DNA of 38,388 nt. Origin: Actinomycetota bacterium. Lineage in GTDB: Bacteria; Actinomycetota; Thermoleophilia; Solirubrobacterales; Solirubrobacteraceae. The stretch is from positions 1 through 38,388 of the forward strand of contig VAWK01000048.1 in the NCBI GenBank assembly GCA_005885515.1. The letters are read 5' to 3'. The translations under genes were made by a program, and so were the position numbers. A model generated the notes under the pieces. That model saw only the letters and a program-made list of their open reading frames with translations, was not told where the DNA came from and did no database searches. This document shows positions 1 through 38,388 of the stretch, in pieces. The stretch's first letter is position 1. Every line of letters begins with the position of its first letter.

Positions 1-109
1 TGTAGTCGGCGTACACCGCCCGCTGCTCGTCAGCGGACAGGCGCGCCCAGGCGTTGGGGTCACGCGGCGTCGGTGCGTCCCCCTGCTGGATCAGCAGCAT
101 GAACTTCAT
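1..109 (-). CDS. YciI/DGPF-domain protein, N-terminal part (runs off the window)
   Basis: Reading down from position 109 gives MKFMLLIQQGD, then a segment with PRDPNAWARLSADEQ; this is the classic opening of the small YciI-like (YCII/DGPF) ferredoxin-fold proteins of about 110-140 residues. Only about 36 residues lie inside the window, so the His/Asp-containing core cannot be inspected. The ATG at 109-107 is preceded by a strong AGGAGGA Shine-Dalgarno site. The biochemical role of most DGPF proteins is unknown; many are encoded beside, and controlled by, ECF sigma factors of the ECF41/ECF42 type. A matching promoter lies just upstream (142-168), so a sigma-factor gene may sit beyond the left edge (inference). 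Confidence 0.85.
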   Translation of the reverse strand, partial: MKFMLLIQQGDAPTPRDPNAWARLSADEQRAVYADY

Positions 110-141
110 GGCTTCCTCCTTGTCGGACTGGTCGCGTCTAA

Positions 142-168
142 GACAAACGGCGGGCGGCGAAATCGACA
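142..168 (-). promoter_or_regulatory. ECF41/42-like promoter for the YciI/DGPF gene
   Basis: On the minus strand TGTCGA (168-163) is followed after 17 nt by TGTC (145-142). A start about 7 nt further on would leave a leader of roughly 25 nt carrying the AGGAGGA site. TGTCGA is, from memory, the -35 signature of ECF42 sigma factors, whose usual targets are DGPF genes; the -10 tetramer TGTC deviates from the CG(A/T)C I recall. Confidence 0.45.
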
Positions 169-247
169 GCCGCGCCAGGAATTCTTGCTTGACGAGAGAC
201 CCAGTCCCAGCGAGACCTGTCCGGTCACGCGTCGCGAGCGAGCTCGC

Positions 248-1825
248 TCAGCTGAGTGGCAGCACGCCCGCCGGGGCCGCTGCTGTCGTGCGCTCGGGCT
301 CGCCGGGCTCGAGCTCTGGGCTCGGGGGCTGGGCGGGGAGCAGGGCCGCGGCCATCACCGCCCCCGCCACGGCCACGCCGGCGGCGACCAGACAGCCGGC
401 GCTCAAGCCGCGGATGAACGCGTGCGAGGCGGCGGCGTGCACAGCGCCCGCCAGACCAGCGTGCCCGCCCGCGCCGAGCTGGCCGGCGACGGCGAGCGCG
501 GCGCCTGCGGACTGGTGCGCCGCGTGCACCAGCGCGCTCGGGAGGTGGGCAGGAAGCGCACTGCTCAACCGGCTTGCGTAGGTGGACGCATACACGCTGC
601 CGATCACCGCGACGCCGAGCGTTCCCCCGAGCAGGCGGGTGGTGTCGTTGACGGCCGAACCCACGCCCGCCTTGTGCACGGGCACCACGCCCATGATCGC
701 CTCGGTCGCGGGGGCGCTCGTGAGGCCCATGCCGACGCCGTAGAGGACCATCTGCGCAGCGATCGTGGCGTATGCGGTGGACACCGAGGCGGTGGACACC
801 CAGGCATAGAAGCCGGCGACCGCCAGCAGGCCCGTGACGACGACGAGCTTGGTGCCGAAGCGCACGGCGAGCCTCGTGCCCAGCACCGAGGCGACGCCAA
901 CGGCGCTAGCCACCGGCAGCAGATGCACGCCCGCCGAGAGCGGCGAGTACCCCTTGAAGAACTGGAAGTACTGCGTGATCAGGAAGATGAAGCCGAACAG
1001 CGTGAAGAACGCCACCGTCACCGCGCCGCTCGCGGCGGCGAAGCGAGGGTTGCGAAACAGAGCCACGTCGAGCATCGGCGCGCGGGCGCGACGCTCCCAG
1101 GCGACGAACACGCCGAGCAGCGCAGCGGCGGCTGCGAAGCCGGCGAGCGTGCGGGCGCCGCTCCAGCCGTGAACAGGCGCCTCGATGATCGTGTAGACCA
1201 AGAGCGCCATCGCGACGGTGGACAGCGCGAACCCCGGCCTGTCGATCCTGGGCGCGCGCGGATCGTGCGACCGTGGCACCGTGGCGGCCACGAGCGCCGC
1301 TGCCACGGCTGCGACGGGTGTCATCGCGTAGAAGATGCTGGTCCAGGAGAACCGCTCGAGCAGCCAGCCGCCGGCGATCGGTCCCAGCGCGATCGCCATG
1401 CCCGCGGTCGCCCCCCACAGACCGATCGCGCGCGCGCGCTCGATTCGCTCGGTGAACACGTTTGAGATCAGCGACAGCGTGGCGGGGAACACCATCGCCG
1501 CGCCAAGGCCCATGAAGCAGCGGGCCACGATCAGCGCGCCCGGCGTGGTGGTGAAGCCCCCGAGCGCGCTCGAGAGGCCGAACACGCCGAGGCCGCTCAG
1601 CAGCATCCCCTTGCGGCCGACGCGGTCCGAGAGGCTGCCGGAGGCGAGCAGCAGCGCGGCGAACACGAGGTTGTAAGCGTCGACGACCCACTGCAGCTGG
1701 CTGTTGGAGGCGTGCAGCTCGCGGACCAGCGTCGGCAGCGCCACGTTGACGATCGTGGTGTCGAGGTTGATCGCGAACGCGGCCAGCAGGAGCGAGAACA
1801 GGATCAGCGGCTTGCGGCTGCCCAT
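248..1825 (-). CDS. MFS drug/metabolite exporter, DHA2 (EmrB/QacA) family
   Basis: This is a 525-aa inner-membrane proton-coupled exporter. The length and the hydrophobic pattern fit the 14-helix DHA2 class. Residues 21-31 (LDTTIVNVALP) are the helix-1 motif of that class and residues 63-74 (GSLSDRVGRKGM) are MFS motif A in the loop between helices 2 and 3. The C-terminus is a short Pro/Ala-rich tail. The gene is divergent from an HxlR regulator 80 bp away, and an inverted repeat overlaps its own -35 region, so de-repression by an HxlR ligand is the likely control. Substrate cannot be told from sequence; toxic small molecules or antibiotics are typical. Confidence 0.93.
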   Translation of the reverse strand: MGSRKPLILFSLLLAAFAINLDTTIVNVALPTLVRELHASNSQLQWVVDAYNLVFAALLLASGSLSDRVGRKGMLLSGLGVFGLSSALGGFTTTPGALIVARCFMGLGAAMVFPATLSLISNVFTERIERARAIGLWGATAGMAIALGPIAGGWLLERFSWTSIFYAMTPVAAVAAALVAATVPRSHDPRAPRIDRPGFALSTVAMALLVYTIIEAPVHGWSGARTLAGFAAAAALLGVFVAWERRARAPMLDVALFRNPRFAAASGAVTVAFFTLFGFIFLITQYFQFFKGYSPLSAGVHLLPVASAVGVASVLGTRLAVRFGTKLVVVTGLLAVAGFYAWVSTASVSTAYATIAAQMVLYGVGMGLTSAPATEAIMGVVPVHKAGVGSAVNDTTRLLGGTLGVAVIGSVYASTYASRLSSALPAHLPSALVHAAHQSAGAALAVAGQLGAGGHAGLAGAVHAAASHAFIRGLSAGCLVAAGVAVAGAVMAAALLPAQPPSPELEPGEPERTTAAAPAGVLPLS

Positions 1826-1833
1826 ACGGCGTG

Positions 1834-1862
1834 CTTATATCGCAGTGACTTGATAAATTCAA
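1834..1862 (-). promoter_or_regulatory. Promoter of the MFS exporter
   Basis: On the minus strand TTGAAT (1862-1857) and TATAAG (1839-1834) are separated by exactly 17 nt, close to a sigma-70 consensus and unusually AT-rich for this window. Only 8 nt separate TATAAG from the ATG at 1825, so the transcript should be leaderless or nearly so. Confidence 0.7.
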
Positions 1863-1863
1863 G
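1849..1863. promoter_or_regulatory. Operator: CTTGA-N5-TCAAG inverted repeat, probable HxlR site
   Basis: This is a perfect 5-bp inverted repeat with a TAAAT centre, lying over the -35 box and spacer of the MFS promoter. A second, wider inverted repeat surrounds it (GTGACTT at 1845-1851, AAGTCAC at 1877-1883) and reaches the regulator's own promoter. Placement between a divergent HxlR regulator and its likely target supports repression of both genes; the assignment to HxlR is inference. Confidence 0.6.
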
Positions 1864-1870
1864 CAAAGAG

Positions 1871-1899
1871 TGGAAAAAGTCACGCGGCCCCGTTAGACT
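1871..1899 (+). promoter_or_regulatory. Promoter of the HxlR regulator gene
   Basis: TGGAAA (1871-1876), a 17-nt spacer, then TAGACT (1894-1899). The -10 ends 6 nt before the ATG at 1906 and there is no Shine-Dalgarno site, which predicts a leaderless mRNA. Confidence 0.5.
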
Positions 1900-1905
1900 C
1901 CCGTC

Positions 1906-2541
1906 ATGCGCTCCTACGGTCAGTACTGCTCCGTCGCCAGGGCGCTCGACGCGATCGGAGACCGGTGGAGCCTGCTGATCGTGCGCGAGCTGCTGCTGCG
2001 CGGGCCGTGCCGCTACACCGATCTGCTGGGCGGCCTGCCGGGGATCGCCACCAACCTGCTCGCCGACCGCCTACGCGAGCTGGAGAAGGCAGGCATCCTC
2101 GGCCGCGAACAGGCGCCGCCTCCGGTCGCCACCGCGCTCTTCGCCTTGACGCCGCGGGGCGAGCAGCTCGCGCCGGTCATGCGAGAGCTGGGGCGCTGGG
2201 GCGCGCCGCTTATGGCCGAGCCGGGCGGCGATGCCGCATTTCGCAGCCGCTGGCTGAAGCTGCCGGTGGAGCTGTTTCTGTCCGACCAGACCCCCGATCG
2301 CCCGCCCGTGCAGATCGAGCTGCGCACCGGCGATGAGCCGATGACGATCCGCACGGGTGACGGCGAGGTCCGCGCCCACCCGGGCGCGGCGGAGGATCCC
2401 GACCTGGTGTTGAGCGGCACGCCCCAGCTCGTGATTGGCGTGCTCAGCGGCAGGCTCGGGCTCGGCGATGCGAGCGCCGACGGGCTGCAGTACGACGGAG
2501 ATCCCGGCGCGCTGACGCGCGTGCGTCCGCCGGCCGCTTGA
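1906..2541 (+). CDS. HxlR-family transcriptional regulator with C-terminal SCP2-like domain
   Basis: A 211-aa protein. Residues 5-95 form an HxlR winged helix-turn-helix: a conserved Cys8 (QYCSVARALD), the signature GDRWSLLIVREL at 18-29, and the recognition-helix region followed by RLRELEKAGIL. HxlR proteins are often about 110-150 aa; the extra C-terminal half (about 115-205, with an FLSDQTP and a DLVLSGTPQ-type strand pattern) resembles the SCP2 sterol-carrier fold seen in longer actinobacterial members and may bind a hydrophobic ligand (inference). It is divergent from the DHA2 exporter and very probably its repressor. Conserved Cys8 allows redox or electrophile sensing but does not prove it. 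Confidence 0.92.
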   Translation: MRSYGQYCSVARALDAIGDRWSLLIVRELLLRGPCRYTDLLGGLPGIATNLLADRLRELEKAGILGREQAPPPVATALFALTPRGEQLAPVMRELGRWGAPLMAEPGGDAAFRSRWLKLPVELFLSDQTPDRPPVQIELRTGDEPMTIRTGDGEVRAHPGAAEDPDLVLSGTPQLVIGVLSGRLGLGDASADGLQYDGDPGALTRVRPPAA

Positions 2542-2553
2542 GCGCCTGCGCGG

Positions 2554-2577
2554 TCCGCGCTCATCGCTCAGCGCGGA
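2554..2577. terminator. Hairpin between convergent genes
   Basis: TCCGCGCT (2554-2561), 8-nt loop, AGCGCGGA (2570-2577): a perfect 8-bp stem that spans the stop codon of the minus-strand gene and follows the HxlR gene by 12 nt. It has no U-tract, so bidirectional termination is inferred from position. Confidence 0.45.
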
Positions 2578-3239
2578 GCGACCTGATCGAGGTACCAGTG
2601 CCGGCCGCTGGCGGTCAACCACGCGTCGTCGCCAACGGGGATCAGATGGAAGCGGCTGATCGTGCGTTGGCCACCGACCTGGTCGGTGTAGAGCAGCTCG
2701 ATCGAGATCGTCTGGCGTCGTTCGGCCGCGTCGACGATCGCGGGGTGGGCGTCGTCAGCTGGATCACGCAGCGCGCCCTGCCAGAGGCCGATGTCGCCTG
2801 GAGGGATGTACAGGTCGCGCGTCTGCCGGCGAAACTCCTGCTCGCTCGCGTGGTCCTCTTGCGAGGTCAGCAGGCCAGCGCGCGCGATCCATCCCTGCAG
2901 CACGCCGATCCCCGCGCCCACGTTGCGCAGGCTCATCACGAGATAGACGTTGCCGTCGATGTGCTCCGCCACGCCGCCGCTGCCCGACACGCGCACCCAG
3001 TGCCCGTCGATGAACATGATCTTCTGCACCGGGTCGTCCGGACGCGACTGGACCAGGACCGGCCGGCGCTGCTCCTGCAGGGCGAGCTCTGCGATGCGCG
3101 CGGAGCGATTGGAGGAGCGCACCGAGGCGAACGTGGCGAGCGCGAGCACGAGCGTCCCGCCGGCGGTGGCCAGCGACGCGGCGGTCGGCCAGCTGACGGT
3201 CGCGCCGACCAGTGACGAAAGCGTGCCGCACTCGATCAC
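2568..3239 (-). CDS. Hypothetical membrane-anchored protein
   Basis: A 223-aa protein with a GTG start. One hydrophobic segment at about residues 17-40 is followed by a short basic/helical stretch (SSNRSARIAELALQEQRRP) and a soluble mixed alpha/beta C-terminal region with LRNVGAGIGVLQGW, which resembles proteins annotated as hypothetical in many Actinobacteria. I recognise no catalytic motif. The topology would be one N-terminal anchor with the large domain on one side of the membrane. It is 15 bp downstream of the SDR gene on the same strand and probably co-transcribed with it and the thiolase. Function unknown. Confidence 0.8.
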   Translation of the reverse strand: MIECGTLSSLVGATVSWPTAASLATAGGTLVLALATFASVRSSNRSARIAELALQEQRRPVLVQSRPDDPVQKIMFIDGHWVRVSGSGGVAEHIDGNVYLVMSLRNVGAGIGVLQGWIARAGLLTSQEDHASEQEFRRQTRDLYIPPGDIGLWQGALRDPADDAHPAIVDAAERRQTISIELLYTDQVGGQRTISRFHLIPVGDDAWLTASGRHWYLDQVAPR

Positions 3240-3254
3240 GTCTCACATCAAAGC

Positions 3255-4022
3255 TCAAGCGGCGGAGTCGCGCTGCGGCGCGCCACGTGCCAGCAACGAG
3301 TCCGGGAGCACCCGCATCAGTGGCGCCAACACCGTCCACGGGAGGCGGGGCACCGTCGCATAGCCGACGCCGCGCTCGATCAGATCCGCCATGATCCGCG
3401 CGCCCTTCTCGGCGTCGATCAGGAACGGCCGGCTCTTGACGTCCTGGTTGATCGGGGTGTCGATGTAGCCCGGCGCGAGCGTGGTGACGGTGACCGGCTC
3501 GCCGTGGGTCTCGGCGCGCACCGACTCCAGGTACGTCGTCAGCCCGGCCTTGGAGGCGCTGTAGGAGCCCGAGCCGGGCAGCCCGCGCACACCCGCCACC
3601 GACGACACGCCGACGACCTGACCGGGTCCGCCCTGGCGCCGGAACAGCGCGACGGCCGCGTCGATCGTCGCGATCGCTCCGATGAGGTCGGTTTCGACGA
3701 TCAGGCGAGCCCGCTCCAGGTTGCCCTCGCCCACGCGCCCGGAGTTGCCGATGCCGGCGTTTGCCACCACGATGTCCAAGCGCCCCAGCTTCTGTGCCGC
3801 CTCCGCGACCGCGTTCGCGACGTCGCCATCGTCGGTGACGTCGAGGCGGCGAACTTCCACCCTGCGGGCCGGGTCGGCCGCCGCGACGTCGGCGCGGATC
3901 CGCTCCAGCGCGTCGAGCCTGCGCGCGGTGAGAAACAGGTCATGGCCGCGTCGCGCGAGCTCCATCGCCAGCGCTCTGCCGATGCCCGAGCTGGCGCCGG
4001 TGATGAACACGGTCTTGGCCAC
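3255..4022 (-). CDS. Short-chain dehydrogenase/reductase (SDR)
   Basis: A 255-aa classical SDR, the usual length. The nucleotide-binding motif TGASSGIG is at 8-15, NAG at 88-90, catalytic Ser about 140, and YSASK with Tyr154/Lys158. TARR after the second strand suggests an NADP(H) preference. The C-terminal 50 residues are longer and amphipathic (PWTVLAPLMRVLP), as in membrane-associated lipid-modifying SDRs. The start is GTG; TAGTGT lies 9 nt upstream and no good Shine-Dalgarno is seen. It is 58 bp behind the thiolase gene, which suggests an acyl or hydroxyacyl substrate (inference). Confidence 0.92.
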   Translation of the reverse strand: MAKTVFITGASSGIGRALAMELARRGHDLFLTARRLDALERIRADVAAADPARRVEVRRLDVTDDGDVANAVAEAAQKLGRLDIVVANAGIGNSGRVGEGNLERARLIVETDLIGAIATIDAAVALFRRQGGPGQVVGVSSVAGVRGLPGSGSYSASKAGLTTYLESVRAETHGEPVTVTTLAPGYIDTPINQDVKSRPFLIDAEKGARIMADLIERGVGYATVPRLPWTVLAPLMRVLPDSLLARGAPQRDSAA

Positions 4023-4031
4023 GGGCGCGCG

Positions 4032-4037
4032 ACACTA
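4032..4037 (-). promoter_or_regulatory. -10-like hexamer TAGTGT before the SDR gene
   Basis: Minus-strand TAGTGT ends 9 nt before the GTG start at 4022. It may give the SDR and its downstream partner an extra promoter inside the thiolase-SDR gap. Listed mainly because the same geometry recurs in the window; no -35 is evident. Confidence 0.3.
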
Positions 4038-4080
4038 CCAGTCGTTCCAGCCGCGGCGCCGGAGACGGGTCCGCCGTGAG

Positions 4081-5319
4081 CTACGCGACGCGCGGGTTCT
4101 CCAGCACGAGCGCAACCCCCTGGCCGGACCCGACGCACACGCCGAGCACGCCGTAGCGGGCTTCGCGCTCGCGCAGCTCGGTGGCGAGCGTGAGCACGTA
4201 GCGGGTGCCGGAGGATCCGAACGGGTGGCCGATCGCAACCGCACCGCCGTTCGGGTTCAGGCGCTCGTCGGGGATCTCAAAGCCATCGAGCTGGCGCGGC
4301 AGCTCGCGCAGGATCGCGACGGCGACCGACGCATAGGCCTCATGGACCTCCCATACGTCCACAACCGCGGGCGCCAGGCCGGCCCGGGCAAGCGCCTTGG
4401 GGATCGCGAACGCGGGCGCGATCCCCATGACCTGCGGGTCGAGCGCGTGCGTGGCCGAGGACACCACCCGAGCGAGCGGCTCTGCGCCGAGCTCCTGCGC
4501 GGCCGCGGCGCTGGCCAGGACGACGGCGCTCGCGCCGTCGTTGAGCGGCGATGAGTTGCCTGCCGTCATCTGGGTCGTGTTTGGCTGCGCCGGAAGCGCC
4601 GCGAGCTTCTCCGCGCTGGTGTCTGCGCGGATGCTCTCGTCGTGCTCGAAGGTGCGCGCCGGCTGCGTCCGCGTGGCGGGGATCTCGACGGGGTGGATCT
4701 CCTTCGCCAGGCGGCCTGAGTCGCGCGCGGCGGCGGCGTGGTGGTGGGAACGCAGCGCGAAGGCGTCGATCTCCTCGCGCGTCAACTCGTAGCGGTCGGC
4801 CACGTTCTGCGCGGTCTGCATCATCTCGATGTACGCGTTGCGGGCCAGCAGGGCTGGGTTGGGCGGGCCGCCGGCGCCGGCCCACATCGTGTCGAGCATG
4901 AACACGGGACCGCGCGGGGAGAACGGCGCCTCGCCCTTCATCAGCGCCCATCCCGAGCGGGACATCGACTCGACGCCGGCGGCGAGCCCGACGGTCAGCT
5001 CGTCCGAGCGGATCGCGTGAGCGATCGAAATCGCACCGGACAGCGAGGAGGCGCAGAAGCGGTTGACGGTGATCGCGGGAACCGAGTCCGGGAAGCCGGC
5101 GGCCAGCGCGGCCCACCGCGCGATGTCGCCCATCCCCTCGTGCGCCGGGTTCACGCACCCTGCGACGATGTCTTCGATTCGCTCGAGCGGGACGTGCACC
5201 CGCTCGCATGCCCACACCATCGCCTGGCCCAGCAGATCATCGACCCGGATGTGTGACAGCGAGCCGCCGTAGCGGCCGACGGGCGTACGGACGCCGCCGA
5301 GAACGAACGCATCGGTCAT
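4081..5319 (-). CDS. Thiolase-family acetyl-CoA acyltransferase
   Basis: A 412-aa thiolase, about the normal length. The nucleophile Cys89 lies in NRFCASSLSG, the catalytic His365 in GHPFGSSG and the acid/base Cys395 in CVGSGQG. The usual NEAF motif reads HEAY (His326), a His form also found in trifunctional-enzyme beta subunits (FadI/HADHB) and SCP2-type thiolases; this favours degradative beta-oxidation of longer acyl chains over acetoacetyl-CoA synthesis (inference). An ATG at 5334 would add five residues; the ATG at 5319 (MTDAFVLGG) matches the family start. Neither has a clear Shine-Dalgarno. It leads a minus-strand run with the SDR and a membrane protein. Confidence 0.92.
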   Translation of the reverse strand: MTDAFVLGGVRTPVGRYGGSLSHIRVDDLLGQAMVWACERVHVPLERIEDIVAGCVNPAHEGMGDIARWAALAAGFPDSVPAITVNRFCASSLSGAISIAHAIRSDELTVGLAAGVESMSRSGWALMKGEAPFSPRGPVFMLDTMWAGAGGPPNPALLARNAYIEMMQTAQNVADRYELTREEIDAFALRSHHHAAAARDSGRLAKEIHPVEIPATRTQPARTFEHDESIRADTSAEKLAALPAQPNTTQMTAGNSSPLNDGASAVVLASAAAAQELGAEPLARVVSSATHALDPQVMGIAPAFAIPKALARAGLAPAVVDVWEVHEAYASVAVAILRELPRQLDGFEIPDERLNPNGGAVAIGHPFGSSGTRYVLTLATELREREARYGVLGVCVGSGQGVALVLENPRVA

Positions 5320-5412
5320 TCGCTCGAGGACCATATCGCTGCGCTCAACGCCCGGGCTGGCCGCCGACGGCGCGTGCGCCGAGCGCGTCGGCGGCCGCTC
5401 GACGTAAAGCGG

Positions 5413-5428
5413 TCCGGCGCGCGCCGGA
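5413..5428. repeat. Perfect 16-bp palindrome (TCCGGCGC/GCGCCGGA)
   Basis: The sequence is self-complementary over all 16 bases. With the 14-bp palindrome at 5459-5472 it forms a pair of symmetric sites 46 bp apart in the divergent thiolase/MMPL promoter region, a layout expected for dimeric regulator sites, though GC-rich DNA produces such palindromes more easily. Confidence 0.5.
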
Positions 5429-5458
5429 GGGTCGCTCAGCGCGGGCTGGGAGCGGTCG

Positions 5459-5472
5459 AGCCGGCGCCGGCT
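5459..5472. repeat. Perfect 14-bp palindrome (AGCCGGC/GCCGGCT)
   Basis: Self-complementary over 14 bases and shares the CCGGCGC core with the palindrome at 5413-5428. Could be a second operator half-site or a transcript hairpin. Confidence 0.45.
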
Positions 5473-5682
5473 GGTTCTGGCAGGGTCGAGCCCGGGCGCG
5501 GCCGGTTGCTACCCTCGGGCGAGGCTCATCCCAACCGCACCGCGCCGACATGGCGCTTGCTGATGGGCAGTGCGACCGGGAGGGCCGCTGGCAACACGCA
5601 GGCTCTTGGCCGCGGCCGTGCGGGGCTCAGCGATGAGTTTCAACCCGGCACCCGGTCTCAGGCGTAGTTCGTTCGGGGTGCG

Positions 5683-5699
5683 CCGGCCCGCTGGGCCGG
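5683..5699 (+). other. Hairpin immediately upstream of the MMPL ribosome-binding site
   Basis: CCGGCCC-GCT-GGGCCGG forms a 7-bp all-GC stem ending 8 nt before AAGGAG (5708-5713), which itself sits 7 nt before the ATG at 5721. A stem this stable next to the ribosome-binding site could influence translation or mRNA stability. Confidence 0.4.
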
Positions 5700-5720
5700 G
5701 GCGCGGAAAGGAGAATCGGA

Positions 5721-7877
5721 ATGGCACCGCTAACCCGCTGGGTCCTGGCGCACAAGCGCATCGTCGTCGTCTTCTGGGTCCTGCTGACGCTGATCGGCAT
5801 CGCCTCCGCGGGCTCCGCCACCAAAGCGCTCAAACAGAAGTTCTCGGTACCGGGGAAGGAGGGCTGGGTCACAAACCGGCAGATCGTGCGCGACTTCCAC
5901 AGCACGGGCGGCAACAACGCACCGCTTCTGCCGGTCGTGACGCTGCCGAGCGGAACCTCCACGAGCTCGCCAGGCGTGCGGGCGGAATTGCGGGCGCTGG
6001 AAGCACGCATTCAGCGGGCCTTGCCGGGCAGCCGCATCGCCGGATATGCGAGCACGCACAACCCCGCGTTCGTCTCCAAGGACGGGCGCACGAGCTTCAT
6101 CGTCGCCTATCCCCCGCGCGACCCCAAGCAGGCTTTCGAAGACAACCCCGAAGCCGCCAAGAGGACGACCAAGGCCCTTGCCGGAACGACCGTGGCAGGT
6201 GCGCCCGTGCACGTGACCGGATTCGACGCGCTGTCGGTACAAAGCGGCGGCGGCAATGGTCCTGGCGTGCTCGTCGAGGCGCTGTTGGGTGGGTTCGGTG
6301 CCCTGCTGGTGCTCGCGTTCGTGTTCGCCTCGTTCCTCGCGATCGTCCCGATCATGATGGCGGTCGTCTCGATCCTGACCACATTCCTGGTGGTCTGGGG
6401 TCTCACCACGATCACCGAAGTCTCGCCGATCGTGCAGTTCCTGATCGCCCTGATCGGCCTGGGAGTGTCGATCGACTACTCGCTGCTCGTCGTCGTGCGC
6501 TGGCGCGAGGAGCGCGCGCACGGTCGGCAGGGCGATGAGGCGATCCAGCGCGCGATGCAAACAGCCGGGCGCGCGGTGCTGTTCAGCGGCACGACCGTCG
6601 CGATCGGGCTGCTGGCGCTCGTCGCGCTGCCGCTTCCGTTCCTGCGCTCGGTCGGCTATGGCGGCATGCTGATCCCGCTGATCAGCGTGATCGTCGCGGC
6701 GACGCTCCTGCCGGTGGTGCTCGCAAAGCTCGGTCCGCGACTGGATTGGCCGCACGTGCGCAGCGACGACAACGCCTCCCGCTCGTGGACGAGGTGGGCA
6801 CGGCTGGTCGTGCGCGGCCGTTGGCTTGCTGCGCTCGGCGCCGCCGCGGTGCTGGCGGCGCTCGTGCTCGCAGCCACGAGCCTGCAGCCCGGCCTGCCGA
6901 ACGTCAACACGATCGCCAAGCAGGGCGACGCCAAGCAGGGCCTGCTCGCGCTCGAGCGTTCGGGTATCGGCTCGGGAGCCCTGCTGCCAAACGAGGCCCT
7001 GGTGGAAGGGTCGACCTCGCCGCAGGGCGTGGCCCGAGCACTGGCCGCCGTGCCGGGCGTGCAGGGCGCGGTAGCCCCCAGCGGCGCGCAATGGCGTAGC
7101 GGCGGGGCGGCGGTCGTCGACGCGTTCACGATCCCTGACGGCTCGTCCTCGAGCGGACGCGCGGCGCTCGATCGCGTGCGCTCAGCCGCACACGCCGTAG
7201 CGGGAGACGTGCGGCTGGGCGGCCTGGGAGCGCAGAACCAGGACTTCATCAATGCCGTCTACGGAAACTTCCCGCTCATGATCGCCCTCATCGCGATCAT
7301 CACGTTCATCCTGCTGGCACGGGCATTCCGCTCGCTGTTGCTGCCGCTGAAGGCGGTCGTGCTCAACGTGATCAGCGTTGGCGCTGCCTGGGGCGTGCTC
7401 GACCTCGTGTGGCAACGGGGACATGGCTCGAATCTGATCTGGGGCATTCCCGCCACCGGCTCGGTGACGGCGTGGATCCCCCTGATGGTGTTCGCCTTCC
7501 TGTTCGGGCTGTCGATGGACTACGAGGTCTTCATCCTCGCCCGCATGCGCGAAGAGTACGACGCGACCGGTTCGACCAGCACCGCGGTGGTGCGCGGCAT
7601 CGGGCGGACGGGGCGACTGGTGACAAGCGCCGCGCTGATCCTCTTCCTGGCCTTCGTGTCCCTCGCCTCGGGGCCCGAGACGGAAGTCAAAGTGCTAGCG
7701 ACCGGACTCGCCGCTGGCATCCTGTTGGACGCGACGGTGATCCGGGCGTTGCTGGTTCCTGCCGTGATCTCTCTGTTCGGTCGCTGGAACTGGTGGCTGC
7801 CGCACCTGCCTGCTCGCGTATTGCGCGTCGAGCCCTCGCTGCCGCCGCGGAGCTTGCCGAGCGAGGGCGCGGGTTAG
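5721..7877 (+). CDS. MMPL-family (RND superfamily) membrane transporter
   Basis: A 718-aa protein with the duplicated MMPL architecture: helix 1 (12-33), an extracytoplasmic domain, five helices ending in VSIDYSLLVVVRWREE near residue 250, a second helix 7/periplasmic domain, and five more helices with GLSMDYEVFILARMREEY near residue 598. The paired DY residues in the two membrane repeats are the expected proton-relay positions. MMPL proteins export lipids, siderophores or drugs across the cytoplasmic membrane. The start is set by AAAGGAG at 5707-5713. The gene stands alone with a hairpin terminator behind it, so the cargo cannot be inferred from neighbours. Confidence 0.95.
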   Translation: MAPLTRWVLAHKRIVVVFWVLLTLIGIASAGSATKALKQKFSVPGKEGWVTNRQIVRDFHSTGGNNAPLLPVVTLPSGTSTSSPGVRAELRALEARIQRALPGSRIAGYASTHNPAFVSKDGRTSFIVAYPPRDPKQAFEDNPEAAKRTTKALAGTTVAGAPVHVTGFDALSVQSGGGNGPGVLVEALLGGFGALLVLAFVFASFLAIVPIMMAVVSILTTFLVVWGLTTITEVSPIVQFLIALIGLGVSIDYSLLVVVRWREERAHGRQGDEAIQRAMQTAGRAVLFSGTTVAIGLLALVALPLPFLRSVGYGGMLIPLISVIVAATLLPVVLAKLGPRLDWPHVRSDDNASRSWTRWARLVVRGRWLAALGAAAVLAALVLAATSLQPGLPNVNTIAKQGDAKQGLLALERSGIGSGALLPNEALVEGSTSPQGVARALAAVPGVQGAVAPSGAQWRSGGAAVVDAFTIPDGSSSSGRAALDRVRSAAHAVAGDVRLGGLGAQNQDFINAVYGNFPLMIALIAIITFILLARAFRSLLLPLKAVVLNVISVGAAWGVLDLVWQRGHGSNLIWGIPATGSVTAWIPLMVFAFLFGLSMDYEVFILARMREEYDATGSTSTAVVRGIGRTGRLVTSAALILFLAFVSLASGPETEVKVLATGLAAGILLDATVIRALLVPAVISLFGRWNWWLPHLPARVLRVEPSLPPRSLPSEGAG

Positions 7878-7897
7878 CGCACGAGACCAGGAGCGCC

Positions 7898-7927
7898 GCG
7901 AGGCCGCGCGCGCTGGCGCGGCCTCGC
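7898..7927. terminator. Bidirectional terminator hairpin, MMPL / DksA-like
   Basis: GCGAGGCCGCG (7898-7908), 8-nt loop, CGCGGCCTCGC (7917-7927): a perfect 11-bp stem centred between two convergent genes. No T-tract, as is usual in very GC-rich actinobacteria. Confidence 0.65.
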
Positions 7928-7940
7928 CGGCTTCGCTGCC

Positions 7941-8279
7941 TCAGCTGCGCCGGTAGCGCTCGTCCTCCTCGACGGTCCGCTCAGCAGCGGGTCGCACCTC
8001 CAGCCGCGCGTCTGGGATCGGCTCGCCGCTGTCGATCGACAGCCCATACGTACCCGCCGCCAGCCTCGCTTCGGCCCGCTCGATGGCCGCGAGCTCGTTG
8101 CGGAGATCTTCACGACGGCCCTCGCCGAGCTCGACTTCGTACAGGTCCTCGGAACCCTCCTCGCCGGGCTCGCTACCGTCGGAAGTCTCCTCGGAGCGAT
8201 CGCGAGCGAGCGCGTCAAGCTCCCTTTCGATACGCGCCCGCTCACGGGCGAGCAACTCGCGTGCGTGCTCGGTGTCCAT
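7941..8279 (-). CDS. DksA/TraR-like protein lacking the zinc-finger cysteines
   Basis: A 112-aa protein. The N-terminal half is a charged coiled-coil (LLARERARIERELDAL; then an acidic EPGEEGSEDLYEVEL segment and helix EDLRNELAAIERAEARL). It is followed by the family hallmark TYGLSIDSGEPIPDARLEVRPAAERT, which aligns with YGxCxxCGxxIxxxRLxxxPxxxxC of DksA/TraR. All four zinc Cys positions are replaced (Ser or Asp at the first pair, Thr/Glu after it), so no metal site remains. DksA relatives act in the RNA-polymerase secondary channel; whether this one does is unknown. The start MDTEH is chosen because the frame stays open far upstream into the opposite gene. It is divergent from the osmoprotectant operon. 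Confidence 0.82.
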   Translation of the reverse strand: MDTEHARELLARERARIERELDALARDRSEETSDGSEPGEEGSEDLYEVELGEGRREDLRNELAAIERAEARLAAGTYGLSIDSGEPIPDARLEVRPAAERTVEEDERYRRS

Positions 8280-8305
8280 GCGATGAAGACTAATTCGCTG
8301 ACTCT

Positions 8306-8329
8306 TTGCGCGCCGCGGCGGCCGCGCAA
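8306..8329. promoter_or_regulatory. Inverted repeat TTGCGCG-N10-CGCGCAA in divergent promoter region
   Basis: The 7-bp arms are perfect and lie 27 bp upstream of the DksA-like start and about 130 bp upstream of the ABC operon. It may be a regulator site for either gene; TTGCGC recurs at 8340-8345. Confidence 0.35.
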
Positions 8330-8456
8330 GGGCGCTGCTTGCGCCTGCCGGCGAGCGGACCCGCCCGGCCTGGCGGCCCGCGGCGGATGCCCGACGCACG
8401 CGAACAGCTGCAAGAAGCGGTCGGGTACGATAGCCGCACCCTGCCGGGATGCTTCC

Positions 8457-9494
8457 GTGAACAGGAGAGACTCCGCCCATAACGAGGGGCCATCGGCGTT
8501 CGCTCAGGCAGCCGAGCTCCAGCTGCGGAGCGTGAGCAAGCGGTACCCGGGCCAGCATGAGTTCGCGATCGAGGAGCTCTCGTTGACCGTGCCGGCCGGT
8601 GACGTGTGCGTCCTGGTCGGGCCGTCCGGCTCGGGCAAGACCACGACGATGCGCCTGATCAACCGGATGATCCCGCTGACCTCGGGCGACATCCTGCTCG
8701 GCGGCCGCAGCGTGCTCGCGCGCGAGCCGCGGCAGCTGCGCCGGGACATCGGCTACGTGATCCAGCAGGTAGGCCTGTTCCCGCACCAGACCGTGGGCCA
8801 GAACATCGCCACGGTCCCGCGCCTGCTCGGTTGGCAAAAGGGACGCATCGCGGCGCGGGTGGAGGAGCTGCTCGAGCTCGTCGGACTGGATGCGAGCGCG
8901 ATGCGCGACCGCTACCCCGCTCAGCTGTCGGGCGGCCAGCGTCAGCGCGTCGGCGTTGCGCGAGCGCTGGCCGCCGATCCGCCTCTGATGCTGATGGACG
9001 AGCCTTTCGGCGCGATCGACCCGATCAACCGAGCGCGCCTGCAGGACGAGTTCGTGAGGCTGCAGGAAAAGGTCCGCAAGACGGTCGTGTTCGTGACGCA
9101 CGACATCGATGAGGCGATCAAGATGGGCGATCGGATCGCGATCCTGCGCGAAGGGGGCGTGCTCGCGCAGTACGACGCTCCGGCGGCGATCCTCAGCCAC
9201 CCGGCCGACGAGTTCGTGTCCCGCTTCGTCGGCGCCGACCGGGCGCTCAAGCGCCTCGCGCTTGCGAGGGTGGCCGACCTGGACTTGGTCGCGCCGAACG
9301 GACTCGTCGGCCAGCGCAACGCCCAGCGCGTTTCCGCAACGACATCAGCGCGCGATGCGCTGTCCCTGCTGCTCGTCTCGGGCGGGGAGCCGCTTCTCGT
9401 CGTGGATGGCGAGGGCCGCGCAGAGGGGCTGCTGACGATCGACGTACTCGAGCAGCTGCTTTCCAGTGAGGCGGCCGAGGCGAGGTCCAGGTGA
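8457..9494 (+). CDS. Osmoprotectant (glycine betaine/choline type) ABC transporter ATP-binding protein
   Basis: From the GTG at 8457 this is 345 aa. Walker A GPSGSGKTT is near residue 55, the signature LSGGQRQRVG near 158, Walker B LMLMDEPFGAIDP near 178 and the switch His in VFVTHDIDEA near 210. The C-terminal 90 residues contain one CBS-like unit (SARDALSLLLVSGGEPLLVVD), as in OpuCA/ProV where CBS modules sense ionic strength. No ATG lies close to the conserved start; the GTG with GGGA about 8 nt before it is the best candidate and leaves a short extension. TACGAT at 8426-8431 could be the -10. The stop overlaps the next start (TGATG), so translation is coupled to the permease. Confidence 0.92.
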   Translation: MNRRDSAHNEGPSAFAQAAELQLRSVSKRYPGQHEFAIEELSLTVPAGDVCVLVGPSGSGKTTTMRLINRMIPLTSGDILLGGRSVLAREPRQLRRDIGYVIQQVGLFPHQTVGQNIATVPRLLGWQKGRIAARVEELLELVGLDASAMRDRYPAQLSGGQRQRVGVARALAADPPLMLMDEPFGAIDPINRARLQDEFVRLQEKVRKTVVFVTHDIDEAIKMGDRIAILREGGVLAQYDAPAAILSHPADEFVSRFVGADRALKRLALARVADLDLVAPNGLVGQRNAQRVSATTSARDALSLLLVSGGEPLLVVDGEGRAEGLLTIDVLEQLLSSEAAEARSR

Positions 9495-10231
9495 TGGCGG
9501 CGCCGATCGTGCAACTCGGCGTCACCGGACCCGTGATCCCGAACTACGGTGCCGGCAGCTCGAGCTGCGTCGTGCACAATCATTTCTTCTGCGCCGACTG
9601 GGTCGGACACAACTGGGGCCCCGTGCTGTGGCCGGCGCTGAGGGGTCACGTCGTGCTCACACTGGTCGCGGTTGCGATCGGATTCGTGATCTCGATGACG
9701 CTCGCACTGGCTGCCCATCGCTACAGGTTGCTCGAGCAGCCGACGATCCTGGTGACGACGTTCCTGTACACGATCCCCTCGCTGGCCCTGTTCGAGCTTC
9801 TGGTCGCGCCGGTCGGCGCCAACGTGTACTCGGCGGAGATCGCGCTCGTCTCCTACACGCTCTTGATCCTGTTCCGCAACATCCTCGCGGGTTTGCGCGA
9901 GGTCCCCGCCGAGGTGATGGACGCCGCCGATGGCATGGGCATGACGCGCACGCAGTCGCTGCTACGCGTGGAGCTTCCGCTCGCGCTGCCGGCGATCGTG
10001 GCGGGAATCCGTATAGCGGTCGTCACGACGATCGCACTCGCGACGATCGTCTACACGATCTATGACGCCGGGCTGGGGGTGCCGATCCACACGGCGCTCG
10101 GAGAGGGACCGTTCAAGACGGAGCTGATCGCGGCCGGTGGCTTGACGGTTCTGCTCGCGCTTGTCGCGGACGGGACGCTCGTGCTGGTGCAGCGGCTGTT
10201 GACTCCCTGGGCGCAGGTGCAGCGGAGCTGA
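9494..10231 (+). CDS. Osmoprotectant ABC transporter permease (first)
   Basis: A 245-aa inner-membrane protein of the OpuCB/ProW type. A 50-residue N-terminal region with two Cys (SSSCVVHNHFFC) precedes the first helix at about 52-75. The EAA loop reads VMDAADGMGMTRTQSLLRVELPLALPAIVAG, where the coupling helix contacts the ATPase. About five or six helices are visible. The start ATG shares its A with the TGA of the ATPase gene; a GTG three bases upstream is an alternative. The two Cys before helix 1 are outside the cytoplasm if topology is normal, and could form a disulfide (inference). Confidence 0.9.
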   Translation: MAAPIVQLGVTGPVIPNYGAGSSSCVVHNHFFCADWVGHNWGPVLWPALRGHVVLTLVAVAIGFVISMTLALAAHRYRLLEQPTILVTTFLYTIPSLALFELLVAPVGANVYSAEIALVSYTLLILFRNILAGLREVPAEVMDAADGMGMTRTQSLLRVELPLALPAIVAGIRIAVVTTIALATIVYTIYDAGLGVPIHTALGEGPFKTELIAAGGLTVLLALVADGTLVLVQRLLTPWAQVQRS

Positions 10232-10241
10232 AAGGCCGGGG

Positions 10242-10982
10242 ATGCACGAGTTCGTCGACGCGTTTCGCTTCATCCTGCACGACGGGGCCGTCGCCGGCCA
10301 GCCGGCGCTGCCCAGCCTCGGATATCTGACGCTTCAGACCCTCAAGATCGGCGTCATCGGCTTGGCGATCTCGCTCGCGGTCGCGATCCCGATCGGCTGC
10401 TGGCTCGGGCACCTGCATCGCGGTTCATTCTTTGCGATCAACACCGGCAACATTGGCCGCGCGCTCCCCAGCCTCGTCCTGCTCGCGATCGGGGACGTCT
10501 TTCTCGGATTGGGACTGACGGTCGTGGAGGTCGCCTTGGTGATCCTTGCGGTGCCGCCGGTGATCACAAACGCCTATCTCGGGGTCGATGGCGTCGAGCG
10601 GGACCTCGTGGACGCCGCCCGCGGGATGGGCATGGGCGAGCTTGAGGTGTTGCGGCGCGTGGAGCTTCCGCTCGCGGTTCCGCTCATCTTCGCCGGCGTA
10701 CGCACCGCGTCGGTGTTCGTCCTCAGCACCACGACCATCGCCTCGCTGGCAGGATTCAGCGGCAGCCTGGGAGACATCATCGCCAACGAGACGAGCTACC
10801 ACTTTTCGGGCGTGCTCGGCGCGGCCATATGCGTCGCTGCGCTGACGCTCGCGGTCGATGCGGTACTGGCGCTGATCCAGCGCGCGCTCACGCCGCGCGG
10901 ACTTCGCAAGCTCGCACGCGAGCGACGCGTCGCGGCGCGGCTCGGGCAAGCGGTCGCAGGGGCCAGCCCAATACCGTCATGA
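10242..10982 (+). CDS. Osmoprotectant ABC transporter permease (second)
   Basis: A 246-aa permease of the OpuCD type. Its EAA loop (LVDAARGMGMGELEVLRRVELPLAVPLIFAGVRT) closely resembles that of the first permease, so the two were probably formed by duplication and assemble as a heterodimer. Helices are seen at about 35-55, 65-85, 90-110, 145-170 and 190-215. The C-terminus ends in a basic tail (LRKLARERRVAARL). It starts 10 nt after the first permease with only a weak GGCCGGGG site, consistent with translation within one operon. Confidence 0.9.
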   Translation: MHEFVDAFRFILHDGAVAGQPALPSLGYLTLQTLKIGVIGLAISLAVAIPIGCWLGHLHRGSFFAINTGNIGRALPSLVLLAIGDVFLGLGLTVVEVALVILAVPPVITNAYLGVDGVERDLVDAARGMGMGELEVLRRVELPLAVPLIFAGVRTASVFVLSTTTIASLAGFSGSLGDIIANETSYHFSGVLGAAICVAALTLAVDAVLALIQRALTPRGLRKLARERRVAARLGQAVAGASPIPS

Positions 10983-11008
10983 AATTCAACTGGGAACAGG
11001 AGGCGACC

Positions 11009-12007
11009 ATGCCGAGCAGCACCTGCAGAAGGCGAGACCACCACCAACATCGTGCGAGCGGGCTGTCGGCCCTGCTCGTTGTTGTGCTCAGCATCGCGCT
11101 GGCGGCGTGCGGGAGCAGCAAATCCTCGTCGAGCTCGAGCGCCGCGAGCACCTCGGTCAGCACGCCGGCGCCGGCAGCCAGCGGACCGGGAGTGGGCAAG
11201 CCGGCGGTGACGATCGGCGACAAGAACTTCTCCGAGGAGAACCTCCTCGGGGCTCTCTATGCGCAAGCGCTGCAAGCGAAGGGCTACAAGGTCACGCTCA
11301 AGGACAACGTCGGGTCCTCGGAGATCGTCTACAAGGCGCTGACCGCCGGCCAGATCGACTTGTACCCGGAGTACACAGGCGTGCTCCTTTCTGCGATCGC
11401 CGGCCAGACCAGGAATCCGGCGAGCGCGGCGGGCGCCTATCAGCAGGCGCAGACGTTCGTGCAAGCGCACGGTCTTACGCTGCTCAAAGTCACGCCCTTC
11501 TTTGACTCCAACGTCCTGGCGACCCTGCCGAGCTATGCAAGCCAGCACGGCTTGAAGAGCATCGCCGACCTGAAGGCGCTGGGCAGGAGCGTCAAGCTCG
11601 GCGCGCCGCCGGAATTCGCGACGCGCTTCGAGGGGCTGCCGGGGATCAAGCAGGAATACGGCGTAGACCCGACGTTCCTACCGATCGCGATCGAACTGTC
11701 CTACAAAGCCCTCGAAGGCGGCCAGGTGAACGTGCAGAACGTGTTCACCACCGATGGTCAGCTCGTTAGGGGAAAATTCACGTTGCTCGCCGACCCCAAG
11801 CACGTCTTCGGCTTCCAGAACGTCGCCCCCGTGGTCAGACGCAGCGTTCTCGCCGCGGAGGGACCCGCCTTCGCCGAAACGCTCAACAAGGTCAGCTCGC
11901 TGCTCACGATCAAGGCGATACAGGAGATGAACGCCGCCGTCAGCATCGACAAGCAGACGGCGTCTAGCGTGGCGCGGCAGTTCCTGCACGCCAACGGACT
12001 GGTCTAG
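11009..12007 (+). CDS. Osmoprotectant-binding lipoprotein (QAT/OpuCC-type substrate-binding protein)
   Basis: A 332-aa extracytoplasmic solute receptor. The N-terminus has Arg/His, a hydrophobic stretch and a lipobox LAAC with Cys34, so the mature protein is lipid-anchored; a Ser/Ala/Pro linker follows. The mature domain begins VTIGDKNFSEENLLG and contains SSEIVYKALTAGQIDLYPEYTG, both typical of the OpuAC/QAT family that binds glycine betaine, carnitine or choline. The start is placed at 11009 because AGGAGG sits 5 nt upstream (10998-11003). An ATG at 10979, overlapping the previous stop as ATGA, would add ten residues and spoil the signal peptide. It is the last gene of the operon and is followed by a strong hairpin. 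Confidence 0.93.
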   Translation: MPSSTCRRRDHHQHRASGLSALLVVVLSIALAACGSSKSSSSSSAASTSVSTPAPAASGPGVGKPAVTIGDKNFSEENLLGALYAQALQAKGYKVTLKDNVGSSEIVYKALTAGQIDLYPEYTGVLLSAIAGQTRNPASAAGAYQQAQTFVQAHGLTLLKVTPFFDSNVLATLPSYASQHGLKSIADLKALGRSVKLGAPPEFATRFEGLPGIKQEYGVDPTFLPIAIELSYKALEGGQVNVQNVFTTDGQLVRGKFTLLADPKHVFGFQNVAPVVRRSVLAAEGPAFAETLNKVSSLLTIKAIQEMNAAVSIDKQTASSVARQFLHANGLV

Positions 12008-12016
12008 GTAGTCAGC

Positions 12017-12057
12017 CCGCGCCGCGTCTCTCGCAGCCCTGCGGGGGCGCGGCGCGG
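12017..12057. terminator. Terminator of the osmoprotectant operon
   Basis: CCGCGCCGCG (12017-12026) pairs perfectly with CGCGGCGCGG (12048-12057). The 21-nt loop contains its own small hairpin CGCAG-CC-CTGCG (12032-12043). It sits between convergent genes and can serve both strands. Confidence 0.65.
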
Positions 12058-12078
12058 TGCCTCGCCAAGGAACGGCCC

Positions 12079-12687
12079 CTAGCCGCGGCTCGCCACGCTC
12101 GCTCGGTAGTACTCGATCGCGCCGGTCCGTTCGAGGTCCTCGAGCAGAATCGCCTCGGCATCGAGGACCAGCTCGATCTCGTTGCTCACGACCACGCCGC
12201 CGCCGGGAAGCTCGTCCTGCCAGGAGACGCCGAAGTCGTGGCGGTTGATCCGCGCGAGGGCCTCAAAGCCGATGCGGCGCAACTCGCCCGTGCTCTCATC
12301 GCCAACCCAGAACGGCGTCCGCCACTCGCCCAGGTAGCTCACGTCGAGCGGGACCGTGCGCGTCACCCCGCGCAGCGTCAGCTCGACGCCGCCCTTGAAG
12401 CTGGTATCGCCGGTGCGCTCGGTGAAGCGTCCGGCGAAGGTGATCTTGGGATGGTTCTCGACGTCCAGGAAGTCTGCCGCCCGCAGGTGCGCGTCGCGTT
12501 CGGGCTGGCCGGTCCAGATCCCGGTGGCGTCGATGACGCCCTCGAAGGTCGCCTCGAGCGGCCGCTCGAGGTCGAGCTCGAGGCTGCCGTGGATGTCCTT
12601 GAACAGGCCCCGCACCCACGTGACCATCATGTGGCGGGCGCGGAACTCCGCCTCGGTGTGTCCGGGCTCGAAGATCCAGGTGGCCAC
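12079..12687 (-). CDS. YceI-family lipocalin-like protein
   Basis: A 202-aa protein without a signal peptide, so cytoplasmic. It opens with WIFEPGHTEAEFRARHMMVTWVRGLF, the YceI signature strand, and continues with FDVENHPKITFAGRF-like and VELTLRGVTRTVPL motifs of the eight-stranded barrel. YceI proteins bind polyisoprenoid or other hydrophobic ligands. The C-terminal 30 residues (VVVSNEIELVLDAEAILLEDLERTG) extend the typical domain. The start is GTG at 12687 (MATW). The gene directly follows a DsbA-like remnant, with which it may once have formed an operon. Confidence 0.92.
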   Translation of the reverse strand: MATWIFEPGHTEAEFRARHMMVTWVRGLFKDIHGSLELDLERPLEATFEGVIDATGIWTGQPERDAHLRAADFLDVENHPKITFAGRFTERTGDTSFKGGVELTLRGVTRTVPLDVSYLGEWRTPFWVGDESTGELRRIGFEALARINRHDFGVSWQDELPGGGVVVSNEIELVLDAEAILLEDLERTGAIEYYRASVASRG

Positions 12688-12692
12688 AAGCG

Positions 12693-12835
12693 CCCCGCTA
12701 AAGCCTCCAGCAAGGCGGCCGCCTCGTGCGAGCCCCGGTGCACCAAGCCATCGATGAACAGGGTAGGGGTCCCTGCAAGTAGGCGAGATCGTGCGTCCCT
12801 TCTGTAGCGCTCTTCGAAACGGTTATTCCAACCGG
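12693..12835 (-). pseudogene. Remnant of a DsbA-like thioredoxin-fold oxidoreductase (C-terminal end only)
   Basis: Minus-strand translation of 12818-12693 gives RFEERYRRDARSRLLAGTPT, then LFIDGLVHRGSHEAAALLEALAG. This matches the end of DsbA-like proteins, where a helix is followed by GVxGTPTFFINGxxHxGxxxxxxLLxAL and the GTPT carries the conserved cis-Pro. Nothing upstream in this frame encodes the CxxC domain; the frame instead runs antisense through the DUF1360 gene. A 5' deletion is therefore likely. The remaining frame continues past 12693 into the YceI gene and stops at 12627. Confidence 0.6.
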
Positions 12836-12875
12836 CCGCGAGAATGAATGCCCCGTTGCGGGGTAGCCCAGCGAC

Positions 12876-13370
12876 ATGGCGATTCAGACCTCGCTTCGAG
12901 CCCCGCACCGCGAGCAGGAGCAGCGGCCGCTGGGCGGATACGCGGGCCTCACCGGCTTGTTCGCCGCGCTGTCGATCGGCTTCACCGCGTGGCTGCGACG
13001 CTCTGGGCGCCGCCTGCCCGATCGGATCGCCGCCGAAGACCTCGCGTTGATCACTGTGGCGACCCACAAGCTGGCGCGCCTGATTGCCAAGGACCGAGTG
13101 ACAAGCGTGGTGCGCGCGCCATTCACCGAACTTCAAGGTGATGGCGGGCCGGGAGAGGTCGATGAAGCTGCGCGCGGCCGCGGGCTGGGACGGGCGATCG
13201 GTGAGCTGTTGGTCTGCCCTTACTGCCTCGACATGTGGGCCGCGGCCGGCTTTTCCGCGGGCCTGGCGGTGGCGCCCCGCGGGACGCGCTGGGCCGCCTC
13301 GACGCTGACCGTTTTGTCGGGCGCGGACGTGTTGCAGATTGCCTACAAGAAGCTCGAGCAGATCGTGTAG
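12876..13370 (+). CDS. DUF1360-domain membrane protein
   Basis: A 164-aa protein. After a hydrophobic helix (about 22-40) it carries the DUF1360 signature: ATHKLARLIAKDRVTSVVRAPFTE (62-85) and GELLVCPYCLDMW (109-121). The C-terminal half has one or two membrane segments. The CPYC dithiol (Cys114/Cys117) is characteristic of the family; the function is unknown. The start ATG at 12876 has no good Shine-Dalgarno; TAGCCC lies 6 nt upstream. The region before it is the truncated DsbA-like gene on the other strand. Confidence 0.88.
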   Translation: MAIQTSLRAPHREQEQRPLGGYAGLTGLFAALSIGFTAWLRRSGRRLPDRIAAEDLALITVATHKLARLIAKDRVTSVVRAPFTELQGDGGPGEVDEAARGRGLGRAIGELLVCPYCLDMWAAAGFSAGLAVAPRGTRWAASTLTVLSGADVLQIAYKKLEQIV

Positions 13371-13398
13371 AGCTGATCTGATCTCCGGCAGCCCAGGG

Positions 13399-15261
13399 TC
13401 AGCTCATCCGGCGGTAGCGCCAGACGCACAGCGGGATGAACAGCACGAGCAGCCCCCCGATCCAGGCCGCCATTTCCCCCAGCGAGCCAGGGACGCCGTG
13501 GCTGAGGGCATACGAGCGGGCGGCATCGGCCGTCAGCGTGACGGGGCTCGCTTCGGCGAACGTGCGCAGCCAGCCGGGCATGCTGCCGACGGGCACGAAT
13601 ACCGAGCTCGCGAAGACGAGCGGGAAGATGGCCACGAAGCCTGCCGCCTGGGCTGCCTCGGCGCCGCGCACGGTCAGCGCCACGAACGCGAATATCCAAC
13701 TGAGCGCGAACCCGAACGCCGCCACGACGGCGACGCATGCGATCGCCTGGAGAGCGCCGCCGTGGAAGCTGAAGCCGATGAGGTACCCGATCACGATCAT
13801 CAGCACGAGGATCAGGACGTTGCGCACGAGATCGGCCAGCGTGCGTCCGAGCAGCACCGCCGATCGCGTCATGGGCATCGAGCGAAAGCGGTCCACCACG
13901 CCTCGCTCGAGATCCTCGGCCAGGCCGATGGCCGTCTGGGTGGCCCGGAATGCCACCGACTGGACGAGGATCCCCGGCAGCAGAAAGTCGACGTAGGTGA
14001 CGCCGCGTGGCAGCGAGCCCCGCACCGCGCCGCCGAACACATACACGAACAGCAGCACGAACATGACCGGCTGGATGGTCGAAAAGATCAGCAGCTGGGG
14101 CTGGCGGATGAAGTGGCGCAGGTTCCGCGCCGTCACCACCCAAGCATCCGTGACGGCGGCGCTCAGCTTTTGGCTCGAGGGCGCACGGAGCCGCAGGACC
14201 GGCCGGTGGCGCCTGACGATCGCCGACCTCCCGTCGGCGTCGCGCTTCGGCTGGGGGGCAGCCGGCGGCTTCGAGCCGGCCCCATCCTCGCTCGGCGGCG
14301 CGCCGGTGAGCTGCAGGAAGACGTCGTCCAGGGTGGGACGGCGCAGTCCCAGGTCGCTCACGCTGATCCCCGCGCGCCGCAGGTGGGCAGCCGCGTCCTC
14401 GATCAGCTCGAGACCGTCGCGCGGGGCTGGAAGGGTCAGCTGGTCTGACCGCTGGCCGGGCTCGGGATCGCCGCAGCCGACCTCCGCGAGCACCGCCTGT
14501 GCCCGCTCACGTTGGGTCGCGCTCGTCAGCTGGACCTCGAGGATCTGCCCGCCGACGCGATCCTTGAGCTCGTTGCCGGTGCCCTGCGCGATCACCCGCC
14601 CGTGGTCGATGACCACGATCTGCTCGGCGAGCTGGTCGGCCTCCTCGAGGTACTGAGTGGTGAGCAGCAGCGTCGTGCCCTCGCCGACAAGCTCCCGCAC
14701 GATCGCCCAGATCTCGTTACGACTGCGAGGATCGAGCCCCGTCGTGGGCTCGTCGAGGAACAGGATCCGCGGGCGCGTCAGCAGACTCGACGCGAGGTCA
14801 AGGCGGCGGCGCATGCCGCCGGAATAGGTCTTCGCGGGACGGTCGGCCGCATCGGCGAGGTCGAAGCGCTCCAGCAGCGCTGCCGCGCGCCGGCGCGCCT
14901 CATGCCTGGGGAGGCCAAACAGGCGGCCGAACATGAGCAGGTTCTCGCGTCCGCTGAGAATCTCATCCACCGCGGCAAACTGTCCGGTCAGCCCCAGCAG
15001 CTCACGTACTGCCACGGCCTCGTTCACGACGTCGCGGCCGAACACCTCGGCGCGCCCGGCATCCGGCTCGAGCAACGTCGCCAGCACGCGCACCAGCGTG
15101 GTCTTGCCTGCGCCGTTGGGCCCGAGCAGGCCGAAGACGGTGCCCTGCGCTACCTCGAGATCGACTCCGGCGAGGGCCACGGTCGCGCCGAAGCGCTTTA
15201 CCAAGCCCTCCACGCGGACGGCTGCGGTTGCGGACGGGTCAGCGCGCACCGGAGCGACCAT
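13399..15261 (-). CDS. Fused ABC-2 type exporter (DrrA-like ATPase + DrrB-like permease)
   Basis: A 620-aa one-piece half transporter. Residues 15-320 are a DrrA-type ATPase: Walker A GPNGAGKTT (47-55), signature YSGGMRRRLDLA (about 148), Walker B ILFLDEPTTGLDP (about 170) and LTTQYLEEAD, where Gln replaces the switch His as is usual in DrrA. A domain with PTLDDVFLQLTG closes this half. A Pro/Lys/Arg-rich linker (about 325-375) leads to an ABC-2 permease (385-620) with six helices and the motif GVVDRFRSMPMTRSAVLLGR. In most relatives these are two genes. Likely a drug or lipid exporter that works as a homodimer. Confidence 0.93.
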   Translation of the reverse strand: MVAPVRADPSATAAVRVEGLVKRFGATVALAGVDLEVAQGTVFGLLGPNGAGKTTLVRVLATLLEPDAGRAEVFGRDVVNEAVAVRELLGLTGQFAAVDEILSGRENLLMFGRLFGLPRHEARRRAAALLERFDLADAADRPAKTYSGGMRRRLDLASSLLTRPRILFLDEPTTGLDPRSRNEIWAIVRELVGEGTTLLLTTQYLEEADQLAEQIVVIDHGRVIAQGTGNELKDRVGGQILEVQLTSATQRERAQAVLAEVGCGDPEPGQRSDQLTLPAPRDGLELIEDAAAHLRRAGISVSDLGLRRPTLDDVFLQLTGAPPSEDGAGSKPPAAPQPKRDADGRSAIVRRHRPVLRLRAPSSQKLSAAVTDAWVVTARNLRHFIRQPQLLIFSTIQPVMFVLLFVYVFGGAVRGSLPRGVTYVDFLLPGILVQSVAFRATQTAIGLAEDLERGVVDRFRSMPMTRSAVLLGRTLADLVRNVLILVLMIVIGYLIGFSFHGGALQAIACVAVVAAFGFALSWIFAFVALTVRGAEAAQAAGFVAIFPLVFASSVFVPVGSMPGWLRTFAEASPVTLTADAARSYALSHGVPGSLGEMAAWIGGLLVLFIPLCVWRYRRMS

Positions 15262-15273
15262 ACTCGTCGCTTC

Positions 15274-15292
15274 GCCGAGGAACGCACTCGGC
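15274..15292 (-). terminator. Hairpin between DUF488 and ABC exporter genes
   Basis: GCCGAG-N7-CTCGGC follows the DUF488 stop directly and ends 12 nt before the exporter ATG on the minus strand. It could be a terminator, an attenuator or an RNA-processing site; the short 6-bp stem keeps confidence low. Confidence 0.3.
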
Positions 15293-15640
15293 CTAGCTTT
15301 GGCGGACTAGCTCCTCCAGCACGACGGCATTGTTGTGCTCGCGATCACGCGCCGCGTACAGCAGCGTGACCGGTCCCTTGCGGGCACGCCCGCGCAGCTC
15401 GTCGAGTTGCTCACGCCTTGCTCGCAACTCCTTGCGGTAGCGCGAGCGGAACTCCTCGAAGCGCTGTGGTTCGTGGTTGAACCACTTGCGCAGCTCGGCG
15501 CTGGGTGCCAGCTCGCGCGCCCAGTCATCCAGTCGGGCCTGCTGGCGCGAGATTCCGCGGGGCCAGACCCGGTCGATCAGCACCCGATAGCCATCGCCGC
15601 GCTCGCGCGAGTCGTATACACGCTTTGCTTTGACGCTCAC
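15293..15640 (-). CDS. DUF488 family protein
   Basis: A 115-aa small soluble protein. It has the DUF488 pattern: KRVYD near the start, DGYRVLIDRVWPRGISRQQARLDDWARELAPS, LRKWFNHEPQRFEEF, and VTLLYAARDREHNNAVVLEEL at the end. The family is widespread and uncharacterised; the conserved WPRG and HNNA segments suggest an enzyme or nucleic-acid-related role, but none is proven. The GTG start at 15640 overlaps the stop of the upstream gene (GTGA), so the two are translationally coupled. A longer start at 15673 exists but adds a non-conserved tail. Confidence 0.9.
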   Translation of the reverse strand: MSVKAKRVYDSRERGDGYRVLIDRVWPRGISRQQARLDDWARELAPSAELRKWFNHEPQRFEEFRSRYRKELRARREQLDELRGRARKGPVTLLYAARDREHNNAVVLEELVRQS

Positions 15641-15915
15641 CTGCGGTCGCGAATGGCGTCGATGAGCTCCCACTTGCCCATTTTTGACCGGCCGGGAATG
15701 CCCGCGCGCCTGGCGACCTCATACAGCTGCTGCCGGTTGCGGTTCTCCAGCGCGTGCCCCGGCCCGCCGCCCCGCTGGCGTCCGCGCCTGGCCTGTTCCT
15801 GAAGCCCCCGGCGGGTGCTCCTGGGGAGGTGGGCGATCGTGCGCTTGCGGGTCGCCGCCCGTTGCGCCTGCTTGACGTTTTTGCGGGCGGCTCGGATCTG
15901 CTTGCTGCTCGCCAT
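15637..15915 (-). CDS. Small basic protein with Rho_N/LEM-like C-terminal domain
   Basis: A 92-aa highly basic protein. Residues 1-50 are Lys/Arg/Gln-rich and helical (SSKQIRAARKNVKQAQRAA), like a nucleic-acid-binding tail. Residues 62-90 (NRQQLYEVARRAGIPGRSKMGKWELIDAIR) match the SAP/HeH/Rho N-terminal helix-extended-loop-helix fold, which binds DNA or RNA. The start at 15915 has AGGAGG 7 nt upstream. It overlaps the DUF488 gene by 4 nt. A nucleoid or plasmid-stabilisation-like role is possible; I can only support a nucleic-acid-binding prediction. Confidence 0.8.
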   Translation of the reverse strand: MASSKQIRAARKNVKQAQRAATRKRTIAHLPRSTRRGLQEQARRGRQRGGGPGHALENRNRQQLYEVARRAGIPGRSKMGKWELIDAIRDRR

Positions 15916-16035
15916 CGTGAACCTCCTCGGGTCGTGCAGAAGAGTGGCTCGAGGTTGGTCTACCCGCTGTTGCGATCGGCATGCGCGCAGCACTGTTGCG
16001 CTTCCTCTCGGGCCAGGTCCGCGAGCCCGGACACA

Positions 16036-16064
16036 CGTCGGGGCGCCCCACTGGCGCCCCGACG
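16036..16064. terminator. Strong 12-bp hairpin
   Basis: CGTCGGGGCGCC (16036-16047), loop CCACT, GGCGCCCCGACG (16053-16064): a perfect 12-bp stem. It lies between the end of the secreted-protein gene (16147) and the start of the Rho_N-like gene (15915), both on the minus strand, so it probably terminates the former. The remaining 15916-16035 shows no gene. Confidence 0.65.
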
Positions 16065-16146
16065 CATTGAGAGCCGCCCGCGCCCTGCGCTCACCGCCAC
16101 TTGGGCATGCGGCTCACGGCCGCCTGGTCAGCCGGCGCGGCGGGAC

Positions 16147-16737
16147 CTAGTGAGGATGCGGATGAGGGCCCAGGTGGAGCGGACGGGGGTGCGGCGGGCA
16201 CGAGCCGCTCTGCTCGACAGCGGTGTTGGTCATGGTTCCGTTACCGCCGATCTTGCCTGCGATCCCACCGGCGCTCAACGTCCCCGTGAAGTTCGCGAGC
16301 AGCCTCGCGGCTGGCGGCGGGGGAGGGGGCCCTGCTGGCACGTGAGCGAAGAGGAACCCGTTCATAGAGCCGGAGCCGCTGTTGACCGCGATGAGCGAGC
16401 CATCGGCCACGGGCGAGACGCCGTTCTTGATCCTGAAGTGCCCGACGGTGGTCCCGTCACCTGTGGTCTGGTTGACGATCGACTTCGCGTGGATCTTTAG
16501 CGTGTCGGTGGCGCCACCGGTGAGCGTGCCGCTGACGGTCCCGGTGTAGGTACCGTCGGTGACCGTGTAGCTGCCGTCAGCCCCGGTGCACGTCTTGGTG
16601 ACTAGGCGCTGAGGCGTCGTGGAGAAGCTCGCCGCGACCTGTTTGGTGGTGGCGGCGTGATTGCCGGTAGCGATTGCGATGCCGGTGGCGGCGAGGACCA
16701 AAACCGGCACGGGCGTCGCGTAGCGAAGCGAGCGCAT
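16147..16737 (-). CDS. Secreted hypothetical protein with Pro-rich linker and His-rich tail
   Basis: A 196-aa exported protein. Residues 1-30 form a signal peptide with a hydrophobic core (VPVLVLAATGIAIATG). The mature part is rich in Thr, Gly and Ser with a beta-strand pattern (GADGSYTVTDGTYTGTVSGTLTGG) resembling a small barrel. A run of six or seven Pro residues at about 137-143 separates a second strand-rich segment. The last 17 residues are Pro/His-rich (CPPHPRPLHLGPHPHPH), a possible metal-binding tail. AAGGAG precedes the ATG. A perfect inverted repeat sits in its promoter region. No family is recognised. Confidence 0.8.
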   Translation of the reverse strand: MRSLRYATPVPVLVLAATGIAIATGNHAATTKQVAASFSTTPQRLVTKTCTGADGSYTVTDGTYTGTVSGTLTGGATDTLKIHAKSIVNQTTGDGTTVGHFRIKNGVSPVADGSLIAVNSGSGSMNGFLFAHVPAGPPPPPPAARLLANFTGTLSAGGIAGKIGGNGTMTNTAVEQSGSCPPHPRPLHLGPHPHPH

Positions 16738-16762
16738 ATGTCAAGACTCCTTTCCTGGCGCT

Positions 16763-16783
16763 GAGTGGTCCAGCTGACCACTC
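16763..16783. promoter_or_regulatory. Perfect inverted repeat GAGTGGTC-N5-GACCACTC
   Basis: Two 8-bp perfect arms separated by CAGCT lie 26 bp upstream of the ATG at 16737 and about 100 bp upstream of the divergent SDR gene. The 21-bp symmetric site is the size expected for a dimeric repressor; as RNA it would form a stable hairpin in the leader of the secreted-protein mRNA. Confidence 0.5.
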
Positions 16784-16873
16784 CCTGATGAGTTAAACCA
16801 CCAACGACCTGCTAAGTCGCGTTGCTGCAACCGATCGTGCGCCGCGAAGGCAGCGCGAGCCGCGGGTGTCGAC

Positions 16874-16879
16874 TAGGGT
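16874..16879 (+). promoter_or_regulatory. -10 hexamer TAGGGT of the SDR gene
   Basis: TAGGGT ends 7 nt before the ATG at 16887, so transcription should begin at or one base before the start codon. No good Shine-Dalgarno exists. Confidence 0.4.
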
Positions 16880-16886
16880 GCAACCG

Positions 16887-17651
16887 ATGAGCGACGTGGC
16901 GCTCGTGACGGGTGCATCATCGGGAATCGGCGCCGAGTTCGCCAAGCAGCTCTCGGCCGGGGGCTACGAGGTCATCCTCGTCGCCCGACGGGCCGAGCTC
17001 ATGGAGCAGATGGCAGCGCAGCTGTCGCGGCCCGCGCACGTGATCGCCTGCGATCTCGTCCACGACGCGCCGTCGCTGGCGAGCCGGGTCGCCGACCTCG
17101 GCCTGCAGGTCGACCTGCTCGTCAACAACGCCGGCTTTGGCACGCATGGGCGCTTCGCCGCGGTAGACGCCGCTCGAGAGGCCGAAGAGGTACGGCTTAA
17201 CTGCGAGGCGCTGGTCACGCTGACGCATGCGTTCCTGCCGGGCATGATCGAGCGCGGCCGCGGCGGGGTGATCACGGTCGCCTCGACCGCCGGTATGCAG
17301 CCCATCCCATATGAGGCGACCTACAGCGCCTCAAAGGCGTTCGCCCGCACCTTCAGCGATGCCTTGAGCGCCGAGCTGCGCGGAACCGGCGTGCGCGTGC
17401 TCTGCGTGAATCCCGGCCCCGTGCCAACAGACTGGCAGCGGGTAGCCGGCTATGACCCAGACTACCTTCCGCCCGTTCCGGGGAAGATCACGGCCGCCCG
17501 CGTGGCGAAGGAGTCGCTGCGCGCCTTCCAGCGCGGCCGCCGCACGATCATCCCTGGGTTCGTGATGCGCTGGTACATGCGCATCAACTCGCCCGCGCCG
17601 CTGCCGCTCAAGCTGCGCGTGGTCGAGCGCATGTACAGACCCGCGCGATAG
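16887..17651 (+). CDS. Short-chain dehydrogenase/reductase (SDR), DltE-like
   Basis: A 254-aa classical SDR. TGASSGIG at 8-15, NNAG at 80-83, the catalytic Ser in VASTAG (about 133) and YSASK with Tyr146/Lys150 are all intact. VARR after the second strand suggests NADP(H). The C-terminal region (RGRRTIIPGFVMRWYMRINSPAPLPLKLR) ends in a hydrophobic/basic helix as in the DltE-like subgroup and may touch the membrane. A GTG 21 nt upstream would add seven residues, but the ATG fits both the family start and the -10 at 16874-16879. It is followed by a hairpin. Substrate unknown. Confidence 0.93.
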   Translation: MSDVALVTGASSGIGAEFAKQLSAGGYEVILVARRAELMEQMAAQLSRPAHVIACDLVHDAPSLASRVADLGLQVDLLVNNAGFGTHGRFAAVDAAREAEEVRLNCEALVTLTHAFLPGMIERGRGGVITVASTAGMQPIPYEATYSASKAFARTFSDALSAELRGTGVRVLCVNPGPVPTDWQRVAGYDPDYLPPVPGKITAARVAKESLRAFQRGRRTIIPGFVMRWYMRINSPAPLPLKLRVVERMYRPAR

Positions 17652-17654
17652 GCA

Positions 17655-17671
17655 CCTGCCGCGGCGGCAGG
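17655..17671 (+). terminator. Terminator hairpin after the SDR gene
   Basis: CCTGCCG-CGG-CGGCAGG begins 4 nt after the stop codon. An alternative stem GGCCGG/CCGGCC (17670-17675, 17682-17687) overlaps it. Confidence 0.5.
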
Positions 17672-17704
17672 CCGGCAGCGCCCGGCCGGGTATCGTCAGA
17701 CCTG

Positions 17705-17872
17705 TTGAGGGCGCTGGCAAGCCGAGTGGTGAACGTGCTCGATGAGGATCCCGAGCTGACGGGGACCAGGCGCGTCGAGCGCGGGGTGCTGCTCAAAGGC
17801 TCCGCGCCGGCAGAGCTGCGCGAGTTGGCCGGCGGCGGCGTCGGCCGCCTGACCCGCCGGCGCTCCGCGTAG
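17705..17872 (+). CDS. Possible small protein (55 aa), TTG start
   Basis: An open frame from TTG 17705 to TAG 17870-17872 encodes a protein with VVNVLDEDPELTGTRRVERG and then VLLKGSAPAELRELAGGG. Nearly 90 % of its codons end in G or C, like real genes here. TATCGT (17691-17696) lies 8 nt before the TTG, the geometry seen at several leaderless genes in the window. An internal GTG at 17726 or 17729 is an alternative start. No family is recognised, and it could also be the tail of a lost longer gene. Confidence 0.4.
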   Translation: MRALASRVVNVLDEDPELTGTRRVERGVLLKGSAPAELRELAGGGVGRLTRRRSA

Positions 17873-18107
17873 CGCGACCCGGGCGCTCGTGGAGACGTCC
17901 GAGAGGCGTGCCGGCCGGATTGTCATCGTTCTGACAGCGCCCGTTGACGCCGGGGACGGGACTGTGGACCATCGCCCTGAACGCGACGCTGGACACGGAC
18001 TCCGTCCAAGGAGGGGACACCCGAGCGTGAGGGAGGAGTGGCGGGGCCCAGGGCACGGATGCCTGGCTCCGCAGCGCGAGCGTGGTCGCCCCGCGGCGGC
18101 GCGCAGC
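17873..18107. other. Intergenic stretch with no recognisable gene
   Basis: This lies between the small ORF and the TerC gene end. It contains a short inverted repeat TGTCA-N6-TGACA near 17921-17936 and a GGAGGGGAC segment near 18010, but no open frame with credible composition on either strand. Confidence 0.4.
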
Positions 18108-19004
18108 TCACGCGCGCCGCGCCGACAGCGAGACCGCGGCGCCGATCGCAAAGGCCGTGCCGACGACGATCAGGCTTGCCGCCGGACCGACGTGGACGAT
18201 ATCGCTGGATAGGAGCTTGAGCGCGGCGAGAAGGAGCAGGACCGCGATCGTCTGGTTGATATAGCGCAGGCGCGCGCGTGCGATCACGATCAGCTGGTAG
18301 AGCGGGCGCAGCCCGAGCAGGGCAAACAGATTCGCCGTCAGCAGAACGGGCAGTTGGTGGCTGATCGCGAGCCCGGCCGGAATCGAATCCGCGGCGAAGG
18401 CGACGTCGGCGGCGACAAGCGCGATCAGGCACATCAGCGCCGGCGTGGCGTACCGCCGGTCGCCGCGGCTGACGATCCAGCGTCGCTGGACGTGCTCGCT
18501 GACGGGGAGGCGTCGCTGTAGCGCCGCCACCACTCGGCCGGAGCCGTGGCCATGCCCCGAGCCGGCGCGCGCGGTCTGCCAGGCCAGCACGAGTAGCAGC
18601 AGACCGAGGGCATAGGCGATCGGGTGCACCGCGTCGAACAGCGCCACGCCCACCAGGATTGCGGGCGCGCGCACGGCGAACGCAAACAGGCTCGCCAGGG
18701 ACACGAGGCGGCTCTGTTCGGTGCGAGGAAGCTCGAAAGCGGCGATCAGGACGACGAACACGAACACGTTGTCGATCGAGAGGGCGCGCTCGATCAGGTA
18801 CACCGCGGCATAGGCGCTGGCTTCGTCGGCATCGGCAAGCAGGCCGAAGAGTGCGGTCGGGAGCAGGCCGATGAGGAGCCATACGACGCTCCATCTCGCG
18901 GCGATCGAGAAGCTCGAGCGCGCGCTGGAGCCTTGCTGGCGCGCTTCCCACCAGTATGCAAGTCCGGTCACGCCGGCCACACAGCCGACCGCTGCCTCGC
19001 GCAT
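18108..19004 (-). CDS. TerC family integral membrane protein
   Basis: A 298-aa polytopic protein with about eight or nine helices. The TerC acidic motifs are present: LIERALSIDNVFVFVVL (about 70-86) and VAADVAFAADSIPAGLAIS (about 197-215), followed by ANLFALLGLRPLY. Asp residues in these motifs form the metal site of the LysE-related TerC superfamily; characterised members (Alx, MeeF/YkoY, YceF) act as Mn2+ exporters or metallate secreted proteins. A His/Gly loop (GSGHGHGSG, about 149-157) sits between the halves and may bind metal. It is last in a minus-strand run 37 bp behind a NarL-type two-component system, which may control it. Confidence 0.93.
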   Translation of the reverse strand: MREAAVGCVAGVTGLAYWWEARQQGSSARSSFSIAARWSVVWLLIGLLPTALFGLLADADEASAYAAVYLIERALSIDNVFVFVVLIAAFELPRTEQSRLVSLASLFAFAVRAPAILVGVALFDAVHPIAYALGLLLLVLAWQTARAGSGHGHGSGRVVAALQRRLPVSEHVQRRWIVSRGDRRYATPALMCLIALVAADVAFAADSIPAGLAISHQLPVLLTANLFALLGLRPLYQLIVIARARLRYINQTIAVLLLLAALKLLSSDIVHVGPAASLIVVGTAFAIGAAVSLSARRA

Positions 19005-19041
19005 GCTCGCGTCTAGTGCGACGTGCCAGGACGGGAACGGG

Positions 19042-19695
19042 TCACGCTTCGACGAGCCCGTTCCGAATCGCGTAGCGGGTCAGCTCGACGCGGTCGCGCA
19101 TGCCGAGCTTCTCGAGGATGTTCGTGCGGTGGCGATCGACCGTCTTCTCGCTGATCACCAGGGCCTCGGCGATCTGCCGGTTGGTGTAGCTCTCGGCCAC
19201 GAGCTTGACGACTTCGGTCTCGCGAGGCGTCAGCAGGTCACGCGGCTGCTGGCCGTCGCGCGCGCCTCGCAGGTAGTCGTTGATCAGCGCAGTGACCGCG
19301 CTCGGGTACAAGAACGGCTCGCCGCGCATCGTCGCGCGACAGGCCTCCACGAGGTCGCGGTCGGCGACCTTCTTGACGACGTAGCCCGACGCCCCCGCGC
19401 GGAGTGCCTCGTATAGGTACTGCTCGCTCTCGTGCATCGACAGGATTAGAACGCGCACATCCGCGTGGCGCCGGTGAAGCTCCCTGGTGGCCTGAAGGCC
19501 GGTCATTCGCGGCATCGAGATATCGAGGATGGCCAGGTCGATGTCGGTGGTCGACGCCAGCTTCAGCGCCTCGGCACCGTCGCCTGCTTCGGCGACCACT
19601 TCGAGGTCGGGCTGCGCGTCGAGGATTAGCCGCAGCCCGCGTCGCACCAGTCCGTGGTCATCGGCTAGCAGGATCCTGGTGGTCAGCCGCTGCAT
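19042..19695 (-). CDS. NarL/FixJ-family response regulator
   Basis: A 217-aa regulator. The receiver spans residues 6-122 with the acidic pair Asp12/Asp13, phospho-acceptor Asp58 (AILDISMPR), Ser at about 86 and Lys at about 108 (YVVKKV). A LuxR-type HTH at about 152-212 has LTPRETEVVKLVAES and the recognition helix region SEKTVDRHRTNILEKLG. The gene overlaps the 3' end of the histidine-kinase gene by 13 nt, so the two form a cognate pair with coupled translation. Probable targets are its own cluster, including TerC (inference). Confidence 0.95.
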   Translation of the reverse strand: MQRLTTRILLADDHGLVRRGLRLILDAQPDLEVVAEAGDGAEALKLASTTDIDLAILDISMPRMTGLQATRELHRRHADVRVLILSMHESEQYLYEALRAGASGYVVKKVADRDLVEACRATMRGEPFLYPSAVTALINDYLRGARDGQQPRDLLTPRETEVVKLVAESYTNRQIAEALVISEKTVDRHRTNILEKLGMRDRVELTRYAIRNGLVEA

Positions 19696-20711
19696 CGCGC
19701 ACCGTCGAGAGGTAGCTCGAGACGCAGTTCGGTCCCGGCCCCGTGGAGGGGTGGCTCGATCGTCAGCTTGGCGCCGATCAGCCCGGCTCGCTCGCGCATC
19801 CCGCGCACTCCGTTCCCGTCCGCCGCGCCCCGGTTCGGCAGGCCGCGACCGTGGTCCCGGATGGTCAGCGTGAGCAGATCTGGGTCGCTCGAAACCGTCA
19901 ACTCCGCGCTGTCAGACCCGGCGTGGCGAGCGACGTTGGTGAGCGCCTCTTGAGCTATCCGGTACACCGCCAGCTCGGCTTCGCTCCCGAGCGCAGGGAT
20001 CGGAGTCGCGATCTGCCGCTCGACGCGCACGCCGGCGCGGCGCCCGAATCCGTCGCTCAGCGCCGCCAGGGCGCTGGCGAGGCCGAGGTCATTGAGCGTC
20101 TCCGGCCGCAGATCGGTCGCGATACGTCGAACGTCCTCGAGGCTCGCGCGCGCGGCCGCCTGGGCTTCGCGCAGTTCGCCGCTCAGCTCGCGCGGCAGCC
20201 GCTCCTGAGCTCGGCTGAGCTGGAGCAGCACGGCCGTCAGCGTCTGCCCGACCTCGTCGTGAAGCTCCTGCGCGACGCGAAGCCGCTCGGACTCGTGTGC
20301 GGCCAGCACCCGACGGGACACCTCACGCTGCTCGCGCTCGAGCCGCGCGAGCATGTCGTTGAACGTGGCCGCGAGCTCTCCGGCCTCCGAGATGGGCCTG
20401 GCATCCGGGATCCGCTGACCGGGGCTGGCCAGGTCAACGCGCCGAGCAAGCGCGTTCAGCTTTTGCAGCGGCGCAACGAACCGGTGTACCAAGAACACGT
20501 TTATAAGCGCGACCAATGCGAGCGCGACCAGGAGCACGATCGCCTCATCCACCGCGACCGTGGAGAACTTGCGGGGCGCCAGAACCAGGACCGTTAGCAG
20601 GCACGCCGCGACGAGCAGCGCCGCGTTGGCGGCCACCACACGCTGAAGCAGCGGGCGGTAGCGCCCCCGGCCCGCGCGGCGACGCGGAGCCTCGTCGGCA
20701 GAAGAGCTCAT
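19683..20711 (-). CDS. NarL-type sensor histidine kinase with HAMP domain
   Basis: A 342-aa membrane kinase. Two helices (about 25-46 and 55-77) enclose only a very short external loop (about 10 residues), so sensing is probably within the membrane or cytoplasm. A HAMP domain (77-130) is followed by HisKA_3 with phospho-acceptor His151 in AQELHDEVGQTL, then an HATPase_c domain (about 240-340) with IAQEALTNVARHA, DHGRGLP and GVRGMRERAGLIGA. The start is ATG 20711; an upstream in-frame extension is Arg/Ala-rich and not family-like. It overlaps the response-regulator gene by 13 nt. Confidence 0.93.
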   Translation of the reverse strand: MSSSADEAPRRRAGRGRYRPLLQRVVAANAALLVAACLLTVLVLAPRKFSTVAVDEAIVLLVALALVALINVFLVHRFVAPLQKLNALARRVDLASPGQRIPDARPISEAGELAATFNDMLARLEREQREVSRRVLAAHESERLRVAQELHDEVGQTLTAVLLQLSRAQERLPRELSGELREAQAAARASLEDVRRIATDLRPETLNDLGLASALAALSDGFGRRAGVRVERQIATPIPALGSEAELAVYRIAQEALTNVARHAGSDSAELTVSSDPDLLTLTIRDHGRGLPNRGAADGNGVRGMRERAGLIGAKLTIEPPLHGAGTELRLELPLDGARCSG

Positions 20712-20922
20712 CGAGCTATTCTTACGCCCCGGTGCCGGGCGTCTCAACAGCGCTCGATGTGCAGGTAGGACTGCACCGCCGGCACTACTTTCCTCGCGGG
20801 CGACCGCGGGCGCGCCGGGGCGCGCAGCGGTGAGCGCCCGAGGCGTTTGGGCGCGGGTGATGCGCGCCTCCGCCCGAGCGCCTCGTCGGAGCGCTTCGGC
20901 GGGCGCGCGAGCTGACATTGCG

Positions 20923-21105
20923 TCACCGGCTCCACGCGTTGGTCACCTCTTGCGCGTCCAGGACGGCCCAGGCGACCCGCTCGATGATCTGGCGCGAGGC
21001 GTGCTCGTCGGCAAGCTGGTCGGGCTTGACTTCCTCGTCCATCAGCACGGGCGCGTCGATGCTGGGTCGCCGGGAGATATCGGCGATTACGATGATCCTT
21101 GCCAT
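20923..21105 (-). CDS. Small conserved-looking protein (60 aa)
   Basis: Begins MARIIVIADISRRPSIDAPV and then has LMDEEVKPDQLADEHASRQI and an amphipathic helix IERVAWAVLDAQEV. An AAGGAG site lies upstream of the ATG at 21105, which makes translation likely. The protein is acidic and soluble, with a strand followed by helices. It lies 40 bp behind the orphan response regulator and 211 bp before the histidine kinase, all on one strand. I do not recognise a characterised family; the position suggests a role in or regulation by the signalling module (inference). Confidence 0.75.
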   Translation of the reverse strand: MARIIVIADISRRPSIDAPVLMDEEVKPDQLADEHASRQIIERVAWAVLDAQEVTNAWSR

Positions 21106-21145
21106 GGGCTGCTCCTTGCGTCGTGAGCTGCGCGTGATCGTCCGG

Positions 21146-21868
21146 TCAGCCTCGAAGCGGGCTGGCTGGGCGGGGACGTGGAATGAGACGTTCGCGGTCG
21201 AGCCGGCGCTGAGGCCGATCTGACGCGGATGCCTCGCCGGGCAGAGGCTCGAGGTCTCGGAGCATCGCGTCGGCGCGGCAGTTGAGCTCGCGCGCCGACA
21301 TGGCGAGGGTCCTGGCGATCTCGACCCGCGGAATGCCCGCCAGCAACATTCCGAACAGCATCTGCTCACGCTCGGGTAGCCGGCGACGCAACATGTCAGC
21401 CAGCGGCTGCGACACCCGCGGCAGCAACCGCCTGCCGCGCACCACCGAGCGGACGGCATCGCAAAGCTCCGATCCGAGGACTCCCTTGTTGAGCACGGCA
21501 CCGGCGCCGGCGACGGCGCAACAGGCTGCTAGATGATCGTTGGCGAAGGCCGAGAAGATGATCACATGCGGCGGGTCAGGCAGCCGCCTGAGCTGGCGGC
21601 AAAGCCACAGGCCGTTGCGCCCGCCGAGCTGATAGTCGACGACCGCCACGTCGATTCGCTCGGCCTCCGCCCGCGCGGCCGCGCCCTCGGCGTCGATGCA
21701 CACTGCGGCGACGCTGAAGTTCGGCTGGCAATCGAGCAACTGCTGCAGCCCCAGCCGTACGGCTGGGTGATCGTCCACGATCATCAGCCGGACCTGCTTG
21801 GCGCTCGCGTCGGTCCCAGGCGTTCGATCTTCGCTGCCGCGTTTGGCGTCTCGCCCTCCGGTAAGCAT
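21146..21868 (-). CDS. Orphan response regulator with degenerate LuxR-type HTH
   Basis: A 240-aa protein. The receiver (about 27-145) keeps all phosphorylation residues: Asp32/Asp33, Asp78 (AVVDYQLGGRNG), Ser in VIIFSAFAND and Lys in VLNKG. The C-terminal domain (about 168-215) starts as LuxR-type HTH (LPEREQMLFGMLLAG, then VEIARTLAMS), but the recognition helix, normally TVxxHxxxIxxKL, reads RELNCRADAMLRDL; DNA contacts may be lost or altered. The start at 21868 has a strong AAGGAGGA site. No kinase is adjacent, but the NarL pair 0.4 kb downstream could phosphorylate it. An inverted repeat lies upstream. Confidence 0.9.
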   Translation of the reverse strand: MLTGGRDAKRGSEDRTPGTDASAKQVRLMIVDDHPAVRLGLQQLLDCQPNFSVAAVCIDAEGAAARAEAERIDVAVVDYQLGGRNGLWLCRQLRRLPDPPHVIIFSAFANDHLAACCAVAGAGAVLNKGVLGSELCDAVRSVVRGRRLLPRVSQPLADMLRRRLPEREQMLFGMLLAGIPRVEIARTLAMSARELNCRADAMLRDLEPLPGEASASDRPQRRLDRERLIPRPRPASPLRG

Positions 21869-21922
21869 CGTTCCTCCTTCGTCGTTCTGCTCAACACGCT
21901 CGCATGCGGCGGCACGATGGCA

Positions 21923-21940
21923 ATGGGGTGCGGACCCCAT
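21923..21940. promoter_or_regulatory. Inverted repeat ATGGGGT-GCGG-ACCCCAT
   Basis: Perfect 7-bp arms lie 54 bp upstream of the orphan regulator start and about 150 bp upstream of the divergent secreted-protein gene. Its place in a divergent promoter region of 220 bp makes it a candidate operator. The rest of 21869-22088 shows no gene. Confidence 0.45.
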
Positions 21941-22088
21941 CTTGCGTGGCCGACCGCCGACTGCTCGGGCCACGGGCCCGCGGTGGGCAGCTGTCGCGGC
22001 TCGCGACGGCACGCGGAGCGAGCCCCGGAGCGAGTGCGAAATCGTGCTTGAGCACGCCACGATCGGGGTAATGCCCTAGCTCGAGCGA

Positions 22089-23621
22089 ATGCGGTTCAGA
22101 GCGCGCGGATCGGGGTGGACGAGGAGCGACGGGTCGCGGCGGCGCCTGCTCGCTGCGGGTGCGCTGCTCGCGGCGCTCCTGTTTGCGGGGAGCGCCCGGG
22201 CAGAAAGCGTGGCGCCGACGCCGATTCCCCAGAATCCGTCTGACCTCGCCGCGGTGCCTGCATTCATCGGCTCGCCCGCGAAGGCCAGCCGAGTATCCGC
22301 GCCAACGGTGCCCCAGAACCCGTTCATGGCTCCGAACGGGAGGAGCAACCTGCACGACGACGCCTACATGACCAACACGTACCTCTGGTCGGGGCCGCTC
22401 GGCAACAGCATGGAAACCCGCTCCACCTTCCAGGGCGCGGAGTGCGGGTCGCTGACGCTCGACAGCCAGGGCCGGATCGTGACGATCTGCATCGGGCTCG
22501 AAGGGCCGCGCTTGGCGATGTTCGATCCCAACACGCTCGACCTGCTGGCGGTGATGCCGCTCCCGCCGCGCAGCCCAGGCGCCGGCAATCCATTCACCGA
22601 CTTTTCTGGCGGCGGCTATTTCTACCTCGACCAGAGCAACGAGGCGGTGATCCCGACCACCAACCATCAGATCTGGGTCGTCGGCGAGACGAGCGGACCC
22701 ACCGGCCCGGGATTCTCGCTCCAGCGTGCCTACGACCTCAGTGCCTCCATGTCGTCTGAAGACCAGCTCATCTCCGCCCTGCCAGATTGGAACGGTCGGA
22801 TCTGGTTTGCCACGACCAAAGGCGTGGTCGGCACCGTCGACCCCGTCAGCGGCACGGTCAGGGCCATGAACCTGGCGGAGGCGATCGGCAACTCGTTCGC
22901 GGTCGATCAGACCGGCGGCGTGTTCATCGTCACCGACCGCGCGCTTTACCGCTTCGACGCCGCGCCCGACGGGTCGCCCGCGGTCACCTGGCGCCAGGTG
23001 TGTCCGAACATCGGCATCGTCAAGCCGGGTCAAACCGAGGACGGCTCTGGCACGACGCCGAACCTGATGGGCACCGAATACGTGGCGATCACCGACAACG
23101 CCGATCCGATGGACGTCGTGGTCTACCGGCGTGCAAAGCAGGTCACCGGCAGCCGCGTCGTGTGCAGCGTGCCCGTGTTCAGCAAGGGCTCGAGCTCGAC
23201 CGACAACTCGCTGATCGGCACGGGCCGGTCGATCATCGTCGAGAACAACTACGGCTACACCGGTCCTACGTCAACCACGGGTGGCGCCTCGACTGCGCCG
23301 GGAATCGAGCGCGTCGACATCAACGACAACGGCACGGGCTGCTCCCCGGTCTGGTACAGCGGCGAGCGCGCGCCGTCGGCGGTTCCAAAGCTGTCGCTCG
23401 CCGACGGACTGGTATACGCATACACCAAGCCGCCGCGCTCGGACGGCATCGACGCCTGGTATTTGGCGGCGCTCTCGTTCCGCAACGGGAAGACGACCTA
23501 CGAACGGCTCGCCGGCACGGGACTGGGATACAACAGCAACTACGCACCGGTGAGCATCGGCCCCGACGGCACATCCTACGTCGGCGCACTCGGCGGGCTG
23601 GTTTCTCTGCGAGACCGTTAG
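22089..23621 (+). CDS. Secreted beta-propeller-like protein
   Basis: A 510-aa exported protein. The N-terminus has a Tat-like SRRRLLAAG followed by a hydrophobic core and an AxA site (ARA|ES near residue 39). The mature chain is built of repeated strand units such as SLTLDSQGRIVTICIGLEG, LPDWNGRIWFATTKGVVGTVD and SFAVDQTGGVFIVTD, which suggests a six- to eight-bladed propeller of the quinoprotein/NHL type. Cys pairs (ECG, CIG, CPN, VCS, GCS) may form disulfides. No catalytic motif is evident. It ends tail to tail with the M28 peptidase gene, overlapping by 3-4 nt. TAGCTC lies 6 nt before the ATG. Confidence 0.85.
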   Translation: MRFRARGSGWTRSDGSRRRLLAAGALLAALLFAGSARAESVAPTPIPQNPSDLAAVPAFIGSPAKASRVSAPTVPQNPFMAPNGRSNLHDDAYMTNTYLWSGPLGNSMETRSTFQGAECGSLTLDSQGRIVTICIGLEGPRLAMFDPNTLDLLAVMPLPPRSPGAGNPFTDFSGGGYFYLDQSNEAVIPTTNHQIWVVGETSGPTGPGFSLQRAYDLSASMSSEDQLISALPDWNGRIWFATTKGVVGTVDPVSGTVRAMNLAEAIGNSFAVDQTGGVFIVTDRALYRFDAAPDGSPAVTWRQVCPNIGIVKPGQTEDGSGTTPNLMGTEYVAITDNADPMDVVVYRRAKQVTGSRVVCSVPVFSKGSSSTDNSLIGTGRSIIVENNYGYTGPTSTTGGASTAPGIERVDINDNGTGCSPVWYSGERAPSAVPKLSLADGLVYAYTKPPRSDGIDAWYLAALSFRNGKTTYERLAGTGLGYNSNYAPVSIGPDGTSYVGALGGLVSLRDR

Positions 23622-24862
23622 CGCGAACTCGCGCGAGCCCGGATGAATTGCTCACACAGCGCGATCGCGTCCTCGATCGTGCGCCAGTAAAGCGCCTGCG
23701 GCAGGTCCGATGGCCAGTGGTAGTTGAGCGGCAGCTTGGTGTAGTCGACGGACGCGAGCGTTGCGACCGGATAGCCGGCGCGCAACGCAATGATCGCGTC
23801 GCTGGCCGCGACGGTTCGCAGGCCGCGCGAGATGCTCACGCCGGCTTCCGCGGCCGCGTCGGCGAGCGCGTCTCTCATCGCCTCCGGGTAGTCGCGCATG
23901 CGCAGCATGCCCTCGCCCTCCAGCACGAACAGCTGCGGCCCACCGAGGCACTCCAGGCAGACCATCTCCGTGAGATGCGGGTCCAGCTCGGCGAAGTGGC
24001 GCTGGCCAAACGCCTGCATGCCCTCACTGAAGGACTCCTCGGAACCGGTTGACAGAAGCAGTACGCGCACTCCGTCGACGGGTCGGTCGCGCAGTCGCTC
24101 GGCGATCGCCAGCAGGATCCCGACGGCCGCGAGGTTGTCGTTGGCGCCCGGAACGACCGGACTCATGCCGATGTCCGCCATCGCGGCCACGGTCGCAAGC
24201 GCCAGCGCGGCGCCGCCGCGCAGCAGGCGCCGACTCCCGAGCGCCGCACCGACGCTGACCAGCACAGGCCCCAACCACACGCCGTAGAGGATCGGCAGCG
24301 TGTGGCTCGAGCGCTGGTGCAGGCGCGGGAAGAATCTGGGCGGGATCCTGCCAAGCGCCGGATGGAACACGAGGCCGGAGTGCGCCGAATCATGGTGCGC
24401 GATGAGCACGACCGTGCGCGGTGGCATGCGCTCCGGAGTCATGCGGTCGCCGGCTTGCGCGATGACGTTCCACGTGGGCCTTCGGGGAAGCAGCGCGCGG
24501 CGAAACCAGCGACGGCCGTGACCGAGGTCGTCCCACAGGGCGGCCGCGGCGACGCCGGAGGCGAGGACCGCGGCAGCCCGCCGCAACGGCCCGGGGCGCT
24601 GACCTGATACGAGCAGCGCTCCGCCCAGCGCGGCGAGGTTGGCCAGGCCGAGCGGCCACCAGTAGCCGCCGTGGGCGCGCTCCTGCTCGACGACAGCGGG
24701 GCAGCCGAGCGCGTGCAGTCGCGCGGCGATCGATTCAGCGGCTCGCCGCTCACCATCCGAGGCCGAGGGGCGTTCGTGTGCGGAGAGCTCGAAGATCGCC
24801 TCGCGCCACGTCGCGGGCTGCGGCGGTTTGATCGGGGGTTGTCCATGCGCGTCTGCGTGCAT
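23618..24862 (-). CDS. M28-family metallopeptidase with membrane segments
   Basis: A 414-aa protein. Zinc-binding motifs of the M28 aminopeptidase fold appear in order: VVLIAHHDSAHSG (about 150-162), VPGANDNLAAVG (about 240), STGSEESFSEGM (catalytic Glu and Glu ligand, about 275), MVCLECLGG (Glu in place of the usual Asp) and NYHWPSD (final His). Hydrophobic helices occur at about 68-86, 92-110, 188-206 and 215-232, inserted between the first His/Asp motif and the GANDN loop, so the enzyme is membrane-embedded, unlike typical secreted aminopeptidases. Substrate unknown. Confidence 0.88.
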   Translation of the reverse strand: MHADAHGQPPIKPPQPATWREAIFELSAHERPSASDGERRAAESIAARLHALGCPAVVEQERAHGGYWWPLGLANLAALGGALLVSGQRPGPLRRAAAVLASGVAAAALWDDLGHGRRWFRRALLPRRPTWNVIAQAGDRMTPERMPPRTVVLIAHHDSAHSGLVFHPALGRIPPRFFPRLHQRSSHTLPILYGVWLGPVLVSVGAALGSRRLLRGGAALALATVAAMADIGMSPVVPGANDNLAAVGILLAIAERLRDRPVDGVRVLLLSTGSEESFSEGMQAFGQRHFAELDPHLTEMVCLECLGGPQLFVLEGEGMLRMRDYPEAMRDALADAAAEAGVSISRGLRTVAASDAIIALRAGYPVATLASVDYTKLPLNYHWPSDLPQALYWRTIEDAIALCEQFIRARASSR

Positions 24863-24953
24863 GCAGGTCGGGCTCGGCGGGAAGGTTGAATTGTGGCGGC
24901 GGGCCGAGGGCGCGCGGGCGTTTGGACGCCGAGCTGAAGCTCCGTGCCGCCTG

Positions 24954-25184
24954 CTAGCTGGGGCCTCGTCCGCTCAGCAGGCCGAGGTTGGAGACGACGA
25001 ACGGCACGACGAAGTTCAGGCCGCACCTTATCCACGTGATCGTCGTGGCATGACCGCCGAACAGGACACCGGATTGGTTTATGAGCGTCAGGACGACTCC
25101 CACCAGGAGCGCTATCAGGACGGTGCGCCGGAGGTGCTGCGGGCGAGCGCAGTAGGCGAGCGCCGCTGCGGCACCGGCCTTCAC
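24954..25184 (-). CDS. nrtS: NrtS-like small membrane protein
   Basis: A 76-aa protein with two helices. It shows the NrtS pattern: YCARPQHLRRTVLIALLVGV leading to VLTLINQSG, then a short loop (VLFGGHATTITWIR) and LNFVVPFVVSN. NrtS proteins were described as nitrate/nitrite transporters in bacteria. The GTG start at 25184 is only 8 nt behind the P450 stop, so the two genes are probably co-transcribed. A functional link between the P450 and NrtS is not known to me; the gene name rests on family resemblance. Confidence 0.75.
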   Translation of the reverse strand: MKAGAAAALAYCARPQHLRRTVLIALLVGVVLTLINQSGVLFGGHATTITWIRCGLNFVVPFVVSNLGLLSGRGPS

Positions 25185-25192
25185 GTCGAGCC

Positions 25193-26623
25193 CTATGCGA
25201 GCCGTCGGCGCACTATCACTCGCGCACCGCGCAACGGGATCATCGTCACGTTCCGGTGAACGGCGCGCTCGGGCCGGGGGTCCTCGGCCTCTAGGTCGAG
25301 TCGCCGGACGATCGCCTCGAGCACGACTCGCTGCTCGGCCATCGCCAGCGCGGCGCCCAGGCAGCGCCTGATGCCGCCCCCGAATGGGATCCACTCGTAC
25401 GTTCCCGGCTTGCGACCGAGCCACCGCTCCGGCTTGAAGGCGAACGGCTGCGGATACAGATCCTCGCGGTGGTGGAGCAGCAGGATGCTCATGGCGACCG
25501 GCGTGCCGGCCGGCACGGCGTAGCGACCGAGGCGCCAGGGCACCGCGACACGCCGGCCGATGATCGGGATGACCGGGCGCGAGCGCATTCCCTCGGTGAT
25601 CACTGCCTCGATGTGATCGGCCGCGTCGGCACCCGTGCGGACCGCTTCGCGCAGGCGCTCGTGGGCTGCCGGCGTGCGAAGGAGACGCTCCCAGGCCCAC
25701 GCCAGCGAGTTTGCCGTGGTCTCGTGGCCGGCGAGCACGAGCGTGAGGAGCTCGTCGCGCACTTCGCGATCGGTAAGGGTCTCGCCGTCCTCGGTGCGGG
25801 CGTGCAGCAGCAGCGAAAGGATGTCCCGACGCTGCTGCACATCGGCCGCTTGGCGCCGCTTCGCGATCACGGCGTAGGTTCGGCGGTCCAGCAGCGACAA
25901 GCCGACCCGCGTGAGGCCGACCGGCTCATCGCGGCCGAGGTTCATCAGCTCTGCGAGCTGCGCCGTCGGCCAGGTGGAGGCGGCGACCAGCCCCCTGATC
26001 GCCGTGCGCAGCTGGTGCTCTGGCGTTGCGCGCTGGGGCCGGCCCTCGATGCCGAAGATCCCGCCCATGATCACGTCGAGCGTGATCGCCTGCATCCGCG
26101 GGGCAAGCGCGAACGGTGCGCCCACGGGCCAGCGGTCGATCTCGCGCTGGGCTGCGTCGGCGATCATCTGCGCGTAGCGATCGATCGCCTCGCCGTGGAA
26201 CGACGGCAGCAGCAGCTTGCGCTGGCGCATGTGCCGTGACCCGATCGCGGTCAGGACGGAGTTGGGGCCGACGATCGGGCGCAATGGCGACTCCCCCGTG
26301 AGCGAAGGCGCATCCTCGGGCTTGGCGGTGAACAGGGAGCGGACATGGTCCGGATGGCTGGTGATCACCGGCCCATCGGGTACGACCCCCCGCGTCCGGA
26401 AAACCTCGCCGAGCTCGCGTCGCGCCCTGAACACGAACTCGATCTGGCGCTGGTTGAATCGGATCACCTGCAGCGCGCGCGGCAGTGCGATCACCGGCGG
26501 TTCGGCCAGCTGCTCGGCGTCAGGCGGCTCGACCGGGCCGGCCGGCGATGGCGGCGCCTGCCCCACCAGGCCACCCTCGGGCAACTCGCTCGCCAGCGTA
26601 TCGGCCTCAGCGATGGTAGGCAT
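25193..26623 (-). CDS. Cytochrome P450
   Basis: A 476-aa soluble P450. The I-helix motif AGHETTAN is near residue 294 (oxygen activation), the K-helix ExxR reads EGMR near 345, and the heme-binding loop is FGGGIRRCLG with the thiolate Cys421. The N-terminal 40 residues are acidic/Pro-rich with no membrane anchor, as is usual in bacteria. The overall style (PVIPIIGRRV, HHREDLYPQPFAFKPERWLGRKPGTYEWIPFG) matches the CYP110/CYP135-138-like group of actinobacteria and cyanobacteria, which hydroxylate fatty acids or terpenoids. GGAG lies 9 nt before the ATG. No ferredoxin or reductase gene is adjacent; NrtS follows. Confidence 0.95.
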   Translation of the reverse strand: MPTIAEADTLASELPEGGLVGQAPPSPAGPVEPPDAEQLAEPPVIALPRALQVIRFNQRQIEFVFRARRELGEVFRTRGVVPDGPVITSHPDHVRSLFTAKPEDAPSLTGESPLRPIVGPNSVLTAIGSRHMRQRKLLLPSFHGEAIDRYAQMIADAAQREIDRWPVGAPFALAPRMQAITLDVIMGGIFGIEGRPQRATPEHQLRTAIRGLVAASTWPTAQLAELMNLGRDEPVGLTRVGLSLLDRRTYAVIAKRRQAADVQQRRDILSLLLHARTEDGETLTDREVRDELLTLVLAGHETTANSLAWAWERLLRTPAAHERLREAVRTGADAADHIEAVITEGMRSRPVIPIIGRRVAVPWRLGRYAVPAGTPVAMSILLLHHREDLYPQPFAFKPERWLGRKPGTYEWIPFGGGIRRCLGAALAMAEQRVVLEAIVRRLDLEAEDPRPERAVHRNVTMIPLRGARVIVRRRLA

Positions 26624-26680
26624 GGCAGGGCTCCAAGTTACCTAGCCCGAAGCGCGTGTGCGCAGCGGGCTCGCGTGGCC

Positions 26681-26717
26681 GGGCCGGGCGACCGCGAGCG
26701 ACCACGGCGCCCGGCCC
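26681..26717. promoter_or_regulatory. Perfect 10-bp inverted repeat in the P450/AKR divergent region
   Basis: GGGCCGGGCG (26681-26690) and CGCCCGGCCC (26708-26717) enclose 17 nt. It lies between two divergent genes, 58 bp from the P450 start and 78 bp from the AKR start, and could be a shared operator or insulating hairpin. Confidence 0.4.
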
Positions 26718-26794
26718 TGCGTGTCGCGCGGGTTGCTGCGAAGCTTGAGACGCAGTTGATGCTCGACGCTCCCCTGCGACCCAAGGAGACAGAT

Positions 26795-27625
26795 ATGGCG
26801 ACCCCCTCAGTGACCGCAGACGGACGCCTGCGCGCGCTCGCGGACGGAAGCCAGATGCCGATGCTGGGGCTCGGAATCTGGCAGGTACCGAACGGGCCCG
26901 AGGCTGTCAGGGCCGTGCGCTGGGCGCTCGAGCTCGGGTACCGGCACATCGACACCGCCCAGGCCTACGGGAACGAGGAGAGCGCGGGCCAGGCGCTGCG
27001 CGAGAGCGGCCTGCCGCGCGAGGAGGTGTTCATCACCACCAAGTTCTATCCGGCGCGCAAGGACCCGGCCGCCGAGGCTGAGCAGAGCCTCAGGCGGCTC
27101 GGCGTCGACGAAGTCGACCTGTACATCGTGCATTGGCCAAAGGGCGGTCCCAGTTGGGCTTGGGCCGGGATGGAACGAGCTCGCGAGCTCGGCTACGCGC
27201 GTTCGATCGGCGTCTCCAACTTCGACGTCGGCGAGCTCGAGCTCGTGATGGCCGCGGCCAGCGTCGCGCCGGTCGTCGACCAGGTGCAGTTCAGTCCGTT
27301 TGAGCACCGGCGAGCGCTGCTGGCCGCGTGCGAGCAGAGCGGTGTCGCGCTCGAGGCCTACAGCCCCCTGGGGACGGGCCGCCACGTCTCCCACGAAGCG
27401 GTCGCCCGCGTTGCCGAGCGGGTTGGTCGCACGGCAGCGCAGGTGCTGCTGCGCTGGTGCATACAGCAAGGCGTTCCGGTGATCCCGAAGTCAACGCACC
27501 GCGAGCGCATCGAGGAGAACGCGCAGATCTTCGACTTCGCGCTGTCAGATGAGGACATGGCGCAGCTCGCGGCGCTGGACAGGACCGGCGGCACCGACCG
27601 CGCGCTTGAGCGCAAGTGGTGGTGA
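26795..27625 (+). CDS. Aldo-keto reductase (AKR), 2,5-diketo-gluconate reductase-like
   Basis: A 276-aa NADPH-dependent (alpha/beta)8 reductase. The catalytic tetrad is intact: Asp53 and Tyr58 (HIDTAQAYGNE), Lys83 (TTKFY) and His113 (VHWP). GVSNF at about 142 and the cofactor site VIPKSTHRERIEEN near 224-237 are also present. Length matches AKR5-type enzymes. AAGGAG at 26783-26788 sets the start. A frame open further upstream is not protein-like. Divergent from the P450. It probably reduces aldehydes or ketones; substrate unknown. Confidence 0.94.
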   Translation: MATPSVTADGRLRALADGSQMPMLGLGIWQVPNGPEAVRAVRWALELGYRHIDTAQAYGNEESAGQALRESGLPREEVFITTKFYPARKDPAAEAEQSLRRLGVDEVDLYIVHWPKGGPSWAWAGMERARELGYARSIGVSNFDVGELELVMAAASVAPVVDQVQFSPFEHRRALLAACEQSGVALEAYSPLGTGRHVSHEAVARVAERVGRTAAQVLLRWCIQQGVPVIPKSTHRERIEENAQIFDFALSDEDMAQLAALDRTGGTDRALERKWW

Positions 27626-27680
27626 GCCGCAGCTGCGATGGTGCTGCTGGCGGCTTGCGGGAGCTCTCTCGATCCCTTCC

Positions 27681-27686
27681 TAACCT
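27681..27686 (+). promoter_or_regulatory. -10 hexamer TAACCT of the thioredoxin gene
   Basis: TAACCT ends 6 nt before the ATG at 27693. TTGCGG (27655-27660) is a possible -35 with a 20-nt spacer. No Shine-Dalgarno exists, so a leaderless mRNA is predicted. Confidence 0.4.
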
Positions 27687-27692
27687 GTGCCC

Positions 27693-28430
27693 ATGACCGT
27701 GATCAACGTGAGCGAAGCGGATTTCGAGCGCGAGGTGATCGAGCGCTCGACAACGCTTCCGGTCGTCGTGGACTTCTGGGCCGAGTGGTGTGGTCCCTGC
27801 CGCCAGCTCGGGCCGCTACTGGAGCGGGCCGCCGCCGAGCGCGACGGCAAGGTGGTACTCGCCAAGCTCGACACCGATGCGAACCCCGGCCTCGCCGGAG
27901 CGTTTCAGATCCGCGGTATCCCCGCCGTCAAGGCGTTCAGCAACGGGCGGGTCGTGGACGAATTCGTGGGCGCGCAGGGCGGCGAGGCCGTCGAGCGCTT
28001 CTTCGACGCGCTTGTGCCTTCCGAGGCAGATCTGCTCGTGGCGAGCGGCGGAGAGGACGATCTGCGACGAGCACTCCAGCTCGACCCGGGCCGGCCCGAC
28101 GCGGCCGTGCGCCTTGCGCGGATGCTGATCGCGCAGGGTGACGGGGACGAGGCGCTCGAGATCCTCGCTCCAGTCATCGGCAGCTTCCAGGCCGACGGCC
28201 TCGCCGCTCGCGTGCGCCTGCAGAAGGACGGCCAGCTAGCCGACGCGTTCGCCGCACTCGACCGCGGAGAGCGCGAGCGGGCGCTCGAGCAGCTGCTCGC
28301 CGCGCTGCCTTCGGCAGACGGTCGCCGCGAGGACATCCGGCGAGTGATCGTGGGCGAGCTGCAGGAGCTCGGGCCGGATGACGCGCTTGCGCGCGATGTC
28401 CGCCGCCGCCTCGCCGCTGCCTTGTTCTGA
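27693..28430 (+). CDS. Thioredoxin-domain co-chaperone (CnoX/YbbN-like)
   Basis: A 245-aa cytoplasmic protein. Residues 1-108 are a thioredoxin fold with an intact active site WCGPC (Cys33/Cys36) and the cis-Pro in IRGIPAVKAF. Residues 120-245 are TPR-like helices (LRRALQLDPGRPDAAVRLARML, then AFAALDRGERERALEQLLAAL), as in YbbN/CnoX, which protects substrates from oxidation and hands them to DnaK or GroEL. E. coli CnoX has an altered active site; here the canonical CGPC is kept, so reductase activity is expected, as in many actinobacterial homologues. A GTG six bases upstream is an alternative start. Confidence 0.92.
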   Translation: MTVINVSEADFEREVIERSTTLPVVVDFWAEWCGPCRQLGPLLERAAAERDGKVVLAKLDTDANPGLAGAFQIRGIPAVKAFSNGRVVDEFVGAQGGEAVERFFDALVPSEADLLVASGGEDDLRRALQLDPGRPDAAVRLARMLIAQGDGDEALEILAPVIGSFQADGLAARVRLQKDGQLADAFAALDRGERERALEQLLAALPSADGRREDIRRVIVGELQELGPDDALARDVRRRLAAALF

Positions 28431-28439
28431 CACAGCGCC

Positions 28440-28454
28440 GGGCGTGGAGCGCCC
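28440..28454 (+). terminator. Terminator hairpin after the thioredoxin gene
   Basis: GGGCG-TGGAG-CGCCC begins about 10 nt after the stop; with one C/A mismatch the stem can be lengthened by GCGC/GCG. Position supports termination. Confidence 0.45.
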
Positions 28455-28509
28455 AGCGATGCTTATCGACGCCGTCGGCGATTGCGTATCGCGGCGCCGC
28501 CGCGTAGCT

Positions 28510-28542
28510 GAGCACGCCCGCTGCTAGCAGCAGCTCGTGCTC
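28510..28542. repeat. Nested palindrome (GAGCACG ... CGTGCTC with inner CTGCTAGCAG)
   Basis: Outer 7-bp arms (28510-28516, 28536-28542) enclose a perfect palindrome GCTGCTAGCAGC (28520-28531). It ends 23 nt before the candidate stress promoter of the next gene. It may be a second terminator or a regulator site. The flanking 28455-28509 shows no gene. Confidence 0.45.
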
Positions 28543-28565
28543 GGATCGCGACCCCTGGAAAAGTT

Positions 28566-28591
28566 GTTTAGGCGATGTGTCGACGGGGTAC
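28566..28591 (+). promoter_or_regulatory. SigB/SigF-type stress promoter (GTTT-N16-GGGTAC)
   Basis: GTTT (28566-28569), 16 nt, GGGTAC (28586-28591) matches the actinobacterial SigB/SigF consensus (GTTT, about 15-16 nt, GGGTA(C/T)). A start near 28598 leaves a leader of about 54 nt ending in GGGAGGA before the ATG at 28652. Confidence 0.5.
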
Positions 28592-28651
28592 CGGACACGC
28601 GGCGCAAGCCCGCGAGAAAGCGGCTCAGGTAATAACGGCGGGGAGGACGAT

Positions 28652-29134
28652 ATGTGGAGAGTTCGACTGACGGTGGTCGTGTCCGCACTGATAGGTGGGA
28701 TGGCGTGCCTAGGAGTGCCCGCGGCCAGTGCGGCCAACGGGCCGACGTTTCGCGACTGCTCGCTCGCTGGGGGTTTGGACCCTGACTTCGTCGAACTGCT
28801 CGGCGTCGCGGCGGGCCCCGAAGGGGCAGTCACGGTGCCGCGGGGACAGGAACAGGTCGGCATCGAGGCGTCGGAGTCCTCGGATCCGGGCGACAACCTC
28901 GGCCACGTCACGCTGGCGGTGACGGTCAGCTCGCCCGGAGTTTCCATGGCGAAGGCGTCTGGAGCAGGGACCGGCAAGGTGCTCCTGTCGGCACCGCTCC
29001 GCGGCTCAAAGAAGGTTGGACGGACCTACACGATCAGCTGGGCCGCCACGTTCGACAACGGGAATCATCCGTGCCCGTCCGAATTCACGCCGGAAAACAC
29101 AACGCCTAAGCCGTTCGTAGTGACCGTCCGCTAG
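28652..29134 (+). CDS. Secreted hypothetical protein (160 aa)
   Basis: A clear Sec signal peptide (WRVRLTVVVSALIGGMACLG, cleavage after ASA at about residue 27) is followed by about 130 residues with beta-strand character: VTVPRGQEQVGIEASES, HVTLAVTVSSPGVSMAKASG, then RTYTISWAATFDNGNHPC. Two Cys in the mature part (FRDCS, HPCPSE) could form one disulfide. The chain reads like a single Ig- or lipocalin-like domain; no family is recognised. GGGAGGA precedes the ATG; an upstream GTG in frame is not needed. It lies 31 bp before the GH3 gene and may share its transcript under a stress promoter. Confidence 0.82.
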   Translation: MWRVRLTVVVSALIGGMACLGVPAASAANGPTFRDCSLAGGLDPDFVELLGVAAGPEGAVTVPRGQEQVGIEASESSDPGDNLGHVTLAVTVSSPGVSMAKASGAGTGKVLLSAPLRGSKKVGRTYTISWAATFDNGNHPCPSEFTPENTTPKPFVVTVR

Positions 29135-29165
29135 GGCGCGGCGATGAGGGCTCAGCAAGCCGGAC

Positions 29166-31466
29166 ATGGCCACCCTCTGGCGTAGCGGAGGCCGGCCCAG
29201 GCACGCGCTCGCGCTCGGCGGGGTACGCCCGCGCGCGCTCGCCGTCAGCGTCGCGTGCGTGCTCCTGTCAGGCGGGTCGTCCTTCCTCGCCCCCCTTGCC
29301 CGCGCCGAAGGCCGCTGCGGAAGCCATCCCTGGTGCGACACCTCGCTTTCGCCCGAAGAACGCGCCAGGCTGCTGCTGGGCGCGATGTCACAGTCGGACA
29401 AGGTCGGGGTCCTGACGGGACAGGAAGCGAGCGACGTCGGCATGCCGGCGATCAAGTTCACCGACGGCGCGGTCGGCGCAGGGGGGCTGGGTTCGGGCGC
29501 GCAGGGTGCGACGGCGATGCCGGCCGCGATGGCTCTCGCCGCCAACTTCGATCAGTCGATGGCCGCCGGCTACGGCGCGGTGGTCGGGCAGGAGGTCAAG
29601 CACCGCGGCTTCGACGGCGACTTCGGCCCGACGGTCAACATCATGCGCACGCCGCTCGGCGGACGTACGTTCGAGGCCTACGGCGAGGACCCGTTCCTCT
29701 CCGCGCAGACCGCGGTCGGCTGGATCGACGGCCTGCAATCGCAGGGGGTGATGGCGGACGTCAAGCACTTCGCGGCCAACAACCAGGAGGGCCAGGTCGG
29801 CGTCTCGCCGCTGTTCGGCGTCTACGGCGGGCGTCCTTTCGTGAACGTCCACGTCGATCCGCGCGCGCTGCACGAGATCGAGCTCGGCGCCTTCGAAGCC
29901 GCGGTCACTCAGGCGCACAGCGCGACGGTGATGTGCTCGTACAACCTGCTCGAAGAAAAATATGCATGCGCGAACGCGCCCTTGCTCACAGACATCCTGC
30001 GCCGCCAGTGGGGCTTCGACGGCTTCGTCGTCTCCGACTTCCTCGCCTGCCACGAGACCGAAGCGGATCTCAACGCGGGCCTGAACTTCGACATCGGCAA
30101 CAGCTGCTACACCGCGCCGCAGGTCGAACTCGCGCTCGCCGATGGATCGGTCACCCAGGCGACGTTCGAAGCGCGCGTGTACGAAATCCTCAAGAAGCTG
30201 TTCGGCTTTGGCTTCTTCGATCATCCCTCCTGGCGCAACGACACCGCCCAGGACGACAGGGCGACGGATACCGCCGTCGCCGATCGCTCGGAGGAAGGGG
30301 GCGCGGTGCTGTTGCGTAACCGCGGCGCGCTGCCAATCAACCGCAAGAAGGTGCATTCGATCGCGGTCATCGGCCCGGGGGCCAACCAGTACATCCACGG
30401 CAACGGCTCCTCGCAGGTCAGCCCGTATGAAACGACGACGGCGCTCGCCGGCATCACGGCGCGCGCGGCCGAGGCGGGAATCAAGGTCAGCTACGACGAA
30501 GGTACGAGCGCCGAACGCTCCCGGGCGCTCGCAAGGAGCTCGGACCTTGCGATCGTGGTGGCCGCCGACACCGAGTCGGAGGGAGTCGACAAGCCGTGCA
30601 TGTCGCTGATCGCCCAGTGCAGCGGCGGGCAGGCGACGCCGCCCGACCCGCAGAGCACGCAGCTTGACTTCGGCAACCAGGACCAGCTCATCTCGAGCGT
30701 CGCGACTGTCAACCCGAACACGGTCGTCGTGCTCGAGACGGGCGCCCCGGTGCTGACGCCGTGGCGCGAATCGATCAACGCGCTGCTGGAGGCCTGGTAC
30801 CCAGGCGAGGACGGCGGGACGGCGATCGCACACGTGCTGTTCGGCGACAGCGATCCGGGAGGACGTCTCCCCGCCAGCTTCCCCAAGAGCGAAGCCGACC
30901 TGCCTACCGCGCCGGGGGGCGCGGCCCAGTACCCGGGCACGATCAACCCGGAAGAAAACTGCGAACTGCACAGCTCGGTTCCCTGCCCCTACTACGAGGA
31001 GACCTACGGCGAGGGAGTGCTGATGGGCTACCGCTGGTATGACAACCAGCGCATCGAACCGGCCTATCCGTTCGGGTTCGGACTCTCCTACACGCATTTC
31101 CGCTTCAGCGAACTGGCGGTCGCTCCCGGCACGGGCAACGAACCCGCAAGCACCGTCAGCGTCACCGTGACGAACACCGGCACGCGCAGCGGCTCCGCCG
31201 TACCCGAGCTGTACCTCTCGCTGCCCTCGCTGCCAGGGGTGCCCCAGCCGCCGCGCCAGCTCAAGGGCTTCGCGAAGGTGCAGCTGGCGCCGGGCCAGAG
31301 CCGGCGCGTGAGCATGCCGCTGAACGCGCGCGCGTTCTCCTACTGGTCCGACGCCGCCGGCGGCTGGCGCATCGCACCGGGCTGCGACAAGGTCGGTGTC
31401 GGCAGCTCCTCGCGGTCGCTGTCGCTGAGCGGCAAGATCGCCGTGGCGGGAGGCAGCTGCTCGTAG
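29166..31466 (+). CDS. Secreted glycoside hydrolase family 3 (beta-glucosidase-like)
   Basis: A 766-aa exported enzyme. A long signal region (1-47) ends LARA|EG. The N-terminal GH3 barrel has DGPTVNIMRTPLGGRTFEAYGEDP-type segments, the substrate-binding KHFAANNQE (about 200) and the nucleophile Asp near 291 in GFVVSDFLACHE. The C-terminal alpha/beta sandwich includes GAVLLRN, AVIGPGAN, WYPGEDGGTAIAHVLFGD and PFGFGLSYTHF, followed by a fibronectin-III-like domain (about 660-735). In the acid/base loop an insertion with two Cys (SEGVDKPCMSLIAQCSGGQA) replaces the usual compact sequence, so specificity may differ. It probably releases glucose or another sugar from beta-glucans or glycosides. Confidence 0.94.
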   Translation: MATLWRSGGRPRHALALGGVRPRALAVSVACVLLSGGSSFLAPLARAEGRCGSHPWCDTSLSPEERARLLLGAMSQSDKVGVLTGQEASDVGMPAIKFTDGAVGAGGLGSGAQGATAMPAAMALAANFDQSMAAGYGAVVGQEVKHRGFDGDFGPTVNIMRTPLGGRTFEAYGEDPFLSAQTAVGWIDGLQSQGVMADVKHFAANNQEGQVGVSPLFGVYGGRPFVNVHVDPRALHEIELGAFEAAVTQAHSATVMCSYNLLEEKYACANAPLLTDILRRQWGFDGFVVSDFLACHETEADLNAGLNFDIGNSCYTAPQVELALADGSVTQATFEARVYEILKKLFGFGFFDHPSWRNDTAQDDRATDTAVADRSEEGGAVLLRNRGALPINRKKVHSIAVIGPGANQYIHGNGSSQVSPYETTTALAGITARAAEAGIKVSYDEGTSAERSRALARSSDLAIVVAADTESEGVDKPCMSLIAQCSGGQATPPDPQSTQLDFGNQDQLISSVATVNPNTVVVLETGAPVLTPWRESINALLEAWYPGEDGGTAIAHVLFGDSDPGGRLPASFPKSEADLPTAPGGAAQYPGTINPEENCELHSSVPCPYYEETYGEGVLMGYRWYDNQRIEPAYPFGFGLSYTHFRFSELAVAPGTGNEPASTVSVTVTNTGTRSGSAVPELYLSLPSLPGVPQPPRQLKGFAKVQLAPGQSRRVSMPLNARAFSYWSDAAGGWRIAPGCDKVGVGSSSRSLSLSGKIAVAGGSCS

Positions 31467-31472
31467 TAGGGC

Positions 31473-32390
31473 TCAGCCCTCCCCGTCCCAGTAGTCGAGC
31501 GGCTCGACGCGCGCCCTGACCCCGATACCGCGCAGGCTGACCTTGTTCGAGTCCGGGTACCAGGCGACGTCGTTCGGGTCGCGCGTGCCCCATGCGAGCA
31601 GCGTCAGGCCGCGCTCGCCGGCGATGAACTGGTGCGCGACGCGGGTTCCCGGCGGGCGCGCCACGACATGGCCGGCTTCAACTGCGGGGCGCTCGTCGCC
31701 GAGGCGCAAACTCCCTGCCCCCGACAGCACGACGAAGATCTCCTCCTCGGCGCCGTGGCAGTGGAACGGGCAGGCGCGCGCCCGCGGCGCCACCTCGACG
31801 TGGTTCATCCCGCTCACGGCCGAGCCTGCCGCGGCACCGAGGTCCCGCCAGTGGCTGTCGACACCTCCGTGTCGCATCGGCTGCGGCGGGACGTCCCGCG
31901 TCGCGACGATCGTCGGCACGCGGACCGGCTCGGGGGCGGGCAGCTCAAGCTCGCCCGCCGACGCCTCTCGCTCGAACGGGTTCGGCCCGTCGCCCGGCAG
32001 CCACCGCGGCCCCATCCACCAGGCGTTGGCTCGTGGCAGCCAGACCATGTGCGTGTCGCTGCCGCTGGAGAACGCCAGCACGTCGAGACCCACGTCGCCG
32101 GCGACGATCGTGTGCGACTCGGCGCTCGCGCGGTGGACGATGCAGTCGCCGGGCGCCACGGCGTAGGTCCGGCCGTCCTGCCAGCTCAGCCCGATGCCGC
32201 CGAGCACGTAAAAGAGCTCCTCCTCATCGGCGTGGACGTGCACCGGCATCGCCCGCTCACCCGGGGCCATCCGGTATCGACTGAGTCCCGCCCGCACCGC
32301 GCCCGCCGCGGCGCCGAGGCGCTGGCGCGATCCCTGCAGAGGGCCGCGGTCAATGCGCACCCATTCGACGTCGTCCCAGTGGGCCAGCAT
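31473..32390 (-). CDS. Bicupin protein
   Basis: A 305-aa protein with two cupin domains. The first has PVHVHADEEELFYVLGG at 49-65 and PGDCIVHRASAESH; the second has PFHCHGAEEEIFVVLSG at about 205-221 and AGHVVARPPGTRVAHQF. Both carry the HxH...E and distal His metal ligands, so two metal sites are possible. No signal peptide. Bicupins of this kind include quercetinase-, oxalate-decarboxylase- and isomerase-like enzymes as well as sugar-binding proteins; I cannot narrow it further. It is convergent with GH3 (6 bp gap) and divergent from an aldo-keto reductase. Confidence 0.88.
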   Translation of the reverse strand: MLAHWDDVEWVRIDRGPLQGSRQRLGAAAGAVRAGLSRYRMAPGERAMPVHVHADEEELFYVLGGIGLSWQDGRTYAVAPGDCIVHRASAESHTIVAGDVGLDVLAFSSGSDTHMVWLPRANAWWMGPRWLPGDGPNPFEREASAGELELPAPEPVRVPTIVATRDVPPQPMRHGGVDSHWRDLGAAAGSAVSGMNHVEVAPRARACPFHCHGAEEEIFVVLSGAGSLRLGDERPAVEAGHVVARPPGTRVAHQFIAGERGLTLLAWGTRDPNDVAWYPDSNKVSLRGIGVRARVEPLDYWDGEG

Positions 32391-32399
32391 GCGTCGGAC

Positions 32400-32405
32400 A
32401 GGCTA
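32400..32405 (-). promoter_or_regulatory. -10 hexamer TAGCCT of the bicupin gene
   Basis: Minus-strand TAGCCT ends 9 nt before the ATG at 32390, giving a leader of at most a few bases. No Shine-Dalgarno is seen. Confidence 0.35.
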
Positions 32406-32464
32406 ATGAAGGACGACGACTCCGAGCCTGGGTTGCCCTCGACCGGCCCCCGGCGGCAAACGGC

Positions 32465-32470
32465 TAGCGT
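32465..32470 (+). promoter_or_regulatory. -10 hexamer TAGCGT of the aldo-keto reductase gene
   Basis: TAGCGT ends 7 nt before the ATG at 32478, the same hexamer and spacing as before the GH63-type gene at 36725. An ATG at 32472 is too close to the hexamer to be transcribed from it, so 32478 is the chosen start. Confidence 0.4.
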
Positions 32471-32477
32471 GATGGTC

Positions 32478-33416
32478 ATGATCCGAGCCGCTCTCGGACG
32501 CACCGACCTCGACGTCTTTCCGATCTGCCTCGGCGGCAACGTGTTCGGCTGGACCGCCGACGAGCCGCAGTCGCACGCCGTGCTCGACGCGTACACGGCC
32601 GCTGGGGGCAACTTCATCGATACCGCCAACTCCTACCTGGTCGAGCACGGCCGCTCGGAGGCGATCATCGGACGCTGGATGTCCGGCCGCGGCAACCGCG
32701 AGAAGATCGTCCTGGCCACGAAGGTCGGCGGCGGCCACGGGGCGGTGCGCAACCTGCGGGCGGAAACGATCGAGCGCGAGGCCCATGCCTCGCTAAAACG
32801 CCTGCAGACCGGCCGCATCGACCTCTACTACGCGCACCTCGATGACGAGCAGACGCCGCTGGAGGAGTCACTGCGCGCGTTCGACGCGCTCGTAAAGGCG
32901 GGCACCGTGCGGCACATCGGCGCCTCCAATTACACGCCGGAGCGGCTCGTCGTCGCCCTCGAGCTGCAGCGCAAACATGGGCTCGCCGAGTTCACGGTCC
33001 TGCAGCCGCACTACAACCTCGTCGAGCGCGACTTCGAGCGCACGCTGCTGCCCGTCGCCGACGCGTGGGACCTCGCCGTGGTGCCCTACTACGGACTGGC
33101 CAAGGGCTTTTTGACCGGCAAGTACCGGCCGGGACAGGAGGCCGTCGCGTCCCCGCGCGCAGAGGCCGCCGGCGCGTATCTGGAGAAGGGCGGCACGGCC
33201 GTGCTCGAGGTGCTCGACGAGATCGCAGCCGCCCGCGGAACCACGCTGGCCGCGGCCGCGCTCGCGTGGCTGCTCGCCCAGCCACGCGTCGTCGCCCCGA
33301 TCGCCAGCGCGCGGACGACCCGACAGCTAGAGCAGATCCTGCCGGCGGCCACGCTGCAGCTCACGGCCGCGGAGGTGGACCGGCTGTCAGCGACCGCGCG
33401 CGTGGCGGCGGAGTGA
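32478..33416 (+). CDS. Aldo-keto reductase (voltage-gated K+ channel beta/YajO-like group)
   Basis: A 312-aa NADPH-dependent reductase. The tetrad is Asp48 and Tyr53 (FIDTANSY), Lys82 (LATKVG) and His120 (YYAHLDDEQTPLEE). GASNY at about 148 and the cofactor segment IASARTTRQLEQIL near 280 are typical of the AKR11/12-like group. The Cys-containing strand ICLGGNVFGW and the missing loop insertion match this group and not the 2,5-diketogluconate type. Divergent from the bicupin gene 87 bp away, and 1 bp tail to tail with the alpha/beta hydrolase. Substrate unknown; sugars or aldehydes are common for the group. Confidence 0.93.
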   Translation: MIRAALGRTDLDVFPICLGGNVFGWTADEPQSHAVLDAYTAAGGNFIDTANSYLVEHGRSEAIIGRWMSGRGNREKIVLATKVGGGHGAVRNLRAETIEREAHASLKRLQTGRIDLYYAHLDDEQTPLEESLRAFDALVKAGTVRHIGASNYTPERLVVALELQRKHGLAEFTVLQPHYNLVERDFERTLLPVADAWDLAVVPYYGLAKGFLTGKYRPGQEAVASPRAEAAGAYLEKGGTAVLEVLDEIAAARGTTLAAAALAWLLAQPRVVAPIASARTTRQLEQILPAATLQLTAAEVDRLSATARVAAE

Positions 33417-33417
33417 A

Positions 33418-34191
33418 TCAAGTGGCGATCTGAGGGCCCTGAACTTCGCTTGCCCAGGAGGTGATCACCCGGCCAACCTCGGCCCCCGACAGCTGGAGGA
33501 GGTCGTTGTGACCGACGCGATGGAGGACGTGCATGCGCTTCGGTCCTTGCGCGCCTTCAAACAGAGCCCTGCCGTGCGAGAGCGGCACGGTCTCGTCGCG
33601 ATCGCCGTGAAGGACCAGGAGCGGAGCGCGCAGGTCGCCGATGTGCCGCACCACCGGATAGGCATCGGGGACGAGCGACGCTGGAAAGAACGGATAGTGC
33701 AGGCGGGCGAGGTCCCGCACGCAGGTGAACGCCGACAGCAGCAAGAGGCCAGCGGGGGGGCGCTCGAGCGCGAGGTTCAGCGCCACGGCGCCGCCCAGCG
33801 ACTCGCCGAGGTAGAAGACGCGCCCAGCGTCGATGCCCGGCTGCGCAAGCAGGCAGGCCAGTGCCGCGCGAGCATCTCGGTAGGTGCCCTGCTCGCTCGG
33901 CCGGCCGCTGCTGCGGCCGTAGCCGCGGTAGTCGAACAGCAGCACGTCAAATCCCACCGCCGTCAGCAGATCGGCGTGGAGGATCCGGTCACCGACATTG
34001 CCGGCGTTGCCGTGGCAGAGCAACAGATGGCCCAGCGGCTCGGTGCGGGCGGCGATCCACCAGCCATGCAGTTGCTCGCCATCGTCGGTCTCGAGGATTA
34101 GGTCGCGCGACTCCAGTCCCGCCTGGCCGGGCGTCTCGAGGATCCGCCGGGAAGGGAAGTAGAGCAGCGAGTGAAGCAGCGCGCGAATCAT
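33418..34191 (-). CDS. Alpha/beta hydrolase (BEM46/ABHD13-like)
   Basis: A 257-aa hydrolase. The N-terminal hydrophobic segment with FPSRR and the motif LLLCHGNAGNVGDR (oxyanion region) match the ABHD13/BEM46 group. The nucleophile elbow is GESLGG (Ser131), the acid Asp199 lies in HGDRDETVPLSHG and the His228 in RVGHNDLL, so the triad is complete. The family likely acts on lipids or acyl thioesters at the membrane. The ATG at 34191 overlaps the stop of the endonuclease V-like gene as ATGA, so both are translationally coupled. A start nine bases upstream is also open. Confidence 0.92.
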   Translation of the reverse strand: MIRALLHSLLYFPSRRILETPGQAGLESRDLILETDDGEQLHGWWIAARTEPLGHLLLCHGNAGNVGDRILHADLLTAVGFDVLLFDYRGYGRSSGRPSEQGTYRDARAALACLLAQPGIDAGRVFYLGESLGGAVALNLALERPPAGLLLLSAFTCVRDLARLHYPFFPASLVPDAYPVVRHIGDLRAPLLVLHGDRDETVPLSHGRALFEGAQGPKRMHVLHRVGHNDLLQLSGAEVGRVITSWASEVQGPQIAT

Positions 34192-34880
34192 TGCGGGCAA
34201 TGTTCCTCTGCCGCTCTCGCCCGACGCGCCTCGCGTCGAGCTCGCCGCAACGGCTCCGGCGTGCGCGCGCGCCGGATCGACGCGAGCACGACATGTGCGG
34301 CCGCGTCGAGGTCGGTGCGCCAGCCGGCGTGGACGACGAGCGGTCGCACTCCAGGGCGGGTTCGCAGCAGGCGCGCCACCTCACTCCCGTCCAGCAGGAG
34401 CGGGCTCATCGCCCCACTCTCAGGCGGCGCTTCTGCGCCCTGCGCCAGGAGCGGCCGGTCGGTCACGCCAATGCTCGGGAGGTCGAGCACCGCACCGAGG
34501 TGAAGCGCCAGGCCGGCACCGTACGGGTGGTCGCGCCCGGTGGCGTTCGCGATGATGACCTCGGGCTCCGTCGGCAACGCCCCTACCGCCGCCGCCAGCA
34601 ACGGCCCCTCACGCAGCGCCAGCACTCCGGGCTGGTAGGGAGCGCCCGCCCGACCGCGTGTGATCGCCGTCCCGGTGAGGTGGCGGTCAGCGCGCATAGC
34701 CACCGCTGCGGCCCAGCCGGGCTCGCCGGCGCGGCCCCGGCCGTGGACGCCGCGCGCAAAGCAGACAAAGCAGCCGGCGACGAGCGGCCGCGCACCGGCC
34801 GGCCGCCAGGGCGCGGGCCGAGAGCTCGCGAGCTCTCGCTGGACGTGGATGAGCTCGGCGTGCGTCTGCGGCCACATCAT
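34188..34880 (-). CDS. Divergent endonuclease V homologue (catalytic Asp residues replaced)
   Basis: A 230-aa protein. It follows the endonuclease V (Nfi) domain along its length: LIHVQRELA at the start, PYQPGVLALREGPLL (81-95; Nfi has PYIPGFLSFREYPALL), GRDHPYGAGLALHLGAVLDL (115-134; Nfi HPRRLGVASHFG) and PSIGVTDRPLLAQG. Nfi cleaves next to deaminated bases using Asp35, Glu80 and Asp110. Here Glu91 is kept, but Asp35 is Phe38 (GCFVCF in place of GVDVGF), Asp110 is Asn112 (ANATG in place of VDGHG) and the Lys of GVAK is Asp141. Metal-dependent cleavage is doubtful; binding or another activity remains possible. Two adjacent ATGs (34880, 34877) are candidate starts. Coupled to the hydrolase gene. 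Confidence 0.8.
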   Translation of the reverse strand: MMWPQTHAELIHVQRELASSRPAPWRPAGARPLVAGCFVCFARGVHGRGRAGEPGWAAAVAMRADRHLTGTAITRGRAGAPYQPGVLALREGPLLAAAVGALPTEPEVIIANATGRDHPYGAGLALHLGAVLDLPSIGVTDRPLLAQGAEAPPESGAMSPLLLDGSEVARLLRTRPGVRPLVVHAGWRTDLDAAAHVVLASIRRARTPEPLRRARREARRARAAEEHCPQ

Positions 34881-35008
34881 CGTCGGGTCAAGTATTCGAC
34901 TAGCTCGCCACCAGGCGCGCGAGATCGTCGTCTCGTCGGTCTCGCCCGTGCACCGGCTCCGGATCGGCGCGGTAGGGAACCGGCCCCCGGCGCGGAACAA
35001 GGTAGCCC

Positions 35009-36067
35009 ATGCTCGACCTCGCAACGCCGTTGCTGGTGATCGTGTTCGCTGCGGGTGCGGGCGCAACCTGGGTGGCTGGGATCAGGCTGTCGAAGACGAC
35101 GGATGCGCTCGACGTGCGGTTCGGTCTCGGCGAGGAGCTAGGCGGGATCCTGCTGCTGGCGGTCGCCGGCACCCTCCCCGAGCTCGCGATCACGGTGGCG
35201 GCCGCCGCGCAGGGCGATCTAAGCCTCGCCGCCGGCAACCTGATCGGCGGGATAGCGGTCCAGACGATGGTGCTCGTGTTCTGTGACCTCGCGGCAGGGC
35301 GCGAGCGTCCGTTGAGCTTCCTCGTCGGGGCGCTGACGCCGGTGCTCGAGGGGCTGCTGGTGGTGGTCGTGGTCTCGGCGGTGTTGATGGGGGCGCTGCT
35401 TCCGCGGTCGGCAGCCATCGGCGGCGTCGTAAGCCCGGCGTCCGTCGCGATCGTTGTGGTCTGGCTGGGCGGCGTGGTCGTGATCAACCGGGTGCGAAAG
35501 ACTCCGCGCTGGAGTGGCTCGATGCCCGGCAGCCAGCCAGGGCGCCGCAACCGCCGACAGCCCCATCCGCGAGCAACCCACCCCTACGGCGAGCGCTCGA
35601 CAGCGCGGGTGGCGACATACTTCGCAGCCGCGTGCGCCGTGACGCTCGTCGCTGGGGTGGCGCTCGAGCTGAGCGCCGAAGCACTGGCCAGCCGGGCGGG
35701 CATCAACGGGGTCATATTCGGGGCCACCGTGCTCGCTAGCGCGACCGCGCTGCCGGAGATCAGCTCCGGTTTCGCCGCCGTCAAGCTGGGCGACAACGCG
35801 CTGGCGATGGGAGACATCTTCGGTGGCAACGCATTCCAGCTGTGCCTCTTCCTGCTCGCCGATCTGATCGCGGGATCTCCCGTGCTGCCGACCACGGGTC
35901 GCCTGAACGGCTGGCTTGCCTCCCTAGGCGTGGCGCTGACCGCCGTGTATGCCGGGGGAGTGGTCGGCCGGCCCTACCGATGCGTGGCGCGGCTTGGACC
36001 GGACTCGATATTGGCGATCGCGATCTTCGCCGCCGGCATCGTGGGACTCGCCCTGCTTCCCCAGTAG
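35009..36067 (+). CDS. Ca2+/cation antiporter (CaCA family) membrane protein
   Basis: A 352-aa protein with about ten or eleven helices in two halves. Each half contains an alpha-repeat with the family PE motif: GTLPELAITVAAAAQGD (about 54-70) with NLIGGIAVQ, and ATALPEISSGFAAVKLGDN with GDIFGGNAFQL (about 244-275). The two halves are joined by a hydrophilic basic loop (about 165-200, RNRRQPHPRATHPYGERS), where regulation or membrane orientation signals may lie. It exchanges Ca2+ (or Na+/K+) for H+ or Na+ across the cytoplasmic membrane. AAGG is found 6 nt before the ATG. Confidence 0.92.
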   Translation: MLDLATPLLVIVFAAGAGATWVAGIRLSKTTDALDVRFGLGEELGGILLLAVAGTLPELAITVAAAAQGDLSLAAGNLIGGIAVQTMVLVFCDLAAGRERPLSFLVGALTPVLEGLLVVVVVSAVLMGALLPRSAAIGGVVSPASVAIVVVWLGGVVVINRVRKTPRWSGSMPGSQPGRRNRRQPHPRATHPYGERSTARVATYFAAACAVTLVAGVALELSAEALASRAGINGVIFGATVLASATALPEISSGFAAVKLGDNALAMGDIFGGNAFQLCLFLLADLIAGSPVLPTTGRLNGWLASLGVALTAVYAGGVVGRPYRCVARLGPDSILAIAIFAAGIVGLALLPQ

Positions 36068-36107
36068 CGATGCCGCCGGGCAGCATCGCACGTGCCCTGC
36101 CGTCGGC

Positions 36108-36209
36108 TCAGGCTGGGGTTTGGCCCGTCCACCCGTCGCTTGGGTTGAAGTCGATCGTGCAGGGAATGCCGTTGCAAACGTCGGTGACGCTGCCGTTTAC
36201 CTGGGCAAT
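36108..36209 (-). other. Probable remnant: C-terminal tail of a secreted-type protein
   Basis: Minus-strand translation reads AFIAQVNGSVTDVCNGIPCT, then IDFNPSDGWTGQTPA and a stop at 36108. The codons end mostly in C and the composition is that of a real extracellular protein tail with two Cys, yet no start exists: upstream the frame runs into the flippase fragment. It looks like the end of a gene whose body has been lost. The surrounding 36068-36216 is otherwise empty and slightly less GC-rich. Confidence 0.3.
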
Positions 36210-36216
36210 AAACGCT

Positions 36217-36633
36217 CTACCCGGAGCTGCCGTGCGCAGCCACGGGGATCGGCTCGAGGTTACGGCGAATGACCATGTAGGAGATCGCACCCCCGACCAG
36301 TGGCACCAGCAGCCCGATCGCCTGGTAGAGCAGGGCGGCGGCGATCGCGGGCTCGTGGCCGACGCCGTAGAGGATCAACGCCCCCGCGATCCCGCCGACC
36401 GCCCCGACGCCAGCCGGCAGCGGGAGCGATCCGCCGAGCGCGCCGATTATGTAGGCCATGACCACCACGCCGAATCCGGGGACCGGGTGGGCGTGCACGG
36501 CGAGGAAGGCGACCCACAGCACGAGCACGTCCAATCCGAGGTAGGCCAGCGCCCCGAGCATGGCCCTGTAGTCGCGGCGGTGAAGCAGAAGCCGATGCCC
36601 ACGAGCCGCCGGGGACGAGCGTGCCGCCTCCCA
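36217..36633 (-). pseudogene. Truncated flippase-like protein (LPG synthase TM / YbhN family), C-terminal third
   Basis: Family-like sequence in one frame runs from WEAARSSPAARGHRLLLHRRDY to the stop at 36217. It contains LGYLGLDVLVLW-like and MAYIIGALGGSLPLPAGVGAVGG, the hallmark of the lysylphosphatidylglycerol synthase transmembrane (YbhN/AglD) family. Only the last three or four helices remain; full-length members are about 300-350 aa. The only ATG in frame is 36561, giving a possible 114-aa product. Further upstream the frame loses membrane character and collides with the start of the GH63-type gene. A deletion at about 36640-36700 is the simplest explanation. Confidence 0.6.
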
Positions 36634-36711
36634 GCTGTGCCCAGGCCACGCGCCGGATCGGCGCGTGAGACCGCCTACGCACGGGGGGCGAGTGTTTGTG
36701 CGCCGGGGGAA

Positions 36712-36717
36712 TAGCGT
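36712..36717 (+). promoter_or_regulatory. -10 hexamer TAGCGT of the GH63-type gene
   Basis: TAGCGT ends 7 nt before the ATG at 36725, which itself begins an ATGAC-GT-GTCAT inverted repeat (36725-36736). This predicts a leaderless mRNA with a symmetric site on the transcription start. Confidence 0.4.
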
Positions 36718-36724
36718 CCTACAG

Positions 36725-37981
36725 ATGACGTGTCATCTCCGGCGCGCTCGAGCCAACAGCCTGGTCCGCCGCTACCGAGACATGCCGCCGGAGCAGCGGC
36801 GCCACGCCGTTGAGGCGGCGAGTCGGCGCATCCTTGAGCGCAACTGGGTCGCGACGCCAGGATTCACGGTGCCCAACCGAAGGAAGTATCCGTGGCAGTG
36901 GCTTTGGGACTCCTGTTTTCACGCCGTCGCCTGGAGTCGCCTTGGCGACCCTCGGGGCGTCAGGGAGCTGGAGAGCGTCTTCTCACTGCAGCTTCCCAGC
37001 GGCTTTGTTCCACACATGGGCTACTGGGCCAAACCCAAGGCGTCACTCGCGTTGTGGCATGTTCGCGGTCGGTCAGACATCACGCAGCCACCGATGTATG
37101 GCCACGCATTGCGCGTGTTGGCCGAACGTGGATTTGATGTCGAGCATCTACGTGACGCCGCCACGGCAGGGCTCGACTACCTCTTCGAACATCGTCGGGA
37201 TCCTGGCTCGGGCCTTATCCGCGTGGTCCACCCGTGGGAGACGGGCTGCGATGACAGTCCGCGCTGGGATGGATGGCACGCCGAGCCATTCAAGGAGCGG
37301 CGCTGGAACGCCAAGAAGAGAGAGCTGGTCCGATCGATTCGCATTCGGGATGGCGCCGCGTGTGGAAATCCCGGTTTCGATGTCGGCTCGGCGGGGTTCA
37401 GCGCTCTGGTCGCGTTCAACGCTTGCGAGCTCGCCGCATTCACCCGTAACACGGATCTTCTGTCGAACGCGTCCAAAGTGGTCGAGGCGATCGACGCCCA
37501 CTGGGTGGACTCTCGACACACGTGGAGCGATGTCTGTCTCGCCGGTCCCCACAACACCTCTGCGGTCCGCACTCTCGATGGACTGTTCCCGGTGCTGGTC
37601 AGCGAGAACCCACGCTATGTCGATGTCGCATTTGCGGAGATCTTCGAGCCGCGTTCCTTCTGGCGCCCCTTCGGCCCCTCAGGGACGTCAGCAGACGAAC
37701 CCACCTATGACCCAGGCCGATACTGGCGAGGCGATGCATGGCCGCAGGAGATCTATCTCCTCATGGTTGCCGCGACGCGGTCTGGACGCCACGCGGAGGC
37801 TGTGAGGCTGGCAGAGAAGCTGCTCGAGGGCTGCGTGGGGTCTCGATATGCGGAGCGCTGGAATCCCGAGACGGGTGCGGGTCTTGGCGCGATTCCGCAG
37901 GGCTGGGCGGCGCTGGCGGCCGAGGCAACGCCCGGTTGGGACGGACGTGAGCCGCAGCCCGCAGGCCTGCAGGGTTCCTAG
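36725..37981 (+). CDS. Glucosylglycerate hydrolase-like protein (GH63, MGH1-type)
   Basis: A 418-aa cytoplasmic (alpha/alpha)6-barrel enzyme without signal peptide. Motifs of the GH63/MGH1-type clade are KYPWQWLWDSCFHAVAWSRLGD (54-75), LSRSDI-like QPPMYGHALRVL, HPWETGCDDSPRWD (about 168-181, holding the likely catalytic acid), the YWRGDAWP loop (about 332-340) and WNPETGAGLGAIPQGW near the C-terminus. Members hydrolyse glucosylglycerate or mannosylglycerate, compatible solutes, during recovery from nitrogen or salt stress. Third-position GC is visibly lower than in neighbours, and both flanks are gene remnants, which suggests acquisition by transfer. A start at 36665 is possible but lacks a promoter. 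Confidence 0.85.
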   Translation: MTCHLRRARANSLVRRYRDMPPEQRRHAVEAASRRILERNWVATPGFTVPNRRKYPWQWLWDSCFHAVAWSRLGDPRGVRELESVFSLQLPSGFVPHMGYWAKPKASLALWHVRGRSDITQPPMYGHALRVLAERGFDVEHLRDAATAGLDYLFEHRRDPGSGLIRVVHPWETGCDDSPRWDGWHAEPFKERRWNAKKRELVRSIRIRDGAACGNPGFDVGSAGFSALVAFNACELAAFTRNTDLLSNASKVVEAIDAHWVDSRHTWSDVCLAGPHNTSAVRTLDGLFPVLVSENPRYVDVAFAEIFEPRSFWRPFGPSGTSADEPTYDPGRYWRGDAWPQEIYLLMVAATRSGRHAEAVRLAEKLLEGCVGSRYAERWNPETGAGLGAIPQGWAALAAEATPGWDGREPQPAGLQGS

Positions 37982-38084
37982 GGGCGCTCAAGCGGCACCA
38001 CGCATCGACTGCAACTCGGGCGAGGGGCGAGCAGCTCGGGACTCGGCAACGCCCAGGGCTGGCAGGGGCCTCGAAACGCTCAGG

Positions 38085-38388
38085 TCACGTAGCTGGCTGG
38101 GCCGGCGTGAGCCCGTGGCGGCGCATCACCTCGATCAGGGCTGCGCGGTCGGGCGGGCCGGCGGCGGAGGCGGCGAGGACGTCCGCGACCTCGTGGAAGT
38201 AGGTGGGCCCGAACACGCCGGGGGTGGCGATCGCGAGGAACGTCGCGTCGGTGCCGCCGCGGTTCTCAAACCCGTGGATCGCTCCGCGCGCGACGCAAAC
38301 GGCCTCGCCGGGTCCGATCTCGACTGTCACCCCGTCGATCGTCCACGTCGTGGTGCCCTCCAGGCCATAGATCGTCTCCTCGAACCCA
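38085..38388 (-). CDS. Cupin-domain protein, C-terminal part (runs off the window)
   Basis: Reading from the right edge down gives FEETIYGLEGTTTWTIDG, then VTVEIGPGEAVCVARGAIHG, FENRGGTDATFLAIATPG and a helical tail VADVLAASAAGPPDRAALIEVMRRHGL. This is one cupin barrel with the ETxYxLEG and GxxHxFxN strands and a family-typical C-terminal helix; the HxH metal motif lies beyond the edge. Such single cupins are often small oxidoreductase- or epimerase-like enzymes. The frame is open to position 38388, so the start is outside. The region 37982-38084 before it shows no gene or clear terminator. Confidence 0.85.
   Translation of the reverse strand, partial: GFEETIYGLEGTTTWTIDGVTVEIGPGEAVCVARGAIHGFENRGGTDATFLAIATPGVFGPTYFHEVADVLAASAAGPPDRAALIEVMRRHGLTPAQPAT

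Follow-up and report, generated by a model that had tools for sequence, protein, structure and literature searches.

An endonuclease V-like clade of bacterial proteins without the canonical metal-binding residues

Introduction

What might a protein with the fold of endonuclease V (EndoV) do when it no longer carries the residues that bind the catalytic metal? The question is raised by one gene in a 38,388-nucleotide stretch of contig VAWK01000048.1 (assembly GCA_005885515.1, 2.69 Mb in 79 contigs), which we refer to, in its full length, as the window. The original prediction, made from the sequence, was that the gene product had lost two of three catalytic Asp residues, was nevertheless under selection and acted together with an overlapping alpha/beta hydrolase, either as a base binder or as an enzyme of changed chemistry. 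Judging from sequence comparisons, we conclude that the proteins of the clade to which it belongs probably bind damaged or modified nucleic acid or use a different chemistry, and do not perform the known repair reaction. The gene, its neighbours and the codons discussed here (assigned by alignment) are the following.

34188..34880, minus strand: gene with the EndoV fold and without the metal-binding residues (230 aa, ATG start)
34767..34769, minus strand: codon 38, Phe, at canonical catalytic Asp35 (E. coli) / Asp43 (T. maritima); coordinates counted back from 34880, the gene start
34608..34610, minus strand: codon 91, Glu, the equivalent of Glu89
34545..34547, minus strand: codon 112, Asn, at canonical Asp110
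34530..34532, minus strand: codon 117, Asp, as in 92 of 92 clade members; Ala or Val in canonical EndoV
34455..34463, minus strand: codons 140-142, Thr-Asp-Arg (T-x-R in the clade; A/P-Lys-S/T/N in canonical EndoV)
34317..34331, minus strand: codons 184-188, His-Ala-Gly-Trp-Arg (H-x-x-W-R in the clade)
34236..34238, minus strand: codon 215, Arg in place of the fourth catalytic residue (T. maritima His214, E. coli Asp210)
33418..34191, minus strand: alpha/beta hydrolase (Hydrolase_4), downstream neighbour with an ATGA overlap; not a conserved partner
35009-36067: sodium/calcium exchanger, upstream and divergent

Results

An EndoV fold with an altered active site

The window protein has the EndoV fold: it matches the Pfam profile Endonuclease_5 (PF04493) with 125.7 bits against a curated cut-off of 23.4, and profile-profile alignment of the domain gave a probability of 100. 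Both predicted fold motifs, PYQPGVLALRE and HPYGAGLALHLG, are present, and the MMWP start agrees with the relatives, 84 of 92 of which have W, and 84 of 92 P, at those positions. Matches to the NCBIfam deoxyribonuclease V equivalogs reached 112.5 and 91.7 bits, short of the cut-offs of 230 or 300. Among the 92 clade members the best E values against these models were 7.3e-41 and 2.4e-32, where 230 bits correspond to about 1e-67 by hand conversion; a canonical control (L011) passed with 257 bits.

Active-site positions were read from an alignment of 92 distinct clade relatives with 27 canonical EndoVs, numbered after E. coli EndoV, of which we take Asp35 and Glu89 to be catalytic. As predicted, Phe38, Glu91, Asn112 and Asp141 of the window protein fall on canonical Asp35, Glu89, Asp110 and Lys139, and the profile-profile alignment over the whole domain lays the F/W/Y column of the clade on the first canonical Asp. 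This first position is Phe in 65 members, Trp in 14, Tyr in five and another residue in eight, and it is acidic in 0 of 92 (in the L023 row a frame change breaks the gene and the residue at 38 is an alignment artefact, the other piece reading GGCFVCF; the L003 row ends at the contig end). Glu91 is retained in 67 of 92 members, while residue 91 is non-acidic, mostly hydrophobic, in 23. Position 112 holds Asp in 53, Asn in 38 and Ala in one, and the position of Lys139 is occupied by His (55), Asp (21), Arg (7), Asn (6) or others (3).

According to passages of PMC4650699, the fourth catalytic residue of EndoV is His214 in T. maritima and Asp210 in E. coli; the numbering for these two species comes from there and from the alignments, and the placement in the remaining sequences from the alignment. 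This residue is Arg in all 91 readable clade members, Arg215 in the window protein. In place of the metal-binding set of Asp35, Glu89, Asp110 and a fourth Asp or His, the window protein accordingly reads F38, E91, N112 and R215. The predicted loss of Asp35 and Asp110 was real, but the count was too low because the fourth residue has become Arg as well, and an EndoV nuclease of the usual type is an unlikely reading of the window protein. Of the two positions 91 and 112, one or both carry an acid in 91 of 92 members, L101 being the exception. The association of the two positions has a Fisher p of 7e-6 with ancestry ignored and is not significant in an independent-pairs test of at most six pairs; we regard this interplay as a hint only, and the acid kept at one or the other position could mean a one-metal or an acid-base role.

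A bacterial clade marked by the loss of the first Asp

The searches yielded 140 ORF matches: 106 of the clade type, reduced to 92 by dropping 14 exact duplicates, 27 canonical, and seven partial or weak pieces that were excluded (two each from L026 and L004, one each from L117, L023 and L027). Pattern-fetched loci are the best 80 of 112 confirmed, and the canonical set comprises the best 20 non-clade matches of a phylum sample plus seven of the class, which is not a fair sample of EndoV. Scores against the clade profile split into 230-358 bits for the clade and 111-144 for the canonical proteins, with the cut-off clade pieces L117 and L026 in between. Trees of 91 and 90 of the 92 clade rows with 22 of the 27 canonical rows, from a quick search without bootstrap and with some rows flagged for unusual composition, place the clade on one side of a branch with an SH-aLRT of 100, and do so equally after removal of eleven active-site columns; the root was set on the canonical rows, all from the same phylum. 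By these comparisons the window gene is a member of a large bacterial EndoV branch, and the loss of the metal site is common to the clade and not private to this gene. The expectation that relatives with Phe38 and Asn112 would form a clade held for the first residue, as Asp35 is kept in none of the 92, but not for Asn112: Asp and Asn alternate across the tree with at least 14 changes.

By record title the clade extends over ten phyla (Actinomycetota, Acidobacteriota, Armatimonadota, Chloroflexota, Verrucomicrobiota, Neomarinimicrobiota (Fidelibacterota), Myxococcota, Dormiibacterota, Sysuimicrobiota and one Bacillota bin). Many carriers are metagenome bins; named strains include Kribbella, Nocardioides, Actinopolymorpha, Haloechinothrix, Jiangella, Geodermatophilus and others. 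Kribbella antiqua (L088) and Methylacidimicrobium (L041) are examples of sources of clade proteins. Within the window's order, a family match occurs in 10 of 232 genomes, all of the clade type and one in fragments, and canonical EndoV in none; a sample of the class gave matches in 23 of 399 genomes, seven canonical, 15 of the clade (some partial) and one uncertain. The gene is present in 3 of 24 genomes of the window's genus, and the copies of the window and of genome G002 have 55% identity and are unpaired in the tree, in which branches near the window are weakly supported. This patchy presence and the unpaired copies fit gain by transfer or repeated loss.

Some copies deviate from this picture. 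Those on G484 contig 33 and G060 contig 129 (L004) are in pieces over two frames, from decay or sequence error, and G484 carries an additional, unbroken copy on contig 99. A more distant EndoV-like protein, L027 (G236), has Asp at the first position (LALDCHY) and no HP motif, and is neither canonical nor of the clade.

A kept base pocket and a rebuilt phosphate side

Eighteen positions are fixed in the clade (at least 88%) and rare in canonical EndoV (at most 15%), among them T114, D117, T140, R142, H184, W187 and R215, with D117 and T140 each in 92 of 92 members. Arg188 is retained by 86 of 92 members and also occurs in 10 of 27 canonical proteins. A further 21 positions are common to both groups and include the wedge Tyr82, Gly85, Arg90, Gly115, His118 and Gly123. 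None of the 18 clade marks is missing from the window protein, which also keeps 19 of the 21 residues common to both groups and has Tyr and Ala in place of Arg120 and Pro151. Tyr120 is unusual: Arg occupies this position in 90 of the 92 clade members and in all 27 canonical proteins. Because patterns over residues 111-119 and 133-142 (including RDHP and GVT-x-R) served to fetch the 80 loci, the conservation in these two stretches is in part a product of that selection. In the 21 members that came from whole-profile searches only, D117, T140 and R142 are each present in 21 of 21, and H184, W187 and R215 in 20 of 20 readable sequences.

The wedge Tyr, known for its role in strand separation, is kept as Y82 in 92 of 92 members. 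The base pocket is likewise kept, with five of six positions retaining their residue in at least 88 of 92; the exception is Gly111, replaced by Ala in 85 of 92 clade and 6 of 27 canonical proteins. A wedge Tyr mutant of a plant EndoV is impaired, as excerpts of PMC8526164 report, and in T. maritima EndoV (TmEndoV) Lys139 and His214 lock the 5' phosphate, according to parts of PMC4650699. Since both of the latter are replaced in the clade, its phosphate side has been rebuilt.

Purifying selection

In 16 of 16 hand-picked close clade pairs dN was lower than dS (NG86 ratio 0.10-0.37), alike in pairs with Asp112, with Asn112 and with a hydrophobic residue 91; the window gene is not among these pairs, and its nearest relative (61% identity) is too distant for a useful dS. 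These clade pairs are under purifying selection, and the view that the window gene is selected and not decayed is supported by its open frame and by the full set of 18 clade-signature residues. Decay would agree with the scattered occurrence in the order (10 of 232 genomes, in one of them in pieces) and with Tyr120 in the window copy. Against this, the end branch of the window measures 0.54 compared with a median of 0.37 and was not flagged as long, and together with the frame, the signature residues and the clade pairs this leaves decay a very slight chance.

Genomic context

The predicted ATGA overlap with the hydrolase exists (34188-34191), with both genes on the same strand, and at one other locus (L035) a related hydrolase frame (68.7 bits) starts some 265 bases beyond the gene, downstream and in the same orientation. 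The functional coupling inferred from such an arrangement found no support in the comparison: L035 is the single locus of 80 with a related hydrolase close by, in flanks of up to 8 kb, and three further matches are weak (21-23 bits) and lie about 2-4 kb away. The remaining two gene-bearing genomes of the genus, G002 and G023 (the latter 58% complete), have weak partial hydrolase matches and no close copy, and about half of all neighbours run in the same direction as the gene (37 of 81 downstream, 36 of 78 upstream). We therefore read the adjoining hydrolase as a chance neighbour, and a two-gene unit in which the EndoV-like protein works with it as highly improbable. Also nearby, with no link to the finding seen, are genes for a double-cupin protein (window 31473-32390, minus strand), a glycoside hydrolase family 3-like protein identified by eye (29166-31466, plus strand) and an MGH1-like glycoside hydrolase (36665-37981, plus strand).

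A general partner gene was rejected after an all-against-all comparison of 6258 flank ORFs at the 80 loci. Clusters present in 50, 11 and 9 loci consisted of minus-strand frames that for the most part overlie the EndoV-like gene, and we interpret them as antisense frames; a further cluster, from 15 loci, had scattered distances and both strands, a short-chain dehydrogenase occurred in the flanks of seven loci, and the remaining clusters covered at most six. A Pfam scan of nearest neighbours, which by simple codon-position gene calling took 71 of 81 downstream and 70 of 78 upstream genes (some short, duplicate or same-family ones being omitted), saw no family more than five times among the 71 downstream genes or four times among the 70 upstream ones. 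The sole neighbour that looks kept within a lineage is a DUF72 gene, adjacent to the EndoV-like gene at roughly four loci (L044 and, by position, L045, L052 and L073); it forms a flank cluster of four and has three members in the nearest-neighbour scan. A second domain was absent from the long open frames of seven of eight members scanned. At L114:583-3684 (plus strand) the reading frame of the gene continues into a class III aminotransferase, owing either to fusion or to a stop lost in assembly.

Two further roles were considered for the clade. That of partner or regulator of canonical EndoV is, as a rule, improbable, because a canonical-level match (more than 230 bits) was present in only 4 of 31 clade genomes tested, which cover 31 of the 80 loci, and none was found in the window genome (92% complete), where the EndoV-like gene stands alone. 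Carriers that showed no further EndoV match include strains of Actinopolymorpha, Jiangella and Haloechinothrix. An origin as a mobile element or phage gene was rejected, with no clade member found in phages, plasmids or viral contigs: two phage and 15 plasmid records match at less than 60% identity and at most 71% query coverage, as canonical EndoV would, and 0 of 348 candidate stretches of viral contigs were confirmed.

Discussion

Both a base binder and an enzyme of changed chemistry, as originally proposed, appear to be live readings of this clade. We favour, tentatively and with somewhat less than even confidence, a binder of nucleic acid or nucleotide that derives from EndoV and acts without metal-dependent cleavage, the clade having abandoned two-metal phosphodiester hydrolysis. 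The ancestral pocket would still capture a base of RNA, DNA or a nucleotide, a purine (e.g. hypoxanthine) being the likeliest, and the new basic cluster of R142, H184, R188 and R215, beside D117-H118, would hold the neighbouring phosphate in place of metal and Lys139, leaving a protein that may serve as a binder or marker with no metal-dependent cutting. This is the simplest reading because the first position is naturally changed, the wedge Tyr is kept in 92 of 92 members and most of the pocket is retained. We take Asp52 of mouse EndoV to be the first catalytic Asp. In the D52A mutant, as described in excerpts of PMC4842958, cleavage is lost and inosine RNA is shifted more strongly than by the wild type. 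The weak point of binding is that the new residues are conserved like a catalytic site, more than a relaxed pseudoenzyme usually needs; such strict conservation of polar residues suggests a demanding ligand or another reaction, and points to chemistry as much as to binding. For the window protein itself, Tyr120, where nearly all others have Arg, would also speak against a binder. A possible formulation, which we hold with less confidence than the binder, is that of a widespread bacterial family, within reach of the endonuclease V profile, with a new metal-free site on the EndoV pocket (D117-H118, H184, W187, R142, R188, R215); its target would be a modified purine of RNA or DNA, either recognised or processed through a chemistry not yet described.

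As the main rival to the binder, the clade may cut without metal, at a deaminated or modified base and through the rebuilt site (D117-H118, H184, R142/R188/R215). Endo_dU provides a precedent, as this EndoV-like fold cleaves deoxyuridine DNA in EDTA without the usual tetrad, according to passages of PMC11585767. Homology to Endo_dU beyond the common fold did not emerge, however: matches to its profile were 21.8 bits, the highest among eight clade frames scanned, and 19.2 bits, at the profile end only and below the cut-off of 32.7, and the window protein had no match at E 0.01. We consider such a nuclease rather unlikely. Replacement of both Lys139 and His214 would also suit a protein that binds or transforms a free nucleotide (e.g. 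IMP, ITP or a dinucleotide), its pocket taking the base and its basic cluster the phosphates; this would leave the invariant wedge Tyr unexplained and finds no widely recurring neighbour family, and we judge it improbable. More doubtful still is an EndoV-type nuclease of the ordinary kind whose metal site has moved, in which Glu91 and Asp112 would be joined as ligands by D117 or by an Asp or Glu at 53. The frequencies of E91 (67 of 92), D112 (53 of 92) and D117 (92 of 92), and the acid at 91 or 112 in 91 of 92, are in its favour, but 112 is Asn in 38 and 91 non-acidic in 23 members, the first Asp is absent throughout, mouse D52A is dead in the account given in parts of PMC4842958, and none of the 92 comes near the deoxyribonuclease V equivalog cut-off.

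The distinction matters for annotation. The Pfam profile counts clade proteins as endonuclease V, so that genome-based claims of deaminated-adenine repair would include a protein very likely incapable of it, in Actinomycetota, Armatimonadota, Acidobacteriota and other groups. If the binder reading is correct and inosine is bound without cutting, bacteria would have in this clade a naturally occurring inosine reader; metal-free cutting would instead make it a second case beside Endo_dU, with a mechanism testable by comparison.

PF04493 is treated as one cluster in passages of PMC3985635, and among the matches listed in our literature search, which lay largely outside the subscription literature, no such EndoV clade was described. 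Compared with endonuclease V (Nfi; PF04493, NF008629), the clade is without the first Asp, has Asn or Asp at 110 and Arg at the fourth position, lacks Lys139, has the new D117/T140/R142/H184/W187/R188, forms a separate clade and scores far below the NCBIfam equivalog cut-offs. The window protein is naturally changed at the positions of two inactivating laboratory mutants, mouse D52A and TmEndoV D110N (PDB 6ozf), the latter reportedly inactive; whereas these mutants keep the other residues, its phosphate side is changed too. A likeness in kind is also seen with Endo_dU (DUF99, PF01949), which, as far as passages of PMC11585767 describe it, combines the EndoV-like RNase H fold with the lack of a conserved first Asp and with a basic fourth residue, as the clade does.
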